DNA from: an uncultured Planctomycetota bacterium
GTDB lineage: Bacteria; Planctomycetota; Phycisphaerae; UBA1845; UTPLA1
Direction of reading: 5' to 3'
Length of the DNA stretch: 64,000 bases
Assembly (NCBI GenBank): GCA_900696465.1
Contig: CAADGE010000048.1
Coordinates: 62,001 to 126,000, forward strand
A program made the translations under genes and the position numbers. Under the pieces are notes generated by a model. It made no database searches and had not been told where the DNA came from. It saw nothing but the letters and a program-made list of their open reading frames with translations. Positions 1-64,000 of this stretch are shown here, in pieces (position 1 is the stretch's first letter; each line of letters starts with the position of its first letter).

Positions 1-1492
1 TTCGCATGTAGCACATCCCTTCGTGCGCCGCCATCAACCAGGTGCAGTGATAGGCGGCGACGGCATCGGCCGGGTGAAAACTCACGCAGACCGGTCGGCC
101 ACGTCCATCGTCGGCCTCACTCGCGCTGCGGAAATAGGCCACGTCGTGGAGACTCATCTGGCTCGGGCCGTCCGCGGCGAGGGTGATGCCCGCGTGCGAG
201 CCGGTGAGCTTGATGTTTGCCCGTGTGATCTGGGCCATTTCGATCTGGTCATAGGCGCGGGAAATGAACTTGGCGAAGCTGCTGACAAAAGGAACAAAGC
301 CGGCGGCGGCCATGCCCGCGGCGGCGGAGACCATGTTCTGCTCGGCGATCTTGCACTCAATGAATCGGTCGGGGTGCTTCTTCGCGAAGATATCCGCGAA
401 GGTGGAGTTGCTCACGTCGCCATCGAGGGCGACGACGCGCGGATCGGATTCGCCGATGGCCAGCAGTGCCGCGCCGTACGCCCGGCGCGTTGCCAGCGCG
501 CCTTTTGCCACGGCACCATCGAGTCCGGCGAGCTTCATCGCCGCGGCGAATTCCATCGGGCGACTTTCCGGCCGCAGCATCGGCTTTGCAGCAGCGGGCT
601 TTGCGATCGTGGGTGCAGGAGGTGAACGATCCTTGATGCCCAGTCGGGCAGCCGTCTCGTCGAGCAGGGCCACCGCCGCGTCGAGGTCTTTCGCCGTCAC
701 CGGCTTGCCGTGATTTGATTTATCCTTCAAGGCCGCACAGCCCCAGCCCTTTTCCGTCTTCGCCACGACAGCGAGCGGGCGATCTCGCCTTTCCGTCAAG
801 ATACGCTTTAGCGCATCGGGATCATGCCCATCGACCGTTACCACTTTCCAACCGAATGCCGCCGATTTCTCAGCCAGCCGCTCGGCGGACTGCTGCGGCG
901 AGACATAGTCGGCCTGTCCCTGGCCGTTGCAGTTGAAGATGGCGCAGACTTCATGCAGCCCGCGCTCGGCGATCATGTCCATCGCCTCCCAGATCTGCCC
1001 CTCGCGGGATTCGCCGTCGCCGATGAGCACATACACGCGGCGATCGACCTTCTGGAGGCGCGAGGCGATCGCAAGCCCGGCACCGACGCTCAGACCCTGT
1101 CCGAGCGAGCCGGTCGCCGCGTCGAAGAAGGGGAAACCCTCCGCGGGGTTCGGATGCCCGTCGAGTGGGCTGTCAGCGTCTCGAAGGGAGGCAAGATCGG
1201 CGAGGGTCAATCGGCGAGACGTGGCGGGCGACTTGCCTACCACGCCGCCGAGGTCAGCATAGGCCGCATAGACGGCGGGCACTGCATGGCCTTCGGAAAG
1301 AACCAACCGATCGGAGGCGGTGTTCCAGGGGTCGGCCGGGTCCCAGCGCATCACGTCGTACATGAGCGTGACGACGGCGTGCATGATCGACAGCGCGCTG
1401 GAGGGATGTCCCGACCCAGACGCAGTCGTCATGCGGATGACTTCTTTGCCAAGCTGAATGGCTTTGCTGTGCGCGAAATCCCTGAAACTCAT
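1..1492 (-). CDS. tkt: Transketolase (3' end cut by window edge)
   Basis: Thiamine-diphosphate enzyme of the pentose-phosphate pathway that moves two-carbon ketol units between sugar phosphates. The reading frame is open from an ATG at 1492 to the window edge, giving 497 residues of an expected 620-670, so the C-terminal domain is missing. Visible landmarks are an N-terminal SGSGHPSS substrate motif, SEGHAVPA, the ThDP/metal motif GDGE followed later by an N, and the pyrimidine-domain motif ECKIAEQNM with its catalytic Glu. The start is supported by a GGAGGG ribosome site about 8 bases upstream. The Ala/Pro-rich linker near residues 290-310 joins the PP and Pyr domains. It is divergent from murA. 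The split-domain transketolases of archaea are excluded because both domains lie in one frame. Confidence 0.95.
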   Translation of the reverse strand, partial: MSFRDFAHSKAIQLGKEVIRMTTASGSGHPSSALSIMHAVVTLMYDVMRWDPADPWNTASDRLVLSEGHAVPAVYAAYADLGGVVGKSPATSRRLTLADLASLRDADSPLDGHPNPAEGFPFFDAATGSLGQGLSVGAGLAIASRLQKVDRRVYVLIGDGESREGQIWEAMDMIAERGLHEVCAIFNCNGQGQADYVSPQQSAERLAEKSAAFGWKVVTVDGHDPDALKRILTERRDRPLAVVAKTEKGWGCAALKDKSNHGKPVTAKDLDAAVALLDETAARLGIKDRSPPAPTIAKPAAAKPMLRPESRPMEFAAAMKLAGLDGAVAKGALATRRAYGAALLAIGESDPRVVALDGDVSNSTFADIFAKKHPDRFIECKIAEQNMVSAAAGMAAAGFVPFVSSFAKFISRAYDQIEMAQITRANIKLTGSHAGITLAADGPSQMSLHDVAYFRSASEADDGRGRPVCVSFHPADAVAAYHCTWLMAAHEGMCYMR

Positions 1493-1683
1493 CGCTATCC
1501 CTCCGAGTATGCCGGAAGTTGATGTATACAGTTACCGATCTGGCCTTGGGCGCATGCCCGCCGACCGCTGTGGCCGGAGAAGGCCGGTAGCGTACGTGAA
1601 TCCGCGGTCTTTCGGAAGCGGTCTCCCTTCAACGCCGTGCCGGATGTCGATGAGGCATTGCGGGGCACGAATACGCTGCTTCA

Positions 1684-1712
1684 TTTCATCTTGACTCGGC
1701 CGATATTATAAT
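1684..1712 (+). promoter_or_regulatory. Candidate promoter for murA
   Basis: A perfect TATAAT -10 hexamer lies at 1707-1712, about 75 bases upstream of the murA start. Seventeen bases further upstream is only a weak -35 (TTTCAT, 1684-1689). A better looking TTGACT at 1691-1696 is too close (10-base spacer) to pair with it. Planctomycete promoter rules are poorly known, so this is a sequence match only. Confidence 0.4.
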
Positions 1713-1786
1713 GCCTGCCCGTGGCGACGCGCCTCACAGGGACGTGCGGCCCGCCGCGGGGTTGAGTCATTGCGCGGGGTGAAACC

Positions 1787-3048
<1,262 letters not shown>

Positions 3049-3052
<4 letters not shown>

Positions 3053-3906
3053 ATTGCGTACGCTGCGATTACCTGCTGTGGGATCTGCCTGAGCCGCGCT
3101 GTCCGGAGTGCGGCCTGGGTTTTCACGTGACTGATTATGCGTTCGTCCGTGGCGCGGTGCATTTCATCTGCCCGTATTGCGGACAGTCCTATCTCGGCAC
3201 CGATGAGCGCGGGTTGCCGCAGCCGCAGCGATTTGCATGCGTCGGATGTCAGCATCCGCTGGATGCCGACCACATGCCGGTCAAGCCAATTCTGGAATCG
3301 GCACGAGGTGAGCCGCTGCGTGCGGGTACGCCCTGGCAGTACCGCCGCCGGGAAGGATTCCTGCCGGGTTATATGGATGCGGTGGCACGGCTGGCGATCT
3401 CACCGGATGAGTATTTTCGATTCGCCTCGGCCAATCGCCATGACGGGGCGCAGCTCTTCGGTATCGTCTGTGCCTATGTGGCCGCGATCGTCTGCTTCGG
3501 AGCGCTGATGTTCTTCCGATCGACCGGGCTGGCTTCGTGGATACCCGATCTGTCGGTGCTGCTGCGATTTCCGTGGGTACTCTACGCACTGTGCGCAGTG
3601 CCGTTGCTGCACATTGCGTGGACGTACGTTTACGGCCTGCTGATTCAGATCGTTCTCTGGGGACTGGGGCTGTCGCGCAGCGAACTGGATTCTTCCGTCC
3701 GCGCCGTATCGCTGGGCAGCGCCGTGCTGCCGGCGGTGATGCTCTTCCCGCCCGTCGGCCTGGTCTGGTATCTGATCGTCATCTGCAGCGGGCTCGAACA
3801 TTTTCACGACACGACGCGGTCCAAGGCCCTCGCCGCAGCTTTGATCCCCATGCTGCTCGCCGCCAACGCCCTGTTCTTCGTCTTCATCACCGTGTGGATG
3901 GGTTGA
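3049..3906 (+). CDS. Double zinc-ribbon, multi-pass membrane protein
   Basis: Unnamed 285-residue protein. The first 75 residues hold two zinc-ribbon-like elements: C3-x2-C6 with C18-x2-C21, then CPYC with CVGC. After a soluble stretch containing the YRRREGF segment come about five hydrophobic helices from residue 140 to the end, a layout reminiscent of Yip1-type integral membrane proteins. The start ATG overlaps the murA stop, so the two are probably cotranscribed and coupled. The same layout (ribbon plus helices) recurs in other proteins of this window, such as 56860-57402. Function is unknown. A role in envelope assembly is only suggested by the murA linkage. Confidence 0.8.
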
Positions 3907-3926
3907 GGGCGGCAGTTACACTCAAG

Positions 3927-4259
3927 TCATGAATCCGCCACATTGGGGTTCGGCCCCATGGCCACCAGCAGTACGACGCGCTCGTTCGACCGGTTGATGA
4001 CGCCGTGCGGCTCGCCGGGCGCCGCCCACGCCAGCGTGCCCGGGCCGACGTCGCGTGACTGGCTGCCGATGGTGATCGTCGCTGTGCCGTCGATGACGTA
4101 GTAGAACTTGGTGGCATCCGCATGGCTGTGCACTTTCTGCAACTGGCCGGGTTCCAAGCAGTAGATGTCGCAGAACATCTGCGGTGTCTCAAAGAGATTG
4201 ACCTTGCAGAGCTTCGCGGCATTGAATCGAATGTTGGTGGCCGTGTTGATGTAGTGCAT
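3927..4259 (-). CDS. Small cupin-domain protein
   Basis: A 110-residue single-domain cupin. Cupin motif 1 is seen as HSHADATKFYYVIDG with two His and a Glu-equivalent position changed (KFYYVIDGTATI instead of EVYYVLEG), and motif 2 as PGTLAWAAPGEPHGVIN, ending in a conserved His. Two or three metal-binding His are therefore kept while the motif 1 Glu is not evident. Such proteins are sugar isomerases, dioxygenases or simple binding proteins, and the substrate cannot be read from sequence. It is transcribed away from the CPXCG gene across a 74-base gap and stands convergent to the gene upstream. Confidence 0.8.
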   Translation of the reverse strand: MHYINTATNIRFNAAKLCKVNLFETPQMFCDIYCLEPGQLQKVHSHADATKFYYVIDGTATITIGSQSRDVGPGTLAWAAPGEPHGVINRSNERVVLLVAMGPNPNVADS

Positions 4260-4333
4260 GACCTTATTCTATACCGGACGGGACAGATGGGTACTGCACC
4301 GACCTGAGCGATGTCGCAACGGGAGGATGGTGG

Positions 4334-4531
4334 ATGAGCATGCGCGATGAGGCAACGTATGTCTGCGGTGCGTGCGGCGAACGGATCGTCATACCCATCG
4401 ATCTGTCGGCCGGTTCCCATCAAACCTATACCGAGGATTGCCCGGTCTGCTGCCGGGCGAACGTAATCCACGTCGATCTTGGCGATCGAGGCGATCCGCA
4501 CGCATGGGCGGAGCTGGAATACGATGCGTGA
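4334..4531 (+). CDS. CPXCG-type cysteine-rich small protein
   Basis: A 65-residue protein with two cysteine pairs, CGAC near residue 11 and CPVC near residue 37, arranged as a compact zinc ribbon. The spacing and the TEDCPVCCRANVIHV segment match the small Cys-rich CPXCG family found in many Gram-negative bacteria. Its biochemical role is unknown. A GGGAGG ribosome site seven bases ahead of the ATG at 4334 fixes the start. The gene ends 12 bases before the convergent deiminase gene. Confidence 0.8.
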   Translation: MSMRDEATYVCGACGERIVIPIDLSAGSHQTYTEDCPVCCRANVIHVDLGDRGDPHAWAELEYDA

Positions 4532-4543
4532 AACTGCGCCGCG

Positions 4544-6346
4544 TCAGGGGGCGAGCAGCGCTTCAACGAAGCCCGCCACGTCGAGTGCGTCGACGAAAGT
4601 GTCGGCATTCATATCGGCGGCGTTGAAATTGCAATCGTTAAAGTGCGCCGGCGTGAGCAGGGCAGTCACGAACGGGGGGACATCGTCCAGATCGACCTTG
4701 ACATCACAGTTCAGATCACCAATCAGCGGTGTGCCGACGATGGTGAGGTTGGAATCGCTCTGATCCTCGCCCGTCTTCATGGCCGCGTTGCGGGCCATGA
4801 CGCGGATGCGCGCCTGGGTTGTGTAGATGTTGGGAACATTCCAACTAAAGAGCCCGTCATCAGCCGTCGCCGCAGCAATGAGCGTGTCGTAACTGAAGCC
4901 GCCATTGGTGGAGAGGAGGATGTCGACGTTGGTTGTGCCCACCTCGTCGTCGGAAATCCAACGGATGTCCACATTGTTACCGGGGGTGAGAACTTCGCCG
5001 CCACGGTGATTGAGCATGTAAACGGTGGGATTGACGCCGCCGAGATGCCTGGGGACGTGCATGACGATGCAGTGAAAAACACCGGAGGCGCCGACAATGG
5101 ACTGGGCGTTGACCTGCACAATCGTTTTGCCAGGCAATGCGGCCTGCCAGGCAGCCAAGGCCGGGGCGTTGTGCGGAGAGACTGTCGCGTTGGTGTAAGA
5201 CGGAATGATGACCAGATCGTTGCACATGACGACGTTGGTGTAGGTGTAGTGCACGCCGGAAATCGATCGGGCAGGAACGCGATAGACGGTGTAGCCGCGA
5301 TTGGCCATGAAGACGGCGGCGTTGTCGCAGATCACGTCCTGGGTCGAGCCGACATTGTTCGGCCAGTCGCTGATCATGACCTTGTCGTCAGCCATGACCT
5401 GCATCCACATGTCCAGGTGCTGGGTCAGGTCTACGCTGGTCGGGAAAGGGGGGAAAATGTGCGTATCGACATTCTGGTAGTCCTCCCAGATGTCGTGAAT
5501 CTGCTGATGGGAGAGCCCCGGGTTCTCGTTCCAGATCAGTTCGGTGGCATAGGCACGATTCAGCGCGTCGAGATGGTAATTACCGCCGCCGTGGACGAGC
5601 TGGTGCTCATAAAACGCGTGCTGCTTATACGGGGCGAAGTAAGAGGGAAACGCATCGTCGTCATTGCGCGTCGGGCGGTTGTAGTCATGGTCGACGACCG
5701 CCCGGCACGACCCCTGGTAGATGTATCTTGGGCCGTAGTCGCGGATCCAAATGGAGTCGGTGACGCGAACGACAAACTCCACCTTGCTCATGTTGACACC
5801 CCAGGAAGTGAGTGCCGACTGCACCGTGGTACGCTCCGAGGTGGTATCGACGACCATGTAGACCTTCGCGCCCTGCGAGGCGGCGTTCGTGGTGATGTGC
5901 AGCGCAAGATTCTTGAGAATCGTGTCCCAGCCGGAGCCCACGGGAATTTCCCACGACATCAGGATGCCTTCCATCGGTTCGTATTCCGCGACGCAGTGGA
6001 CGGGGCCCGTCGGCGGCGGCGTCACCGCCCGCGGCGCACCGCGCGGGTGCGTTTCGCGGAATGCTCGCTCAACATCCAGTTCGTGGCGCGGTACCCATGC
6101 GCCTTCCGGATAGACGAGCCGGTCGCCGTCGAAGAAGGGTCCATCAACTTCATAGGTCGACTCTGTTAACACGGTGGTTGGCCGATCCTGGGCGTGAAGC
6201 GCGGAGGCAGAGATCGCACCGAAAGCAAGCATCAGCGCCAGCAATAGGCGCAGACCCACACCACTCGACACAGTCTGCGTCTCGTGTCGTGTTGTCTGCG
6301 GTATGTAGAGGCGGGTCATTACCTTCCGTGGACTGAACAATCCCAT
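4544..6346 (-). CDS. Exported agmatine/peptidylarginine deiminase-family enzyme with dockerin-like tail
   Basis: A 600-residue protein with a long signal peptide (hydrophobic core about residues 31-47, likely cut after ALHA). The catalytic domain (about 100-430) is of the agmatine/peptidylarginine deiminase fold: WIRDYGPR, GGGNYHLD, QHLDMWMQV (His-x-Asp), TNVVMCNDL and the nucleophile region GVFHCIVMHVP all appear in family order. It looks closer to secreted porphyromonad-type PAD than to cytosolic agmatine deiminase. A beta-sandwich-like region follows (about 430-530). The last 60 residues form two Asp-rich loops, GDLNCDVKVDLDD and AADMNADTFVDALD, of dockerin/EF-hand type. The start at 6346 is chosen because GGAG lies six bases upstream. 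The enzyme should act outside the cytoplasm on free or peptidyl arginine-like guanidinium groups; the substrate is inferred. Confidence 0.85.
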   Translation of the reverse strand: MGLFSPRKVMTRLYIPQTTRHETQTVSSGVGLRLLLALMLAFGAISASALHAQDRPTTVLTESTYEVDGPFFDGDRLVYPEGAWVPRHELDVERAFRETHPRGAPRAVTPPPTGPVHCVAEYEPMEGILMSWEIPVGSGWDTILKNLALHITTNAASQGAKVYMVVDTTSERTTVQSALTSWGVNMSKVEFVVRVTDSIWIRDYGPRYIYQGSCRAVVDHDYNRPTRNDDDAFPSYFAPYKQHAFYEHQLVHGGGNYHLDALNRAYATELIWNENPGLSHQQIHDIWEDYQNVDTHIFPPFPTSVDLTQHLDMWMQVMADDKVMISDWPNNVGSTQDVICDNAAVFMANRGYTVYRVPARSISGVHYTYTNVVMCNDLVIIPSYTNATVSPHNAPALAAWQAALPGKTIVQVNAQSIVGASGVFHCIVMHVPRHLGGVNPTVYMLNHRGGEVLTPGNNVDIRWISDDEVGTTNVDILLSTNGGFSYDTLIAAATADDGLFSWNVPNIYTTQARIRVMARNAAMKTGEDQSDSNLTIVGTPLIGDLNCDVKVDLDDVPPFVTALLTPAHFNDCNFNAADMNADTFVDALDVAGFVEALLAP

Positions 6347-6538
6347 AATATGCTCCGAGCAAAGCGCTTTGGCTTTGCGTGGCAGGTACGGCTCATTGGC
6401 TATCTTATCGCCGAGCGACCGCTTACTTCAACTGTGGAGAGATTGGCTGAACGAATCCGGACCCTGCACCGGGCAGGGTGTGCAAGCAGGCCCCATGCTG
6501 TTTTGCCGGGGCGACATGGACCGGATAACATCCGCGCC

Positions 6539-7969
6539 ATGACGGACGCTGCTTTCCTGCGTTGCATACAACCCGACTGCGCGGCCACTTATGAACTGTC
6601 TGCGGAGGACCCCTTTTGTCGATCCTGCGGCGGCCTGCTCGATGTCGCCTACGACTGGAACCGCCTCCCGGTGCCCGGCAGCATGCACTACTTTGCCACA
6701 CGCTGGGCGACCCGCCAGGAGCCGCTGGACCATTCAGGCGTCTGGCGATTTCGTGAGCTGCTCCCTTTTGCTGTGACGGAGGAACTCGTCACGATCGGAG
6801 AGGGTCAGACCCTGCTCCAGTCGCCGGATGTGAGGGCGCTCGGTTTACCGCTCGAGCCCGGCCGTTTGCATCTGCAATACGAAGGTCTCAACCCTTCCGG
6901 CAGCTTCAAGGACAACGGCATGGCCGCGGCTTTCACGATGGCCCGCAAGCTCGGCCGGCAGCGCGTCGCCTGTGCCTCGACCGGCAACACCAGCGCGAGC
7001 ATGGCACTCTATGCCGCGCTGACCCGCATTGCGGACGATCGGCCCATGCAGGCGGTGGTCTTCATCGGAGAGGGCAAGATTGCCTTCGGCAAGCTGGCGC
7101 AGGCCCTCGACCACGGCGCGCGGACCGTGCAGATCGCCGGTGATTTCGACGCCTGCATGCGGCGCGTGCGCGAGGCATCGCAGCGGCTCGGTCTGTACAT
7201 CATGAACAGCATCAATCCCTTCCGGCTCGAAGGACAGAAGACGATCATGTATCGCGTCCTCGAAGGGCTCGGCTGGGACGTGCCGGACTGGATCGTCGTT
7301 CCCGGCGGGAATCTCGGCAATACCAGTGCCTTCGGCAAGGCATTCATGGAGTTGCGCGAGCTGGGCCTGGTGGAAAGACCTCCGCGGCTCGCAGTGGTCA
7401 ATGCCGTGGGCGCGAACACCTTCTGCGAGCTGGTGGATCGTCGCGGACTGCGGTGGGACGGCGGCGCCTGGAACCGCGCGATCGTTGATGCCTGTTACAC
7501 GGAAGGCGAGCGGCGCGCCGGCGAGAAAGAAATCGCATTGCCGCACGGCCGCACGGTCGCATCCGCCATCGACATCACGCGCCCTGTCAACCTGCCGAAG
7601 GCCCTGCGATCTCTGGAGGCGCTCGACGGTGTGGTGTGTGAAGTGACGGACGAAGAGATACTCGAAGAAAAAGCTCGGATCGGACGCTGCGGTCTGGGTT
7701 GCGAGCCGGCCAGCGCCGCGTCGCTCGCGGGCCTGCGCCAATTGCTGGCTCGTGGCGTCATCGGCCGCGAGCAACGCGTGGTCTGCATTCTTACGGGCCA
7801 TGCCTTGAAAGACCCGGATGTCACGGTCGGCTATCACACCGGCAAGAGGACGACCGACGAGCAATCGAAACCGGCATCGCGGCCGGCTGTCCTGGCCAAT
7901 GGTCCCGTTCAGGTGGCGGACGATCTCGAATCCATCTGCCGGGCGATCGAATCACTCCCTTGGAAATGA
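6539..7969 (+). CDS. thrC: Threonine synthase
   Basis: PLP enzyme that converts O-phosphohomoserine to threonine. Translation is placed at ATG 6539, giving 476 residues. Upstream in-frame codons add a non-conserved stretch. The N-terminus is a zinc ribbon (C9, C14, C27, C30), typical of the archaeal/plant-like class. The PLP lysine is K123 in NPSGSFKDNGM, and the phosphate-binding region STGNTSASMA follows. A Gly-rich PGGNLGN loop and a C-terminal GLGCEPASAA segment complete the fold. The stop overlaps an ATG four bases back and dapB starts 12 bases later, so threonine and lysine biosynthesis from aspartate are likely in one operon. Confidence 0.93.
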   Translation: MTDAAFLRCIQPDCAATYELSAEDPFCRSCGGLLDVAYDWNRLPVPGSMHYFATRWATRQEPLDHSGVWRFRELLPFAVTEELVTIGEGQTLLQSPDVRALGLPLEPGRLHLQYEGLNPSGSFKDNGMAAAFTMARKLGRQRVACASTGNTSASMALYAALTRIADDRPMQAVVFIGEGKIAFGKLAQALDHGARTVQIAGDFDACMRRVREASQRLGLYIMNSINPFRLEGQKTIMYRVLEGLGWDVPDWIVVPGGNLGNTSAFGKAFMELRELGLVERPPRLAVVNAVGANTFCELVDRRGLRWDGGAWNRAIVDACYTEGERRAGEKEIALPHGRTVASAIDITRPVNLPKALRSLEALDGVVCEVTDEEILEEKARIGRCGLGCEPASAASLAGLRQLLARGVIGREQRVVCILTGHALKDPDVTVGYHTGKRTTDEQSKPASRPAVLANGPVQVADDLESICRAIESLPWK

Positions 7970-7980
7970 AGGAACCATCC

Positions 7981-8793
7981 ATGCCGATCGAATACGTCAT
8001 CGCAGGTGCCGGAGGACGAATGGGCCGGCGAATCGTCGCTGTAGCCGCAGAAGACTCACGCTTTCGAATCGTCGGTGCGCTGGAGTCGCCCAAGAGTGAG
8101 CTGCTGGGTGCCGATGCCGGTCGCCTCGCGGGTATCGACGCGCTGGACCTGGCGGCCACCGATACTGTGCCCGCCGGGTTTGATGTGCTCATTGATTTTT
8201 CGTCGCCTGAAGGCACACGGCACTGGCTGGAAGTATGCCGTACGATGGGTCGGCCGATCGTGATCGGCACGACCGGCCACGACGCCGCGTTTCAGGATCA
8301 ACTGCGCAGTGCAGCTTCAGTGATTCCGGTTCTACGTGCGGCAAACATGAGTGTCGGGGTCAATGTGCTGCTGCGTCTGGTGCGTGAATTGGCTCGCGTG
8401 CTCGATGAATCTTACGACATCGAGATCACCGAGGTGCACCATCGTTTCAAGGCGGATGCACCGAGCGGTACGGCGCTGGCCCTTCGCGATGCGATCATAC
8501 AGGGACGCAAGGATGCCGGCAGGGAACCAGGCGAGACCGTCCATGGTCGTCACGGCCAGACCGGTGCGAGGCCTCCAGGCCAGATCGGCATGCACGCTTT
8601 GCGGATCGGTGACACGGTGGGTGAACACACGGTGAATTTCGGCTGTCTGGGCGAGACGATCTGCGTGAGCCACTCGGCACACTCACGGGACACCTTCGCG
8701 GCAGGTGCGCTTCGTGCGGCGGCATGGATCGTCGGGCGACCGGCTGGGCTGTACGACATGCGCGACGTGCTTTTCGGCGGGGCAGGCGGATAA
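7981..8793 (+). CDS. dapB: 4-hydroxy-tetrahydrodipicolinate reductase
   Basis: NAD(P)H-dependent reductase of the diaminopimelate/lysine pathway, 270 residues, the normal size. The N-terminal nucleotide-binding motif is GAGGRMGRRI, the FSSPEGT and GTTGHD segments line the cofactor site, and the signature EVHHRFKADAPSGTAL carries the catalytic His-His and Lys. An AAGGA ribosome site about six bases before ATG 7981 supports this start. An in-frame ATG at 7966 would add five residues and overlap thrC. It forms an aspartate-family operon with thrC and converges on the foldase gene only two bases away. Confidence 0.95.
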   Translation: MPIEYVIAGAGGRMGRRIVAVAAEDSRFRIVGALESPKSELLGADAGRLAGIDALDLAATDTVPAGFDVLIDFSSPEGTRHWLEVCRTMGRPIVIGTTGHDAAFQDQLRSAASVIPVLRAANMSVGVNVLLRLVRELARVLDESYDIEITEVHHRFKADAPSGTALALRDAIIQGRKDAGREPGETVHGRHGQTGARPPGQIGMHALRIGDTVGEHTVNFGCLGETICVSHSAHSRDTFAAGALRAAAWIVGRPAGLYDMRDVLFGGAGG

Positions 8794-8795
8794 AG

Positions 8796-10106
8796 CTACG
8801 GGGAACGCATCGAAGACTGGCCTGCACCTTTACGCGGGTAGGGGATGGCGGACATGACCATGTCCATGAAGTCATCGAGCGAGCCGATGGTGGATTTATC
8901 GAGTTCGGCCTGTAGAAAGTCAGCCCGCAGTTTCACGAATCGCTGCTGTCGCAGGACGTCGATGATTTCGGGCTGGGCATCCTGGAAGCTCACAACGCTG
9001 GCTGGCTCGACCCTGCCGGCCTTCACGATAAAGAATCCGCCCGCCGCGGTATCCTCGATGATCTCGCTGACTTCACCGGCATCCAACTCGAAGAGCCGCT
9101 TCGACGGCGCGGCCCAACGGCCCTGAAGGGGGGCATGCGATGCATCCGACGGCAGAGTGATAAAGCCCCAGGCGCCGCCCTCCTCTTTTCGCGGGCCGTG
9201 TGAATGCTTTCGGGCGACTTCCTCGAAGGATTCGCCTGCGGCAATCGCCGCCGCCGCCGCTTCCGCTGCTGCTCTGGCTTTCTCGCGGGCCGCGGCCAGT
9301 TCGTCCGCACTGGGGCCGTAGATGCCCGATCGCTCGACAAACGCGCGGACGGGGATATCGATTAGAAACATCTCCCGCCGCTCCTGAGACTCAAATTCCT
9401 TTCGGTGGGCCTGGTAATACTCCCAGAGTTCGTTCTTGCGGGGCATCGGCACAAGCGGAAGCAGTCGATCCCGGAGATAACTGTCAATCACGACAGTTCG
9501 CTGCAGGCGTTCGCGGACTTCGCTGCGGGTCTTGCCGTGTTTCGTGAGAAACTTTTCGTACACGGTCTCGCGGCCGCCGAATTCGCGGTTGATGCGCTCC
9601 TTCTCCATGCGATCCACGGCTTTATCGAGTTGCGGCTTGAGGTCGTCGTTCACATGGGCCGAGGCGCGTCGCCAGATAAGGTGCTGGGCCACGGCCTCCA
9701 CAATCTGAAGGCGAACGAGCTGCGCCGCACGCTGGTAATAAATCTCCTCCGGCAGTTCACGACCAAGCTGCTCCAGCCGCGGCTGGATGGCTTCAAGAAT
9801 ATCGACGACGCGGATCGTCTCGTTGTTCACGACCAGTGCGTCGGCGCGAATTGCGCCCGGCGATCGCGACCGCTGATCCGTAGACGAATTCCGCATGTCA
9901 GTCGAATCTTCCGGCAGGGGAGGGCCATGGCCGGCAGGATCGCCATCGGCCCGCGGGGCGGTGGACTCCGTGCGGCCGGCATACTCAGAGGACCTGGGCT
10001 GCTGCGTCTTCTTGCGGCCGAAATTGGAGCATCCCGGGATGCTCACCAGTATGGCCAGCGCGAAGACAACGGAAGCACGAATCATCATGCGGCTTAATTT
10101 AACCAT
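8796..10106 (-). CDS. Parvulin-type peptidyl-prolyl isomerase lipoprotein (SurA/PrsA-like)
   Basis: A 436-residue protein. The N-terminus is a lipoprotein signal (SIPGC, lipidated Cys26), then a polar linker to residue 80. A SurA-N-like helical segment (about 85-230) carries the VNNETIRVVDIL start typical of these chaperones. A rotamase domain follows (about 240-390) with FEEVARKHSHGPRKEEGGAWG and the FELDAGEVSEII segment, which identify the parvulin fold. A charged C-terminal helix ends the protein. The likely role is folding of exported or outer-membrane proteins in the periplasm. It starts divergently from the glycosyltransferase gene with a 97-base gap. Confidence 0.88.
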   Translation of the reverse strand: MVKLSRMMIRASVVFALAILVSIPGCSNFGRKKTQQPRSSEYAGRTESTAPRADGDPAGHGPPLPEDSTDMRNSSTDQRSRSPGAIRADALVVNNETIRVVDILEAIQPRLEQLGRELPEEIYYQRAAQLVRLQIVEAVAQHLIWRRASAHVNDDLKPQLDKAVDRMEKERINREFGGRETVYEKFLTKHGKTRSEVRERLQRTVVIDSYLRDRLLPLVPMPRKNELWEYYQAHRKEFESQERREMFLIDIPVRAFVERSGIYGPSADELAAAREKARAAAEAAAAAIAAGESFEEVARKHSHGPRKEEGGAWGFITLPSDASHAPLQGRWAAPSKRLFELDAGEVSEIIEDTAAGGFFIVKAGRVEPASVVSFQDAQPEIIDVLRQQRFVKLRADFLQAELDKSTIGSLDDFMDMVMSAIPYPRKGAGQSSMRSP

Positions 10107-10203
10107 GATTGCTATGGCGTTCCAGTCAGCGCGTTTGCAGGATTAGTTGCCCGATGACGCGATGGGCCGTACAAGTGTCGCACTTGTTGCTCGAACCGAT
10201 GCC

Positions 10204-11223
10204 ATGACCGACTCGCTCGCCACCGTGATCATCCCGAACTACAACGGCCGGAGGTTTTTGCCGCGGCTGATGGAGTCGCTTGCAGGTCAATCCGAGAAGC
10301 GATTTGCCACGCTGGTGGTGGATGACGCCTCGCCGCAGGACGATATCGCCTATCTGCACGCGAAGTGGCCGCAGGTCCGCGTGGTCCGCAATGAGAAGAA
10401 TCTCGGATTCGCCGCGACGTGCAACGTCGGACTCCGGGCCGCCGAGACGCCGTTCGTCGTCCTGCTGAACAACGATACTCACGTGGAACGCGACTGGCTT
10501 TCTGAGGGCTTGCGCCCCTTTGTTGATCTGCGCGTGGCCGCCGTCGCCTCGCTGACGTTGCTGGCGGATTCGCCGCATCTCGTCGATACCGCGGGCGATC
10601 TGTATACCGTTGCCGGCGGCGCCCTGAAGCGGGGCCATCTCGGACCGCGCGCGGCAGCCGAGCAGTTGCCGGAGGATATCTTTTCGCCTTCCGGCGTATC
10701 GGCGTTCTATCGCCGCGAGGCGGTGCTTAAGGCCGGTGGGCTCGACGAAGAGTTTGAAAGTTACTACGAGGATGTCGATCTGGGTTTTCGACTCGCCGCC
10801 ATGGGGTATCGTTCGGTCTTTGCGCCGCAGTCAATCTGTTACCACCACCTGAGCGCTTCGTATTCGCCCCGTGGAAGGCGCTATCATCGGAACTCCTCCC
10901 GAAACGCGGAAATCGTCTGGTGGGCGAATCTGCCACGCGCGTTGTGCTGGCGATATCTGCCGGCGCATCTCGCGTTCCTGTTCATGCAGGGCGGCCACAA
11001 AATGATGCAGGGCGTGGGTCTTGCGTGGCTCGAGGGCAAGCTGGCTTTCCTCGGACATCTCAGTCATGTCGCCCGAAAGCGCCGGCAGATGAAGAATCTT
11101 GCCCGAATCAGTTCGGCGGAGTTGGCCAATCGTCTGCGGCGTGACTGGTGGTCTCTGCACGTTGGTTCTCGACGTTCGGCGGCTGGTGCGAGCGGTACCG
11201 ATGTCGGCGCCCAGGATGTCTGA
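10204..11223 (+). CDS. Family 2 glycosyltransferase (rhamnosyltransferase-like)
   Basis: GT-A fold glycosyltransferase, 339 residues from ATG 10204. TVIIPNYNGRRFLP begins the nucleotide-sugar domain, VVDDASPQDD and LLNNDTHVERDW give the DXD-like region, and YEDVDLGFRLAAMG is the acceptor-site ED motif. There is no transmembrane segment, but a hydrophobic C-terminal patch (LPAHLAFLFMQGG) suggests membrane association. The gene is followed after 68 bases by a second GT2, and both resemble WbbL-type enzymes that build O-antigen or exopolysaccharide. An earlier start at 10147 would add 19 unconserved residues. Confidence 0.88.
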   Translation: MTDSLATVIIPNYNGRRFLPRLMESLAGQSEKRFATLVVDDASPQDDIAYLHAKWPQVRVVRNEKNLGFAATCNVGLRAAETPFVVLLNNDTHVERDWLSEGLRPFVDLRVAAVASLTLLADSPHLVDTAGDLYTVAGGALKRGHLGPRAAAEQLPEDIFSPSGVSAFYRREAVLKAGGLDEEFESYYEDVDLGFRLAAMGYRSVFAPQSICYHHLSASYSPRGRRYHRNSSRNAEIVWWANLPRALCWRYLPAHLAFLFMQGGHKMMQGVGLAWLEGKLAFLGHLSHVARKRRQMKNLARISSAELANRLRRDWWSLHVGSRRSAAGASGTDVGAQDV

Positions 11224-11291
11224 ACCGGTCGTGTTACATCTTGAAAATAGTATCCGTAGCTTCCTCGGCCTGTCTGCCGAATAATGCACCT

Positions 11292-12095
11292 ATGCTCAGC
11301 GTCCTGACGGTCAACTACTACTCAGCGAACGAACTTCAGCAACTGATCGCCTCGTTGCAGCGGCATCCTGCACGGGAACCGATGGAGCTGATCGTTGCCA
11401 ACAATTCGCCTGAGGAGGTGATTCGACCCCAGGCCGGCAAGCTGCCCGTCACGGTGCTGGACCAGAGCAATGTAGGATTCGCGTCCGGCATCAACCTTGC
11501 CTTTCGTCTCAGCCGGGGTGAGCGCCTGCTGATCGCGAATCCCGATCTGTGCGTCACCGCGGGGGCACTCGATGCGGCGATCGAACTGCTTGACCAGCGA
11601 CCGGACGCGGGTATCCTCCTGCCGCGGCTGCGCTATCCGGATGGACGAATTCAGTCTTCGGTGCGCCGGTTTTATACATGGCCGGTCGTGCTGTATGCGC
11701 GGAGTCCACTGCGTCGGTTGCGTTGGCATCCGGCTTTTTTTCGCACGTATCTTCAGCCCGAGCTGCACGAGACGCAGCCGACGGAAGTGGATTGGGGCCT
11801 GGGGGGAGCGATGTTTCTTCGTCGAAGCGATTGTGAGGGAGATCGTATCTTCGACGATCGGTACTTCCTCTACTTCGAAGATGTCGATTTGTGCCTGCGG
11901 ATGTGGCAGCGCGGCAAGCGGGTGATCTATTGTCCCAATGTGGAGTGCATACACGATCATCGCCGCGACAGTCGACGCGCTCTTTCTTCGGCGGGATGGC
12001 ACCACTTCCGCAGTCTTGTGCGATTTATCGCCAAGCACCACGGACTTCCGCAACGGCCGGATCAGACCGCGCGGCCGGCGCGAAGCACGTCCTGA
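11292..12095 (+). CDS. Family 2 glycosyltransferase (WbbL-like)
   Basis: Second GT-A enzyme, 267 residues from ATG 11292, where the family N-terminus (MLSVLTVNYYS) begins. NVGFASGINLAF and LLIANPDLCVTAGAL match the nucleotide-binding half. GGAMFLRRSD and YFLYFEDVDLCLRMWQRG form the catalytic-base/acceptor half, followed by HDHRR. It probably adds a deoxyhexose to a lipid-linked glycan in the cytoplasm. It is in the same direction as the preceding GT2. Its 3' end overlaps the convergent large gene by 34 bases. Confidence 0.87.
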   Translation: MLSVLTVNYYSANELQQLIASLQRHPAREPMELIVANNSPEEVIRPQAGKLPVTVLDQSNVGFASGINLAFRLSRGERLLIANPDLCVTAGALDAAIELLDQRPDAGILLPRLRYPDGRIQSSVRRFYTWPVVLYARSPLRRLRWHPAFFRTYLQPELHETQPTEVDWGLGGAMFLRRSDCEGDRIFDDRYFLYFEDVDLCLRMWQRGKRVIYCPNVECIHDHRRDSRRALSSAGWHHFRSLVRFIAKHHGLPQRPDQTARPARSTS

Positions 12096-13882
12096 AGGCG
12101 ATGGGTCCATGTATGGCCGGCGCGAACATGCTGACTGGCCGTGTGAGCCATCTGCTCTAACTCAGAATAATCGTTCGCCGCGCCGCGGAGCATGGTCAGG
12201 AGTTCCGCGCGACTCTGGAAACGTCGAACGTGCTGGTCCACATCGAGAACGGCACCGATGCCATCCTTGCTTTCATCGTGCGGATGTCGCCGCACGAATG
12301 CAGCGAGACCAACCGCCATGGCGTCCAGCAGTTCGCTCCGCAGGCGACCGGAGCAATCGAGGCAGATTACCGTGCGGTATCTCGCCAGTCGTTCGTTGAG
12401 GTGTTCCGGGTCGGGCCACTGTCCCTGTAAGTGTGACGCCAGCACTTCGTCGGACTTATCCCTTGCTGTCGTCGAGGGCCGCCTCCAGCCGCCGCCAAGG
12501 AGGTCGAAGGCGATGCCTGATTCATGCAGCGCTGCCAGGAACGCCTGCGCGACCACGATGCTCATTCGCTGACGCAGCCGATCGACGATGCCGCGGCGGA
12601 CCTCGTCGCTTTCGAGGCGTATCTTCAATCGGGCCTCAGCCGTCCGCAGGATTTCGTCGACATCCTCATCGGTGAACTGATCACATCGATCCCGCACCAG
12701 CTCCATCGCTGCATTCCAGAGCTTGATGTGTGTCGCCAGATTCAGGCCCGCAGCGGCCGACGACGGATCGCCGCCATCGGCGATGACTGCGATGCTTCGT
12801 CCGCGCGGGCTGAGTTCGTCCCTGATGGTCGCTGAGGCGGCGGGTGGGATCACGATCGTGCGTTCGGCGGTCATGCCGGACTGAATCGCCGCACGGCGGA
12901 TCGTCTCCGTGCTGACAGCGACGATGCTCCCGGGATCCATCCGTGTGAGAAACTCCGCGCTTGGTGTTTGCGGGTGTGTCCACCAGGTGCAGACAGGACA
13001 CGGAGGAAGCTGATAGCCGCAGGCGCCCGGTGGCGTGTCGATCAGGATGCACATGGAAGGAGGGCTCTTCAACAGGGCCATTTCTACGGCAATCGGATGC
13101 ACCTTCGCCGGATGATTCATAACGAAGGCCTCGGATGACCAGCCGATAGCGTTTGCTGCTGCCTGAAGGTGCGCCGCCAGTCGCCAGGTGTGCTCGCTGC
13201 CTGCGACAGAGAGGAGGGCGATCGTTTTGCCGGTCGCCTTTGCCGAGTGTGTAGTGGAATGCGAGAGGGACGCTGCCCGCAATGCAGCACGATGTGTTGC
13301 CACATCGTTGTTGGCCTCCGTCAGGTGCTGCGTAACTTCCGATACAGTGGCGGCCTCGAACCACGGCCACGAGAGAACTCGCTGTGGTTCAAGGTAGCCC
13401 GGATGCGTGTGGAGGAACTGCACAAATTGCTGCCAGGCGTCCGGACCGGGAAAGAGAAGCAATCTGCCGGATCGGAACGCGTCGTCGAAGTTGTGTAAAC
13501 GCAGGACCAGCGATGCCGGCCACGACATCGGCTCGATGACCAAAATGGCCTGGTAGCGTTCGAGTTTGTCGAGCAGTAACCGGACTTCTACCCCGCTGCC
13601 CATTCCGTAGAGAAGCACGTTGCCGTTTCCCGGCTGGAAGGCATCGACCAGTGCCGGACCGCTGACCGTGGGCATGCTCGTGCGTCCCAACCAGCATCGC
13701 GACCCATCGGCCTCGCGCCAGCAGTAGGTGCGGCTACCGTCGCGACCGACGGATTCCTCAAGTGAGTTCGGTGGAGGCGCGTTGCAGATGATCGCTGCAG
13801 CGTCCGGCAGAATCTCTGCCAACGCAGAAACGTTGGCTTCAAAGTGATTCACGTTCGTGGAGATCGCCGTGCCCGACTGCAT
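12062..13882 (-). CDS. Large glycosyltransferase-like protein (MAF/DUF115-like N-terminus, CgeB-like C-terminus)
   Basis: A 606-residue cytosolic protein without a signal peptide. Residues 85-180 contain a Rossmann-like segment (NVLLYGMGSGVEVRLLLDKL, then ILVIEPM) that resembles the nucleotide-binding part of motility-accessory/DUF115 proteins. Residues 215-350 form a second alpha/beta unit (TIALLSVAGSEHTWRLA). The last 120 residues (LLGGGWRRP, ELLDAMAVGLAAFVRR, HTWTHRLQDVL) look like the nucleotide-sugar half of a GT-B enzyme of the CgeB/Glyco_trans_1_2 type. A protein-glycosylation role is inferred from both halves and from the adjoining GT2 genes; no donor or acceptor can be named. The last 34 bases overlap the convergent GT2 gene. 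Confidence 0.7.
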   Translation of the reverse strand: MQSGTAISTNVNHFEANVSALAEILPDAAAIICNAPPPNSLEESVGRDGSRTYCWREADGSRCWLGRTSMPTVSGPALVDAFQPGNGNVLLYGMGSGVEVRLLLDKLERYQAILVIEPMSWPASLVLRLHNFDDAFRSGRLLLFPGPDAWQQFVQFLHTHPGYLEPQRVLSWPWFEAATVSEVTQHLTEANNDVATHRAALRAASLSHSTTHSAKATGKTIALLSVAGSEHTWRLAAHLQAAANAIGWSSEAFVMNHPAKVHPIAVEMALLKSPPSMCILIDTPPGACGYQLPPCPVCTWWTHPQTPSAEFLTRMDPGSIVAVSTETIRRAAIQSGMTAERTIVIPPAASATIRDELSPRGRSIAVIADGGDPSSAAAGLNLATHIKLWNAAMELVRDRCDQFTDEDVDEILRTAEARLKIRLESDEVRRGIVDRLRQRMSIVVAQAFLAALHESGIAFDLLGGGWRRPSTTARDKSDEVLASHLQGQWPDPEHLNERLARYRTVICLDCSGRLRSELLDAMAVGLAAFVRRHPHDESKDGIGAVLDVDQHVRRFQSRAELLTMLRGAANDYSELEQMAHTASQHVRAGHTWTHRLQDVLRAGRAV

Positions 13883-13957
13883 GAAGAGAATCTACAACCG
13901 AGATGGCGGATGGGGAAGTGCGAAGGGAAACGGTGCTACGCAGGCCGCGCAGCAGGT

Positions 13958-14158
13958 CTATTGCAGGCCGCCGAACCAGCGATTGATTGCCAGGTAGAGC
14001 AGGAAGCACGTCCAGGCGGCGTACAACAGGGCGGCGAATACAACCTGGCCGCGCGTGATCTTCGGGGCCAGTTCCTTTTCCCATGAAAGATCGCGCGATG
14101 CGGGATCCGCAAGGGCAGCGGCTGTGCGATCTTCGAGCTTACTCGTCGTCTTCGACAT
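13958..14158 (-). CDS. Small single-pass membrane protein
   Basis: A 66-residue protein with a charged N-terminal half and one hydrophobic helix at about residues 38-60 (VVFAALLYAAWTCFLLYLAI). Its ATG at 14158 lies 20 bases inside the end of the Minf_1886 gene, in a different frame, which suggests coupled translation. This supports a real gene despite its size. No family is recognised. It is the last member of the run that begins with the RicT-like gene at 16160. Confidence 0.65.
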   Translation of the reverse strand: MSKTTSKLEDRTAAALADPASRDLSWEKELAPKITRGQVVFAALLYAAWTCFLLYLAINRWFGGLQ

Positions 14159-14714
14159 TGGCCTCGTCGTCTCCTTCGGGCTCGCGGTTCAGATCGACAC
14201 GGAAGGAACGGTCAAAGACATCTTCAAAGTCGAAGACGTCGTCGAAGTCCCGGATGTCGTCATCAGGCTGTTTGGCGAGCAAGCCCTGCTCGACGAGAGC
14301 AAAGACCATGCGACCGAAATCCCGCGTCGAGCGTATTCCCCAGTGGGCCAGGACGGCCGGAGCCATCAATCCCCAGCGCGACAGAGCCAGATCGCGGAGT
14401 CCGTAGCAAAGCTCTTCTCCGCCGACGTGGAGGTTCATCTGTTCTGCGGCCTCTTCAACGCTGCCTACTTCCTCGATGAACTCGACAAGGAAGGAAGGCA
14501 GCTTGCCTCGTGAGAGCAGAGTCGGCAGGTCATTGACGGTGGATTGGTGTGCGTCCAGCCAACTCAGGATCTTCCGCACGGCCGACGCGCGGTCGCCATG
14601 CTCACGGCGCACGGTGTAATCCAGCCCCTCGCGGAGAAACTCGTAGGCCTCCGGCCGGTAGGCACTGAGCCCGCTGGTCACTTCCATCGTTGTGAGGGTC
14701 TTGTCTTCCGCCAT
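14139..14714 (-). CDS. Minf_1886-family conserved hypothetical protein
   Basis: A 191-residue soluble acidic protein. The core (residues 15-150) has the features of the Minf_1886 family, known only from planctomycetes and verrucomicrobia: YRPEAYEFLREGLDYTV, GGEELCYGLRDLALSRWG, HWGIRSTRDFGRMVFALVE and DIRDFDDVFDFEDVF. The C-terminal tail is rich in Glu and Asp. The biochemical function is unknown. It lies 45 bases downstream of a RicT/PSP1 gene and overlaps a small membrane-protein gene, so these three are probably one transcript. The gene is a useful lineage marker for the window. Confidence 0.85.
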   Translation of the reverse strand: MAEDKTLTTMEVTSGLSAYRPEAYEFLREGLDYTVRREHGDRASAVRKILSWLDAHQSTVNDLPTLLSRGKLPSFLVEFIEEVGSVEEAAEQMNLHVGGEELCYGLRDLALSRWGLMAPAVLAHWGIRSTRDFGRMVFALVEQGLLAKQPDDDIRDFDDVFDFEDVFDRSFRVDLNREPEGDDEANVEDDE

Positions 14715-14759
14715 GGCTTTGTCATCGCCCCGCTGGATCGCCGGTCACAGCAATCCCGA

Positions 14760-16160
14760 TCATTCATCGCCCAATGGGCCACCGCCCTCGGGTTCTGCAT
14801 TTCCCATCGGCGGCAGATCATCTCTGATATTATTACCTGAATTCTCGCCGGGACCACGATCCTGCGGTCCCGGTCCCCTGCCTCGACGACCGCGGCGGCC
14901 CCTCCGACGGCCTCGCCGCCGGCGTTCGCCGGTACCCGGCTCGCCGGCCTGCGGCGCTTCGCCTGAAGGTCGGTCAGTAGATGGCAGGTCCATTGTACTC
15001 GTCGGCTCGGTGTCATCGGCAAAGAAAGCATCGTCTTCGAGCGGGGGTTGGGGGGGGGCCGCAGCGGGCGCAGGCCCGGCCTGCCGGCCTTCGCGACCAC
15101 CGTTTCGCCGTGGAGGCAGGCGCGATCCATCCCGCTGTGAGTTTCGACCTTCGGCCCGTTCCGGCGGCGCATCAGAGGGGTCTCTCGCGGGAAGGTTTCG
15201 CTCCAGCAGGTCTTCAATGCCGACCGTTTCGAATCGCCCGTCGCCGTCGTACTGCACGGTAATGAGCTGGGTGAGCACCTGGCGGTCCTTGACCGTGCCG
15301 ACGCCCTGATCGGTGCGCACACGGTGGCCGACGCGAGGCAGCTTCTTGTCGAGTTCTTCGTAGCCCTCGTGCTCATAGCGGAGACAACAGCGCAGCCGGC
15401 CGCAGCGGCCTGAGACCTTGGACGGATCAAGCGTGGCCTTCTGGAGCTTGGCCATGCGCATCGTGACCGGTCGCAGAGTCTTGAGGAAGTTCTTGCAGCA
15501 GCATTCGCGTCCGCAGATCTCGAAATCTGCAACGAGGCGTGCTTCGTCGCGGGCGCCAACCTGGTGCATTTCGATCCGGGTGTGATATTCGTGAGCGAGT
15601 CTGCGGACGAATTCGCGGAAATCCACCCGGCCGTCGGACATGAAATGGAAGATGACCCGCTCACCGCCAAAAAGGTGTTCACAGGCGACGAATTTCATCT
15701 GCAGGCCCAGCTCGCGGGCGACTTCACGTGCCCGAATGACCTTCTCTTTCGCGCCTTCGTTGAGGCGGCGCTCTTCTTCGAGGTCCTGCGGAGTGGCTTC
15801 GCGGAGAATCCGGCCGGACTTGAGCTTGAAGAAGTCCGGCCCGCTGTTCTTGACGTAGTCGAGCATCTTCTCGCGCTTGACGGATTTGTCGCAGCCGGTG
15901 CAGGTCAGACTGACCTGTTCGCCGATTTCGATGCCCCGCTGGGTCTGGATGACGACCTTTGCCCCGCAGCCGAAGAGCATGCCCGGCGCGTAACGGAATT
16001 CGCCGATGTAACCCATGAACCCGTAGCGAACGGCGCAGGTGGGGTAGATCTTTTCCAGACCGTTGCCACATTTGGCGTTCGGGTTGCAACCCTGCGGGTT
16101 GAAGCTGCGCGCGCCGTACTTCTCCGGACGATGATCGAGAACAGTGAGACTGGCTACCAT
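14760..16160 (-). CDS. PSP1-domain RicT-like protein with Arg/Gly-rich tail
   Basis: A 466-residue protein. The PSP1/RicT core (about residues 25-270) has two cysteine clusters. One is N-terminal, with GCNPNAKCGNG and GYIGEFRY. The other is the family signature FEICGRECCCKNF followed by VSGRCGRLRCCLRYE, which in Bacillus RicT helps hold an Fe-S cluster in the RicAFT complex that influences mRNA maturation. After residue 310 the sequence is low-complexity: Pro/Asp/Glu, then an Arg/Gly block (RRRRGRRRGRRGRRGRG) of RNA-binding character. The start at 16160 is preferred because GGGGAG lies 11 bases upstream; an upstream in-frame ATG adds unconserved sequence. It heads a probable operon with Minf_1886. 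Confidence 0.85.
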   Translation of the reverse strand: MVASLTVLDHRPEKYGARSFNPQGCNPNAKCGNGLEKIYPTCAVRYGFMGYIGEFRYAPGMLFGCGAKVVIQTQRGIEIGEQVSLTCTGCDKSVKREKMLDYVKNSGPDFFKLKSGRILREATPQDLEEERRLNEGAKEKVIRAREVARELGLQMKFVACEHLFGGERVIFHFMSDGRVDFREFVRRLAHEYHTRIEMHQVGARDEARLVADFEICGRECCCKNFLKTLRPVTMRMAKLQKATLDPSKVSGRCGRLRCCLRYEHEGYEELDKKLPRVGHRVRTDQGVGTVKDRQVLTQLITVQYDGDGRFETVGIEDLLERNLPARDPSDAPPERAEGRNSQRDGSRLPPRRNGGREGRQAGPAPAAAPPQPPLEDDAFFADDTEPTSTMDLPSTDRPSGEAPQAGEPGTGERRRRGRRRGRRGRRGRGPGPQDRGPGENSGNNIRDDLPPMGNAEPEGGGPLGDE

Positions 16161-16326
16161 GTCTGTTTTGGCTCCCCGGCTACAGCGGCCGAACGCTTGC
16201 GTATCTATTCTATGTTCGGTCATACGATCGTGAAAGCCCGACTCGCAAGTGGACCGACCAGATCGCTTCCGGTACGCTCCAAGCGGCCGCTCGGAGGCCG
16301 TTTGAAGGATCGGGAGGTTCGTGTCG

Positions 16327-17232
16327 ATGAACGAATCGCCGCCATTTGCACGCATCATGGCCTGTGCGGCCCTTTCGCCGCAGTTGCCGCTGCTCGTGCG
16401 CGAGGCCGCACGGCTCGCCGCGGCCTGCAAGAGTGAGTTGATTTTCCTGCACGTCGGAGAATCATCACCGGCACTCCGCAGGGCCATCGAATCGGCCCTG
16501 GAGCCCATTCACCCTTCGGTAGTTTCGAGTCTCTCGCCGGATGGCAGCGGTCCGCGGATTGTTTCGGTCAGCGGTCCGCCGGACAAAGTGATCGTGAAGC
16601 AGGCCGCGGCGCTGGGGGCAGACCTGATCTTCGCCGGCGCTTTGCAGGAGGACCCCGCCATTCGCGGCGTGATCGGCTCGGTTGCCCGCCGAATCGCCCG
16701 ACAGGCAGATCGAAGCGTATACCTCTCCATCCATCAGTTCCCGGCGGATCGCCTGATCCGGACGATGGTGGTGGCGGTGAACTTCGACGAGGTCTCCGCA
16801 GCGATGCTGCAGACCGCAGTGGCCTTTGCGACGATCGTTGAGGTGGAGAAACTGCACGTCGTCCATGAGTATGATTCATACTCTGTGGGTTTGACGGACG
16901 CAGCCGGGAGCGGCGGAGCCAGACGCGTCGCGCTCGAACGCCAGCGGCAAATGGCCGAGCGCGTTCAGATGGCAAACTTCCTTGAGAATCAGAATCTGTC
17001 CGGCCCCGAACTCGTGACCGCCTGCCTGCAAGGACGCGATGGTGCCGAAACGCTTTCCTATGCCGAGCGACACGCTGCCGATCTTCTTGTCTCCCCCGGT
17101 CCCCGCAGGCGCCTCGGCCTTCTCGATCGTTTCTTCGGCCACCCCACAGAGACTCTGCTTCAGCGATTCCCCTGTTCCGTCCTCCTCTACCGTCCGCCGC
17201 TCGGCCGCACTCAGGATCAACCCAACGCATGA
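16327..17232 (+). CDS. Tandem universal-stress-protein domain protein
   Basis: A 301-residue protein made of two UspA folds. The first spans about residues 8-135 (SELIFLHVGES, GADLIFAGALQED, SVYLSIH) and the second about 145-290 (TMVVAVNFDE, EKLHVVHEYDS, HAADLLVSPGPRRR, CSVLLY). The strict ATP-binding G-x2-G-x9-G(S/T) pattern is not obvious in the second domain. A GGGAGG ribosome site nine bases before ATG 16327 fixes the start; the GTG at 16321 is too close. The gene overlaps the next, a cation/proton antiporter, by four bases (ATGA). Usp domains often regulate such transporters, so a partner role is reasonable. Confidence 0.85.
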   Translation: MNESPPFARIMACAALSPQLPLLVREAARLAAACKSELIFLHVGESSPALRRAIESALEPIHPSVVSSLSPDGSGPRIVSVSGPPDKVIVKQAAALGADLIFAGALQEDPAIRGVIGSVARRIARQADRSVYLSIHQFPADRLIRTMVVAVNFDEVSAAMLQTAVAFATIVEVEKLHVVHEYDSYSVGLTDAAGSGGARRVALERQRQMAERVQMANFLENQNLSGPELVTACLQGRDGAETLSYAERHAADLLVSPGPRRRLGLLDRFFGHPTETLLQRFPCSVLLYRPPLGRTQDQPNA

Positions 17233-18932
17233 CCACGCTCTCGCACCACGATATCACGATCCTGCTTGTCGCACTCGCCGTGCTGCTCGGCACTGCGCGA
17301 CTCCTCGGCGAAATCGCCTCTCGCCTGCACCAACCGGCGATCATCGGTGAGATTCTTGCAGGCATCCTGCTCGGCCCGACGGTCCTTGGCGCCCTCTGGC
17401 CTGCCGCGTCGCAGGGACTCTTCCCGCAGGAAGGATCACTTCCGCTCGTCATGCACGGCCTGACCACCCTTGCCATCACGTTGTTCCTTCTGGTCGCCGG
17501 AATGGAGGTCGACCTCTCCGTCATCTGGCAAAACAGGATTACCGGCCTCTCCGTAAGTCTCGGTGGAATCGTCATACCCTTTGTCTGTGGTTTCCTGCCG
17601 GCGTGGTACTTCCCCGAGATGCTCGGTTCGGTTACGGAAGTGAGCAGACTGACTTTCGCACTCTTCTTCGCCACGGCCATGGCAATTTCGGCGCTGCCGG
17701 TCGTGGCCAAGATGCTTTGGGACTTGCGGCTGTTTCGAACCGAACTCGGAATGACGATCATCGCCGCCGTCGTCGTCGACGATCTCTGCGGTTGGATGAT
17801 CTTTGCCCTGATTCTGGCCCTGATTGGCAAGAACTCCGGCGGATTTGCCGTGTGGCAGACGATCTTGATGGTCATCTGCTTCATCAGTGTCATGCTGACC
17901 GTCGGCCGCTGGCTCATCGATCGCGCCATCAACTGGATTCAGGCCCACACCGGCTGGCCCGGAGGCATTCTCGGCTTCGCTACGACCTTCGCAATCGCCT
18001 GTGCCGCCTTCACCGAGTGGATCGGCGTGCATGCCATTTTCGGGGCCTTCATCTTCGGCGTCGCGCTGGGCGATTCCCGTCATCTGCGTACACGCACGCG
18101 TGCGACGCTCGACCAGTTCATCTCGTTCATCTTCGCGCCGCTTTTCTTCGCCAGCATCGGACTGCGCGTCGATTTTGTCGCCAATTTCGACCCTGTGCTC
18201 GCGCTGATTGTGCTGATCATCGCCACCATCGGTAAAGTCTTCGGCTGCACCCTCGCTGCCCGCCTCGTTCGATTTCCCCGTCGAGAGTCCTGGGCCATTG
18301 GCTTCGGAATGAACTCTCGCGGCGCCATGGAAATCATCCTCGGTCTGATCGCACTGGACGCCGGATTGATCAACCAGCGTCTCTTTGTCGCCCTGGTCAT
18401 CATGGCATTGATTACCTCGATCACCAGTGGCTCACTGATGCAGTGGGTGCTGGGAGCCATCCGAAAGATGCAATTGCTGGATTTTGTCACGGCGGACACT
18501 TTCGTCGCCGACCTGCGGACCAACTCCCGCGCCAAGGCCATCTCGCAACTGGCCCGGCTCGCCGCAGAGGCCGCGAATCGCAATCCTGAAGTCGTCGAGA
18601 AGGCCGTTCTGGCCCGCGAAAGTCTGATCGGCAGTGCCGTCGGAAACTGCGTCGCAATTCCCAACGCCCGCATCGACGGCCTGGAGCGGCCGTATGTAGC
18701 AGTCGGAATCGCTCGCTACGGGATTGACTTCGATGCGCCGGATGGTCAGCCGGTCAAGTTGATCGTGTTGATGCTCACGCCCGCGGAGGATGCCAAACTG
18801 CAACTCGAACTTTTAGGGGCAATCGCCCGCAGTTTTCAATTACAGCCGATTGTCGATCAGGTCGTCGAGGCGACGAACTGGACCCACTTCCTGGCGATCA
18901 TGCGGACCCATGCGCCGCCGGAGCACGCCTGA
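17229..18932 (+). CDS. CPA2-family cation/proton antiporter with C-terminal EIIA-like domain
   Basis: A 567-residue inner-membrane protein. Residues 1-400 form about 12 helices of a Kef/NapA-type monovalent cation:proton antiporter, with HQPAIIGEILAGILLGPT, VDDLCGWMIF (the Asp pair region) and GMNSRGAMEIILG. Residues 425-560 resemble a fructose-type PTS EIIA domain (LARESLIGSAVGNCVAIPNAR, then VKLIVLMLTP). In EIIA the phosphorylated residue is the His of IPHA; here it is Asn479. The domain therefore cannot be phosphorylated at the usual site and may be a fixed regulatory or ligand-sensing module. Translation is coupled to the upstream Usp gene. Confidence 0.88.
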   Translation: MTTLSHHDITILLVALAVLLGTARLLGEIASRLHQPAIIGEILAGILLGPTVLGALWPAASQGLFPQEGSLPLVMHGLTTLAITLFLLVAGMEVDLSVIWQNRITGLSVSLGGIVIPFVCGFLPAWYFPEMLGSVTEVSRLTFALFFATAMAISALPVVAKMLWDLRLFRTELGMTIIAAVVVDDLCGWMIFALILALIGKNSGGFAVWQTILMVICFISVMLTVGRWLIDRAINWIQAHTGWPGGILGFATTFAIACAAFTEWIGVHAIFGAFIFGVALGDSRHLRTRTRATLDQFISFIFAPLFFASIGLRVDFVANFDPVLALIVLIIATIGKVFGCTLAARLVRFPRRESWAIGFGMNSRGAMEIILGLIALDAGLINQRLFVALVIMALITSITSGSLMQWVLGAIRKMQLLDFVTADTFVADLRTNSRAKAISQLARLAAEAANRNPEVVEKAVLARESLIGSAVGNCVAIPNARIDGLERPYVAVGIARYGIDFDAPDGQPVKLIVLMLTPAEDAKLQLELLGAIARSFQLQPIVDQVVEATNWTHFLAIMRTHAPPEHA

Positions 18933-18947
18933 TCCGCGCTGCGCGAG

Positions 18948-20903
18948 TCAGGTCTCGTCGGCTGTGGGGACGTAGGCAAGGTCGCGGTGTCGTTCCAGTG
19001 CTGCGCGGGCAACCACGGCAGACGGGTGCCCGAGCGCGCCGCGCACGGCGACTGCGATACTGGCTGCGTCAATGCCGACGCGGGCCAGTTGTCCGGCCCG
19101 CGCGCCATGGGGGATGAAGCAATCTTCCGGTATGCCAAGGGCAATCACCTGATCGGCGCGGAGTCCCAGATCACGCGCAGCTTCCAATACGGCCGAGCCA
19201 AAACCACCGGCGACGGAATGATCTTCCACCGTGAAGACCGGCCCGCCGCGGTTGAGTGCGCTTGCCACCATCTCGCGATCGACCGGCTTGGCGAATCGGG
19301 CATTTACCACTCGAACCTCGATGCCATCAGCGGAAAGGGCATGGGCGGCGTCCAGCGCATGTCGGCAAGTGGAGCCGTATGCAAGGATCGTCGCATCAGC
19401 GCCCTCGCGGAGCGTCACCGAACGGCCAAGTTCATACGGCGGCACCGGAGCAACGCCGTAGAGCGGAGCGGGGACCGTATCGCGTGGATAGCGAATCGCG
19501 CTCGGGACATCCAACGTGAGGGCCAGTCGCAGCGCAGCTTCGATCTCCGGTTCATCACCCGGGGCCATGACCGCCATGTTCGGCATGACGCGCATGTAGG
19601 TGATGTCTGCGAAGCCGTGGTGTACAGGGCCGTCGCCGCCGACCAGGCCGGCACGATCGAGACAGAAGATGACCGGCAGGCCTTGGAGAACAACTTCCTG
19701 GAAGACCTGGTCGAACGCCCGCTGAAGAAACGTAGAATAGATGGCGACGACAGGTCGCAGCCCCGCTTTGCACATGCCGGCAGCGATATCGACGGTGGCG
19801 CTTTCAGCGATGCCGACATCGAGAAATCGCTCGGGCAGAACTTCCTGAAAACGGTTTAGACCGGTGCCGTCGGGCATGGCGGCCGTCAGTGCAAAGATGC
19901 GATGATCTTCCTGGGCGAGTCGAATGAGCGCATCAGCGAAAGCGGCCGTGTAGCTGGTGCCGCTCTTCTGGATTTCGACCCGGCAGCCCTCGACCTTAAA
20001 GGGCTTCGGGCTGTGGAACTTCGTCGGCTCGGCCAGGGCCCACTCGGCGCCTTTTCCTTTTTGAGTGTGCACATGAAGCAGGACAGGGTGATCCACGTCT
20101 TTGAGCAGCTGGAGCAGTTCGATCAGATGACCGAGGTCGTGGCCGTCGATGGGGCCGACGTACACGAAGCCAAGCTGCTCAAAAATCTGATGCGGCGAGA
20201 CAGCGGCCTTGAGGCCCTCCTTGAGGTGGTCCAGCGCGTTGAAGGCCGGCATGCCGATGACCGGTACCTGCGGCAGGTATTTTTTCACGCCGCGTTTGAG
20301 GTCTTCATAGACCGTACTGACTCGGAACTTGGCGAGGTACTCGGCCATGCCGCCCTGGGTCGGCGCGATGCCCATGCTGTTGTCATTGAGAACGACCAGG
20401 AGCTGCCGCTTGAGCGTACCGGCCTGATTGAGTCCTTCGAAGGCCACGCCGTTGAAGATGCTGGCATCGCCCACAACGGCAACCACGCGGCGGTCTTCAC
20501 CCATCAGAGAAGCGCCGCGGGCCATGCCGACGGCTGTCGGGATCGCAGTGCCGGCGTGACCAACGTTGAAGAGGTCGTATTCGCTTTCTTCGATGTTTGG
20601 AAAGCCGCTGATGCCGCCGTCTTTTCGGAGCGTGTCGAATCGGGCGTTTCGGCCGGTGAGCAGCTTGTGGACATAGGCCTGGTGGCCGACATCCCAGAGC
20701 AGGCGATCATGCTTGAAATCGAAGACATGATGGAGTGCCATGGTCAGCTCGACCACGCCGAGATTGCTGGCCAGATGGCCTCCGTTTCGGCCGACGACTT
20801 CGATGATGCGCTCGCGGATTTCGGTGGCCAGTTGCAGGAGCTGGTCGCTGGAGAGGTCGTGGAGGTCCTGCGGGCCGGTCAGCTTCGGTAGGATCTTGGT
20901 CAT
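18948..20903 (-). CDS. dxs: 1-deoxy-D-xylulose-5-phosphate synthase
   Basis: Thiamine-diphosphate enzyme for the first step of the MEP isoprenoid pathway: pyruvate plus glyceraldehyde 3-phosphate give DXP. At 651 residues it is full length. Landmarks are GGHLASNLGVVELT, GHQAYVHKLLTGR, the ThDP motif GDASIFNGVAFEGLN, VVLNDNSMGIAP, the catalytic Glu in VGIAESATVDIAAG, and RYPRDTVPAP. A short open frame overlaps its ATG by four bases, and ispA lies just upstream in the same direction, so precursor supply and prenyl elongation are coexpressed. It converges on the antiporter gene 15 bases away. Confidence 0.95.
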   Translation of the reverse strand: MTKILPKLTGPQDLHDLSSDQLLQLATEIRERIIEVVGRNGGHLASNLGVVELTMALHHVFDFKHDRLLWDVGHQAYVHKLLTGRNARFDTLRKDGGISGFPNIEESEYDLFNVGHAGTAIPTAVGMARGASLMGEDRRVVAVVGDASIFNGVAFEGLNQAGTLKRQLLVVLNDNSMGIAPTQGGMAEYLAKFRVSTVYEDLKRGVKKYLPQVPVIGMPAFNALDHLKEGLKAAVSPHQIFEQLGFVYVGPIDGHDLGHLIELLQLLKDVDHPVLLHVHTQKGKGAEWALAEPTKFHSPKPFKVEGCRVEIQKSGTSYTAAFADALIRLAQEDHRIFALTAAMPDGTGLNRFQEVLPERFLDVGIAESATVDIAAGMCKAGLRPVVAIYSTFLQRAFDQVFQEVVLQGLPVIFCLDRAGLVGGDGPVHHGFADITYMRVMPNMAVMAPGDEPEIEAALRLALTLDVPSAIRYPRDTVPAPLYGVAPVPPYELGRSVTLREGADATILAYGSTCRHALDAAHALSADGIEVRVVNARFAKPVDREMVASALNRGGPVFTVEDHSVAGGFGSAVLEAARDLGLRADQVIALGIPEDCFIPHGARAGQLARVGIDAASIAVAVRGALGHPSAVVARAALERHRDLAYVPTADET

Positions 20904-21043
20904 TGAGGAATCCGTTCTCCGGGTGCCGGTCGGGTGGCGTCCTTGCCAGGTACCGGACTTTTCTTCGAATGCGTTGGAAGCCGATCCCGCTTAAACGAGA
21001 TCATTTCTTGGCTTCGCGTCGCTCTGTCCAACTTCACGGTCAT
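20900..21043 (-). CDS. Possible 47-residue ORF between ispA and dxs
   Basis: Short open frame starting at ATG 21043, 21 bases after the ispA stop, with a GGGG tract five bases upstream, and ending in a TGA that overlaps the dxs ATG by four bases. The predicted peptide is basic and hydrophilic, with no motif or membrane segment. The exact fit between the two genes and the overlap suggest a coupling leader. The amino-acid sequence looks like ordinary intergenic translation, so this is a weak call. No homologue is recognised. Confidence 0.25.
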   Translation of the reverse strand: MTVKLDRATRSQEMISFKRDRLPTHSKKSPVPGKDATRPAPGERIPQ

Positions 21044-21063
21044 CGCAACCCCACAAGGATTGC

Positions 21064-21960
21064 TTAACGATCTCGCTCCACCACGAAACGCGCAAGCGAC
21101 ACCAGTTTACCCGAAACATCGCCGAAGGAGGTCAGCGCGGCAACGGCCCTTTCGACGGCTTCCTCCGCGATCCGGCGACTTGCTTCCATCCCTACGGCTC
21201 GCGGATACGTTTGTTTGCCGGAAACTGCATCTCGTCGGACCGGCTTGCCCAGGGCTTCGGTCGTGCCGGTCAAATCGAGCAGGTCGTCGGCGGCCTGAAA
21301 TGCCAGCCCCAGTTCGTGGCCGAAGCGTCCCAGCGCATCGAGCTGTGAAGCTGTGGCCTCTGCCGCGAATGCGCCGAGTCGGCAGGCCGCCTCGATGAGC
21401 CGGGCGGTTTTTGCGGAGTGGATGGTTTGTACGAGCCGCGCGTCCGGCGGGAGGGTCTCGCCCTCCAGGTCGGCGGCCTCACCTCCGATCATGCCGCGCC
21501 AGCCGGTCGCGCCAGCCAGCTCCCGGATCATGGCGACGGCGATCCGCGGTTTAACGTCGCTTTCAGAGACAATTTCGAAGGCGAGTGCCAGGAGTGCGTC
21601 ACCCGCCAGGATGGCCGCGGCTTCCCCGAACTGCCGATGGCTCGATGGTCTTCCACGGCGAAGGTCGTCATTGTCCAGGGCTGGCAGGTCGTCGTGGATC
21701 AGACTGAAGGTGTGTACGCACTCCACGGCCAGGGCCGCAGGCATGGCTGCTGAGCGATCTCCGCCGCACAGTTCACAGCACCAGAGCGTCAGGATCGGGC
21801 GGAGACGCTTACCGCCAGCGTCGATACTGTATCGCATGGCCTCCAGCAACCGCAGGGGCGTGTGCTCCGGACCTGCCAGACACCGGCGAAGGGCGTCGTC
21901 TACTTCGGCCGCCGATCGAGCCAGGAGCGATCGGATATCTTCGTCGACGGTGGTGCTCAT
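21064..21960 (-). CDS. ispA: Polyprenyl (farnesyl/geranylgeranyl) diphosphate synthase
   Basis: A 298-residue all-helical prenyltransferase that condenses isopentenyl diphosphate onto allylic diphosphates. Both Asp-rich metal motifs are intact: first HDDLPALDNDDLRRGRP (DDxxxxDD form), second FQAADDLLDLTG. GGKRLRP and the chain-length region before the first motif (ECVHTFSLIHDD) are typical of short-chain enzymes, so FPP or GGPP is the likely product; residue-level prediction is uncertain. It is encoded directly upstream of dxs on the same strand. Confidence 0.92.
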   Translation of the reverse strand: MSTTVDEDIRSLLARSAAEVDDALRRCLAGPEHTPLRLLEAMRYSIDAGGKRLRPILTLWCCELCGGDRSAAMPAALAVECVHTFSLIHDDLPALDNDDLRRGRPSSHRQFGEAAAILAGDALLALAFEIVSESDVKPRIAVAMIRELAGATGWRGMIGGEAADLEGETLPPDARLVQTIHSAKTARLIEAACRLGAFAAEATASQLDALGRFGHELGLAFQAADDLLDLTGTTEALGKPVRRDAVSGKQTYPRAVGMEASRRIAEEAVERAVAALTSFGDVSGKLVSLARFVVERDR

Positions 21961-22188
21961 TCAAACGGTCTCTGATGGTAGCGAGACAGCACGATCAGCC
22001 ATCGCCGATCGACCGTATCGCTGCGCATTCCTGCCGCATTTTAGTGGATTATCCCGTACGGTGTAGATGTAACGAATGAATGATTACTTTCAAAAGAATC
22101 GAAAAACAGTCCGACATCTGCCCGAGATCGCGATTCGATGATGGTTCAAGCGCCACCCTGCAAGGCCTGGATCCCTTCGGAGGCCTGC

Positions 22189-23079
22189 CTAGAGCCCCAT
22201 GACATGCGCAACCGTCGCTCCGATCGTCGCCGGGCTTTCCGCCACGTGAATGCCTGCTGACTTCAGCGCCGCGATCTTGCTCTCGGCGGTGCCTTCGCCG
22301 CCGGAGATGATCGCGCCGGCGTGGCCCATCCGGCGGCCCGGTGGGGCGGTGCGACCGGCGATGAAGGCGATCACGGGCTTGCGGACATTGGCCTTGACGA
22401 ATTCCGCGGCTTTTTCCTCGTCCGTGCCGCCGATTTCTCCAATCATGATGATCGCCTCGGTCTGCGGATCGGCCTGAAACATGCCCAGAAGTTCGATGAA
22501 GTTCAGCCCCTTGACCGGATCGCCGCCGATGCCGACGCACGTCGTCTGGGCGATGCCGCGCGTTGTGCACTGCCAGACGGCTTCGTAGGTCAGCGTGCCG
22601 CTCCGGGAGATCAGGCCGATGCTCTTGGCCTTGCCGTCGACGGGCTTGTGAATGTATCCGGGCATGATGCCGATCTTGGCCGCGCCCGGCGTGATGATGC
22701 CGGGGCAGTTCGGTCCGATCAGCTGCGCACCGCATTCCGTAATGAACTTTTTGGCCTTTACCATATCGAGGGTAGGAATGCCTTCGGTGACAAGCACGAT
22801 CAGCTTGATACCGGCGGCGGCCGCCTCCATGGCGCTGTCCGCGGCAAACGGCGCTGGCACGAAGATGAGGGAACAGTTCGCCCCGACCTGCTTCACCGCC
22901 TCCGCAGCGCTGTTGAAGATCGGCAGGCCGTGTTCGCTTTTCGTGCCGCCCTTGCCGGGGACCACGCCGCCGACCATCTGCGTGCCATAATCGAGGCACT
23001 GGCGGGTGTGAAACGCGCCGGCTTTGCCGGAAATGCCGTGGGTGATGACTCGGGTGTTTTTGTCAACGAGGATGCTCAT
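22189..23079 (-). CDS. sucD: Succinate-CoA ligase, alpha subunit
   Basis: A 296-residue alpha subunit of succinyl-CoA synthetase, TCA cycle. The CoA-binding Rossmann half starts [26 protein letters not shown] and IGPNCPGII follow; the phospho-histidine lies in [15 protein letters not shown]. The length is normal. The beta subunit gene (sucC), usually immediately upstream, is absent: the 138 bases upstream hold only the divergent promoter region of a MaoC gene. Just past the stop is a short inverted repeat, AGGCCT at 22163-22168 and 22181-22186, which could form a weak hairpin. Confidence 0.95.
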
Positions 23080-23163
23080 GATATCGGTCAGGGGTTGTGA
23101 GGTTATGGTTGCTCCCGGAAACTCAGGGTGGCGATTGTAGCGGCGCCAGGCCCGGGGTGGAAG

Positions 23164-23191
23164 CTGACGAGGCGGCGGATCGCTCTATAAT
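23164..23191 (+). promoter_or_regulatory. Candidate promoter for the MaoC gene
   Basis: A perfect TATAAT at 23186-23191 is preceded, with a 16-base spacer, by CTGACG at 23164-23169 (four of six matches to TTGACA). It lies 27 bases before the ATG, leaving room for the GGGAGG ribosome site. Confidence 0.5.
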
Positions 23192-23217
23192 CCGGTGCGG
23201 GGTGACGGGAGGTATTC

Positions 23218-23658
23218 ATGCCGGAGTTGACGCCACGAACACGGCCCACGCTGGCTGTCGGCGATAAAGGTAGTTTCACGAAGACGATCACGGAGCAGGA
23301 CGTGTTCAAGTTCGCCGATGTTTCCGGCGACTACAACCCGCTGCATATCGACGAGGAATACGCCCGGAAGACGCGCTTCGGAAGACGGGTTGCGCACGGC
23401 ATCCTGATGGCAGGCATTATCTCGACCGTCCTCGGAGTCGATATTCCCGGTGTGGGCACGGTGTTCGTCGAGTTGCAAATCCGCTTTCTGAAACCTGTCT
23501 TTTTCGGCGATACCGTGACGGCCAACGCGACGGTGATGGAGATTGTGAATCCGAAGCGAATCCGCCTGCTGGTGGCCTGCGTCAACCAGCACGGTGAAGA
23601 CGTGGCCATTGGCAATGCCGTGGTCATTCCACCGGAAGAGACTCGCATCCTGATCTAG
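23218..23658 (+). CDS. MaoC-like (R)-specific enoyl-CoA hydratase family protein
   Basis: A 146-residue single hot-dog domain. The hydratase-2 signature is intact: FADVSGDYNPLHIDEEYA with catalytic Asp and His, then FGRRVAHGILMAGIIS. The last third (LQIRFLKPVFFGDTVTA) matches the family. It would hydrate or dehydrate (R)-3-hydroxyacyl-CoA chains; the physiological substrate is open. A strong GGGAGG site lies before the ATG. It is monocistronic and divergent from sucD. Confidence 0.88.
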   Translation: MPELTPRTRPTLAVGDKGSFTKTITEQDVFKFADVSGDYNPLHIDEEYARKTRFGRRVAHGILMAGIISTVLGVDIPGVGTVFVELQIRFLKPVFFGDTVTANATVMEIVNPKRIRLLVACVNQHGEDVAIGNAVVIPPEETRILI

Positions 23659-23739
23659 CTCTCCGGGTTATACTTTCCTTCGAATCAGGCGTCGGGTGCT
23701 ATACGTCCACCACGGGGCTTCGTATCCAGCGGGTAAGCC

Positions 23740-24423
23740 ATGCGTCTCCTGGTCATAGAAGACAACCCCAAGATGGCCGGTTTCATCAAGCAGGGCCTCT
23801 GCGAGCAGGGATACGGCATCGACGTGGCCGCGACCGGCCACGATGGCGAGCACATGGCAGCAACCGGCAACTACGACGCCATCGTGCTGGACGTCATGCT
23901 GCCGGACCTGGACGGCGTGCAGGTCTGTAAGAATCTGCGCCGGCGTGGTCTTAAGACGCCGATTCTGATGATCACCGCGCTGTCCACCACCTCGGACAAG
24001 GTCACCGGTCTGGACGCCGGCGCGGACGACTACCTCACCAAGCCCTTTGAATTCGAGGAGCTGGTGGCGCGAGTGCGGGCCCTGCTGCGGCGCGGGCAGG
24101 CAGGCGGATCGACCTTGCTTCGCTTTGAAGATATCGAAATGGACCTGGCCCGGCGTCAGGTGATGCGCGGCGGCCGTCGCATCCGGCTGACGGCCAAGGA
24201 ATTTGCGCTGCTTGAGTATTTTCTGCGGAATCCCAACCGGGTCCTGACGCGAACAGCCATTGGCGAGCACGTCTGGGACATGAACTTCGACAGCGACAGC
24301 AACGTCATTGATGTTTATGTCAGCATGGTCCGTCGAAAGGTCGACCGCGGATTTGACAAACCGCTTATCCATACGGTCATCGGGAGCGGATACATCCTCA
24401 GCGCCGAGGCGATGAATCGCTGA
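23740..24423 (+). CDS. OmpR/PhoB-family response regulator
   Basis: A 227-residue two-domain regulator. The receiver domain (1-118) has the acidic pair E7/D8, the phosphoacceptor D51 in VLDVMLP, T80 in MITALS and K in LTKPF. The DNA-binding domain (130-225) is a winged helix with LTAKEFALLEYFLRNPNRVLTR and VDVYVSMVRRKVD. It is followed after 15 bases by its sensor kinase gene. The receiver-kinase order and sequence resemble CusR/QseB-type regulators of envelope or metal stress. The signal is unknown. Confidence 0.93.
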   Translation: MRLLVIEDNPKMAGFIKQGLCEQGYGIDVAATGHDGEHMAATGNYDAIVLDVMLPDLDGVQVCKNLRRRGLKTPILMITALSTTSDKVTGLDAGADDYLTKPFEFEELVARVRALLRRGQAGGSTLLRFEDIEMDLARRQVMRGGRRIRLTAKEFALLEYFLRNPNRVLTRTAIGEHVWDMNFDSDSNVIDVYVSMVRRKVDRGFDKPLIHTVIGSGYILSAEAMNR

Positions 24424-24438
24424 TCGGCTGGGATCGGT

Positions 24439-25905
24439 ATGAGCACCATGTGGCAGCATGTACGAACGCTTCGGTTCAAGCTGACCGTGTTGTACGTGCT
24501 GGTCTTCGGCGTGCTTTTCACGCTCCTGAGCTGGTTCGTACTTGCCAAGTGGGAGCAGGGCGTCCTCGACGCGGTGGATCAGCGGCTCGTGGATCGTTCT
24601 GACGCCGCACTTGAACAGATCGAGCGTGCCGCCAACGAAGGGCGGGACTCGCCCCTCGAAGAAGCCGTGCAACCGCAGCTGCGCGGGCTGCGTCAGTCGC
24701 GCTACTACGTCCAGCTCCGCTCAGCCACTGGCGTCTCCATTGTTCGTTCCTCCAACCTTCGTAACGTTCGACTTCCTTTGCCCGACAATCACCAGGAACT
24801 CAAGAAAGGCAAAAGGCCGTATCTGGCCACCATCTCCGGCGGTGAGATTGCCCGGCTGCTCGGCGCCGACGGGGAGATGCGCGTCCTGACGCGCTATTGC
24901 GAGGTCCCCGGCGTGCTGCCGTTTTTTATGCAGGTCGGCCTCGGAATGGGAACCTTCAACACCTCACGAGCTACGCTGCTTCGTACCTTTCTGATGATTA
25001 TTCCCATCGGCTTGCTGGCCGGCGGTGTGGCTTCCTGGCTGCTGGCCCGCCGTTCGCTGACACCCATCCGACGCATTGCCCGCGAGGCCCAGGCGCTCAC
25101 GGCCGCCCGGCTGGATCGACGTATTCCGCCGCCGGTGGCCATGGACGAAGTCGGTGAGCTGGTGGTTACGGTCAATCAGATGCTCGATCGCCTGGAAGAC
25201 GCCTTTCGCGCGCAGGAGCGCTTCGTCGCCGATGCCGCCCACGAGCTCAAGACGCCCATTACGATCGTCAAGGGCATCGCTCAGGTTCTCGAAAAGAAGG
25301 AGCGCACCGCGGAGGAGTACGACCAGTGCCTCAGCGGCATCGTCGACGAGATGCGCCGCCTCGGGCAGGTCGTCGACAGTCTGCTGACGCTTGCGCGTGC
25401 GGACGCCGGCATGCCGCTTTCTACGACCGCACCCGTTTCCATGAACGAAGTTGCGACCGATGTGGCCCAGCGCTGGCAGCCGGTGGCTTCGGAACGCGGT
25501 GTTCGGCTCGTGTTGCAGCTTGCGATGCCGCGCAGCGATGAGCCCGAACCGCTCGTCGACGGCGATAATGATTTGCTGGATGCCATGGTCAGCAACCTGG
25601 TTCAGAATGGTGTTCGCTACTCGCCGAGCGGCGAAGTCGTCGAAGTTGAAGTTCGACTTGTGCAACCGTATGTACGAGTCATTGTGAGGGATCGGGGGGC
25701 GGGCATTCCCGCCAAGCACATTGATCGTGTATTTGAACGATTTTATCGCGTGCCGCGTGTCGAAGATCCGACCGGCACGGGCCTGGGTCTCGCGATCGCC
25801 AAGGGCGTAGCACGGCTTCACAAGGGTCGGATCGATGTCTCCAACCGAACCGGCGGCGGGTGCGAATTCGTCGTGGAGCTTCCGCTGGCGAATGGTCAGA
25901 TGTAA
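24439..25905 (+). CDS. Sensor histidine kinase
   Basis: A 488-residue membrane kinase. The first transmembrane helix is at about residues 15-37, the periplasmic sensor at 38-180, the second helix at about 183-205 (FLMIIPIGLLAGGVASWLLA), and HAMP at 205-258. The dimerisation/phosphoacceptor helix carries H268 in ADAAHELKTPI. The ATPase domain has NLVQNGVRYSP (N box), DRGAGIP (G1) and GTGLGLAIAKG (G2). All catalytic boxes are intact. It pairs with the response regulator 15 bases upstream. The sensor domain has no recognised family, so the stimulus is unknown. Confidence 0.93.
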   Translation: MSTMWQHVRTLRFKLTVLYVLVFGVLFTLLSWFVLAKWEQGVLDAVDQRLVDRSDAALEQIERAANEGRDSPLEEAVQPQLRGLRQSRYYVQLRSATGVSIVRSSNLRNVRLPLPDNHQELKKGKRPYLATISGGEIARLLGADGEMRVLTRYCEVPGVLPFFMQVGLGMGTFNTSRATLLRTFLMIIPIGLLAGGVASWLLARRSLTPIRRIAREAQALTAARLDRRIPPPVAMDEVGELVVTVNQMLDRLEDAFRAQERFVADAAHELKTPITIVKGIAQVLEKKERTAEEYDQCLSGIVDEMRRLGQVVDSLLTLARADAGMPLSTTAPVSMNEVATDVAQRWQPVASERGVRLVLQLAMPRSDEPEPLVDGDNDLLDAMVSNLVQNGVRYSPSGEVVEVEVRLVQPYVRVIVRDRGAGIPAKHIDRVFERFYRVPRVEDPTGTGLGLAIAKGVARLHKGRIDVSNRTGGGCEFVVELPLANGQM

Positions 25906-25920
25906 ATCCGGCGGTGGTCG

Positions 25921-27489
25921 TCAGGAGGCGGCGGCTACCGATTTCACCACCGGCAGACCGAGCTGCGACCGGGCTTCCTTCTTGCCGGCGGGTGCGAGCA
26001 TGGCAACAGAGGGCTGGGCACCGACGGGCTTGTCGCGCGTCATCCAGACGCTCTTGTGCGACGTGAGAAGAGCATAGGGCCATACCCATCCGAGCAGCAG
26101 TGTCACATAGAAGCTGTAGACGATGCCGAAGAGGCAGTCCGAGTTTCGCTCACGGACGGCGAAGAATCCAAGCGAGAAAAGGCCACCGGTCACACACGCG
26201 GCCAGCAGCTTGAGGCCGAAGATCGTCGGATAGATGAAGGACATCACCACCGCCGTGCCGAGGAAGGCATACGGAAGGGCCAGACCGATGGCACAGTTGA
26301 TGAAGTTGTATCGTACGCCGATCTGCAGACCGGGCCGGAAGCGGGTGAAGATGTAGCTGGCCGTATGAACCGTTTCGCGAACGTTGCTTCGCCCCCAGCG
26401 AAGGAACATCTTGGCCAGACCTGCATATGTGGTCGGGCTCTTGGTATAGACCCGAGCGGTCCGCTGAAACTTCACTTTGAAGCCCTGCTTGAGAAGGAAA
26501 TTCGTCATGGCGTGGTCTTCGCCGGCGCGGGCATGGCCGCCGAGGTAGGTCTGGTGCAGCCAGGCGTCGAGAATCGGCAGAACGGCCTTCTTACGATAGG
26601 CCGCCAGCGCTCCGGCACAGCAGAGCACCGAGCCGCCGCCCATCATGCTCTGAGCCGCGCGCTTGAAGTCAAAGGTCATCACGTAGCGCACGGAAAGCAT
26701 ACGGGGGATGATGCCGGCGTCGCGATTGAGCACGCGGACATTTCCGGCGACGCCGCCCACCTGACGGTCCTCGACCATCGGGCTGACGACGGCCTTGAGC
26801 GCGTCGGTCTCGATGAGCGAATCGCTGTCCACGGTGATGAAGATTTCGCCGGTGGCGCGTCGGAAGCCCTCCCAGAGGACCCATCGCTTGCCGCGGTTCT
26901 CATCAAAATGCAGTGGGAGAATGCGGACGAGGTCCGCCACTTCAGACGCGGCTTTCTGGATGTGTCGCCAGGTGTCGTCGGTGCTGCCGTCGTCGCAGAC
27001 GATGATCTCGTAGCGGTCGCGCGGATAGTCGGCGCGGGCAAGGTGACGGATCGTATCGCCGACCAAGGCGCCTTCGTTGTAGGCCGGGACCACGACGGTG
27101 ATCTTCGGAAGCCGCTCGTCGCGGACCGTGGGCACGGGCCGGTACATCAAGGCAAGAGCGAATCGCCAGAAGGACCACGCCACGGAGAAGGTGGCATACG
27201 AAGCGCCCGCGATCATCAACGGCTTAAGGGCAGGGGAGTTCCACATGATCCGCATCGCCTGCCGCGCGGAATCGAAATAGAGCGCGAGACCGCAGACAGC
27301 GCAGCTCGCGAGGATGATGCCTAGTTTGAGCTGCAGATCTTTCGGCGTGCGCGCGCCAACAGAACGGTAGGACACCGAACGTGCCGAAGTAATTGCCTGC
27401 CAGAGACCGTTGAATGTGGCTGCGGACAAAGCTGGGGACTCCTGTCGGGCATCGCTCGTGTGCTGCGTATATTTGCCGTGCCTGAGCAC
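25921..27489 (-). CDS. Processive membrane glycosyltransferase (hyaluronan/chitin synthase-like GT2)
   Basis: A 522-residue inner-membrane GT2. Two N-terminal helices (about 55-75 and 88-110) precede the catalytic domain, which shows VVPAYNEGALVG, VCDDGSTDDT, TVDSDSLIETD (DXD) and GEDHAMTNFLL (acceptor ED). The usual QxxRW is represented by FLRWGRS. Three or more C-terminal helices (390-490) complete a channel-forming topology like NodC/HasA. It should polymerise and export a beta-linked polysaccharide from UDP-sugars. No cyclase, acetylase or PilZ partner gene is adjacent. The protein is transcribed convergently to the histidine kinase, 15 bases away. Confidence 0.87.
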   Translation of the reverse strand: MLRHGKYTQHTSDARQESPALSAATFNGLWQAITSARSVSYRSVGARTPKDLQLKLGIILASCAVCGLALYFDSARQAMRIMWNSPALKPLMIAGASYATFSVAWSFWRFALALMYRPVPTVRDERLPKITVVVPAYNEGALVGDTIRHLARADYPRDRYEIIVCDDGSTDDTWRHIQKAASEVADLVRILPLHFDENRGKRWVLWEGFRRATGEIFITVDSDSLIETDALKAVVSPMVEDRQVGGVAGNVRVLNRDAGIIPRMLSVRYVMTFDFKRAAQSMMGGGSVLCCAGALAAYRKKAVLPILDAWLHQTYLGGHARAGEDHAMTNFLLKQGFKVKFQRTARVYTKSPTTYAGLAKMFLRWGRSNVRETVHTASYIFTRFRPGLQIGVRYNFINCAIGLALPYAFLGTAVVMSFIYPTIFGLKLLAACVTGGLFSLGFFAVRERNSDCLFGIVYSFYVTLLLGWVWPYALLTSHKSVWMTRDKPVGAQPSVAMLAPAGKKEARSQLGLPVVKSVAAAS

Positions 27490-27852
27490 TGAACCTGGCT
27501 ATTCGTCCTGTGGCCGTTCCAGCGGAATCAATAGGTGGCAGGGTTTGACCGCAAAGGCATGAGCAACCAATCTTGACATCACGACGCAGCTTCGAGCTGT
27601 CCCATTTATCAAAATAGTATGTGTGGATTGTCTGAAACGCGGGTGAAATGGAGATTAAAAACGATTAATACGTCCGATTTGGTTTGTCCGGGTCTTGGAG
27701 GCCGAGACAAAACGACCGGAAACCCATCAGATTTGGCGGTTTCAGGACTCCGTCTGTCTCTCGAGCCCTATCCTGATATTCAAATCTCACATCTGATCTG
27801 CGCGCAGATCAGGCGCGGGGAGTGAGAAAAGAGGAATCTTGTAACTCTCAGG
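27490..27852. other. 363-base intergenic stretch, no convincing gene
   Basis: This stretch is lower in G+C than its surroundings and lies between the PEP-CTERM stop and the glycosyltransferase start, both on the minus strand. It contains a perfect 20-base palindrome (27793-27812), a GAAACC/GGTTTC stem at 27719-27743 and other short inverted repeats. A 68-codon open frame on the plus strand has no family features. It probably holds the 3' end of the PEP-CTERM transcript and the promoter and leader of the glycosyltransferase. Confidence 0.5.
27793..27812. repeat. Perfect 20-base palindrome, possible terminator stem or operator
   Basis: CTGATCTGCG is followed directly by its reverse complement. 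Flanking CTCAC (27787-27791) and GTGAG (27822-27826) could extend the hairpin. It lies 40 bases beyond the PEP-CTERM stop. No long T run follows on either strand, so a factor-independent terminator is uncertain; a protein-binding site is an alternative. Confidence 0.5.
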
Positions 27853-28590
27853 TCAGCGGTGTCGCCGGCGTCGGCGAACCAGCAGGAGGGCCGGGAGCAG
27901 GAGGGCCAGGGAGGCCGGCTCAGGAATGTAGTGGTATTCGACTTCGATGGTCGTGCCAACTCGTAGGTTGGCCTTGGCGACCACGGCACCTGTGTTACTG
28001 GTGACCTCGAAAGCCGCCAGACCGGTGACACCGAAGTTGTAAGTGCCGAAGCCGGTGAAGTTGTCGAATCCGATGTCGTTCTTGTCACGAATGACATTGT
28101 CGATCAGCACGATGTCTCGTGGGTTGATCGGCTTGTAGGTGAAGGAAGCGCTGCTCGGACCGGCGAAATCAATCACGCCGTCATAGGGGCCGACCGGCTT
28201 ACTCGAAAGCGGCAGGATCTGTGTGTCCGTCTGGAGCGGAGCGACGAAGGCAGGCGGTTGAACATAAATTGTCTGCGATCCACCTGCAGTGATGATGGCA
28301 TTGGAACCGCTGAGATTTTCGGCCTGGATCAGGGCATCGTAATTCGCCGTCACACGGATGACGGCCATGCAGAGCGTGCCCTTCTCAGGGTTGAACTGCT
28401 GAACCGGAACAAGCTGTTGCGGGTAGTTGGCGATCTGCGGCTGGAGAACGGCCGTGCGAATCTGTACGAACTTCGGGTCACACTGAAGTGAGTCCAGAAC
28501 GGAACCGGCGCGCGCCACCGTCGGCGACAGCGCTCCTGCGAGCGCGCCGATCAGGCAGAAGAAAATGAAACCGGTTGTCCTTCTTCTCAC
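27853..28590 (-). CDS. PEP-CTERM sorting-signal protein
   Basis: A 245-residue exported protein. It has an N-terminal signal peptide (hydrophobic core about 8-24, cut near ARAG), a beta-rich middle of unknown fold, and a C-terminal PEP-CTERM tail: YIPEPASLALLLPALLLV followed by an Arg/His-rich end. That tail directs processing by an exosortase and anchoring or release at the surface, often together with polysaccharide. No exosortase gene is in the window, so the partner must be elsewhere. The processive glycosyltransferase lies downstream in the same direction. Function beyond surface location is unknown. Confidence 0.85.
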   Translation of the reverse strand: MRRRTTGFIFFCLIGALAGALSPTVARAGSVLDSLQCDPKFVQIRTAVLQPQIANYPQQLVPVQQFNPEKGTLCMAVIRVTANYDALIQAENLSGSNAIITAGGSQTIYVQPPAFVAPLQTDTQILPLSSKPVGPYDGVIDFAGPSSASFTYKPINPRDIVLIDNVIRDKNDIGFDNFTGFGTYNFGVTGLAAFEVTSNTGAVVAKANLRVGTTIEVEYHYIPEPASLALLLPALLLVRRRRRHR

Positions 28591-29007
28591 CCGTCGTCCC
28601 TGGCTAAGGACTCTCCACAGAAAGAGCGGCTGCGCAAACGTTGCGCGCGCTCCCTTCCCTCACGATCAGGGAATGATACCCGATAATGCCACCGAAAATC
28701 AAGACTCATGAGATTCAACTGCATGGAATCTCAGCAAATTGGGGTGCCGTATCTTATTTCTGGACATGCGGTTAGGTGAACGATTTCCGAGGCCGTGGCC
28801 CGTGTGCGGAAGCGAGGTCACGTAGAGTGCCGTTTCACGGGACCGTTCGTGGGTATTTCTACCCAATTTACCCAGTGGCAAGCGAGTTGCAAACTTCGGC
28901 AACGATCACAGGAGGCTCGACTTTCCTCCCCGGTTGCGAACATGTAACTTGGCTTGCCTGAAGCCAGGTTGCGTTGTTGTTCACCCGTGCTCCGCCGGAG
29001 GTGTGAG
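28591..29007. other. 417-base divergent intergenic region with hairpins
   Basis: This region separates the PEP-CTERM gene (left, minus strand) from the DHS-like gene (right, plus strand). On the left are two hairpins, GCGCAA/TTGCGC (28632-28646) and TCCCT/AGGGA (28656-28672), which would lie in the PEP-CTERM leader. On the right are GGAGG/CCTCC (28911-28929) and CTTGGCTT/AAGCCAGG with a 5-base loop (28948-28968), 40 bases ahead of the DHS-like ATG. No known riboswitch class was recognised and no protein is supported. Confidence 0.5.
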
Positions 29008-30192
29008 ATGTCAAAGGATACTTATCCATGTGGAACGCCGCGAAAGCCCACCGGGCCTGATCGCACGGCGACTCAAGGCGGAGCGAGTGAAGTCGCAGGT
29101 CTTCATGCAGAGTTGCTTTCCGGCAGACAGGTCGAGCCGATTCAGCTGCGCGGCCATGAAAACATGGCGGACATGATTGACCAATGCTTTGCCGGCAGCG
29201 GCTTCAACGGACGCCGGCTCGCCGAGGCCTGCCACCTTTATTCGCGGATGCTGAGCGAAGGCGCGACGGTCGGTCTGACGCTCAGCGGCGCGATGACGCC
29301 CATCGGCATGCAGGGCGTTCTGATCGATCTGATGCGCGCCGGATTCGTGGACTGGATCATCTCTACCGGCGCCAACCTCTACCACGACCTTCACCGGGCA
29401 TTTGATTGTCCCGTCGCTCAGGGACACTGGAACGTCGACGACAATGAACTGGCGGACGTCGGCGTTGCGAGGATCTACGACACCTACATCGGCGAGAAGG
29501 AAACGCTGATGGCCACGGACGAAGTGATTCTCAAAGCGGCTTCAAAGCTGCGTGCCGACGGCCCGATCTCCACGGCGACGTTTCATGCTCAACTCGCCGA
29601 GGAGCTTCGCAGGATCGCGCCGCACCCGGAGCGATCCATGCTGATCTGTGCACAGGATTGCGGCGTGCCGATCTATACGTCAAGCCCCGGTGATAGCTCG
29701 ATCGGCATGAATCTGGTCGTGCCGCAGCTCTTCGGAGAAGCCATCCTGCTCGACCCGGTGCGGGACATCATCGAGACGACAGCCATTGTTCGGGCGGCGG
29801 AGAAGAACGGCGTCATCCATGTCGGCGGCGGCAGCCCAAAGAACTTTTATCTACAGACACAGCCGACGCTGCACCAGATTCTGCAGGACAACACCGGCGG
29901 CGGACACGATTATTTCATCCAGCTCACCACGGATGCACCGCACTGGGGCGGCCTCTCCGGGGCGACGCCGAGTGAAGCGCGAAGCTGGGGCAAGATCGCC
30001 GACGCGAATGTGAATAATGTGGTGGTCTACAGTTGTGCCAGCATCACGCTGCCGATCTTGTCGCAGTACGTGCTGATTCGCAACAAGCCGCGTCCCATGC
30101 GACGGCTCTACAACACGCTGGATGTCGCGGTGAAGGAACTGCGTGATCATGCGAGTAAGAACCCCGAGCTGCAGCAAGCTTCTCCCAAATAG
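29008..30192 (+). CDS. Deoxyhypusine synthase-like protein
   Basis: A 394-residue member of the deoxyhypusine synthase superfamily. True DHS moves the aminobutyl group of spermidine onto a lysine of eIF5A with NAD; bacteria lack eIF5A, and bacterial relatives make polyamine-like products such as homospermidine-type or guanidino compounds. Seen here are TLSGAMTPIGMQG, STGANLYHDLHRAF, an NAD-binding region (VPIYTSSPGDSSIGMN) and the catalytic-lysine motif HVGGGSPKNF with K278, so activity is likely retained. GGAGG lies seven bases before ATG 29008. The next gene, 39 bases downstream, encodes a YgfK-like Fe-S protein, which suggests a shared pathway. The substrate is not established. Confidence 0.87.
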   Translation: MSKDTYPCGTPRKPTGPDRTATQGGASEVAGLHAELLSGRQVEPIQLRGHENMADMIDQCFAGSGFNGRRLAEACHLYSRMLSEGATVGLTLSGAMTPIGMQGVLIDLMRAGFVDWIISTGANLYHDLHRAFDCPVAQGHWNVDDNELADVGVARIYDTYIGEKETLMATDEVILKAASKLRADGPISTATFHAQLAEELRRIAPHPERSMLICAQDCGVPIYTSSPGDSSIGMNLVVPQLFGEAILLDPVRDIIETTAIVRAAEKNGVIHVGGGSPKNFYLQTQPTLHQILQDNTGGGHDYFIQLTTDAPHWGGLSGATPSEARSWGKIADANVNNVVVYSCASITLPILSQYVLIRNKPRPMRRLYNTLDVAVKELRDHASKNPELQQASPK

Positions 30193-30231
30193 AACGTGAA
30201 CAAATCTCTTCGGCCGCTAGAATGAAGCCCG

Positions 30232-32253
30232 ATGGCCGAACTCGTCCCCGCACCCTTTGCTGACCTGATCCATCGCATCCGCCACGAGTATGCGCGCGAG
30301 CAGGCGATTTTTCACCTGCCGATGCGCAAATGGTGGACACCGGACCTCAGCGGCCCGGACCTCTCGGTTGAGTTTCATGGCAGAAAGGCCGGTACGCCGG
30401 TCGGCCCTGCAGCCGGTCCGCAGACGCAGATGTCGCAAAATCTCGTACTGTCGTGGCTGGCCGGCTCGCGGATCATGGAACTCAAGACGGTGCAGATCAA
30501 CGATCGTCTGAAGATCGCCAGGCCCTGCATCGACGCTACGACGATCGGCTACAACATCGAGTGGTCTCAGGAACTGCGGATCGCCGAAGCCCTGCGGGAA
30601 TACGTTGCCGGGGCGATGTTGATTCACATGCTGACGCACGGCGGAATCCTACCCGACTCACCGATCACATCGCACGCAACCGAGACGATTTACGACATGA
30701 GCGTTGGCTACGACTTGGCAGGCATTTCCTCTGCCCCTGTTCGGGCGTTCATCGAGCGAATGAAGGACGCGAGCGTGGAAGTCGAGCGATTGCGTGCTTC
30801 GATACCGCGTGAGCTGACGAAGCTGCGCGATCTGGATTACCCAAAGCGATTGTCGAATACGATCACGCTTTCCACGTTCCACGGTTGCCCTGCGGACGAG
30901 ATCGAGAAGATTTGCGTCTTCCTCATCAACGAGCTGGACTGCGATGTCGTCGTGAAGATGAACCCGCCGATGCTGGGCAAAGAGCGTCTGGAGCACCTGC
31001 TGCACGACGTGATGGGCTACACGGAACTTCGCGTCCATCAGACGGCGTACACCAGCGGCCTGCAATTCGACGAAGGTGTCGAGCTTTGCCGTCGCATGAC
31101 AACGCTTGCGAGCTCGCGAAAGCGCGGCTTCGGTGTGAAGTTCTCCAACACGCTTGAAGTCGAGAACCATCGCACGTTTTTTACACCGGATAACAAGATT
31201 CAATACCTCTCCGGCCAGCCGCTGCACGTCATCACGCTGACACTCGCCGAGGAGTTTCGCAAGGCCGTCGGGCCGGAGCTGCTCTTCACCTTCAGTGCCG
31301 GTGTCGATCGGCAGAACATCGCCAACATGGTCGCCTGCGGCTTCCGTCCCGTCACAGTCTGCACGGACCTGCTGCGACCCGGCGGGTATGGGCGATTGCC
31401 ACCCTATCTGACGACGCTGGCGGCGGAGATGAAGCGCGCAGGTGCGGGGACGATCGAAGAATACATCGAACTGGCACGTCCGAACGGAGGTACGCCAGAC
31501 GACGAGTTACGAGGTATGAAAGGGTCCGCCGCCGCGAGAAATCTTTCGATCATTGCCGGCGAGACCCGCCGCGATCCGCGTTATTACGCCGATGCCAACC
31601 GCAAGGAGCCGAAGCGGATCGAGTCCCATCTGGATACCTTCGATTGCATCACCTGCGATAAGTGCCTGCCGGTCTGCCCGAACGCGGCGAATTTTCTTTA
31701 TTCAACGAAATCACAGCGCGTCACGTTCACTGATTTCGTCGTGGCCGGCGGAGAATTGTTGCCAGGAACGCCGCGCGAGATCTTTGTCGAACGTGAGGCC
31801 CAGATTGCTAACTTCGCCGACTTCTGCAACGACTGCGGAAACTGCGATACTTTCTGCCCGGAGTACGACGGCCCGTTCATCAAGAAGCCCAATTTCTTCG
31901 GCAGCTACGCGTCGTGGCGGGCTTTCGAGAAACGCGACGGCTTCTTCATTGAGGTGGGCGAGTCGCCGCAGCGAATCCACGGCCGCATCAAGGGACGCAC
32001 CTTCCTTCTGGAGCGAGAGTTCAGGTGGGACGGCTGGCGCTTTGAAGACGGCGAGGTATGCGTCTTTGTCCGCGAGCCGGATCATTTCGTCGAACGCTGG
32101 TTTGCCTTCGGCCCGCATGACGCCACCGGCCATGTCATCGACATGCACGCCTTCCACACGATGCGGATCCTGCTCACGTCGCTGCTGTCGACGGACCGCG
32201 TGCATCAGGTGAATGTCAGGTTTCTCGATTGTAGCGGTACTGCTTCGAGCTGA
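30232..32253 (+). CDS. YgfK-like Fe-S oxidoreductase lacking the flavin/NAD domain
   Basis: A 673-residue protein. Residues 1-460 match the N-terminal half of the YgfK/putative selenate reductase family, a dihydroorotate-dehydrogenase-like TIM barrel (GTPVGPAAGPQTQM, LSTFHGCPADEIE, KMNPPMLG). Two [4Fe-4S] ferredoxin motifs follow, CITCDKCLPVCPNA at about 472 and CNDCGNCDTFCPEY at about 532, then a unique C-terminal domain of about 110 residues. Known YgfK proteins are near 1000 residues and carry a glutamate-synthase-like FAD/NADPH module that is absent here. It probably takes electrons from a separate donor. It follows the DHS-like gene in the same direction. Confidence 0.8.
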   Translation: MAELVPAPFADLIHRIRHEYAREQAIFHLPMRKWWTPDLSGPDLSVEFHGRKAGTPVGPAAGPQTQMSQNLVLSWLAGSRIMELKTVQINDRLKIARPCIDATTIGYNIEWSQELRIAEALREYVAGAMLIHMLTHGGILPDSPITSHATETIYDMSVGYDLAGISSAPVRAFIERMKDASVEVERLRASIPRELTKLRDLDYPKRLSNTITLSTFHGCPADEIEKICVFLINELDCDVVVKMNPPMLGKERLEHLLHDVMGYTELRVHQTAYTSGLQFDEGVELCRRMTTLASSRKRGFGVKFSNTLEVENHRTFFTPDNKIQYLSGQPLHVITLTLAEEFRKAVGPELLFTFSAGVDRQNIANMVACGFRPVTVCTDLLRPGGYGRLPPYLTTLAAEMKRAGAGTIEEYIELARPNGGTPDDELRGMKGSAAARNLSIIAGETRRDPRYYADANRKEPKRIESHLDTFDCITCDKCLPVCPNAANFLYSTKSQRVTFTDFVVAGGELLPGTPREIFVEREAQIANFADFCNDCGNCDTFCPEYDGPFIKKPNFFGSYASWRAFEKRDGFFIEVGESPQRIHGRIKGRTFLLEREFRWDGWRFEDGEVCVFVREPDHFVERWFAFGPHDATGHVIDMHAFHTMRILLTSLLSTDRVHQVNVRFLDCSGTASS

Positions 32254-32264
32254 TTTGCAGCTGC

Positions 32265-33071
32265 TCAGGGTACAGTCACGAAGTGGACGCTCGGCCAGCG
32301 TTCAGGAAGGTGCATGTCTATCTCGCCCTGCGGCGACCAGACCCAGTTATCTTCCCGTCGGTCAGGCGCCTTCCGATACTTGCCGTCGACGATCTCGTGA
32401 GCCCATTGCACTCGGGAGAAATTGATACGCCAGATATCACCCTCGTTCGGCGGTAGCGAGGACTTGGTCAGTCCGAAGAAGGCATGCCAGGGGATGGCGA
32501 ACTCGACGCTCCATCCGCGGTCGATATCACTCGGGTCGTTCAGGGTGCCGTCGATGTGCACGGCGCTGCGCAGGCCGGGGATATCGTAATCATGCAGGGC
32601 CGGTCCGCCCTGTCGATAGCTGCGTTTGAGCAGCAGGTCGAAAATGGTGTTGAGCGCGTTGATCTCGATCTCCACGTAATCGAGGCCGTCGGAGTCCGGA
32701 TCAACGAAGATCTCGAAGTCGTTGTCGTGAAAGACGATTTCATCTCGCCGGGACAGCGTCGCCCAGACGTGCGGCTCTTCCAGTTCAGCGGCGATATACA
32801 GCGCCTGTTTGTCCCAGCGCATCTTTGCTCGCGTGCGATACTTCGGCCGTGGCTTGCGATCTCCTTCGATATCGACGAAGTCCTCCGTCCACGGTGCAGA
32901 CTGCCACGCGGGGTCATCGAGCCGACCGTCGATCACCGGCGCCTGTGAAATAAACAAGCATCGATACGACCTCACCGCGTCGTTGCGACGGTCACGATCG
33001 GGCGCGTGAGTCTGGCTCGTGCTGCAGCCCGCCAGCAAAAGCAGCAGGTAGTGCGTAAAAGAGAGGCGCAT
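32265..33071 (-). CDS. CBM9-like carbohydrate-binding lipoprotein
   Basis: A 268-residue lipoprotein with a short signal ending in LLAGC (Cys16). The mature part is a beta-sandwich of the family 9 carbohydrate-binding/DOMON-like type: APVIDGRLDDPAWQSAPWTEDF, AKMRWDKQALYIAAELEEPHVWA, DNDFEIFVDPDSDG and WSVEFAIPWHAF follow the order seen in that family. It may bind glycans or heme at the cell surface; no catalytic residues are evident. Its ATG overlaps the stop of rpe by one base, which suggests coupled translation. It converges with the YgfK-like gene 11 bases away. Confidence 0.85.
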   Translation of the reverse strand: MRLSFTHYLLLLLAGCSTSQTHAPDRDRRNDAVRSYRCLFISQAPVIDGRLDDPAWQSAPWTEDFVDIEGDRKPRPKYRTRAKMRWDKQALYIAAELEEPHVWATLSRRDEIVFHDNDFEIFVDPDSDGLDYVEIEINALNTIFDLLLKRSYRQGGPALHDYDIPGLRSAVHIDGTLNDPSDIDRGWSVEFAIPWHAFFGLTKSSLPPNEGDIWRINFSRVQWAHEIVDGKYRKAPDRREDNWVWSPQGEIDMHLPERWPSVHFVTVP

Positions 33072-33748
33072 CAGGATGCACCGGTGATGGCGGTGCGGAT
33101 TTCCTTCAGACTGGCTTCCGGCCGGGGGTGCTGAAAAATCCCGGAGGAGACCACGAGGATATCCGCGCCGGCCTCGATGAGCTGTGCGGCGTTGTCAGCT
33201 TTTACGCCGCCATCCACGGTAATCGTCGCGGAAGAGGGAGATTTTTCGATCAGTGCCCTGACATCGGCGACACGGCGATACGTGGTGTCCATGAGCTTCT
33301 GACCTGCGAAGCCCGGCGCGATACCCATGAGACAGATATTGTGCACGTATGGCAGCAGTGGTTCGACGGCCGAGGTCGGCGTCTCGGGATTAATGGCGAG
33401 GCCCGCCTCCATGCCGCTGCGCGTGATGGCCTGCACGACCCCTGCAGCGCGATGACTCGCCTCCAGATGAAAGATCATACGAAACTGGCCCATACCGGCC
33501 ATTCGCGGGATCCAGTCGTCGGGCCGGCTGACCATCAGATGCACTTCTACCGGGAGTTTACTGACCTGGCAGGTGCGGCGTACGACTTCCTCGCCGAAGC
33601 TGATCGTCGGCACGAAATGGCCATCGCAGATGTCGAGTTGGAGCAGGTCTGCCCCGGCCACCTCGCAGATACGAATGGCCTCAGACAGATGCAGAAGGTC
33701 CCCTGCGAGGATGGAGCCGGCGAACTGGTACTTTCGGACGTTGCTCAT
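33071..33748 (-). CDS. rpe: Ribulose-phosphate 3-epimerase
   Basis: A 225-residue TIM-barrel epimerase that interconverts ribulose 5-phosphate and xylulose 5-phosphate. It has the metal/catalytic motif LQLDICDGHFVP, VEVHLMVSRP, MGIAPGFAGQK (normally NPGFGGQ) and the second catalytic Asp in TVDGGVK. The GIAPGFAGQ loop and SILAGD (usually SILSAD) are slightly unusual but the active Asp pair and His are kept. It supplies the substrate for the transketolase at the left edge, though far away on the map. It is cotranscribed with the CBM9-like lipoprotein. Confidence 0.87.
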   Translation of the reverse strand: MSNVRKYQFAGSILAGDLLHLSEAIRICEVAGADLLQLDICDGHFVPTISFGEEVVRRTCQVSKLPVEVHLMVSRPDDWIPRMAGMGQFRMIFHLEASHRAAGVVQAITRSGMEAGLAINPETPTSAVEPLLPYVHNICLMGIAPGFAGQKLMDTTYRRVADVRALIEKSPSSATITVDGGVKADNAAQLIEAGADILVVSSGIFQHPRPEASLKEIRTAITGAS

Positions 33749-33852
33749 GGTCGATGTCCACAGGGCGATGCCGGATCGGCCATGTTAGCGAGGGTCTCCG
33801 GCGGCTACCAGAACGTCTTTCAAAAGGTACGGTCGCCAAGCCGATATTCGGC

Positions 33853-34116
33853 ATGATGCAGCCGGAACGCGAGTCACGACTGGATATCCTCTCAACACCC
33901 GACGGTGACTTCGAGGTCGCGTCCTCAGGGCAGCCGAGTGGTGCACGCCTGTGGATCGGGATCCTGTTCGAATGCTGCGGAATCTACGCCCGAGTCTATC
34001 GTCGTGCAGATGACCGGAAATACGACGGCCGTTGTCCGCAGTGCGGCTGTCGGGTTTCAGTTCGAGTGGCCCCCAACGGCGTTTCCAGCCGTCTGTTTCG
34101 TGCCAGCCCCTGTTAG
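33853..34116 (+). CDS. Small zinc-ribbon protein
   Basis: An 87-residue protein. The second half, WIGILFECCGIYARVYRRAD followed by GRCPQCGCRVSVRV, has an ECC plus CPQC cysteine set suited to one zinc ion and looks conserved among planctomycetes. Two adjacent ATGs (33853, 33856) could start it; longer in-frame starts reach into the promoter region of rpe. No biochemical function is known. Downstream, 23 bases after the stop, is a strong hairpin. Confidence 0.6.
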   Translation: MMQPERESRLDILSTPDGDFEVASSGQPSGARLWIGILFECCGIYARVYRRADDRKYDGRCPQCGCRVSVRVAPNGVSSRLFRASPC

Positions 34117-34772
34117 AATTCGAATAGCGCAAAAAAACGGGATGGACCCGCCTCGCACTCAGGTCCATCCCTTACACAACCGACCCATTACTGGGTCTGG
34201 CACGTTTGAGCCGGGAGGATTGTTGTCCTTCCCGGGGTAATCTCATCGAGCATCGATTGCTCGTCGGAATTGGGTAAAGCAACGGTCATGCCAGCGCGAC
34301 CAAGTCACGCTCGCAAACACCTCACTTAATTCGTAAGACATTTAATTTGAAGAAGTTATGGTCTAATAGGTTGTACTCGAGTTGCCTTCGATTGGGCTCG
34401 ATAAGGCAGAGTGTGGGTGATTCTTACCACCCGATGCTATAGCCGATGTGCCGAGTTACCCAATTCCGGGCAACGTAAGTTTCGTTCAAATCTCCAACGA
34501 CCGTGTCTTCGTTGTTCGTCATAACCGCAGTCGTGGGCTGATCCGTCCGATCATTCGATGGACTACCCAGGGACGGGTAGTTCCGATAACGGCTGCTGCA
34601 TGTGGAGCGATTGCTCGAGGCGATGGACGTCGTTGTTTGGTTCGTGCCGTCTTGCAGGACGATAAGCGAGGCCCGGCATAGAATGACGCACACGGCCACA
34701 TCGACGAGGGGGGTAGGCACGGCCCCGAAACTCGGCGCTCGCAGCGGCCCGAGCCATGCCAGGGGACTTGTG
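34117..34772. other. 656-base intergenic region with several hairpins and an inverted repeat
   Basis: No convincing protein gene of usual length was seen. Consecutive hairpins lie at 34139-34171 (10-bp stem), 34182-34197 (GACCCA-TTAC-TGGGTC), 34211-34235 (CCGGGAGGA with one bulge) and 34248-34262 (GAGCA-TCGAT-TGCTC). A 13-base inverted repeat, CGGAATTGGGTAA at 34265-34277 and its complement at 34456-34468, brackets an AT-rich core (34321-34380). A 32-codon frame runs on the minus strand from ATG 34341 to a stop at 34243. The right end holds the promoter and ribosome site of the PKD-cyclophilin gene. Confidence 0.5.
34131..34171 (-). terminator. Intrinsic terminator on the minus strand
   Basis: A 10-bp perfect stem, GGGATGGACC (34139-34148) and GGTCCATCCC (34162-34171), with a 13-base loop. 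Seven A residues at 34131-34137 become seven U at the 3' end of a minus-strand RNA. No annotated minus-strand gene leads into it, so it points to a small transcript from 34.2-34.6 kb. The stem could also help end the plus-strand zinc-ribbon mRNA, but no U run follows on that side. Confidence 0.6.
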
Positions 34773-36449
34773 ATGAGGCATTTCACAGTTGTATGTATTC
34801 TCGGCGCGCTTTGTGTCTTCATGGGCATGAACTCCGACGGCTGCGCGCAGCTCGGTTCCGGCCAGGCGTCCGCCTCGTCCACTCCGCCGATCATCATTCC
34901 CGTAGGTGCTTCTCAAAACACGTTCGACCGCACGTTTCAGGTTGATCTGCGTCGGCATCCCGGCACGCAACACATTACATGGGACTTCGGCGACGGCGGC
35001 GTAGCGGCGTATCTGCCGACGGCAAACGGCCGACAAGTCACGCATCGATTCAGTCGTTCCGGCACGTTCACCGTGAAAGTCCATCTCTTTAACGCTCCGG
35101 ATTATGTGAACAATCTTCCGGCTCAGCTCATCGGCACGGGTGAGCTTCCGGTCACCGTGCTCGGCCCGAACCAGGCGCCGATCGCTGAGATCGTGATCCA
35201 GGACCTGACGGCTTCGGGCGGGTCACCTATCAGCGGCGGAAAGCGCTTCCGAGCCACGGGCAGCCGCGATCCTGACGGCGTGATCGAAAGCTTCAAATGG
35301 GATTTCGGCGACGGCACCGGCGGCGAAGGTTCGATCGTAGAGCATACCTACACGACAAGCGGAGTGTTCGTCGTGCTGCTCACCGTGACCGATGATCGTG
35401 GGGCGATCGGCACGGCCACACGGACGATTCTGATCAACCTGCTACCCACGGCGGAGTTCAGCTTCCAGATCATCGGCAATGACCAGTTGTCGGTGCGTTT
35501 CGATGCCAGCGCCAGCTCGGATCCTGACGGGTCGATCACTCAGTTTCGATGGAACTTCGGCGATAACAGTCCGCAGGCCTTCGGGTCTATCGTGACCCAT
35601 CAATATGCCGTACCGGGCACGTATAACGTTCAGCTCACCGTGACAGACAACCTGGGGCAGTCGCGAACGACGACGCGGCAGGTCCAACTGACGGGAATCG
35701 AGCCGTTCCTTCGCGAAGTGACGCCGGTAAACGGCGAAGTGGATACGCCCTCGCTGGAGCTGACGCTCGAAGGAGAGAATTTCGAAGTCGGAGCGACAGT
35801 GCAACTGCGCCGCGGCGCCAAGGTCATTGATGCACTCTCTGTTCTGGTGATCAATGCACAGACGGTTCGGGCGACGTTCAATCTCACGGGCGCGGACCCG
35901 GGCGACTATGACGTGCTGGTCGACAATCCGCTCGGCGGTGTGACGACGCTGACCAACGGATTCCGAGTCGTGACGCGCAACCTCGTCCGACTGACGACGA
36001 ATCTCGGTGAGATTCTCTTCCAACTGGTGGATGATGCTCCGATCACGACGTCCAATTTCCTGCAATATGTCGAGGATCGATTCTATGATGGGACGATTTT
36101 CCACCGTGTGGTGCCGAATTTCGTCGTGCAGGGCGGCGGCTTCTTGCCGGGCAACATTCCGCAGAGCGGGGGGCGTCCACCGATTCAGAATGAGTTCTCG
36201 CCGCTTCGCAGCAACGTTCGGGCCACGGTAGCCATGGCCAAGCTCGGCGGCGATCCGGATTCGGCGACCAGCCAGTTCTTTGTGAATCTCGCCGACAACT
36301 CCGCGAATCTCGACAATCAGAACGGCGGCTTTACGGTCTTTGCCAATGTCATCGAAGGAATGGACGTCGTTGATGCGATCGCGGCTGTCCCGCTCCAGAA
36401 TGATCAACCGGTCAACGATGTGATTATTATCAGCGCGCGTCGGGAGTAA
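34773..36449 (+). CDS. Exported PKD-IPT-cyclophilin fusion protein
   Basis: A 558-residue protein from ATG 34773 (AGGGGA about eight bases upstream). The signal peptide ends near Cys27 in NSDGC, a possible but weak lipobox. Three PKD-type beta domains follow, marked by WDFGDGGVAAY (about 70), WDFGDGTGGEG (about 180) and WNFGDNSPQAF (about 265). An IPT/TIG-like domain at about 310-405 carries VTPVNGEV and LEGENFEVGA. The last 150 residues are a cyclophilin peptidyl-prolyl isomerase (GEILFQLVDDAPITTSNFLQ, YDGTIFHRVVPNFVVQGGG, ATSQFFVNLADN) with the catalytic Arg in FHRV. It would work outside the cytoplasm as a foldase held on adhesive beta modules. The combination is unusual. Confidence 0.87.
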   Translation: MRHFTVVCILGALCVFMGMNSDGCAQLGSGQASASSTPPIIIPVGASQNTFDRTFQVDLRRHPGTQHITWDFGDGGVAAYLPTANGRQVTHRFSRSGTFTVKVHLFNAPDYVNNLPAQLIGTGELPVTVLGPNQAPIAEIVIQDLTASGGSPISGGKRFRATGSRDPDGVIESFKWDFGDGTGGEGSIVEHTYTTSGVFVVLLTVTDDRGAIGTATRTILINLLPTAEFSFQIIGNDQLSVRFDASASSDPDGSITQFRWNFGDNSPQAFGSIVTHQYAVPGTYNVQLTVTDNLGQSRTTTRQVQLTGIEPFLREVTPVNGEVDTPSLELTLEGENFEVGATVQLRRGAKVIDALSVLVINAQTVRATFNLTGADPGDYDVLVDNPLGGVTTLTNGFRVVTRNLVRLTTNLGEILFQLVDDAPITTSNFLQYVEDRFYDGTIFHRVVPNFVVQGGGFLPGNIPQSGGRPPIQNEFSPLRSNVRATVAMAKLGGDPDSATSQFFVNLADNSANLDNQNGGFTVFANVIEGMDVVDAIAAVPLQNDQPVNDVIIISARRE

Positions 36450-36479
36450 TGCCGGTCGTTGCCCTCTCCGAAGCGATAT

Positions 36480-37427
36480 TCAATGTGCGGCTGCCAGCGC
36501 ACGGACGTGCGCCGCAACGCTCGCTTCAAGTGCTGACAGGTTGTAGCCGCCTTCGAGCAGACTGACGATCCGCCCGCCGGCGAACTCATCGGCGATCTGC
36601 CGAACCTCGCGCGTCAGTGAAGCAAATCCCTGCTCCGTCAGCATCAAACCACCGAGGGGATCGTCGCGGTGAGCGTCGAATCCCGCGGAAATCAGCACGA
36701 ACTCCGGCTTGAAGTTTCGTACCGCCGGGACCACCTGCGTTCGGAACACATCGAGATAAACCATCTCCGACGTTGCCGGTGCGATGGGAATGTTCAGTGT
36801 AAAGCCGCGGCCGTCGCCGGATCCGCGCTCGTCGGCCATACCCGTACCCGGCCAGAGCGGATGCTGATGCAGGGACACGAAGAAGACTGTAGGGTCCTCG
36901 TAGAAGATTGCTTGCGTGCCGTTGCCGTGGTGTACGTCCCAATCGATGATGGCGATGCGCCCGATGCGATGATGTTCCTGAAGATACTTCGCCGCGACGG
37001 AGATGTTCGCGAAGAGGCAAAAGCCCATTGCTGAGCCCGGCAGGGCGTGGTGTCCGGGCGGCCGCATGGCACAGAAAGCGCTCGCTACTTCTCCGCCGGC
37101 CATGACCGCGTCGCACGCCGTCAGCGCTGCACGGACCGATCCCAGCGCCGCGTCATAACTTCTCGGGCAGACGACCGTATCACCCTGATCCAGCAACCGG
37201 CGGCCTGTGCGGCACGATTCCGTTACCCAGTCTCGATACGTTTTTGAGTGCACGCGTGCAATCCAGCGTTCCTCGTCGTGCTCGATGAGCGGTCGGGCAT
37301 TCAGATCGATCAGCAGTCGGCGGATATGGTCCGGACTCAGCCGCTCGGCGCGAGCGATGGATTCAACGTGCATGCCGGTATCGTGTTCGAGCGAGACGGC
37401 GTCCCAGTAGTATGCGGTTTGTGACAC
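36480..37427 (-). CDS. Histone deacetylase / acetoin utilisation-family deacetylase
   Basis: Class II HDAC-type zinc hydrolase of about 315 residues that removes acyl groups from lysines or polyamines. RPPGHHALPGSAMGFCLFAN holds the catalytic His pair, IIDWDVHHGNGTQ the zinc Asp and His, and LISAGFDAHRDDP the second zinc Asp. GGRIVSLLEGGYN ends the fold. The family N-terminus fits GTG 37427; a longer GTG start at 37553 would overlap the pntB stop by four bases (GTGA) and add a basic 42-residue extension, so coupling is possible. It is the last gene of the transhydrogenase run, an unexpected partner. Confidence 0.88.
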   Translation of the reverse strand: MSQTAYYWDAVSLEHDTGMHVESIARAERLSPDHIRRLLIDLNARPLIEHDEERWIARVHSKTYRDWVTESCRTGRRLLDQGDTVVCPRSYDAALGSVRAALTACDAVMAGGEVASAFCAMRPPGHHALPGSAMGFCLFANISVAAKYLQEHHRIGRIAIIDWDVHHGNGTQAIFYEDPTVFFVSLHQHPLWPGTGMADERGSGDGRGFTLNIPIAPATSEMVYLDVFRTQVVPAVRNFKPEFVLISAGFDAHRDDPLGGLMLTEQGFASLTREVRQIADEFAGGRIVSLLEGGYNLSALEASVAAHVRALAAAH

Positions 37428-37549
37428 GCTGCACCGAGTCGTGGAGAAGCGAATCTTCGCTTGTCGAGCGCTCCACGGGTCGCCGCGGCTGCGACCAGAA
37501 GGCCGTGGCACCTGTCGCGCGAGGCCGGCTCTGCCGCGCGCACCCATCC

Positions 37550-38989
37550 TCACGACGCCTGCTTGATCGCTGCGACGAGGTCGAGAATCGCTTTCTTTCC
37601 GTCGCCGAAGTACATCAGGGCGTTGTCCGCGGCAAAGAGCGGGTTCGGAATGCCGGCAAAGCCGGGGCTCAGACTGCGCTTCACCACGACGACCGTCCGC
37701 GCCTTGTCCACATCAAGGATCGGCATGCCGGCGATCGGCGATTTCGGATCGGTTCGGGCGACGGGATTCACCACGTCATTGGCGCCGATGACAATGGCCA
37801 CGTCTGTCTGCTCGAACGTGGGATTGATCTCGTCCATCTCCTTTACCTTGTCGTATGGAATGTTCGCCTCGGCCAGGAGCACGTTCATGTGTCCGGGCAT
37901 GCGGCCGGCGACGGGATGAATCCCGTACTCAACTTCGGCGCCGCGGGCCTCCAGGGCGCTGGCCAGGTCGCGCACCGCATGCTGTGCTTGTGACACGGCC
38001 ATTCCATAACCGGGAACGATCACGACGCGCCGCGCTGTCTCAAGCAGCATGCCGATTTCGTCGGCGCTGGCAGACTTGACCTTGCCGGCATAAACCTCGT
38101 CAGCCGTCGCCGAGCCCTCGGCCGGCGCGAGCTTGCCGAAAAGAACGTTCGTCAGCGGGCGGTTCATCGCCTTGCACATGATCTGGCAGAGAATCAGGCC
38201 GGATGAGCCGACGAGCGATCCAGCGATGATCAACCCGTTGTTGTTGAGCACGAAGCCGGTCGCGGCGGCCGCCAGACCGGAGTAGGAATTCAGCAGACAA
38301 ATCACCACCGGCATGTCGGCACCTCCGATGGGCGTGGTGATCATGACGCCGACGACGGCGGCGAGAATGATGATGATCCAATAGATCCAGACCATCTTGA
38401 GTTCGTATGTTCCCCATGCCGCGCCGGCGATGATCAGTGCGAGCAGCAGGAAGTTCACGACCTGCTGGCCGGGAATGATGTTGCCGTTAGGGACCCACTT
38501 GAGTTCCTGCAGCTTGCCGGCGGCGACAAGACTACCGAAAAAGGTGATCGCGCCGATGACGCCGGCGGCCATGGTGGAACCGACGAAGAAGTAGATCGTC
38601 TGGCTGATGGTGCCGGCGGCGAGGGCCTCGCGCATTTCGGGCATCTTTGATACGAGTTCCGAAGAAGCTACGAGCAGCGATGCGCCGCCGCCAAAACCGT
38701 TGAGCAGACCAACCATCTGCGGCATGCCGGTCATCGGGACGCGGAGGGCCAGCAGGGTACCGGCGATCAGGCCGATGCTCAGGCCGATGCCGATCAGCCA
38801 GTAACCCGTGCCGGAGATGTCTTCATCGCGGATGGCCACGAGCAGGGTGACGGCAATGGCCAGGAGCATACCGAATGCACCCATCATGTTGCCGCGAAGT
38901 GCCGTCCGTGGATGGCTGAGACGCTTCAGGGCAAAGATAAAGAGGGCCGCGGCGGCGAGATAGACGAGATTGGTAAGGTCCTGTGACAA
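37550..38989 (-). CDS. pntB: NAD(P) transhydrogenase, beta subunit
   Basis: A 479-residue inner-membrane subunit of the proton-translocating transhydrogenase that makes NADPH from NADH. Residues 1-270 form about nine helices (GVIGAITFFGS, SNGL-type helices). Residues 300-479 form the NADP-binding domain III, with IVPGYGMAVSQAQHAV, HPVAGRMPGHMNVLLAEA, VIGANDVVNPVAR and KRSLSPGFAGIPNPL. All domain III motifs are intact. It is four bases from the small pntAB gene, and the three subunits lie in the usual order on one strand. Confidence 0.96.
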   Translation of the reverse strand: MSQDLTNLVYLAAAALFIFALKRLSHPRTALRGNMMGAFGMLLAIAVTLLVAIRDEDISGTGYWLIGIGLSIGLIAGTLLALRVPMTGMPQMVGLLNGFGGGASLLVASSELVSKMPEMREALAAGTISQTIYFFVGSTMAAGVIGAITFFGSLVAAGKLQELKWVPNGNIIPGQQVVNFLLLALIIAGAAWGTYELKMVWIYWIIIILAAVVGVMITTPIGGADMPVVICLLNSYSGLAAAATGFVLNNNGLIIAGSLVGSSGLILCQIMCKAMNRPLTNVLFGKLAPAEGSATADEVYAGKVKSASADEIGMLLETARRVVIVPGYGMAVSQAQHAVRDLASALEARGAEVEYGIHPVAGRMPGHMNVLLAEANIPYDKVKEMDEINPTFEQTDVAIVIGANDVVNPVARTDPKSPIAGMPILDVDKARTVVVVKRSLSPGFAGIPNPLFAADNALMYFGDGKKAILDLVAAIKQAS

Positions 38990-38993
38990 CGGT

Positions 38994-39341
38994 CTAATCC
39001 TTCTTCTTGAACATGCCCAGCATGCGATGGGTGACGAGGAAGCCGCCCACCACGTTGGTCATGGCGAAGCCGATCGCCAGTACGCCCAGTGCGGCGGTCA
39101 GCCAGTTGAGCTTCAGACCGGCGACGAGGATTGCGCCGATGATGGTGATTCCACTGATGGCATTGGAGCCGGACATCAGCGGTGTGTGCAGCGTCGGCGG
39201 CACCTTGGTGATGACCTCAAAACCGACGAACGTCGCCAGGACAAAGACGGTCAATGCAATGACGAACATCGCTGCGGGGGACATCGCCTCCACGGCGGAC
39301 GAATCAGCAAGAAGCAGATTGGCAAACAGCATCATATTCAT
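38994..39341 (-). CDS. pntAB: NAD(P) transhydrogenase, membrane part of alpha subunit
   Basis: A 115-residue protein with three hydrophobic helices and the family segment FVGFEVITKVPPTLHTPLMSGSNAISGITIIGA. It is the separate membrane domain (alpha-2) of three-subunit transhydrogenases, joined in E. coli to the soluble alpha part. It lies three bases after the soluble alpha gene and four before pntB, so the proteins are coexpressed in equal amounts. Confidence 0.94.
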   Translation of the reverse strand: MNMMLFANLLLADSSAVEAMSPAAMFVIALTVFVLATFVGFEVITKVPPTLHTPLMSGSNAISGITIIGAILVAGLKLNWLTAALGVLAIGFAMTNVVGGFLVTHRMLGMFKKKD

Positions 39342-39344
39342 GAC

Positions 39345-40478
39345 TCAAGCTCCGATTAGCTCCTTGATCCGCGGATGCACGATCTGCCCGTTCTGAGTGA
39401 TCAGCGTGCCTGCCACGCATTCATCCTCCATACTCAGCTTCAATTCGCCGGCCTTGACCAGGTCCTGTAGGAAGGAGGCGATATTGCGTGAATACATCTG
39501 GCTGGCGTGGTAGGGGATTGTTGCCGGAAGATTACGCGGGCCGAGAATCAGCACGCCGCGATGTTCGACGCGTTCATCAGGTCGGGTTAATTCGCAGTTT
39601 CCGCCCGCTTCGGCGGCCAGATCGATGACCACGGAGCCCGGTCGCATCGCGGAGACCATTTCAGTTGTAATGAGCACGGGGGCCGGCTTGCCGGGAATCA
39701 GGGCCGTGGAAATCGCGACGTCGGCCTCCTTCACGTGACGGGCAATCGCCTCTTTCTGCCTCTGCTTGTAGGCCTCGGACATCTCCTTTGCGTAGCCGCC
39801 CTTGTCCTCGGCGTCTTCGGCGGGGGCCTCCACCTCGACGAACTTCGCGCCGAGACTCTGCACCTGTTCTTTGACCGCCGGTCGAACGTCAAATGCCTCA
39901 ACGACAGCGCCGAGTCGTCGCGCCGTGGCGATGGCCTGCAAGCCGGCGACACCGGCGCCGAGCACCAGCACCTTGACCGGCGTGATCGTTCCCGCGGCGG
40001 TCATCAGCAGCGGGAACATCTTGCCGATTTCCACTGCGGCCAGCAGCACGGCCTTGTATCCGGCGACCGTACTTTGCGAACTGAGCACGTCCATCTTCTG
40101 GGCCCGGCTGATGCGTGGCATCATGTCCATCGCCAGCGAGGTCACATTCTGCTGAGCGAGTCGGCGGACAAGATCGTGGCGCGTCAGCGGGTTGAGAATC
40201 GCGAACAGCGTGGTGCCGGGCCTGATCCGTGAGAGGTCTGTTTCCGTCGGCGGGTGCACCTGAACAAGCAGGTCTGTCTCGCCGAAAAGAGCTTCGGCGC
40301 TGCCGACGACACGAGCACCGACTGCTTCGTACTCTTCATCGGGAAAGCCCGCTGAGTATCCGGCGCCGGCCTCGATGAGCACATCCAGCCCAAGCTTCTT
40401 GAGCCGCGTACACGTTTCGGGCACCAGGGAGACTCGTCGTTCTCCTTCGAGGGTGGCCTTGGGGACTGCGATCTTCAT
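39345..40478 (-). CDS. pntAA: NAD(P) transhydrogenase, soluble alpha subunit
   Basis: A 377-residue NAD(H)-binding domain I of the transhydrogenase, related to alanine dehydrogenase. MKIAVPKATLEGERRVSLVPET starts the protein at ATG 40478; an upstream in-frame start adds 28 unconserved residues. LVLGAGVAGLQAIATARRLGAVVEAFDVR is the dinucleotide site, and the EDKGGYAKEMS loop and RPGSVVIDLAAEAGGNCE are conserved. It forms the first gene of pntAA-pntAB-pntB-deacetylase. Confidence 0.95.
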   Translation of the reverse strand: MKIAVPKATLEGERRVSLVPETCTRLKKLGLDVLIEAGAGYSAGFPDEEYEAVGARVVGSAEALFGETDLLVQVHPPTETDLSRIRPGTTLFAILNPLTRHDLVRRLAQQNVTSLAMDMMPRISRAQKMDVLSSQSTVAGYKAVLLAAVEIGKMFPLLMTAAGTITPVKVLVLGAGVAGLQAIATARRLGAVVEAFDVRPAVKEQVQSLGAKFVEVEAPAEDAEDKGGYAKEMSEAYKQRQKEAIARHVKEADVAISTALIPGKPAPVLITTEMVSAMRPGSVVIDLAAEAGGNCELTRPDERVEHRGVLILGPRNLPATIPYHASQMYSRNIASFLQDLVKAGELKLSMEDECVAGTLITQNGQIVHPRIKELIGA

Positions 40479-40802
40479 CCGCGCCTCACGTCGGAATGGT
40501 TGGGGTTCGGCGGCCGGGAATTCGAAGCACCTGCCGCGGCGTGCATGGACCGCGCGATTCATGCACTGCCGAACTGCTTCGCCGACGTCCGATCATCCCT
40601 CAACCCGCGCCAAGGGATGGTTTGGGCAGTTTAGCGACTCTCGTTGAAAGGGCAAAAGGCGTGCCGCGCAGCATGGAGGAGCTGATTTTGTCAGGAATCG
40701 TGCCTTTCAGAGGGCAGTTTGTGTCGCGGGGCGATTGCCGCATAATCCGGCTTTCAGCTGCGAAGGCAGCGGCGTGGACATCTGTCGGGGATTCGTGTCT
40801 GA
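40479..40802. other. 324-base divergent region between pntAA and the sigma factor
   Basis: No gene is supported. A CATAAT hexamer at 40741-40746 with TTGTGT at 40719-40724 (16-base spacer) is a weak candidate promoter for the sigma-factor gene. The left part should hold the pnt operon promoter, but no clear match was seen. No strong hairpin is present. Confidence 0.4.
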
Positions 40803-41396
40803 ATGGCCCTGCCATCGGAAAATGAGCTTCTCAAGGCCGTACAGGCCGGTGACGATTCGGCTTTCGCACGTCTCTACGAACTCTATCAGGAGCGGGTACG
40901 TCTCGCGGCGTGGCGCGTTTCACATCGTCCCGACTGGCTCGACGAGATCGTGAATGAATCATGGTGCCGGGCCTTTGCCGCCAGGACATCCTACGATCCT
41001 GCCCGGCCGTTTCTCGTATGGATGGCCGGGATCGTGCAGAACGTCTATCGAGAACAGTGCCGCAAGTCGCCCCTGACCCTCTCCAGCGGCATGTCGAAAT
41101 CGGTGGAAGACTTGGACGAAATCGACCCGGAGTCGGTCGCCTCCGAGGCAGAGCTGTTGAGTGCGCTTAATCGGTGCGTATCTAAGTTATCGGACGTAGA
41201 TGCAACGATTGTGCGACTACGTTTCTTTGATGATAAGCCATTACGTGTTGTGGCGCAAGAAGTAAGCATCTCAGAGTCGACGCTGCGGACCACGACGATT
41301 CCGGCAATTATGGACCGTCTGCGGAAGTGCATGACTTCCCAGGGGTATGAAATTTCGCGGATTTTTTCTGCGCAAGACCCCGCCGAATCGCAATAA
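40803..41396 (+). CDS. ECF-type RNA polymerase sigma factor
   Basis: A 197-residue sigma-70 family protein with region 2 at about 15-80 (DDSAFARLYELYQERVRLAAW, then PARPFLVWMAGIVQN) and region 4 at about 125-180 (LSDVDATIVRLRFFDDKPLRVVAQEVSISESTLRTT). There is no region 3, which makes it an extracytoplasmic-function type. It belongs with the planctomycete-type ECF groups by its WDE and helix-turn-helix style, an inference. The next gene, 18 bases downstream, encodes a single-pass membrane protein that may act as its anti-sigma partner. Confidence 0.9.
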   Translation: MALPSENELLKAVQAGDDSAFARLYELYQERVRLAAWRVSHRPDWLDEIVNESWCRAFAARTSYDPARPFLVWMAGIVQNVYREQCRKSPLTLSSGMSKSVEDLDEIDPESVASEAELLSALNRCVSKLSDVDATIVRLRFFDDKPLRVVAQEVSISESTLRTTTIPAIMDRLRKCMTSQGYEISRIFSAQDPAESQ

Positions 41397-41414
41397 GTCT
41401 GTGAGGTAGGTCTT

Positions 41415-41873
41415 ATGCGTCTCCACGACCGTTCTCTGGAAGCCATGCTAAGTTCGCTGGGTCAGGCCCGGCGCGAGGGTGGTTTTTCAGGGAAGGCAAA
41501 GTCGTATCCGTGGCAGGTTGCCGCTCGCCCGGCTTCGGGTCTGGCCGGCAGCATGCGATGGATTCGCGTGGCGCTGCCGCTCGCGGCCGCTGCCGCCGTG
41601 GCTGTTGTTTTCGTGGGGCCGGGCCTCTTTGGAAACCGCGCGGTGCAGGATTCGTCGAAGGACGTCCTGACCGCCACCCTGTCCGAGCATCGCGAAGTTC
41701 TCGCGGATGCCGAGTCTGTGACGACGGACTCGACGCAGTTGGAATGCGATTACAACGGCGACGGCGTGGTGGACGGCAAGGACATTCAGGCATTCCTGGA
41801 CCGCATGCAAGACCCCACTGGAGATCCGCTACTGCAGGCGGAACGACTCCAGCGGTGTCTGCTCGGGAGCTAA
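41415..41873 (+). CDS. Single-pass membrane protein with one dockerin-like calcium loop
   Basis: A 152-residue protein. The N-terminal 45 residues are soluble, one transmembrane helix follows (about 47-70, WIRVALPLAAAAAVAVVFVG), and the outer part ends in a dockerin/EF-hand-like loop CDYNGDGVVDGKDIQAFLDR near residue 111. Its place directly after an ECF sigma gene is the position of an anti-sigma factor. No zinc anti-sigma motif is seen in the cytosolic part, so the role is inferred from position only. A terminator hairpin follows. Confidence 0.75.
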   Translation: MRLHDRSLEAMLSSLGQARREGGFSGKAKSYPWQVAARPASGLAGSMRWIRVALPLAAAAAVAVVFVGPGLFGNRAVQDSSKDVLTATLSEHREVLADAESVTTDSTQLECDYNGDGVVDGKDIQAFLDRMQDPTGDPLLQAERLQRCLLGS

Positions 41874-41901
41874 CAAGCTCCGTCTATTCTCTTGCAACGT
41901 G

Positions 41902-41948
41902 AGGCCGGGTTGGTGTTTACCGGAACGCCAACTCGGCCTTGCGTTTTT
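41902..41948 (+). terminator. Intrinsic terminator after the sigma/membrane-protein pair
   Basis: A 12-base stem with one G-T pair, AGGCCGGGTTGG (41902-41913) and CCAACTCGGCCT (41928-41939), a 14-base loop, then TGCGTTTTT (T run 41944-41948). It lies about 30 bases after the stop at 41873 and touches the end of the convergent PLP-enzyme gene. Confidence 0.75.
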
Positions 41949-43119
41949 ACACACCTGCGTGCACTGGCCTCTCACTCTTTACCGCTGCGAAAGCGTGCTC
42001 CAGGTCCGCGATCAAGTCTGCCGCGTCTTCAATGCCGACGGACAGTCGCAGAAGGCCATCCGTGATGCCGCGGGCTTCGCGCTGATCTTTCGGGATGCTG
42101 GCATGTGTCATCGTCGCCGGGTGGCCGATGAGACTTTCCACGCCGCCGAGACTCTCCGCCAGTGAAAAGAGCTTTGTGCGGCAGGCGACCTTCTTTGCTG
42201 CTTCAGCGCCGCCCCTGATGACGAAGGAGACCATGCCGCCGAAATCGCGCATCTGCCGCTTAGCCAGCGCGTGCTGACGATGCGATGCAAGGCCGGGGTA
42301 GATCACCTTCTCGACGGCGTCGCACTTCTCCAACCAGTGGGCAATCTGCATCGCATTCTCGCAGTGGGCCTTCATGCGGACGGCCAGCGTCTTCGCACCG
42401 CGAAGGACCAGCCAGGAATCAAACGCACCGGGCACACCGCCGACTGCGTTCTGATGATACTTGATCGTCGTATAGTACTGCTCGTTGCTGGTAACGACGG
42501 CGCCGCCGACCACATCGCTGTGTCCGCCGAGATATTTCGTCGTGCTGTGGACGACGATGTCCGCGCCGAGATCGAGCGGCTGCTGGAGGTACGGGCTGGC
42601 GAACGTGTTATCGACGACCGTGATGAGCTTCGCCTTGCGGCCGATTTCCGCCAATGCGGCGATATCTACCACTGAGAGCAACGGATTTGTCGGCGTCTCC
42701 AGCCAGAGCATCTTCGTATTCGGGCGGATCGCCTCGCGGACATTCTCCTCGTTCGTCATGTCCACCCACGAGTACTCGATGCCGTATCGCTTGAGGACCA
42801 GCTCAAAGAGCCGATACGTCCCACCGTAAACGTCATCGGCGCAGACGACATGATCGCCGGATGAGAGCAGGTTCATCACCGCGGCGCTGGCGGCCGTGCC
42901 GCTCGAAAAGGCCAGACCGTGTTTGCCGTTTTCCAGCGAGGCAAGACACGCTTCGAGCGCCGCCCGTGTGGGGTTCCCGGTGCGGGAATACTCAAACCCT
43001 TTGTGGCGTCCGATGCCTTCCTGGGTGTAGGTGGATGTCTGGTAGATCGGGACGATCGTGGCCCCGGTCGCAGGGTCCGCCTCTTGTCCGACATGAATGG
43101 CGCGCGTGGAAAACTGCAT
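41947..43119 (-). CDS. Cystathionine gamma-synthase/lyase-family PLP enzyme
   Basis: A 390-residue Cys/Met-metabolism PLP enzyme. TRAIHVGQEADPATGATIVPIYQTSTY begins it, YSRTGNPTR binds the phosphate, and the PLP lysine lies in VVHSTTKYLGGHSDVVGG. SLGGVESLIGHPATMTHAS and LLRLSVGIEDA end the fold. Cystathionine gamma-synthase, gamma-lyase and related sulfhydrylases share these motifs, so the exact reaction (MetB or MccB/CGL type) is open. The gene is alone on its strand and ends at the terminator of the convergent pair. Confidence 0.9.
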   Translation of the reverse strand: MQFSTRAIHVGQEADPATGATIVPIYQTSTYTQEGIGRHKGFEYSRTGNPTRAALEACLASLENGKHGLAFSSGTAASAAVMNLLSSGDHVVCADDVYGGTYRLFELVLKRYGIEYSWVDMTNEENVREAIRPNTKMLWLETPTNPLLSVVDIAALAEIGRKAKLITVVDNTFASPYLQQPLDLGADIVVHSTTKYLGGHSDVVGGAVVTSNEQYYTTIKYHQNAVGGVPGAFDSWLVLRGAKTLAVRMKAHCENAMQIAHWLEKCDAVEKVIYPGLASHRQHALAKRQMRDFGGMVSFVIRGGAEAAKKVACRTKLFSLAESLGGVESLIGHPATMTHASIPKDQREARGITDGLLRLSVGIEDAADLIADLEHAFAAVKSERPVHAGV

Positions 43120-43237
43120 GGCTACCTCCGGAAGATGAACAGCAGGCAGCCATTCTAACTGATTCCTGCGAATTCGAAATCAGAAAGTATAAGTTGGACA
43201 GGTTGCGGCGGGGGGATGCGGGCTGTTGGGGCTGACG

Positions 43238-44122
43238 TTATTCCCTGAAGATTGATTCGGTAATAGCCACCTGTTCAGGAAGCTTGCTGATGATTTCTTC
43301 GACGGCTCCCGGATCGACTTTCAGGGTCGCAAGCATGGATTCGTCGAAATCGGAATGGGCCGCAGTGGCATGGAAGCCGATTTGCGCCCGGCAGGCAAGG
43401 ACATCCGCGACATAGACGAGGACGCCCAGCTCGCGATTAGCTGCCGCCAGGTCCATCGGGCGATGGTGGTAACCGATCGCGGTGCACAAGGGCATCGGGA
43501 ATCGCCACTTGTTGGCCAGTGCCATGCCGAAGGCCTGGTGGTCGGCACCGATGACATCCCGCTCGATCTGACAGAAATCCCCGCCTTCGGCCCGGTGGCG
43601 GGAAATGACCTCGCCCAACTTTTTGCCGAAGACCTGCCGCTCCACCAGAAGCCCCAGATCGTGGATCAGGCCGGTAAGAAAGCTTTCTTCCACGTTGGGC
43701 TTGCCCTGTGCTGCGGAGAGCATTCGGCAGGCAACGCCGACGGCCACACTGTGCCGCCAGACTTCGGTACCGCTGAAGCCCTCCGTGGTCTGTCCGGCAT
43801 TGAACATATGGGTCATCGACGCGGCAATGGAAATATTCTTCACCGCCGAGAGACCGAGCAGCACGATGGCGCGATCTACGCTGCCGATCTGACCGGGCAG
43901 ACCGTAGAAAGCGGAGTTAACGACTTTGAGCAGGCGGGTCGAGAGTGCCGGATCATTCTTGATGACATCGTGCAGATCGCGGGCCGTGGATTTTGGATTT
44001 TCGACAATTTTGATAATGCGAACCGTCACTTCGGGAAGCGTGGCGATCTCGCCCAGATCGGCAACCGCCGTGGCAACGAGTTTGTCCGTGTTTGCCGAGG
44101 TCTGCGAGTTCGTGGATAACAT
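43238..44122 (-). CDS. HDOD-domain signalling protein
   Basis: A 294-residue soluble protein whose core (about 25-225) is an HDOD domain: LPEVTVRIIKIVENP, ARDLHDVIKNDPALSTRLLKVVNSAFYG, IGSVDRAIVLLGLSAVKNI and HSVAVGVACRML with GLIHDLGLL. A His-Asp pair remains in GLIHDLG, although HDOD proteins usually lack phosphodiesterase activity. These proteins act as adaptors in c-di-GMP, motility or DNA-replication control. GGGAGGG lies nine bases before ATG 44122 and fixes the start. No receiver or GGDEF domain is attached. Confidence 0.88.
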   Translation of the reverse strand: MLSTNSQTSANTDKLVATAVADLGEIATLPEVTVRIIKIVENPKSTARDLHDVIKNDPALSTRLLKVVNSAFYGLPGQIGSVDRAIVLLGLSAVKNISIAASMTHMFNAGQTTEGFSGTEVWRHSVAVGVACRMLSAAQGKPNVEESFLTGLIHDLGLLVERQVFGKKLGEVISRHRAEGGDFCQIERDVIGADHQAFGMALANKWRFPMPLCTAIGYHHRPMDLAAANRELGVLVYVADVLACRAQIGFHATAAHSDFDESMLATLKVDPGAVEEIISKLPEQVAITESIFRE

Positions 44123-44217
44123 CCGTGCTGACCCTCCCGGGTATCGCGGCATCGCGAAGGGCGACGGCGCTTGAGAACACGTGCTAGTATCGGTCTCGCA
44201 GAGTGCGTGGTTCAGGT

Positions 44218-45378
44218 CTAAATCGGAGTGCGCCGGCGTGACCGATCCACCGTGGAACGGCGATTGGTCGCGTCATTAGACGGGACTTGCAGGGACGGGG
44301 GGGTCGGGTTTTCCCGCATTGAGAGCATTTCCCAATCCAGCGGCGTACCTGCTCGGATATCGGTCGCTGGTTTTTTTCCGATAATGCGATCCCACAGGCG
44401 TGGGTCGATGCCTCCACCGGGGCGTCGGACGACCAACTGATCTTCGCGTATAGGGCGACCGGCCGGAAGATCGACTGCTGCGACCACGCTGCCGCGCGAA
44501 AGTCGGCGGACTTCTGCCTGTGCCGGATCGCAAACGATTCGGCCATCGCCCTGAGCAGCGCCGGCTTCGCGTGCGGCTTGTACGTACTGAGCGAAGTCGT
44601 CGGGCTCCAGTGAGAAGAAGTGGTCCGGCCCTCTGCGCCGGCGATCCAGCGTCAGGTGCTTTTCCAGCAGAACGGAACCGGCGGAGACGGCGAGGGCGCT
44701 TACTACGGCGCTGGTTGTGTGATCGCTGAAGCCCACCGGCACATCGAAACGCTCCGCAAGTGTCTGGATGCATCGCAACCGAGCCGCACCGACCGGAGTC
44801 GGGTAGGCCGATACGCAGTGCATCAGGATCAGCCGACCCGGCTCCTGTCGCTCTCTCAGCAGCTTTACAGCGAACTCCACTTCGGAGAGTTCGCTTGCGC
44901 CTGTAGATACGATCAGCGGAAGACCGGTATCTGCCGCGGTACGCAGAAGCGGGACATTCACGATGTCGGGGGATGCGATCTTGATCGCCGGGACACCAAG
45001 TTTCGCCAGGGTATGCACCTCCGGCAGGCCGAAGGGGGTCGCGAGAAAATCGATCTCCAGTTGATCGGCATGTGACTTGAGCTCGGCCAGACATCCTGCG
45101 GGCAGTTCCAGCTTGCGCAGCAGGTCATGCTGGCTGCCGGCATCAGGCACATGGTCGGATTGATACGCGCAGGTCGGTGCATCGGCAGCGACCAGGCGAT
45201 CCGCGGAAAAGAGCTGAAACTTGACGGCATCCGCGCCGGACTGCGCCGCGGCCTCAATGAGCTGATGCGCGGATTCGATGTCGCCGTCGTGGTTGACGCC
45301 GGCCTCGGCGATGACATAAACGGGCTGGTTCGATCCGACCAGTCGGCGGCCGATGGCGACATGCAGGGGCAGGTTCAT
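44218..45378 (-). CDS. neuB: N-acetylneuraminate synthase-family protein (sialic/nonulosonic acid synthase)
   Basis: A 386-residue enzyme that condenses PEP with an N-acetylated hexose to make a nonulosonic acid. The TIM barrel carries VIAEAGVNHDGDIESAHQLI, ADAVKFQLFSADRLV, ATPFGLPEV, IKIASPDIVN, STGASELSEVEFAV, LMHCVSAYPTP and GFSDHT; EKHLTLDRRRRGPDHFFSLEPDDF is the PEP/sugar site. A SAF (antifreeze-like) domain follows (about 290-355) and then a basic tail. Neuraminate, legionaminate and pseudaminate synthases share these motifs. No epimerase or CMP-transferase gene is adjacent. It is divergent from the cysteine desulfurase. Confidence 0.9.
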   Translation of the reverse strand: MNLPLHVAIGRRLVGSNQPVYVIAEAGVNHDGDIESAHQLIEAAAQSGADAVKFQLFSADRLVAADAPTCAYQSDHVPDAGSQHDLLRKLELPAGCLAELKSHADQLEIDFLATPFGLPEVHTLAKLGVPAIKIASPDIVNVPLLRTAADTGLPLIVSTGASELSEVEFAVKLLRERQEPGRLILMHCVSAYPTPVGAARLRCIQTLAERFDVPVGFSDHTTSAVVSALAVSAGSVLLEKHLTLDRRRRGPDHFFSLEPDDFAQYVQAAREAGAAQGDGRIVCDPAQAEVRRLSRGSVVAAVDLPAGRPIREDQLVVRRPGGGIDPRLWDRIIGKKPATDIRAGTPLDWEMLSMRENPTPPSLQVPSNDATNRRSTVDRSRRRTPI

Positions 45379-45461
45379 ATCTTATTGATCGGCCAAAACC
45401 GCATTGAGGATTGTCTGAGATACGGCCACAATCGTCGGCAGAAGCAAAGAAGCGGGGCACC

Positions 45462-46574
45462 ATGATTTACCTCGATTACAACGCGACTACGCCGGTCGAT
45501 CCCGAGGTTTTCGAGGCGATGCGGCCGTTTCTTGCCGCAAAGTTCGGGAACCCCTCAAGCGGGCATGCCCTCGGGCGAGAGGCAGCAGCGGCGCTGTCCA
45601 CCGCTCGGTATTCGCTTGCCCGATTGATCGGTGCGCAGGCGGAGGAAGTTCTCTTTACCGGGGGCGGAACCGAGGCGAGCAATCTTGCGATCAAGGGCCT
45701 GGCGTGGGCTCGTCCGACGGGTTCAGGCCATCTTGTTACCACGGCAGTGGAGCACCCGGCAACAACAGAACCGATCCGCTTTCTGCAGCAACGCGGTTTT
45801 ACGTGCACCATCGTGGGCGTGGATTCGACCGGGCTCGTCGATCCGGACGACGTGCGTCGGGCCCTTCGCAAGGACACGTTTCTGATCAGTGCGATGCACG
45901 CGCAGAACGAAGTGGGGACGATCGAGCCCATCGAAGAACTGGGGCGGATCGCGCGCGAGGCAGGCGTGTGCTTTCATGTCGATGCGGCTCAGTCTGTGGG
46001 CAAGATACCGGTAAACGTGCAGGCGATGAATGCGGATCTGGTATCGATCGCGGGTCACAAGATGTACGCGCCGAAGGGGATCGGAGCGTTGTACATTCGC
46101 CAGGGCGTCGCACTGGAGCCGCTGATTCATGGCGCCTCACAGGAAGGAGGACGGCGCGGCGGCACCGAAAACGTGAGCATGGCCGTGGGATTGGGAAAGG
46201 CGGCAGAGTTGGCGGCAGTCCATCTCACAGACCCATGCATCTGCGACCTACGGGATCACTTCTGGGCCGGATTATCAGGGATGCTGGGTGAACGGGTGGC
46301 ACTCAACGGTCATCCGACGCTGCGCCTGCCGGGCACGCTGCATGTGAGCTTCATCGGTATTGTCGGTGGCGAGGTGCTGGCCAAGCTCGGTGAAATTCAT
46401 GCCTCGACGGGAGCGGCGTGCCACGCGGGCGACGCGAAGCCCTCGGCCGTGTTGATGGCGATGGGCCTTTCGCGCGACCGTGCAATCGGCGCGGTGCGAT
46501 TCAGCATCGGTCGGCCGACAACGCGGGCGGAAATTGATCGCACGCTGGAGCTGCTGCGGCTGAAAATGTGTTGA
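45462..46574 (+). CDS. Cysteine desulfurase (NifS/IscS family)
   Basis: A 370-residue class V PLP aminotransferase that moves cysteine sulfur to a protein persulfide for Fe-S cluster or thio-cofactor synthesis. MIYLDYNATTPVDPEV begins at ATG 45462. GGTEASNLAIKG binds PLP, SIAGHKMYAPKGIGALYIR holds the PLP lysine, and STGAACHAGDAKPSAVL holds the catalytic Cys. The short Cys loop suits the group II/NifS-like branch. No iscU, iscR or thiI lies beside it. Confidence 0.93.
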   Translation: MIYLDYNATTPVDPEVFEAMRPFLAAKFGNPSSGHALGREAAAALSTARYSLARLIGAQAEEVLFTGGGTEASNLAIKGLAWARPTGSGHLVTTAVEHPATTEPIRFLQQRGFTCTIVGVDSTGLVDPDDVRRALRKDTFLISAMHAQNEVGTIEPIEELGRIAREAGVCFHVDAAQSVGKIPVNVQAMNADLVSIAGHKMYAPKGIGALYIRQGVALEPLIHGASQEGGRRGGTENVSMAVGLGKAAELAAVHLTDPCICDLRDHFWAGLSGMLGERVALNGHPTLRLPGTLHVSFIGIVGGEVLAKLGEIHASTGAACHAGDAKPSAVLMAMGLSRDRAIGAVRFSIGRPTTRAEIDRTLELLRLKMC

Positions 46575-46604
46575 GAATCCAGTGGCGCAGCGGCAGGTAA
46601 TCCC

Positions 46605-47225
46605 TTACATCTTCGCAAAATTGCGCAGTATCTGGCGGCCGGCCTCCTCGGAGAGATGCGGGAGAAACTGCAAGCCGGCAATGGAGCCCTGGACGACAGC
46701 GGCGGAGAAATCAATGCCGTGATGGGCAATCGCGGAGATGATTCGCGGGTCGAGCGGATCGGCATAGAAACGGTGATCGAAGTAGAAGCTCGAACCGGAC
46801 GTGATTCCATTGAAAAGAGTGCACGGCTGTGACCAGTGCACACTGCTGAAGCCCTGGTGAGAAGTGGGCACACTCAATCGAACCGGGTGATCGCCAAAGT
46901 CGAAACGCGTTACTTTGCCCGGGATGACGCCGAGTCCGGTATGCTGGCCCTCTTCGTAGCTGACATCGAAGAGCAGATGCAGACCATGGCCGATGCCGAG
47001 GATCGGCCGGCCCTGGTCGACAGCCCGCATCAGCGGCGGTACCAGCCCGCGATCGCGAATGCTTCGCACCGCGCGCGAGAAGGTAGCCGTCGGGGGGAGC
47101 ACGATCTTAGAGGCACGATCGAGCTGCTCGATGGCTCCGGCAATCGTAGCAGTCACGCCGACCGACTCGAATGCCGCACGGACTTCTGCGGCGTGACTGG
47201 TTTCATAATCGACGATGGCGATCAT
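46605..47225 (-). CDS. HisH-like protein without glutaminase catalytic residues
   Basis: A 206-residue homologue of the glutamine amidotransferase subunit HisH of imidazole-glycerol-phosphate synthase. The fold is followed throughout (MIAIVDY start, ILGIGHGLHLLFDVS, GLGVIPGKVTRF, GSSFYFDHRFYADP, end GLQFLPHLSEEAGRQILRNF). The nucleophile Cys of LGICLGM is Gly79, and the His and Glu of FHPEKS are Leu and His, so ammonia release from glutamine is not possible. HisF is not adjacent. It is a probable pseudo-enzyme with a regulatory or structural role. A terminator 25 bases upstream separates it from the OmpA gene. Confidence 0.85.
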   Translation of the reverse strand: MIAIVDYETSHAAEVRAAFESVGVTATIAGAIEQLDRASKIVLPPTATFSRAVRSIRDRGLVPPLMRAVDQGRPILGIGHGLHLLFDVSYEEGQHTGLGVIPGKVTRFDFGDHPVRLSVPTSHQGFSSVHWSQPCTLFNGITSGSSFYFDHRFYADPLDPRIISAIAHHGIDFSAAVVQGSIAGLQFLPHLSEEAGRQILRNFAKM

Positions 47226-47249
47226 GCTTGCCTCGGAACTCGCTTCATG

Positions 47250-47283
47250 AAAAAGCCCCAGGCAGACCTTGCCCGGGGCTTTT
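47250..47283 (-). terminator. Intrinsic terminator after the OmpA-like lipoprotein gene
   Basis: AAAAGCCCC (47251-47259) pairs with GGGGCTTTT (47275-47283). On the minus strand five U residues follow. It lies 47-80 bases after the OmpA-like stop and before the HisH-like start, so the two genes are separate transcripts. Confidence 0.8.
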
Positions 47284-47329
47284 GTTCGTTGTCGGGTCAG
47301 GCCGATCCGGAGGCCGGCGACGCTGGAAA

Positions 47330-48031
47330 TTACTCGTCGCTGTACTCGCGGATGGCCGTCGAGGTCGCGTCGATATTCGCGCCGCCGCGCTTGACGGCGT
47401 AGAACTCCACGCGGCGATTGGTCGACTTATTCTTGGCATTCGAGTTCGGTACCTTCGGGCGGTACTGGCTGCAGTTGGCCTGCACGAGGTATTCGTTGGA
47501 AATACCCAGATCGCGCAGGGCGCGAATGACCGTGAGCGACCGGTTGGCGCCGAGCTCCCAGTTGTCTTTCCACTTGCTTTTGCGGATGGGTTCGTCATCG
47601 GTGTGACCGAAGACATAGATATCGCGATCGTTGTAGCGCGAGCGGATGTCGGATGCGATCTGCGCCAGTTTCGCCCGGCCCTGGGCCGTCAACTCGGCCT
47701 TGCCGGAGTCAAAGAGGACCGAGCCGGGAACGCTGATCATGTCGAAGCTCGGCATGGTGACCCACTCGCCTTCCTTACCGCGGTTGGCGCGGAGCTTGGC
47801 GAGCTCCTGATTCAACGCGTCAATCGTGGATTGCGAGTCACCGTCGCGGACCATCAGGTCGTTGAGGCGGCGATCTCGATCTTCCAGATCGCGGCGCATC
47901 TGCTCGTTTTCCGCAGTCAGATCATCAATCTTTTGTTGTTTGGCATCGGGACCGCAGCCGGGGGCAAAGATGGCAACGGCGATGAGCGTTAGGCAAAGGC
48001 GGATGGCGCGTGGGCGAAACATCCCTGTCAT
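47330..48031 (-). CDS. OmpA-family peptidoglycan-binding lipoprotein
   Basis: A 233-residue lipoprotein with lipobox FAPGC (Cys26), a coiled-coil region (about 30-80, KQQKIDDLTAENEQMRRDLEDRD), then an OmpA-like domain (about 95-215) with SVLFDSGKAELTAQG and the peptidoglycan-contact segment GHTDDEPIRKSKWKDNWELGANRS. It resembles Pal and the MotB C-terminal domain, and would tether the outer membrane or a motor to the wall. GGAGGA lies six bases before ATG 48031. A well-formed promoter and a 5'-leader palindrome lie upstream. Confidence 0.9.
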   Translation of the reverse strand: MTGMFRPRAIRLCLTLIAVAIFAPGCGPDAKQQKIDDLTAENEQMRRDLEDRDRRLNDLMVRDGDSQSTIDALNQELAKLRANRGKEGEWVTMPSFDMISVPGSVLFDSGKAELTAQGRAKLAQIASDIRSRYNDRDIYVFGHTDDEPIRKSKWKDNWELGANRSLTVIRALRDLGISNEYLVQANCSQYRPKVPNSNAKNKSTNRRVEFYAVKRGGANIDATSTAIREYSDE

Positions 48032-48074
48032 GATTCGTTCCTCCAATGGTTGAACTACGCGACACATGTTGTCG

Positions 48075-48094
48075 GCCTGACAAACCTGTCAGGC
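48075..48094 (-). promoter_or_regulatory. Perfect inverted repeat in the OmpA-like gene leader
   Basis: GCCTGACA, a four-base loop AACC, then TGTCAGGC. It sits about 44-63 bases before the ATG and roughly 10-30 bases after the predicted transcription start, so it could be an RNA hairpin or an operator. A weak TTTT follows on the plus strand only, so termination is a less likely use. Confidence 0.55.
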
Positions 48095-48110
48095 AGATTT
48101 TGCGCCTATG

Positions 48111-48139
48111 GCTATACCACAGCCCGTGGCAGGCGTCAA
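48111..48139 (-). promoter_or_regulatory. Candidate sigma-70-type promoter for the OmpA-like gene
   Basis: On the minus strand TTGACG (48139-48134) is followed, after exactly 17 bases, by TATAGC (48116-48111). The -35 matches five of six positions and the -10 four of six. The predicted start, near 48104, leaves a leader of about 73 bases. Confidence 0.6.
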
Positions 48140-48228
48140 CGGGTTATGCACAATTGTTACGCGAGGAAAGTCGGCGGGTTTGATGGCAGCACCAATACGC
48201 GAGGAGCGAGCTGAGAACGTGAGATCGT

Positions 48229-48597
48229 TCAGGCCTGTGATTTCTCGTCATCGAGGGCTTTTTTCAATTTCTCGTCGATTCGACGTTCCTGCTGTTCGAG
48301 TTCCTGACGACGCTTCTCGCTCTCGGCATTGAGCGCGGCCTGCTGTTTCTGTGCCCGAATCTCGGCCAGCTCCCGCCAGACGCGTCGTACCTTGGAAAGC
48401 AACCAGAAGACGAGCACGGAAACGATGGCAGTCAGCAGCATGAGCCAGAGGGTGGGAACATCCTCATAGGTCTTTCCAGCCCAGAAACTGGTTCGGTTGT
48501 TGCGGTTCATGAAGACAATCAGAGCGGCGCCTATAAAGGCGGTGGCCATGATCGTAACTTTCGCATAAACAAGAAATTGCCTGATACCAGAAGCCAA
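48229..48597 (-). CDS. LapA-domain-like membrane protein
   Basis: A small inner-membrane protein of about 122 residues with two helices (about 13-33 and 50-75, VTIMATAFIGAALIVFM and LWLMLLTAIVSVLVFWLL), then a charged coiled-coil tail (QKQQAALNAESEKRRQELEQQERR). The layout matches the LapA/YciS domain involved in lipopolysaccharide assembly in proteobacteria. Start choice is uncertain: TTG 48597 has CGGAGA seven bases upstream, while ATG 48549 lacks a good site and ATG 48648 would overlap the prepilin peptidase gene. It follows that gene in the same direction. Confidence 0.65.
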   Translation of the reverse strand: MASGIRQFLVYAKVTIMATAFIGAALIVFMNRNNRTSFWAGKTYEDVPTLWLMLLTAIVSVLVFWLLSKVRRVWRELAEIRAQKQQAALNAESEKRRQELEQQERRIDEKLKKALDDEKSQA

Positions 48598-48617
48598 GTG
48601 CCGGTCTCCGTTTCGCG

Positions 48618-50084
48618 TCAGAAAGTTTTGCCGCACATGAGCGACCATAGCATTTCACCGGTCGGTCGGAAAAATCGCAACAGCCAGGATTCGGCGGGCA
48701 GGGCACAAAGCGAGCCGAGCGCCAGCCAAGGTCCAAATGGAATCGCCCGGCTTCGCTTGCGGAACATCAAGACGAAGGTGCCAAGGAGCGCGAGCAAGGC
48801 CGCGGCGAAAAACCCGAAGAAGCAATTCCAGATACCGGCACAGGCCCCGATCGCCGCCATGAGGTAGATGTCCCCGGTGCCGTAGGCCTCCTTGCCAAAA
48901 GCGAACGTCCCGAGGATTCGAACCGTCCAGCCGATGGCCGCGGCCCAGATCATGGCTCCGACGGCGGACAAGGCCCCGGCGACGTGGCTGGAAGCGGGAA
49001 CGAAGATTGCGAGCTTATCCAATGCTTCGTGCCAGGTGAATCCGAGGAAGTCCGCTCGTCGCAGCCAGACCAACAGGATAATCCCCACGACGAGGGCGGG
49101 GGCGAGCCAGGCGGCCTCCCGCGCGGCGACTGTCCGGGCCTGTGACCTGTTCTGGACGATCTCCTCGTACACTTCGTCGTCGACTTCCCGCGGCACGAGT
49201 CCGGCGAGGATGAGCAGGAAGAACATAAGTCCGCAGACGAGTATCGACCTTATGGCATCCGCTTGCAGCGGCAGGTCAGCGGGTCGGTCCGATGCAAAGA
49301 TCAGCCAGGCGGCATGAGCGATGACGATCAACAAGAGCGCCAGAATGGCTGTATGCATCAGACGAGTAGGCGGTGCAGCCCGCTGTTCGGTGCCCTCCGG
49401 CGTGCTTTCAACAACCGATTCTGCTTCCACGGTTTCTTCCGTCGATGACGTGGCGTCGTGTTCTGAATGCGTTGCGGGAAACAATCGCGAAACGATGAAC
49501 CAGGTTGCCAGCCAGGTGAGACCCATGGCGGCGCCGATCAGGCAGAGCATCGGTGGCAGCGGCGCGCCGACGATGGTAGCGGACGGAGCGAGATCGTCAC
49601 TTGGCAATCCGGCCGTCGCAAAGGCGAGAACGCCGAGGATCATGGCGAAGATGCATACCCGGATGTCGACCGTGTACGTTTCGATGTCGATCACGGCGGA
49701 AGCGATCAGCGACGCGAACAGGCCGAAAGCGGCGATCAGGAGCGGTAGCTGCGCTGCGAGGGTGGCGGGCGTATCAATCGGTCGAGCGACGAAGAAGCGA
49801 TCCCAGACAAACAAACAGGTCACTGCGGTCACGGCTTCGACGAGCGGGTATCGGGCGGCGATCGGAGTGCCGCAGGTATTGCACCTTCCGCGCAGGCGCA
49901 GCCAGCCGACAATGGGTACGTTGTGCGACCAGTGGATACTGCTTCGGCAATGTGGGCAGAAGGAACGCGCCGGCTGTCGGATGGACATGCCTCGGGGAAG
50001 GCGATAGATGACGACGTTCAGAAAGCTGCCGACGATCGCACCGAACAGTGCGATGACGACGACCAGAAGCCAGCTCGTGCCCAC
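48618..50084 (-). CDS. Prepilin peptidase (A24 family) with large insertion
   Basis: An aspartyl protease of the inner membrane that cleaves and N-methylates type IV pilin-like signal peptides. The N-terminal region has [12 protein letters not shown] and two zinc pairs (C43/C46, C69/C72). The catalytic Asp are D133 in [12 protein letters not shown] and D405 in GTGDIYLM. The usual distance is about 65 residues; here it is 272, with an extra acidic stretch (about 215-240) and extra helices between. Length is 488 against a typical 250-300. It probably serves the pseudopilins of a planctomycete type II-like system; no pilin gene is adjacent. Confidence 0.87.
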
Positions 50085-50117
50085 CGCGGTGCCTGCCTCC
50101 TGTCGCGCCGTTGAGCG

Positions 50118-50651
50118 TCAGCCGGCCTCGGAATCGTTCGCCCCGAACCACATCTCGATGGCTTCGGCGATCATCTCCGGCGTGTCCGTAACACTTTCGA
50201 CGATGTGGACAGCCGCCGACTGGTAAATGGGTTCGCGTTGCATGAGGAGTTTCTCCACTTCGGGGAGACCCCCCTCGGCTGTCAAGTTCGGACGGTTGGC
50301 TGCGCTGGAAGCGTCCTTACTGATCCGCGACCAGAGCACAGCCGCCGGCGCCCGGAGCCAGACGACCTTGCCGACACGCTTGATCAGGGCTCGCGCCTCG
50401 GGGTCCATGAGCGTGCCGCCGCCCAGTGCAATCACCTGGTTTTTGGATTTTCGCAACTGTTCGCAGGCCTCACGCTCGCGACGGCGGAAACCCTCTTCCC
50501 CTTCGGTTGCGAAGATCTCGGCGATGGTCTTACCGGCCTTGCGTGCGATGAGGTCGTCGAGATCGACGAATTGCCAGCCCATCTTGCGAGCCAGGATCTC
50601 GCCGACCGTTGTCTTGCCGCAGCCGCGATAGCCCACGAGGATCAGATTCAC
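50118..50651 (-). CDS. aroK: Shikimate kinase
   Basis: A 177-residue P-loop kinase of the aromatic pathway. GYRGCGKTTVGEIL is the ATP site, VDLDDLIARKAG the shikimate site, FRRREREA carries the conserved Arg, and IALGGGTLMD the Walker B-like loop. Its ATG lies four bases inside the stop of the phosphoesterase gene. The aroD-aroE fusion, which makes the substrate, is 1.1 kb upstream on the same strand. Confidence 0.94.
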   Translation of the reverse strand: MNLILVGYRGCGKTTVGEILARKMGWQFVDLDDLIARKAGKTIAEIFATEGEEGFRRREREACEQLRKSKNQVIALGGGTLMDPEARALIKRVGKVVWLRAPAAVLWSRISKDASSAANRPNLTAEGGLPEVEKLLMQREPIYQSAAVHIVESVTDTPEMIAEAIEMWFGANDSEAG

Positions 50652-51502
50652 GAAGCCCGTCCCTGGTTGACTTCCAACACCTTACCGACCTTTGCGTCGA
50701 GCTTAATCGTCGCATAGAGCAGAATGGATCGACTTTGCCCGGGATTCACCGCGATCGTTGCGCCGATCGTGTCCTGGCAGGAGCCGGAAACTTCCGGTGA
50801 TTCGTGGATGTGTCCGTGGAGCGAGAGCATGGGCTGATGCTTCTCGATGGCCGCGCGAACGGCCTTCGACCCCCACGACTGATCGCCGTAATAGCGATCG
50901 AGCTTGCTCATGTAGGGCGGTGCGTGGGCGACGAAGACCCACGGCGGCGCTGGCGGCTTCAACGTGGAGAGTTCCTCCTGCATGGTCTTGACGCTGTTGA
51001 ACAGGAAGCCGGAGCTTTGCTGCGAGGGTCTGGAGAAACGCGCATCCCAGCGGGCGCCACCCAGAAGCGGCGGCGCATCTCCCGGAACATCGAGCCGCTC
51101 AAAATCCTTCACATACCACGGCGTGGGCGGCGTGCAGGAATAGCCGAGAAAGCTGACACCGCCGACGCAGTAGGGATGGTCCAGATCGAGGATGCGGACC
51201 AGGCCGTCCGATTCGAGCTGCTTCATCGCGGTGACGCTGCTGCCCCAGTCATGGTTGCCGAATATGGTGAGGATTTCACGGCAGCCGGAAGAATCGCGAA
51301 GGGAGGTGATGTGGTTGCGAAACGTCTCGCGCACGTAGGCCGGCTGGCCATGGCCCATCTTCTTCCGGTCGAGGGCCGAGTCGTCCGGCAGCATGTCGCC
51401 GCCGAGGATGATGACATCGGGTCTCGCCTGCGCCGCGACCGTCACCAGTCGGGCGAAGTGGGCGTCCTCACCATGAATATCTGAGCAAAACAGCAGGTCC
51501 AT
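50648..51502 (-). CDS. Calcineurin-like metallophosphoesterase
   Basis: A 284-residue phosphoesterase with the full metal-ligand set: FCSDIHGED (D, H), ILGGDMLPDD (D), IFGNHDWGS (N, H), VAHAPPYM and SLHGHIHESPE (H, H). Bimetal proteins of this group hydrolyse phosphodiesters or act as diadenosine or protein phosphatases; the substrate is not readable from sequence. It overlaps aroK by four bases and is probably coupled to it. Confidence 0.88.
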   Translation of the reverse strand: MDLLFCSDIHGEDAHFARLVTVAAQARPDVIILGGDMLPDDSALDRKKMGHGQPAYVRETFRNHITSLRDSSGCREILTIFGNHDWGSSVTAMKQLESDGLVRILDLDHPYCVGGVSFLGYSCTPPTPWYVKDFERLDVPGDAPPLLGGARWDARFSRPSQQSSGFLFNSVKTMQEELSTLKPPAPPWVFVAHAPPYMSKLDRYYGDQSWGSKAVRAAIEKHQPMLSLHGHIHESPEVSGSCQDTIGATIAVNPGQSRSILLYATIKLDAKVGKVLEVNQGRAS

Positions 51503-51715
51503 ACGCTTGCTGGTCGTCCCCGCTTAACGATTAGTTCCGTCTCTCTCCACCCGCGACAAACCGCCCGGACGCCTACATCAGGCCGCTCCCGGGGGTCGCA
51601 GGGACGCTTTTATGCGGTACTCGGCCGCCTGTCGAATCCTGAACCGATCCATCTCACATACGCATCTTGAAGGCAATCCTGCGAATGGTCAAATGGCCTT
51701 TTCCGTCAACGGATT

Positions 51716-53305
51716 TCACAGGGCCTCAACTGCCGCCCCGCGCAGCAGTTCGATTGATACTGTTCGCCCGGTCCAGTGCCGAAGCTGTGCCTGCGCCTGA
51801 TAAAGAAAGAGTGTCAGGCCGTCGAGCACATGACAGCCGGCCGCGCGTGCGTCCCTGAGAAGACGGGTTTCCAGGGGTCGATAGACGGTATCGAAGACGA
51901 ATTGACCGGCTCGCAGTGCTTCCGCCGGCAGCGGGGAGACGGACGAATCCGGTGCGAGGCCGACGCTTGTGCAGTTCACGATGAGGTTGGCATCGAGTCG
52001 GGCGCGCTCCTCCCAGGGGCGGTGTTCGCAGCCGAAGGTCTGTGCCAGCACAATGGCCCGATCCGGCGTGCGGTTACATATCGTGACGTGCAACTGGATG
52101 TCGACCAGTGCGGCCACGACGGCTCGGGCAATGCCGCCGGCCCCCAGCACGAGGGCCTTCGCCGGGTGCGGTACGGACTCGAGTCCGGGTAGCGCCTCAC
52201 GCAGGCATAACCTTGCTGCCGGATAATCCGTGTTCGTGCCGAGGAGTTTGCCGTCCCTGCCAAGGCAAATCGTGTTGATCGCGCCGAGCCATTCGGCGTC
52301 CTTCTCGATGGCCCCGCCGGCTTCCCGAATGAATCGCAGGGCATTTTCCTTGTGCGGCAGCGTGACGGAGAAACCGCGGAAGTCGAGCCACGGCCGGGCG
52401 AGCACTTCAACCATGAATGCCTTGAAGGCCTCGTAGCTCGGCGTGACCGGCAGCGGCAGATACACGGCATTGAACTTCAGCTCATCGAAGGCCGTATTGT
52501 GCACGACGGGACTCAGCGAATGCCCGACCGGATAGCCGATGACGCCGTACACGGCGGTCTCGCGGTTGATCTTGTCCCAACGATAGCGGCGCTTCAGTTC
52601 GGCGGCTGGTATCTGACCGGGGGCTGTTTCCATGCCCAGGCGAAGGGCGGCGAACGTACCGAAGGCGTCAAACTTCCTGGCGAGGATGCGGGAGGCGAGC
52701 CCGTCGGTTCCCATGCAGATGACGATCGGTCGCTTCGGGCTGCTGTGGATCAGTTCAAGTGCCTCGAAATTGTCGCGGATCGATCGGGCCGGCCACGCCA
52801 GCTTGGGGACCATGCAGGCCGGTTCGTCGACCATTTCCAGCCAGTGACGATGAAGCGAAGTTGAGCGGGTTACAAGGTCGTGGCGTGAGAGAAGCAGCTT
52901 GCGCCGGGCGGCAAATTCGATGACTTCCTTGCCCTCCTCCTGGGAGATCTGGTCCGCTCGATGCAGTGCCAGTTCAATCTTCTGGCGGATGTTCGCGGAA
53001 CGCAGCCAAAGGGACAGTTCCACGTCGATGTAGTCAACGAATGGCCCCAGTTCGATCAGGCGACTGACACGCTCGTCATCGTCGCCATCCCAGGCGCCAC
53101 CCTCCGCCGCGGATCGGATCGTCAGGATGAATGGGATGGCCGCCGGCGTGCTGGTTCTAAGTGCGCGGAGGTCGTCGGGCGCGATTTCGCCCATCAGATC
53201 GACGCGCAGTTCGATGGCCTCCGCGCCGTCGGAGATGGCCTCGGCCACCTGGGCACGGAGTTCATCGGGGGTCTGTCCAGCCACGGGGACAATCAGCAGC
53301 GTCAT
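51716..53305 (-). CDS. aroDE: Bifunctional 3-dehydroquinate dehydratase (type I) / shikimate dehydrogenase
   Basis: A 529-residue fusion that carries out two consecutive steps of the shikimate pathway. The N-terminal type I dehydratase (1-225) shows AIELRVDL, the catalytic His in LLSRHDLVTRS and the Schiff-base Lys in MVPKLAWPA. The C-terminal NADP dehydrogenase (about 245-529) shows GYPVGHSLSPVVHN, VTLPHKENAL (catalytic Lys), GTNTDYPA (Asp) and the nucleotide site LGAGGIARAVVAAL. The same order is known in plants and in some planctomycetes and chlamydiae. aroK is nearby on the same strand. Confidence 0.93.
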   Translation of the reverse strand: MTLLIVPVAGQTPDELRAQVAEAISDGAEAIELRVDLMGEIAPDDLRALRTSTPAAIPFILTIRSAAEGGAWDGDDDERVSRLIELGPFVDYIDVELSLWLRSANIRQKIELALHRADQISQEEGKEVIEFAARRKLLLSRHDLVTRSTSLHRHWLEMVDEPACMVPKLAWPARSIRDNFEALELIHSSPKRPIVICMGTDGLASRILARKFDAFGTFAALRLGMETAPGQIPAAELKRRYRWDKINRETAVYGVIGYPVGHSLSPVVHNTAFDELKFNAVYLPLPVTPSYEAFKAFMVEVLARPWLDFRGFSVTLPHKENALRFIREAGGAIEKDAEWLGAINTICLGRDGKLLGTNTDYPAARLCLREALPGLESVPHPAKALVLGAGGIARAVVAALVDIQLHVTICNRTPDRAIVLAQTFGCEHRPWEERARLDANLIVNCTSVGLAPDSSVSPLPAEALRAGQFVFDTVYRPLETRLLRDARAAGCHVLDGLTLFLYQAQAQLRHWTGRTVSIELLRGAAVEAL

Positions 53306-53477
53306 GCCGGAATATTAACCGGCAGTCGGTGTGCTTCGAGTAGCTGAAATGGTCGCCCATGCAGGTAGCCCAGCCGACTGCCGAAAGAACGATTCTGGCG
53401 CTCGATTGATTGCGTCTGGCCTGACGGGCTGACTCTCGATATACAGGTTGTTATGGTCAGGGTTGGGAGTGCCTTGC

Positions 53478-54896
53478 ATGGACGTTCCTTACTACCCCAT
53501 CAATGACTACGAGCCGCTGATCAAGGGGCTGGTGATCGGCGGGCTGGGGATCACGCACGTCTTCCTCGCCCAGTTTGCCATCGGCGGCGGCATGCTCATG
53601 TGCTACTTTCAATGGCTGGCCCAGACCGGTCGTAGCCCGGTCGCACGGCAATTCCTCGACGGCTATTTCAAGATACTGGTGCTCATCAGCTTCGTGGTCG
53701 GGGCGCTGACCGGTGTGGCGATGTGGTTCACGACGATCCAGGTGAGCCCGCGGACGATCGGCGTGATGGTGGATGAGTTCCACTGGGTCTGGGCGACGGA
53801 GTGGACCTTCTTCTGCCTCGAAGTCGTCGCCGGCTACGCTTTTTACCGCTGCGGCAGGAATCTGCCTGATCGTTCACGGATGACACTGCTCCTGCTCTAC
53901 ACCGTCGGCGCGTGGTTCAGCTTGTTCTGGATCAACGGCATCCTCTCGTGGCAGCTGACACCGGGGCAATGGGGCGAAGACCGGTCGGTCTGGTCGGGCT
54001 TTTTCAATCCGAGTTTCTGGCCCTCGCTGATCTTCCGCACGATCACCTCGCTGACGATCGCCTCGCTGGCCGCGTGTGTCGTCATCAATACGATGACGGA
54101 GCTGCGTCGCGACTTGCGACGCGAACTCATCAACCGCGCGGCGTTCTGCCTTTCGCCCATGCTGCTCATGCCGGCGCTGGGCTACTGGTATCTGAATGTC
54201 ATACCGCCGGACAGCCGCTCCTGGGTCGAGGGCGGCAGCGCGGCCATGACCATGTTCATGGGGATCGCGGTGGCGGCGTCGCTGCTGATCGGCGGGTATG
54301 CCCTGGTCGGCCTGATTGCGCAGCGGCTGTACATCAACGGGGCGACGGCGACGCTGCTGTTGGCACTGGCCTTCGGGGCGACGGCCGGCGGAGAGTTCGT
54401 CCGCGAAGGCGTGCGGAAGCCGTTCACTGTGCGGGAGTATTTGTTCTCCAACTCGATCCGCGCGGATGAGGTGGCCCTGCTGCGCGAGCAGGGCAGCGTA
54501 ACGGCGGACCCGTTCCCCTTGCGCAACGCCGGTATCTACGCCAACGAACAATTACGACTGGGGGCGAAGGTCTATCGATTTCAGTGCAGCATCTGTCACT
54601 CGATGGGCGGGGTGAACGGCTTGACGCATCTGGCGGGCACATGGACGACCGATCAGAAGCGAATGAACATCGCCAAGCTTCAGAATACCAAGCCGTTCAT
54701 GCCGCCTTTTGCAGGCAATGCGGAAGAACTCGAGGCGCTTGTGCAACTGATCGAATGGCACGCCGCGGGGATGCCGCGAACGTGGGAGACCACGTCGAAT
54801 GCCACGGTGCTGGCGGAAATCCGGCAATGGCTCGATGAGGCGGGAACCGAGTCGGCTACCCGGCGTGAAGTTGCCCTGATCCGGGAGGAGCGATGA
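53478..54896 (+). CDS. Cytochrome bd-superfamily subunit I fused to a cytochrome c domain
   Basis: A 472-residue membrane protein from ATG 53478. Eight or nine helices (1-345) follow the CydA pattern: H27 in GITHVFLAQF is placed like the heme d ligand H19 of E. coli, ATEWTFFCLEVV gives the TM3 glutamates, FMGIAVAA gives a methionine like M393, and EFVREGVRKPF matches the EYGRQPW signature with its Glu ligand. The b558 His186 position appears to be Arg (LIFRTITS), and the quinol Q-loop is missing. A C-terminal cytochrome c domain (about 350-470) binds heme through CSICH. It may accept electrons from a c-type donor instead of quinol (inference). The next gene overlaps by four bases. Confidence 0.8.
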   Translation: MDVPYYPINDYEPLIKGLVIGGLGITHVFLAQFAIGGGMLMCYFQWLAQTGRSPVARQFLDGYFKILVLISFVVGALTGVAMWFTTIQVSPRTIGVMVDEFHWVWATEWTFFCLEVVAGYAFYRCGRNLPDRSRMTLLLLYTVGAWFSLFWINGILSWQLTPGQWGEDRSVWSGFFNPSFWPSLIFRTITSLTIASLAACVVINTMTELRRDLRRELINRAAFCLSPMLLMPALGYWYLNVIPPDSRSWVEGGSAAMTMFMGIAVAASLLIGGYALVGLIAQRLYINGATATLLLALAFGATAGGEFVREGVRKPFTVREYLFSNSIRADEVALLREQGSVTADPFPLRNAGIYANEQLRLGAKVYRFQCSICHSMGGVNGLTHLAGTWTTDQKRMNIAKLQNTKPFMPPFAGNAEELEALVQLIEWHAAGMPRTWETTSNATVLAEIRQWLDEAGTESATRREVALIREER

Positions 54897-55990
54897 TGGA
54901 TCGTACATTTCCATTCGGCTTTCCCGGGGCGACGGCGTTCTACCTGACGATCTACGTCCTCACGCTGGTGATCCACGTCTTGTTCATGAATTATGTGCTT
55001 GCCGGTACGGGTTACCTGTTGTTCTGTCGATGGCGTGATGGTTCTGGAAGCATTGCCGATCGGGGCCTGCGCGCCGGCGACGTGCTTCGCGACTGGATGC
55101 CGTTTGCTCTTAGCGGGGCCATCACGGCGGGCGTCGCGCCGCTCCTGTTCGTGCAGATTCTCTACAAGGAGAACTTCTACACAGCTAACCTGCTGCTGTA
55201 TCACCGCTGGATGGTCATCCTGCCGGTGCTCATCATCGGCTTCTACATGCTCTATCTGCTCAAGACGCAGTGGATCGAGCGGCGATCGGCACTGACCCGC
55301 GGCGTCGTCACGCTCGGCGCGCTGTTTTGCTTTGCCTTCACCGGGCTGTCCTGGACGGAGAATCACCTGCTCAGCACGGATACGGCGTCGTGGCCGGGCC
55401 TGTATGAGAGCGGCTCGATGGTCTATTACCACCGAGAGCTGTTGCCCCGGCTGGGCATGTGGGCGGTTGGATCGATTCCAACGATGGCCCTGCTGGTCGC
55501 GTGGCAGCTTTACGTGTTGCAGCGAAGCGGGCAGGAACCGAACGAACTTGAGCCGCGACGACTCGCACTGCTGGCAGTGGTAGGTATCGCGCTCAGTGTG
55601 GGCTGCGCCGGTTTATACGGTTATCAAATGACATCCGAAGTTCGCAGCCACGTCACCGGGGTGCTTGCGGGGCCTTTCCTGCTGGCCGGAGTGGTCGGGC
55701 TGGTGATACAGATCGTTGCCTGGCTGGATCAGGGCAAGAAGACACGTTTCTGCCCGCGCGCACTTGCGGCCGGATCAGCGGGGCTGCTGCTGACGATCAT
55801 TGGGATGACGACGGTGCGCGAGGCGATTCGCCTGGCATCGATTGATGTGACACCGCTGTATGTGCGACACGCGGAATCCGCGGAGAAGGGCGGGCTTTAC
55901 GTTTTCCTGGCATTCTTCGGGATCAATGCCGTGCTGGTAGCGTGGGCGATCCGCTTGACACGATCGCGCGTCGTGCACAGTGCGGATTAA
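54893..55990 (+). CDS. Multi-pass membrane partner of the bd-like subunit
   Basis: A 365-residue protein with about nine transmembrane helices (from about 20 to 345) and short loops. It has no heme c motif. Topology and position match a second subunit of a cytochrome bd-type complex, although little sequence similarity to CydB is evident by eye. Conserved-looking spots are WTENHLLS and YYHRELLPRLGMW. Two ATGs are possible: 54893 overlaps the upstream stop, while 54896 is better spaced (seven bases) from GGGAGG. Both genes are clearly one unit. Confidence 0.75.
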   Translation: MMDRTFPFGFPGATAFYLTIYVLTLVIHVLFMNYVLAGTGYLLFCRWRDGSGSIADRGLRAGDVLRDWMPFALSGAITAGVAPLLFVQILYKENFYTANLLLYHRWMVILPVLIIGFYMLYLLKTQWIERRSALTRGVVTLGALFCFAFTGLSWTENHLLSTDTASWPGLYESGSMVYYHRELLPRLGMWAVGSIPTMALLVAWQLYVLQRSGQEPNELEPRRLALLAVVGIALSVGCAGLYGYQMTSEVRSHVTGVLAGPFLLAGVVGLVIQIVAWLDQGKKTRFCPRALAAGSAGLLLTIIGMTTVREAIRLASIDVTPLYVRHAESAEKGGLYVFLAFFGINAVLVAWAIRLTRSRVVHSAD

Positions 55991-56034
55991 CCTCCGCTGA
56001 AACCGGCGGATTGCAATCCGTCGGCATGATTCCG

Positions 56035-56745
56035 CTAGATGTGAATTCCAAGTGTGCGCAACTGCGCCGTCGCCAGCCGCGCCCAGTCTCGATTCGCCAC
56101 GGGACTCGCCGGGCTTGGGTGCAGAATGCGTCCGATGCGAACATCTGCGCCATCCAGGGCGACTTTCGCGCGGGCTTCGGCGAAGGCGCCAATGCCGACC
56201 ACGATGCTCGGCTGGAAGTAGTCGACGGTTCGACGGAGGGCTTTGTCGCACACGGCCAGCAGCGGCTCGCGCTGCCGGGGCGGGAGTTTATCAGGCGTGA
56301 TGTTTCTGCCACCGGCGTCGACAAAACACAACGGGCAGTAGTTGGCGATGAAGAACCGCCGGAAGAAGCGTTTCGGCGTCTGAAATCGATCGCGGGCCCA
56401 TCCCCAAAGCCGGCGACCGCTGACTTCGCTCCGCCGGCAATCGAAACCGAGGATCGGACGCTTCGGATGCTGTCGGGCCGGCGGGTTGACCGGCCCGGCG
56501 ACGTGTAGCCAGTCGCGTGCGAAGCTAACTTCACCGAAAGGAATGCCGGTCTGGGCCATGCCGAAGGGTCCGGGATTCATCCCGACGAAGAGCACATCGC
56601 GCAGTCCGCGGCCGTACAGACGGAGGTATTCCGCGTACGGCCTGCGGGCATAGACGAGTGGGTTATAGACACAGGCAACGGGGTGGGAGAACCGGAGCCG
56701 GGTCAATTCGCGGACCAGTTCGCGCGTGATCTTTTCGAGTGTCAT
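56035..56745 (-). CDS. SMUG1-like uracil-DNA glycosylase
   Basis: A 236-residue DNA-repair enzyme of the uracil-DNA glycosylase superfamily, SMUG1 branch. The uracil-binding motif is FVGMNPGPFGMAQTGIPFGEV (the Asn in GMNPGP activates water), and the second motif is ILHPSPASPVANRDW with the catalytic His. FIANYCPLCFV corresponds to the base-recognition strand. It removes uracil and oxidised pyrimidines from DNA in the cytoplasm. It is convergent with the oxidase pair 44 bases away. Confidence 0.88.
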   Translation of the reverse strand: MTLEKITRELVRELTRLRFSHPVACVYNPLVYARRPYAEYLRLYGRGLRDVLFVGMNPGPFGMAQTGIPFGEVSFARDWLHVAGPVNPPARQHPKRPILGFDCRRSEVSGRRLWGWARDRFQTPKRFFRRFFIANYCPLCFVDAGGRNITPDKLPPRQREPLLAVCDKALRRTVDYFQPSIVVGIGAFAEARAKVALDGADVRIGRILHPSPASPVANRDWARLATAQLRTLGIHI

Positions 56746-56859
56746 GAATCAGCGGTTTATCAGACACCGGCCGCGCCTTCAATCCGGCCGATCGTCTGGA
56801 TACAATAGATGCAACGATTCGGATTACGAGGGCGCGGTTCGTCGGCGTGGTAGGGCGCC

Positions 56860-57402
56860 ATGGCGAATGGTCGGCGCGGGCCTCGGGAGCGGGAATCAGG
56901 CGTGACCATCCTGCGATGCTATGAGGTTCTCGGTCTTTCGCCGGGCGCGACACTGCGGCAGGTGCACCGCGCCTACAAAAAGCTCGTACTCGCTCATCAT
57001 CCCGACCGCACGGCCGGCGATCCACGAAGTCTGGCCCTCTTCGTCGAGGCGACGGAGGCATACGCCACGCTTAAGCGGGCCCTGACGATGGGCGAAGTGG
57101 TCAAAGGCGCCGGACAGTGCCCGAAGTGTGAGCGGATTGCCCCGCTGTTTCGCAATTTCGGCGGTCAGCGGCTCTGCGCGGAGTGCCTTCTGGTGCAGCG
57201 GCGCAAGTTCCTTCCGCTGCCGACTTATGAACAGGTCAAATGTCTGGGTGTGATCGCGCTACAGGGGGCGGCGCTCTACCTGACGGTCGATTCATTTCTG
57301 ACGCGGAGTCTTCCGCACTGCCTGGCGGCGCTGGTGCTGCTCGTGCTTTCACTGCTGGTGCTTGCGTACGATTTCTGGACCGCCGACGTCATCGAGCGGT
57401 AA
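56860..57402 (+). CDS. J-domain zinc-ribbon membrane protein
   Basis: A 180-residue protein. The J domain (about 10-75) carries the HPD motif in LAHHPDRT and would stimulate an Hsp70. A four-cysteine ribbon (CPKC and CAEC, about 87-113) follows, then two transmembrane helices (about 127-175). The region ahead of the J domain (MANGRRGPRERESG) is basic. It differs from full DnaJ, which has two long zinc fingers and no membrane anchor, and so may recruit DnaK to the membrane. It is convergent with the kinase gene. Confidence 0.83.
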   Translation: MANGRRGPRERESGVTILRCYEVLGLSPGATLRQVHRAYKKLVLAHHPDRTAGDPRSLALFVEATEAYATLKRALTMGEVVKGAGQCPKCERIAPLFRNFGGQRLCAECLLVQRRKFLPLPTYEQVKCLGVIALQGAALYLTVDSFLTRSLPHCLAALVLLVLSLLVLAYDFWTADVIER

Positions 57403-57429
57403 GCAGAAGCATCGCGAATTCCGGGTTTG

Positions 57430-59064
57430 TTACTGTTCTTCGCCGGGAGCCGTGGCCAGGTGGGCCTTGCCGGTTTCGAGCGACCGCGCGCATCGATTAC
57501 AAAGGTGTCGACCGGCGGCATCGGCGGCTTCGCGGGACTCGAAGGTGATGAGATTGGATGCGTTGATCAAACGGCCGCATTCCGTCGTCGGCAGGTGATA
57601 GACGCGACCATGCACGCTGGCGACGTACTTCACGTTCGACATGTCCACCAGGTAAGGAACCTGCGGCCAGGGGACTTTGGCTTCTTCAAGCGAGGCGAAT
57701 TTCGCTGTAGCGGCTTCCTGCTGCGCGTTGCCGGGCGGGCTGGGCAATAACTCGTCGGATGCCGGCTCCGGGTTTTCGGAAAGCGGTTCGGCATTGGTGT
57801 GCGTGACGACGGGATAGTGAATCTGGTTCTCTCGTTCGAGCAGGTCGAGGAAATAATAAATGACGGCACCGACGCCGATGATCACACCGAAGACGGCGGC
57901 GACGGCTGCGATGGAAGCATGCGAACGGCGGCGGCGGGAACTTTCCGCCGGGTCTTCATCGGCGCAGCCCTGTAACTCGGCAGCCAATGCCTTCGCAGAA
58001 TCAAATCGCTTCGACTGATCCACCTCCAGGCATTTTCGCAGCATCGCCACGGCACGAGGCGTCAGTCCGTGGATGCTCGAGAAATCGGGCTCCGGCGGAT
58101 TCTGATGAAGGGCGATCAGCTTGGAGCGCGAGCCGGCATGTAGCAGGGGCTTTCCGGTCAGGGCGTAGAGCATGACCAGGCCCATGCCGTAGATGTCGCT
58201 TTGCTTGGTGGTGCCTTTGCCGCGGGCGGTTTCCGGGGCGATCCACCCGAGCGAGCCGACGGCCTTCCCACGTATCTTCTCGCTGGCCTCCTCGTCGCGG
58301 ACATCGGCGAGCCCGAAGTCCATCAGCTTGAGGTGGCCGTGGTCGTCGAACATCAGATTGCCGGGCTTGATATCGCGGTGGATGATGCCGCGCTCGTGGG
58401 CAAGTGCCAGCGCCTTTGCCGGACCCACCATCAGCGCGAAAAGCTCGCGCGGGGCCATCGGCCCCTTGCGGTCCACGTACTCCTTGAGTGTGCCGCCCTC
58501 CATGAGCTCCAGCGAAAGAAAGACCTGCCCCTGGTCCTCGGCGACCTCGAAAATGGAAACGACAGCCGGATGCTGGAGCTTGGCGACGGCCCGGGCCTCC
58601 TGCATGAACAACTCAGCGGACAAGCCGCCGATGCTGCCGTTCTTCCGCTTGGATCGATTGAGAATCTTAAGGGCGACATCACGGCGAAGTTTGTCGTCGT
58701 GACCGCGCCAGACGACACCCATTCCACCCTGACCTAACACGGAAAGGATTTTGTAGCGTCCGAGGGTCTGTCCAGCCCAGCGCGTGTCGATGGCGACCGA
58801 GGCCGCACCGGCGGATGGCGGATTGTCGCCGTCGAAACCGTTCTTGCCGGAGTCGGACGGCGGCTCATTCTGTGTGGGTCGAAGCTGATTCAGCGAAGAG
58901 GAATCCACCTCTTTCGCGCGGAACTCATTCCGGCAATGTCGACAGACCAGGCGGCGACCCAGCAGGCGCGCAGGCAGACGATAACCCTGCTTGCAACTCG
59001 GGCACACGACCGCTGTCTTGCGCAACGGATCGTTCGCCTGTGCTGAGTGGAGCGTATGATCCAT
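57430..59064 (-). CDS. Membrane Ser/Thr protein kinase with Ada-like C-terminal domain
   Basis: A 544-residue Hanks-type kinase. The N-terminus is a zinc ribbon (CPSC near 19, CRHC near 38). The kinase domain (about 100-370) has GQGGMGVVW, the ATP Lys in VALKIL, IIHRDIKPGNLMFD and LMDFGLADV, all intact. One transmembrane helix follows (about 385-410). The extracytoplasmic part ends in a 60-residue domain, VHGRVYHLPTTECGRLI plus FESREAADAAG and CNRC, resembling the zinc-binding domain of Ada and related secreted modules. It may sense an alkylating or metal signal outside (inference). A promoter-like site lies upstream. Confidence 0.88.
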   Translation of the reverse strand: MDHTLHSAQANDPLRKTAVVCPSCKQGYRLPARLLGRRLVCRHCRNEFRAKEVDSSSLNQLRPTQNEPPSDSGKNGFDGDNPPSAGAASVAIDTRWAGQTLGRYKILSVLGQGGMGVVWRGHDDKLRRDVALKILNRSKRKNGSIGGLSAELFMQEARAVAKLQHPAVVSIFEVAEDQGQVFLSLELMEGGTLKEYVDRKGPMAPRELFALMVGPAKALALAHERGIIHRDIKPGNLMFDDHGHLKLMDFGLADVRDEEASEKIRGKAVGSLGWIAPETARGKGTTKQSDIYGMGLVMLYALTGKPLLHAGSRSKLIALHQNPPEPDFSSIHGLTPRAVAMLRKCLEVDQSKRFDSAKALAAELQGCADEDPAESSRRRRSHASIAAVAAVFGVIIGVGAVIYYFLDLLERENQIHYPVVTHTNAEPLSENPEPASDELLPSPPGNAQQEAATAKFASLEEAKVPWPQVPYLVDMSNVKYVASVHGRVYHLPTTECGRLINASNLITFESREAADAAGRHLCNRCARSLETGKAHLATAPGEEQ

Positions 59065-59106
59065 AAGGAGAGTCGGTGTCCCGGTTTGCGTTCCTACCCT
59101 TTTTTA

Positions 59107-59134
59107 ATCATACCCCGGCTTTGAGAGATACAAA
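59107..59134 (-). promoter_or_regulatory. Candidate promoter for the Ser/Thr kinase gene
   Basis: On the minus strand TTTGTA (59134-59129) precedes TATGAT (59112-59107) with a 16-base spacer. The -10 matches five of six positions. It is about 43 bases before the kinase ATG. Confidence 0.4.
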
Positions 59135-59218
59135 GGGGTGTCTGAATTTTTTGCTTTTCCGGACGTCGGTTGGGGGGCGGCAGGAAGCCCGCACGGCAGG
59201 GTGGATGCCCGGCAGCCA

Positions 59219-59743
59219 TTACAGGCGGGCGCGAAGCTGCTTGAGGAAGCCGAGCAACACCGGACGCGGCAGGGTCGGCAATCCGTAGGCCGACAGGTCC
59301 TCGGCCGCCATCTCATCCAGCAAGCCCAGGGTATGTGAACGGTTTCGCTCCAGTTGGCCGGCGACTTCCTCGGCCTGGTCGAGCTTGCCCTGCGACATTG
59401 CGTCGATGTATTTCACAATCAGGGCGGCCAACTGCTTGGATGAGGGTGAGGGTGGGGGGGTGGCACTGCCGCGGCCACCGGCGCCACGGCCACCGGGCTC
59501 GCCGGGCATCGTTCGTTCGTGGAGAAGCCGCCATTGTACGGCTGCGTCCTCCTCGGCCTGACGCTTCCGCCGCTTCTCTTCCTGATCGTCCAGTGGTGTC
59601 AGATCGAGTTCTTCGGTTTCTTCCGGCGGCCGGCGGATGTAGTTCAGCCCGCCGCAATGCGGGCACTTTCCCTGCCTGCCTGCAGCTTCATCCGGGGCTT
59701 TGATCGACTTGTTGCAGTGTTCGCAATGGAATTCGATGGCCAC
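59219..59743 (-). CDS. Zinc-ribbon hypothetical protein
   Basis: A 174-residue soluble protein. A zinc ribbon (CEHC near residue 7, CPHC near 28) is followed by a charged linker (EEKRRKRQAEED) and a Gly/Pro/Ser-rich stretch, then a helical C-terminus (about 100-174). The ribbon form FHCEHCNKSIKAPDEAAGRQGKCPHC is very common in planctomycetes as a short domain in front of unrelated regions. It lies 91 bases after der on the same strand. No function is known. Confidence 0.75.
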   Translation of the reverse strand: MAIEFHCEHCNKSIKAPDEAAGRQGKCPHCGGLNYIRRPPEETEELDLTPLDDQEEKRRKRQAEEDAAVQWRLLHERTMPGEPGGRGAGGRGSATPPPSPSSKQLAALIVKYIDAMSQGKLDQAEEVAGQLERNRSHTLGLLDEMAAEDLSAYGLPTLPRPVLLGFLKQLRARL

Positions 59744-59834
59744 GTTGATGCCTCACGCCCCAGGTCCGTCAGGGGCCGTGGTTGACGTCACTGGTCGAGT
59801 CTCCGTGCTGCGGATCACCCGGGATGCCGCCAAG

Positions 59835-61220
59835 TTATTCTATGTCAACCGGGACAGGGCTTTCTCCCGTGCCCTTTGTCCGGCGGCGCGTTCCCGGCTC
59901 GATGCTCTTTCTGGCACGCCAGACCAATCGTACCGGCACCTCGTCGAACGGTAAAGATTCGCGGATGCGCTTCTCGGCGAAGCGGCGATACTGCTCCTTC
60001 ATCAGGGCAGGATTGTTGACGAACAACACGATCGTCGGCGGGCTGACCGAAACCTGCGTCGCGTAGTATATCTTCGGTTGGGCGCCGTGCTTCGTCGCCA
60101 TCGGCTGACGTTCGGCGAGGGTGGTCTCGATTGCCCGGTTGAGCTGGCCGGTGGTGACGCGCTTCCGTGCCTGATTAAAGAGACTCTGTGCCAACTCGAT
60201 CGTGCCCTGGACGTTTCGTCCGGTCAATGCCGTGGTGAATGCCACAGGAGCGTAGGATATCTGCGGGAGCATCCGGGCGAGATAATCACCGTAGGACTCG
60301 GAGGAGGCCTGGCCCTTGGCGAGGTCCCACTTGTTTACGACGAGGATGCAGGGCTTGTATTCATCGACGACGTAGCGCGCCAGTTTCTTATCCACGTCGC
60401 TGATCGGGACCGTCGAGTCGATCAGGAAAAGCACCACGTCGGCCCTGCGGATGGACGCGAGGGCCCGGTTGTATCCGTAGAACTCGATACTGTTGTTCGC
60501 CCGGCGCTTGGACTTGGCCACACCGGCTGTGTCGATCGCCACGAAGGTTCGGCCGTCCAGCTCGAAGCGGACGTCGATCGCGTCTCGCGTGGTGCCGGGC
60601 ACCTCGCTGACGATGACCCGCTCCTGCCCGGCGAGGGAGTTGATGAAGGTGCTCTTGCCGACATTGCGCCGTCCGACGATGCAGATCTTCATCACCGGAT
60701 CGGGGGCGTCGGTAGTCATGCGTTCGCCCAGGCGCTGTTGGATGGTCTCCAGGAGCGTACGCCGGCCCCGGGCGTGCAGCGCCGAGACGCAGATCGGCTC
60801 GCCGAAGCCGAGGGCGACGAGGGCGCCGCCGATGTGGGCGTGCTGCTCGGTATCGGCCTTGTTGGCGACGAGCTGCACCGGGCGGGAAATGCCGCGGAGC
60901 AGCTCGGCGACTTCACGGTCCAGCGGGGTGATTTCCTCGCGGATGTCGACGACAAACAGGACAAGATCGGCGGCACTGAGCGCGAAACGGATCTGCTGCT
61001 CAACGTGCTCGGTGAGGTTGTCGTGATCCTCAATGCCGTATCCGCCGGTATCGAGCAGCTCGAAATAGTGGTCGTCGATCTCGATGATCGCGCTGACCCG
61101 GTCGCGCGTCACGCCGGCCATCGGGTCGACAATGCTGATCCGTTCGCCGGCAAGCATGTTCAGGAGCGAACTCTTACCGACGTTCGGGCGACCAACGATG
61201 GCGACGACAGGCAGAGCCAT
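59835..61220 (-). CDS. der: Ribosome-assembly GTPase Der (EngA)
   Basis: A 461-residue tandem GTPase needed for 50S ribosome maturation. The first G domain has GRPNVGKSSL and DTGGYG, with VANKAD. The second has GRRNVGKSTF, DTAGVAK and VVNKWDLAKG. A KH-like domain covers about 350-461 (LNRAIETTLAERQP, IYYATQVSVSPPTIVLFVN). Both GTP sites are intact. The family N-terminus fixes the start at ATG 61220; 15 residues further upstream are not conserved. Confidence 0.95.
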   Translation of the reverse strand: MALPVVAIVGRPNVGKSSLLNMLAGERISIVDPMAGVTRDRVSAIIEIDDHYFELLDTGGYGIEDHDNLTEHVEQQIRFALSAADLVLFVVDIREEITPLDREVAELLRGISRPVQLVANKADTEQHAHIGGALVALGFGEPICVSALHARGRRTLLETIQQRLGERMTTDAPDPVMKICIVGRRNVGKSTFINSLAGQERVIVSEVPGTTRDAIDVRFELDGRTFVAIDTAGVAKSKRRANNSIEFYGYNRALASIRRADVVLFLIDSTVPISDVDKKLARYVVDEYKPCILVVNKWDLAKGQASSESYGDYLARMLPQISYAPVAFTTALTGRNVQGTIELAQSLFNQARKRVTTGQLNRAIETTLAERQPMATKHGAQPKIYYATQVSVSPPTIVLFVNNPALMKEQYRRFAEKRIRESLPFDEVPVRLVWRARKSIEPGTRRRTKGTGESPVPVDIE

Positions 61221-61296
61221 AGAGAGATTGTAATCGGTCAGCCAGGGTTGTGCCTGTTTGAGCATTTGCAGGGCGTGTCATCGACCCGATTTTTCC

Positions 61297-61803
61297 CTAT
61301 CGCTGCCACAGGCCGTGCTGGTTGTCGCCCAGAAAGTAAATCGCGAACTTTCCGTGGCCGGGAATCTCCCACGGCGGATGGGCGATCTGTCCTCCCGCCG
61401 CTACCACCGCCGCGACGGCTGCTTCGATGTCGTCCACCAGCCAGTAGGGCCGCACGACCGGCTCCTCGTCGTCGCGCATCGGCGCCCGCACGCCCACCAG
61501 CCCGCCGCCCGGCAGCGCCGCCGTCCTCGCGTTGCCCAGCCCCGCAACCGGCTCACCGAACTGCACCCCATGCGCCGCAGCGTACACAGCGCAGACCGCA
61601 TCGACATCCTTCGACACGATTTCAAGATAGTGAATCTGCATCGACCCGTAAAACTTCTGCACGGGTGCTTGATCGGCTTGCACGGTCGATTTCCCTCCGT
61701 CTGTCGATGGCGGCTTGTCGCAGCTCAGCGCATGGCCGACAAAGACCGTGAAGAAGATCATAATCCATGAAACGAACTCGACGGGCAACTTGAGAATCTT
61801 CAT
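61297..61803 (-). CDS. VOC-family (glyoxalase-like) lipoprotein
   Basis: A 168-residue protein with a lipoprotein signal, lipobox HALSC near residue 28, then a vicinal-oxygen-chelate fold. MQIHYLEIVSKDVDAVCAVY, FGEPVAGLGNARTA, PYWLVDDIEAAVAAVVAAGG and GKFAIYFLGDNQHGLW follow the two-module pattern, with His and Glu-like ligands. VOC proteins are normally cytoplasmic, so the exported form is notable. Reaction and metal are unknown. It is encoded between polA and der on the same strand. Confidence 0.82.
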   Translation of the reverse strand: MKILKLPVEFVSWIMIFFTVFVGHALSCDKPPSTDGGKSTVQADQAPVQKFYGSMQIHYLEIVSKDVDAVCAVYAAAHGVQFGEPVAGLGNARTAALPGGGLVGVRAPMRDDEEPVVRPYWLVDDIEAAVAAVVAAGGQIAHPPWEIPGHGKFAIYFLGDNQHGLWQR

Positions 61804-61896
61804 CTGCGCTCCGTTTTTCTGATCCGCTGGTCGTACTCCCGCTGGCGCGACGCCCGTACTCTTTTTGCGAACCTCCGGACTCGCCACCCTTGGCGT

Positions 61897-64000
61897 TTAC
61901 TTCACGTCCAGCCAGTTCGGCCCCCAGCCGGTGTCCACCTTGATCGGCACGCTCATCTCGATCGCGCGGGACATTTCCTCGGAGATCATCTCCGCCTCTT
62001 TTCGCGCGTACTTCGCAGGTACCTCAAACACAAGCTCGTCATGCACTTGAATGATCATCTTCGACGGCCGCTTCTCGTTCCGGATTCTCCGGTCGATGTG
62101 GATCATCGCCCGCTTGATCATGTCGGCTGCGGAGCCCTGCACGACGGTATTGATGGCGAATCGTTCGGCCGCATTGCGGATACCCTGATTGCGGGAATGA
62201 ATATCCGGGATCGGGCGACGTCGGCCGAGGATCGTCTTGACGTATCCATGCTGCCGGGCGTGCTCGACGCACTGATCGAGGAAGACGCGGATCTTTGGAT
62301 ATCGCTGGAAGTAACGATCGATGAACACCTTCGCCTGGCCGACGGACATGCCCGTCTGCCGCGCGAGGCCGAAAGCCGACTGGCCGTAAATGATGCCGAA
62401 GTTGACAGTCTTGGCGCTGGCTCGCTGTTCTGGCGTGACCTGTTCGAGCGGCACGCCCTCGATCTGCGAGGCGACGAAGGCGTGGATGTCCCGATCTTCG
62501 CGAAAGGCCTCGATGAGCGCTTCATCCCGCGAGAAGTGGGCCAGCACGCGCAACTCGATCTGCGAGTAGTCCGCCTTCAGCAGGACCTCACCCTCCGCGC
62601 CAGGCACAAAGGCGCGGCGGATCTGCGCGCCGAGCGGCGTGCGGATGGGAATGTTCTGCAGATTGGGATCGCTGCATGAGAGGCGACCGGTGACCGCGAT
62701 CGCCTGATGAAAGCTCGGGTGGATGCGACCGGTACGCGGCGAGACCAGATTCGGCAGGGCATCGACATAGGTGCTCTTGAGTTTGGCCTGCTCACGGTAC
62801 TCGATAATCAGGCGTGGGATCGGGTCGCTGGTCTGCTCGGCGAGGACCTCCAGCACTTCGGCATCGGTTGAACGGCCGGTCTTCGTCTTCTTCACGACCG
62901 GCAGCTTGCGTTCGTCGAAGAGAACCTCGGCGAGCTGTTTGGTGGAGTCAATGTTGAATGACCGGCCAGCTTCGGCGTGGATCTGCTTGCGCAGTTCCTC
63001 CAGCCGGTCGGCCATCTCGTTACTCAGACGGGCAAGCAGCTCGGTATCGATCGAGACCCCGAGATACTCCATACCCGCAAGGACTTCGACGAGTGGCATT
63101 TCCAATTCGCGAAAGAGCGATGCCAGCTCCGGGTCGGTCAGTTGCCGTTCGAGCACGCCCCGCAGTCGCCATGCCACGTCGGCGTCTTCGGCGGCGTACT
63201 CGCAGACGCGCTGCGTGGGCACCTGGTCAAACGTGATCTGGTTTTTGCCGGTGCCGATGATCTCCTTCGTGCTGATGGGGCGATAGTTCAGCAGCTCCAT
63301 CGAGAGGGCGTCGAGTCCGTGCGAGCGACGGGTCGGTTCGAGCACGAAGCTGGCGATCATCGAATCAAAATCGACGCCGCGGACCTCAATGCCCGCGGCT
63401 CGGAGCACAACGAGGTCATATTTGACATTTTGCCCGCACTTACGGATGCGCTCATTCTCAAAGACTGGCTTGAGATGACGGACGGCGACTTCCTGCGGGA
63501 TCAATCGGCCGACACCGCGCACGGGAATGTAATACCCGCTGCCGGCCTCCCAACTGATGCTGATTCCGACAAGTTCGGCAGCCGCCGGTACGAGTCCGGT
63601 CGTTTCCGTGTCAAAGGCGAAGCACGGGAGCTTTTGAAGTCGACCGACAAGTTCTGCCAGGGCAGCTTCGGTATCGATCAGCTCGTAGCGATTGACGCTC
63701 GCCGAATGCGTATCAAAGAGTTGGTCCGTCGGGGCTTGCTGCGCCGCGCCGACTTGTGCCACGGAGTTTCCGTTTGCGGCCTCCTCCGAGGGCACAGACA
63801 GGCGCTCGATCATCCGATTCATGCCCAGTTCGCGGAGGATCGGCACCGCCGCGGCAAGGTCGAATCGGTCGCATCGCGCCGACTCGAGATCGAACTCAAA
63901 TGGCATGTCGTTCTTGAGGGTCACGAGCTGCCGGACGACATCCATGCGTGCCCGAAAGGCGAGGATGTTCTCTCTCAACCTGGGCGAGAGTTCGTCGGCG
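61897..64000 (-). CDS. polA: DNA polymerase I (5' end cut by window edge)
   Basis: The frame is open to the right edge, giving about 700 residues of an expected 900-950, so most of the 5'-nuclease domain is missing. The proofreading domain is active: FDTETTG (Asp, Glu), then YAAEDADV. In the polymerase domain, motif A is ADYSQIELRVLAHFS, motif B KTVNFGIIYGQSAFGL and motif C QVHDELVFEVP, all intact. It fills gaps in repair and lagging-strand synthesis. The stop is TAA at 61899-61897, followed by a 93-base gap to the VOC lipoprotein gene. Confidence 0.97.
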   Translation of the reverse strand, partial: ADELSPRLRENILAFRARMDVVRQLVTLKNDMPFEFDLESARCDRFDLAAAVPILRELGMNRMIERLSVPSEEAANGNSVAQVGAAQQAPTDQLFDTHSASVNRYELIDTEAALAELVGRLQKLPCFAFDTETTGLVPAAAELVGISISWEAGSGYYIPVRGVGRLIPQEVAVRHLKPVFENERIRKCGQNVKYDLVVLRAAGIEVRGVDFDSMIASFVLEPTRRSHGLDALSMELLNYRPISTKEIIGTGKNQITFDQVPTQRVCEYAAEDADVAWRLRGVLERQLTDPELASLFRELEMPLVEVLAGMEYLGVSIDTELLARLSNEMADRLEELRKQIHAEAGRSFNIDSTKQLAEVLFDERKLPVVKKTKTGRSTDAEVLEVLAEQTSDPIPRLIIEYREQAKLKSTYVDALPNLVSPRTGRIHPSFHQAIAVTGRLSCSDPNLQNIPIRTPLGAQIRRAFVPGAEGEVLLKADYSQIELRVLAHFSRDEALIEAFREDRDIHAFVASQIEGVPLEQVTPEQRASAKTVNFGIIYGQSAFGLARQTGMSVGQAKVFIDRYFQRYPKIRVFLDQCVEHARQHGYVKTILGRRRPIPDIHSRNQGIRNAAERFAINTVVQGSAADMIKRAMIHIDRRIRNEKRPSKMIIQVHDELVFEVPAKYARKEAEMISEEMSRAIEMSVPIKVDTGWGPNWLDVK

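Follow-up and report, generated by a model that had tools for sequence, protein, structure and literature searches.

Gene pair and domain structure

A cytochrome bd-superfamily gene pair was located on the + strand at positions 53478-55990 of the window, the 64,000-nucleotide stretch of DNA from an uncultured Planctomycetota bacterium that was analysed here. The pair was composed of two adjacent, overlapping open reading frames, each with a good ribosome-binding site ahead of its start, with an overlap of 4 or 1 base according to the start chosen for the second one. The extent of the pair and the coupling of its genes, as described in the initial annotation, were borne out by this overlap and by the ribosome-binding site at 54883-54890. 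The flanking genes ran in the opposite direction, and the pair stood alone between them. By eye, the upstream gene (51716-53305, - strand) resembled a fused AroD-AroE gene (3-dehydroquinate dehydratase and shikimate dehydrogenase), and the downstream gene (56035-56745, - strand) resembled a SMUG1-kind uracil-DNA glycosylase.

53478..54896, + strand: subunit I gene (ORF I), 472 aa, CydA-type membrane domain and C-terminal cytochrome c domain
53505..54458, + strand: membrane domain of subunit I (residues 10-327), eight transmembrane helices, AlphaFold model superposed on CydA
54540..54776, + strand: cytochrome c domain of subunit I (residues 355-433), predicted extracytoplasmic, PF13442 match and cytochrome c6 superposition
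54883..54890, + strand: ribosome-binding site of the subunit II gene, sequence GGGAGGAG, within the 3' end of the subunit I gene
54893..55990 (alternative start 54896), + strand: subunit II gene (ORF II), 364-365 aa, predicted CydA-type paralogue (CydA') without a cytochrome c domain

When subunit I was searched against Pfam and NCBIfam, the sole match was PF13442 (CBB3-type cytochrome c domain, E 2e-7), and a PF01654 (CydA) search of its own genome left the protein below the cut-off. Two relatives, 67-68% identical to subunit I, scored 53 and 55 bits, above that cut-off of 26.2; this branch often goes undetected in standard domain searches. Comparison of a subunit I profile (25 relatives) with a canonical CydA profile (22 sequences) by hhalign gave an E value of 1e-16 over TM1-TM5, and the match of the subunit I profile among the sequences of solved structures was the CydA of Geobacillus (E 8e-10). 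The AlphaFold model of subunit I (pLDDT 92.6) was superposed on ten CydA chains with Z scores of 30-33 over 310-316 residues (rmsd 2.5-3.3), and the next-best rows were chains of alternative complex III (Z 18). The core helices were clearly homologous to those of CydA, and on this sequence homology subunit I is a CydA homologue of the bd superfamily. The C-terminal domain superposed on cytochrome c6 with a Z score of about 6. Because the membrane domain had eight helices with basic loops in a positive-inside pattern, the C-terminus and the c domain were predicted to lie on the extracytoplasmic side, the site of cytochrome c formation.

Haem-site residues of subunit I

For E. coli CydA, whose numbering and residue roles are established, the active-site haem ligands are His19, Glu99, and Glu445, the proton residue Glu107, and the haem b558 ligands His186 and Met393. 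The corresponding features of subunit I were as follows.

53556..53558, + strand: codon of H27, equivalent of the active-site haem ligand His19, aligned to the CydA H20 column
53799..53822, + strand: E108 and E115 in TM3, equivalents of Glu99 and Glu107
54036..54038, + strand: codon of R187, invariant Arg at the haem b558 His186 position
54393..54422, + strand: E306-x-x-R309-E310-x-x-R313-K314-P315 at the end of TM8, from a global alignment of the C-terminal halves
54585..54599, + strand: CSICH haem c attachment motif (C370, C373, and H374), invariant in 67 relatives
54699-54701, + strand: M408, likely sixth ligand of the c haem

Residues H27, E108, E115, S148, R187, E306, E310, R313, C370, C373, H374, and M408 were invariant in 67 sequences. 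H27 and the TM3 glutamates aligned with haem-side residues of CydA, a placement taken from the alignment, as the model was haem-free. The two glutamates were 7 residues apart, compared with 8 in CydA, so that only one of them aligned ungapped and the match of E108 to Glu99 needed a one-residue gap. S148 was aligned with Ser140 of CydA. At the end of TM8, E310 and R313 matched Glu445 and Arg448, and the segment EFVREGVRKPF was aligned with the E445-x-G-R448-Q-P-W motif. The Trp441 position, four residues before Glu445, held the invariant E306, whereas it was an invariant Trp in the 22 canonical CydA sequences. The added c haem sits at the end of the helix bearing the Glu445 equivalent.

TM6 and TM7 were linked by 13 residues alone in the model, which indicates that the Q-loop is absent, and the replacement of the b558 His by Arg makes a b558 site unlikely. 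This residue pattern suggests that the two-haem O2 site and the proton path were kept, and that the quinol site was lost, as was the b558 relay. The initial annotation had already named the CSICH motif, H27, the TM3 glutamates, the Arg at the b558 His, the missing quinol loop, and EFVREGVRKPF in place of the CydA motif, all of which agreed with the alignment or the model. Its further CydA heme-site feature, a Met in the sixth-helix region, was present as M257 but did not hold as such a feature: M257 lay one turn off Met393 in a weak alignment, and was kept in the window's clade and the nearest sister clade but not in the next (third) clade. A role of M257 as a b558 haem ligand was therefore unsupported.

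Subunit II, clades and genome distribution

No domain was recognised in subunit II by Pfam or NCBIfam, and nine transmembrane helices were predicted. A subunit II profile (29 sequences) was matched to CydA with an E value of 9e-7 over about 200 columns and to subunit I with 3e-13 over 359 columns, compared with 0.03 (probability 1.6%) for CydB. When the AlphaFold model (pLDDT 92.2) was aligned with the bd structures, CydA was the best chain in 10 of 10 entries, with Z scores of 24-26. By Foldseek alone, CydA and CydB were not told apart, as the top row was a CydB chain (E 3e-3) level with chains of CydA, and a search of solved-structure sequences with the subunit II profile gave no credible match. 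A more distant subunit II had a weak PF01654 match (E 0.002). Two CydA-like elements were located in the sequence.

54974..54976, + strand: H27 of subunit II, at the His19 position in TM1, kept in 60 of 61 relatives
55817..55831, + strand: R308-E309-x-x-R312 of subunit II, at the end of TM8, matching R309-E310-x-x-R313 of subunit I

Residue E309 was found in all 61 relatives, and R308 and R312 in 60 of 61 each. The TM3 glutamates and the b558 ligands were missing from subunit II of the window's clade. Judged by profile comparison and predicted fold, subunit II is a second CydA-type subunit (CydA') and not a divergent CydB. The helical protein had been described as having little resemblance to CydB, which was correct because it is CydA-like; the description as a divergent second subunit was wrong in kind.

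Relatives were collected from two sources. Among 61 related genomes, 29 had a match, one of which (G031) was a canonical CydA, and a scan of species genomes gave at least 584 confirmed relatives, of which the best 80 were analysed. The relatives belonged mainly to Planctomycetota and also to Myxococcota (Polyangium, Kofleriaceae), in both of which the branch is widespread; isolated records carried the labels Verrucomicrobia, Tectomicrobia, and others. Close relatives in three loci (L130, L132, and L137) came from MAG contigs carrying the name of the anaerobe Candidatus Kuenenia stuttgartiensis, and these bins are likely mislabelled. In 77 of the 80 loci, the subunit I gene was followed by the subunit II gene in the same orientation, and the remaining three sequences ended too soon. 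Apart from the pair, no conserved neighbours were found, as no family occurred in more than 7 of the 80 neighbourhoods.

Three clades were seen. In clade A, which includes the window's pair, and in clade B, the c domain was on subunit I only; in clade B, the b558 His186 position of subunit II was occupied by a His, which was missing in clade A. In clade C, subunit II had both the His and its own c domain, and His mostly replaced E309. The window's clade has lost the b558-position His of subunit II. At the loci L017-L023, L024-L027, and L038-L041, this His was kept in subunit II of clades B and C while subunit I had Arg. Subunit II of clade C carried its own CxxCH motif, with two in locus L038. 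The trees of subunit I and subunit II mirrored each other, with the order (C,(B,A)) in both, which indicates that the pair was inherited together. A tree of subunit I, subunit II, and CydA consisted of three deep groups with no outside root and a long-branch warning; it was compatible with a duplication on either side of the split from CydA, and so gives no date for the duplication relative to that split.

When the distribution of the clade A pair was compared with that of canonical CydA in the 61 related genomes, the two co-occurred in none of the 17 genomes with the pair, and canonical CydA was present in 23 of the 44 others. The exclusion had a Fisher p value of 7e-5 and a within-family permutation p value of 0.005, in a sample where shared ancestry inflates the statistic and genomes may be incomplete. 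Eight genomes had neither a haem-copper oxidase nor a canonical bd; two of these carried clade A and four carried clade B. Of the four clade B genomes, three were 98-99% complete and contained a bc-kind cytochrome b. In G024, a clade A genome of this set, no PF00033 cytochrome b was found, which counts against the cytochrome c-linked reading proposed below. The exclusion, together with the genomes that have no other oxidase, suggests that an oxidase was replaced.

The window's own genome contained two haem-copper oxidases, one aa3-type gene set and one cbb3-like, as well as b-type cytochrome genes of the bc kind. A periplasmic cytochrome c pool is therefore expected, and the window's enzyme would be an additional oxidase. 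A search of this genome for alternative complex III gave no NrfD match.

Proposed enzyme, alternatives and known relatives

We read the pair as a cytochrome c-linked O2 reductase of the bd superfamily, predicted to be a heterodimer of two CydA-type proteins, with a probability of roughly 0.68. The core idea of the initial annotation, an OR-C-like bd-superfamily enzyme fed by a c-type carrier, was supported by the homology, the fold, the ligand conservation, and the genome distribution. An external periplasmic electron carrier would reduce the monohaem c domain of subunit I, from which electrons would pass to the E310 haem and then to the H27 haem of the same subunit, with neither a b558 relay nor a quinol site on the way. 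At the H27 haem, O2 would be reduced to water with cytoplasmic protons delivered by the E115/S148 path. Since the protons would come from the cytoplasm, energy is proposed to be conserved by charge separation without pumping. Subunit II would replace CydB, and one or two additional haems may be bound to it. If this reading is true, the respiratory chains of many Planctomycetota and Myxococcota, and their oxygen affinity, would be predicted differently.

A fuller version of this proposal is tentative and, taken as a whole, rather unlikely. It describes an O2 reductase of the bd superfamily without a low-spin b haem, in which the c haem feeds the active-site pair directly and a haem-binding CydA paralogue serves as subunit II, so that two pseudo-symmetric haem centres exist, one of them O2-reducing, and in which the enzyme replaced canonical bd in these lineages.

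Two other functions were considered, both improbable and to a similar degree. Electrons might flow in reverse, with a quinol or another membrane donor oxidised and cytochrome c reduced, as in alternative complex III. This kind of function has been suggested for the bd-like proteins found in nitrite oxidisers (PMC3578206), and both subunits superposed on the ActC, ActF, and PsrC chains with Z scores of 14-19. However, the Q-loop is missing, the residues of the O2-reducing two-haem site and the proton path in subunit I were all invariant, and subunit I was far closer to CydA (Z 30-33) than to ActC (Z 18). Alternatively, the electrons of cytochrome c might serve to reduce nitric oxide or peroxide, for detoxification and not for respiration. 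Canonical bd enzymes are reactive towards NO and peroxide, as established for E. coli bd-I, and the two haem-copper oxidases of the own genome also favour this function, but the neighbourhoods held no conserved stress or denitrification genes, and the exclusion with canonical CydA and the genomes without other oxidases point to oxidase replacement. Very improbable was a canonical A+B architecture with a divergent CydB as subunit II, which the common fold of CydA and CydB and the tied Foldseek row would allow, but against which stood the profile values, the preference for CydA chains in every bd entry, the TM1 His and the R-E-x-x-R of TM8, and the PF01654 match of the distant subunit II.

The c-linked O2 reductase was compared with the known groups of the superfamily. 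Murali, Gennis and Hemp reportedly defined the OR-C family in 2021 and named it for the C-terminal haem c motif in CydA. The window's subunit I is likewise a CydA without a quinol site and with such a motif (CxxCH, invariant in 67 relatives), and the pair fits, by these features, the published branch of OR-C or cydA-cytochrome c fusions. The OR-N family, by the definition assumed here, has no fused cytochrome c, and subunit I differs from it by the CSICH domain. The archaeal CydAA' of Caldivirga maquilingensis, according to a 2021 abstract, is said to oxidise quinol; it is also an enzyme of two CydA paralogues, but the window's pair lacks the quinol loop and has a c domain. Profiles, fold, trees, and pairing agreed in placing two CydA paralogues together at the window's locus, as in the CydAA' type. 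With canonical CydAB (qOR), subunit I has the active-site haem ligands, the proton-path residues, and the fold in common, whereas the Q-loop, the b558 ligands His186 and Met393 (the Met by weak alignment), Trp441, the ninth helix of subunit I, and CydB are absent from the pair, and a c domain is added.

The split between OR-C and OR-N is in literature use (PMC10839748, PMC11707229, PMC13189123), and OR-C is included in published profile sets (PMC11707229, PMC13189123). Chimaeras of cydA and cytochrome c without cydB were noted in deltaproteobacteria in 2015 and set aside as not proper bd oxidases (PMC5322542). They resemble the window's pair in the fusion and in the missing cydB partner, but are said to have several c-type cytochromes and have no described CydA' partner, compared with one c haem in subunit I. 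For the OR-N or bd-like oxidases of Nitrospira, Nitrospina, and Kuenenia, which also lack the quinol site, a cytochrome c donor and a CydAA' pairing were proposed (PMC3578206, PMC10839748); the described protein has 14 predicted helices, with three helices replacing the Q-loop, and no fused cytochrome c is described. The pair is thus not a new class, as the OR-C-like branch had already been noticed, and its description as an undescribed respiratory complex was too strong.

All characterised cytochrome bd enzymes in the literature found oxidise quinol, and experimental confirmation of the cytochrome c oxidase role in nitrite oxidisers is said to be lacking (PMC10839748). No biochemical test of this branch was found in the literature searched, which did not extend to the defining OR-C paper of 2021. 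The pair was found in the cultured strains Polyangium fumosum DSM 14668 and Limnoglobus roseus PX52, and because the two-gene set is compact and strictly paired, the question of a cytochrome c oxidase is directly testable.

In the structural alignments, both subunit models scored well above the level of unrelated helical proteins on NrfD-like chains, namely those from alternative complex III and polysulfide reductase. This is a hint that the bd and NrfD folds may be related at a deeper level.
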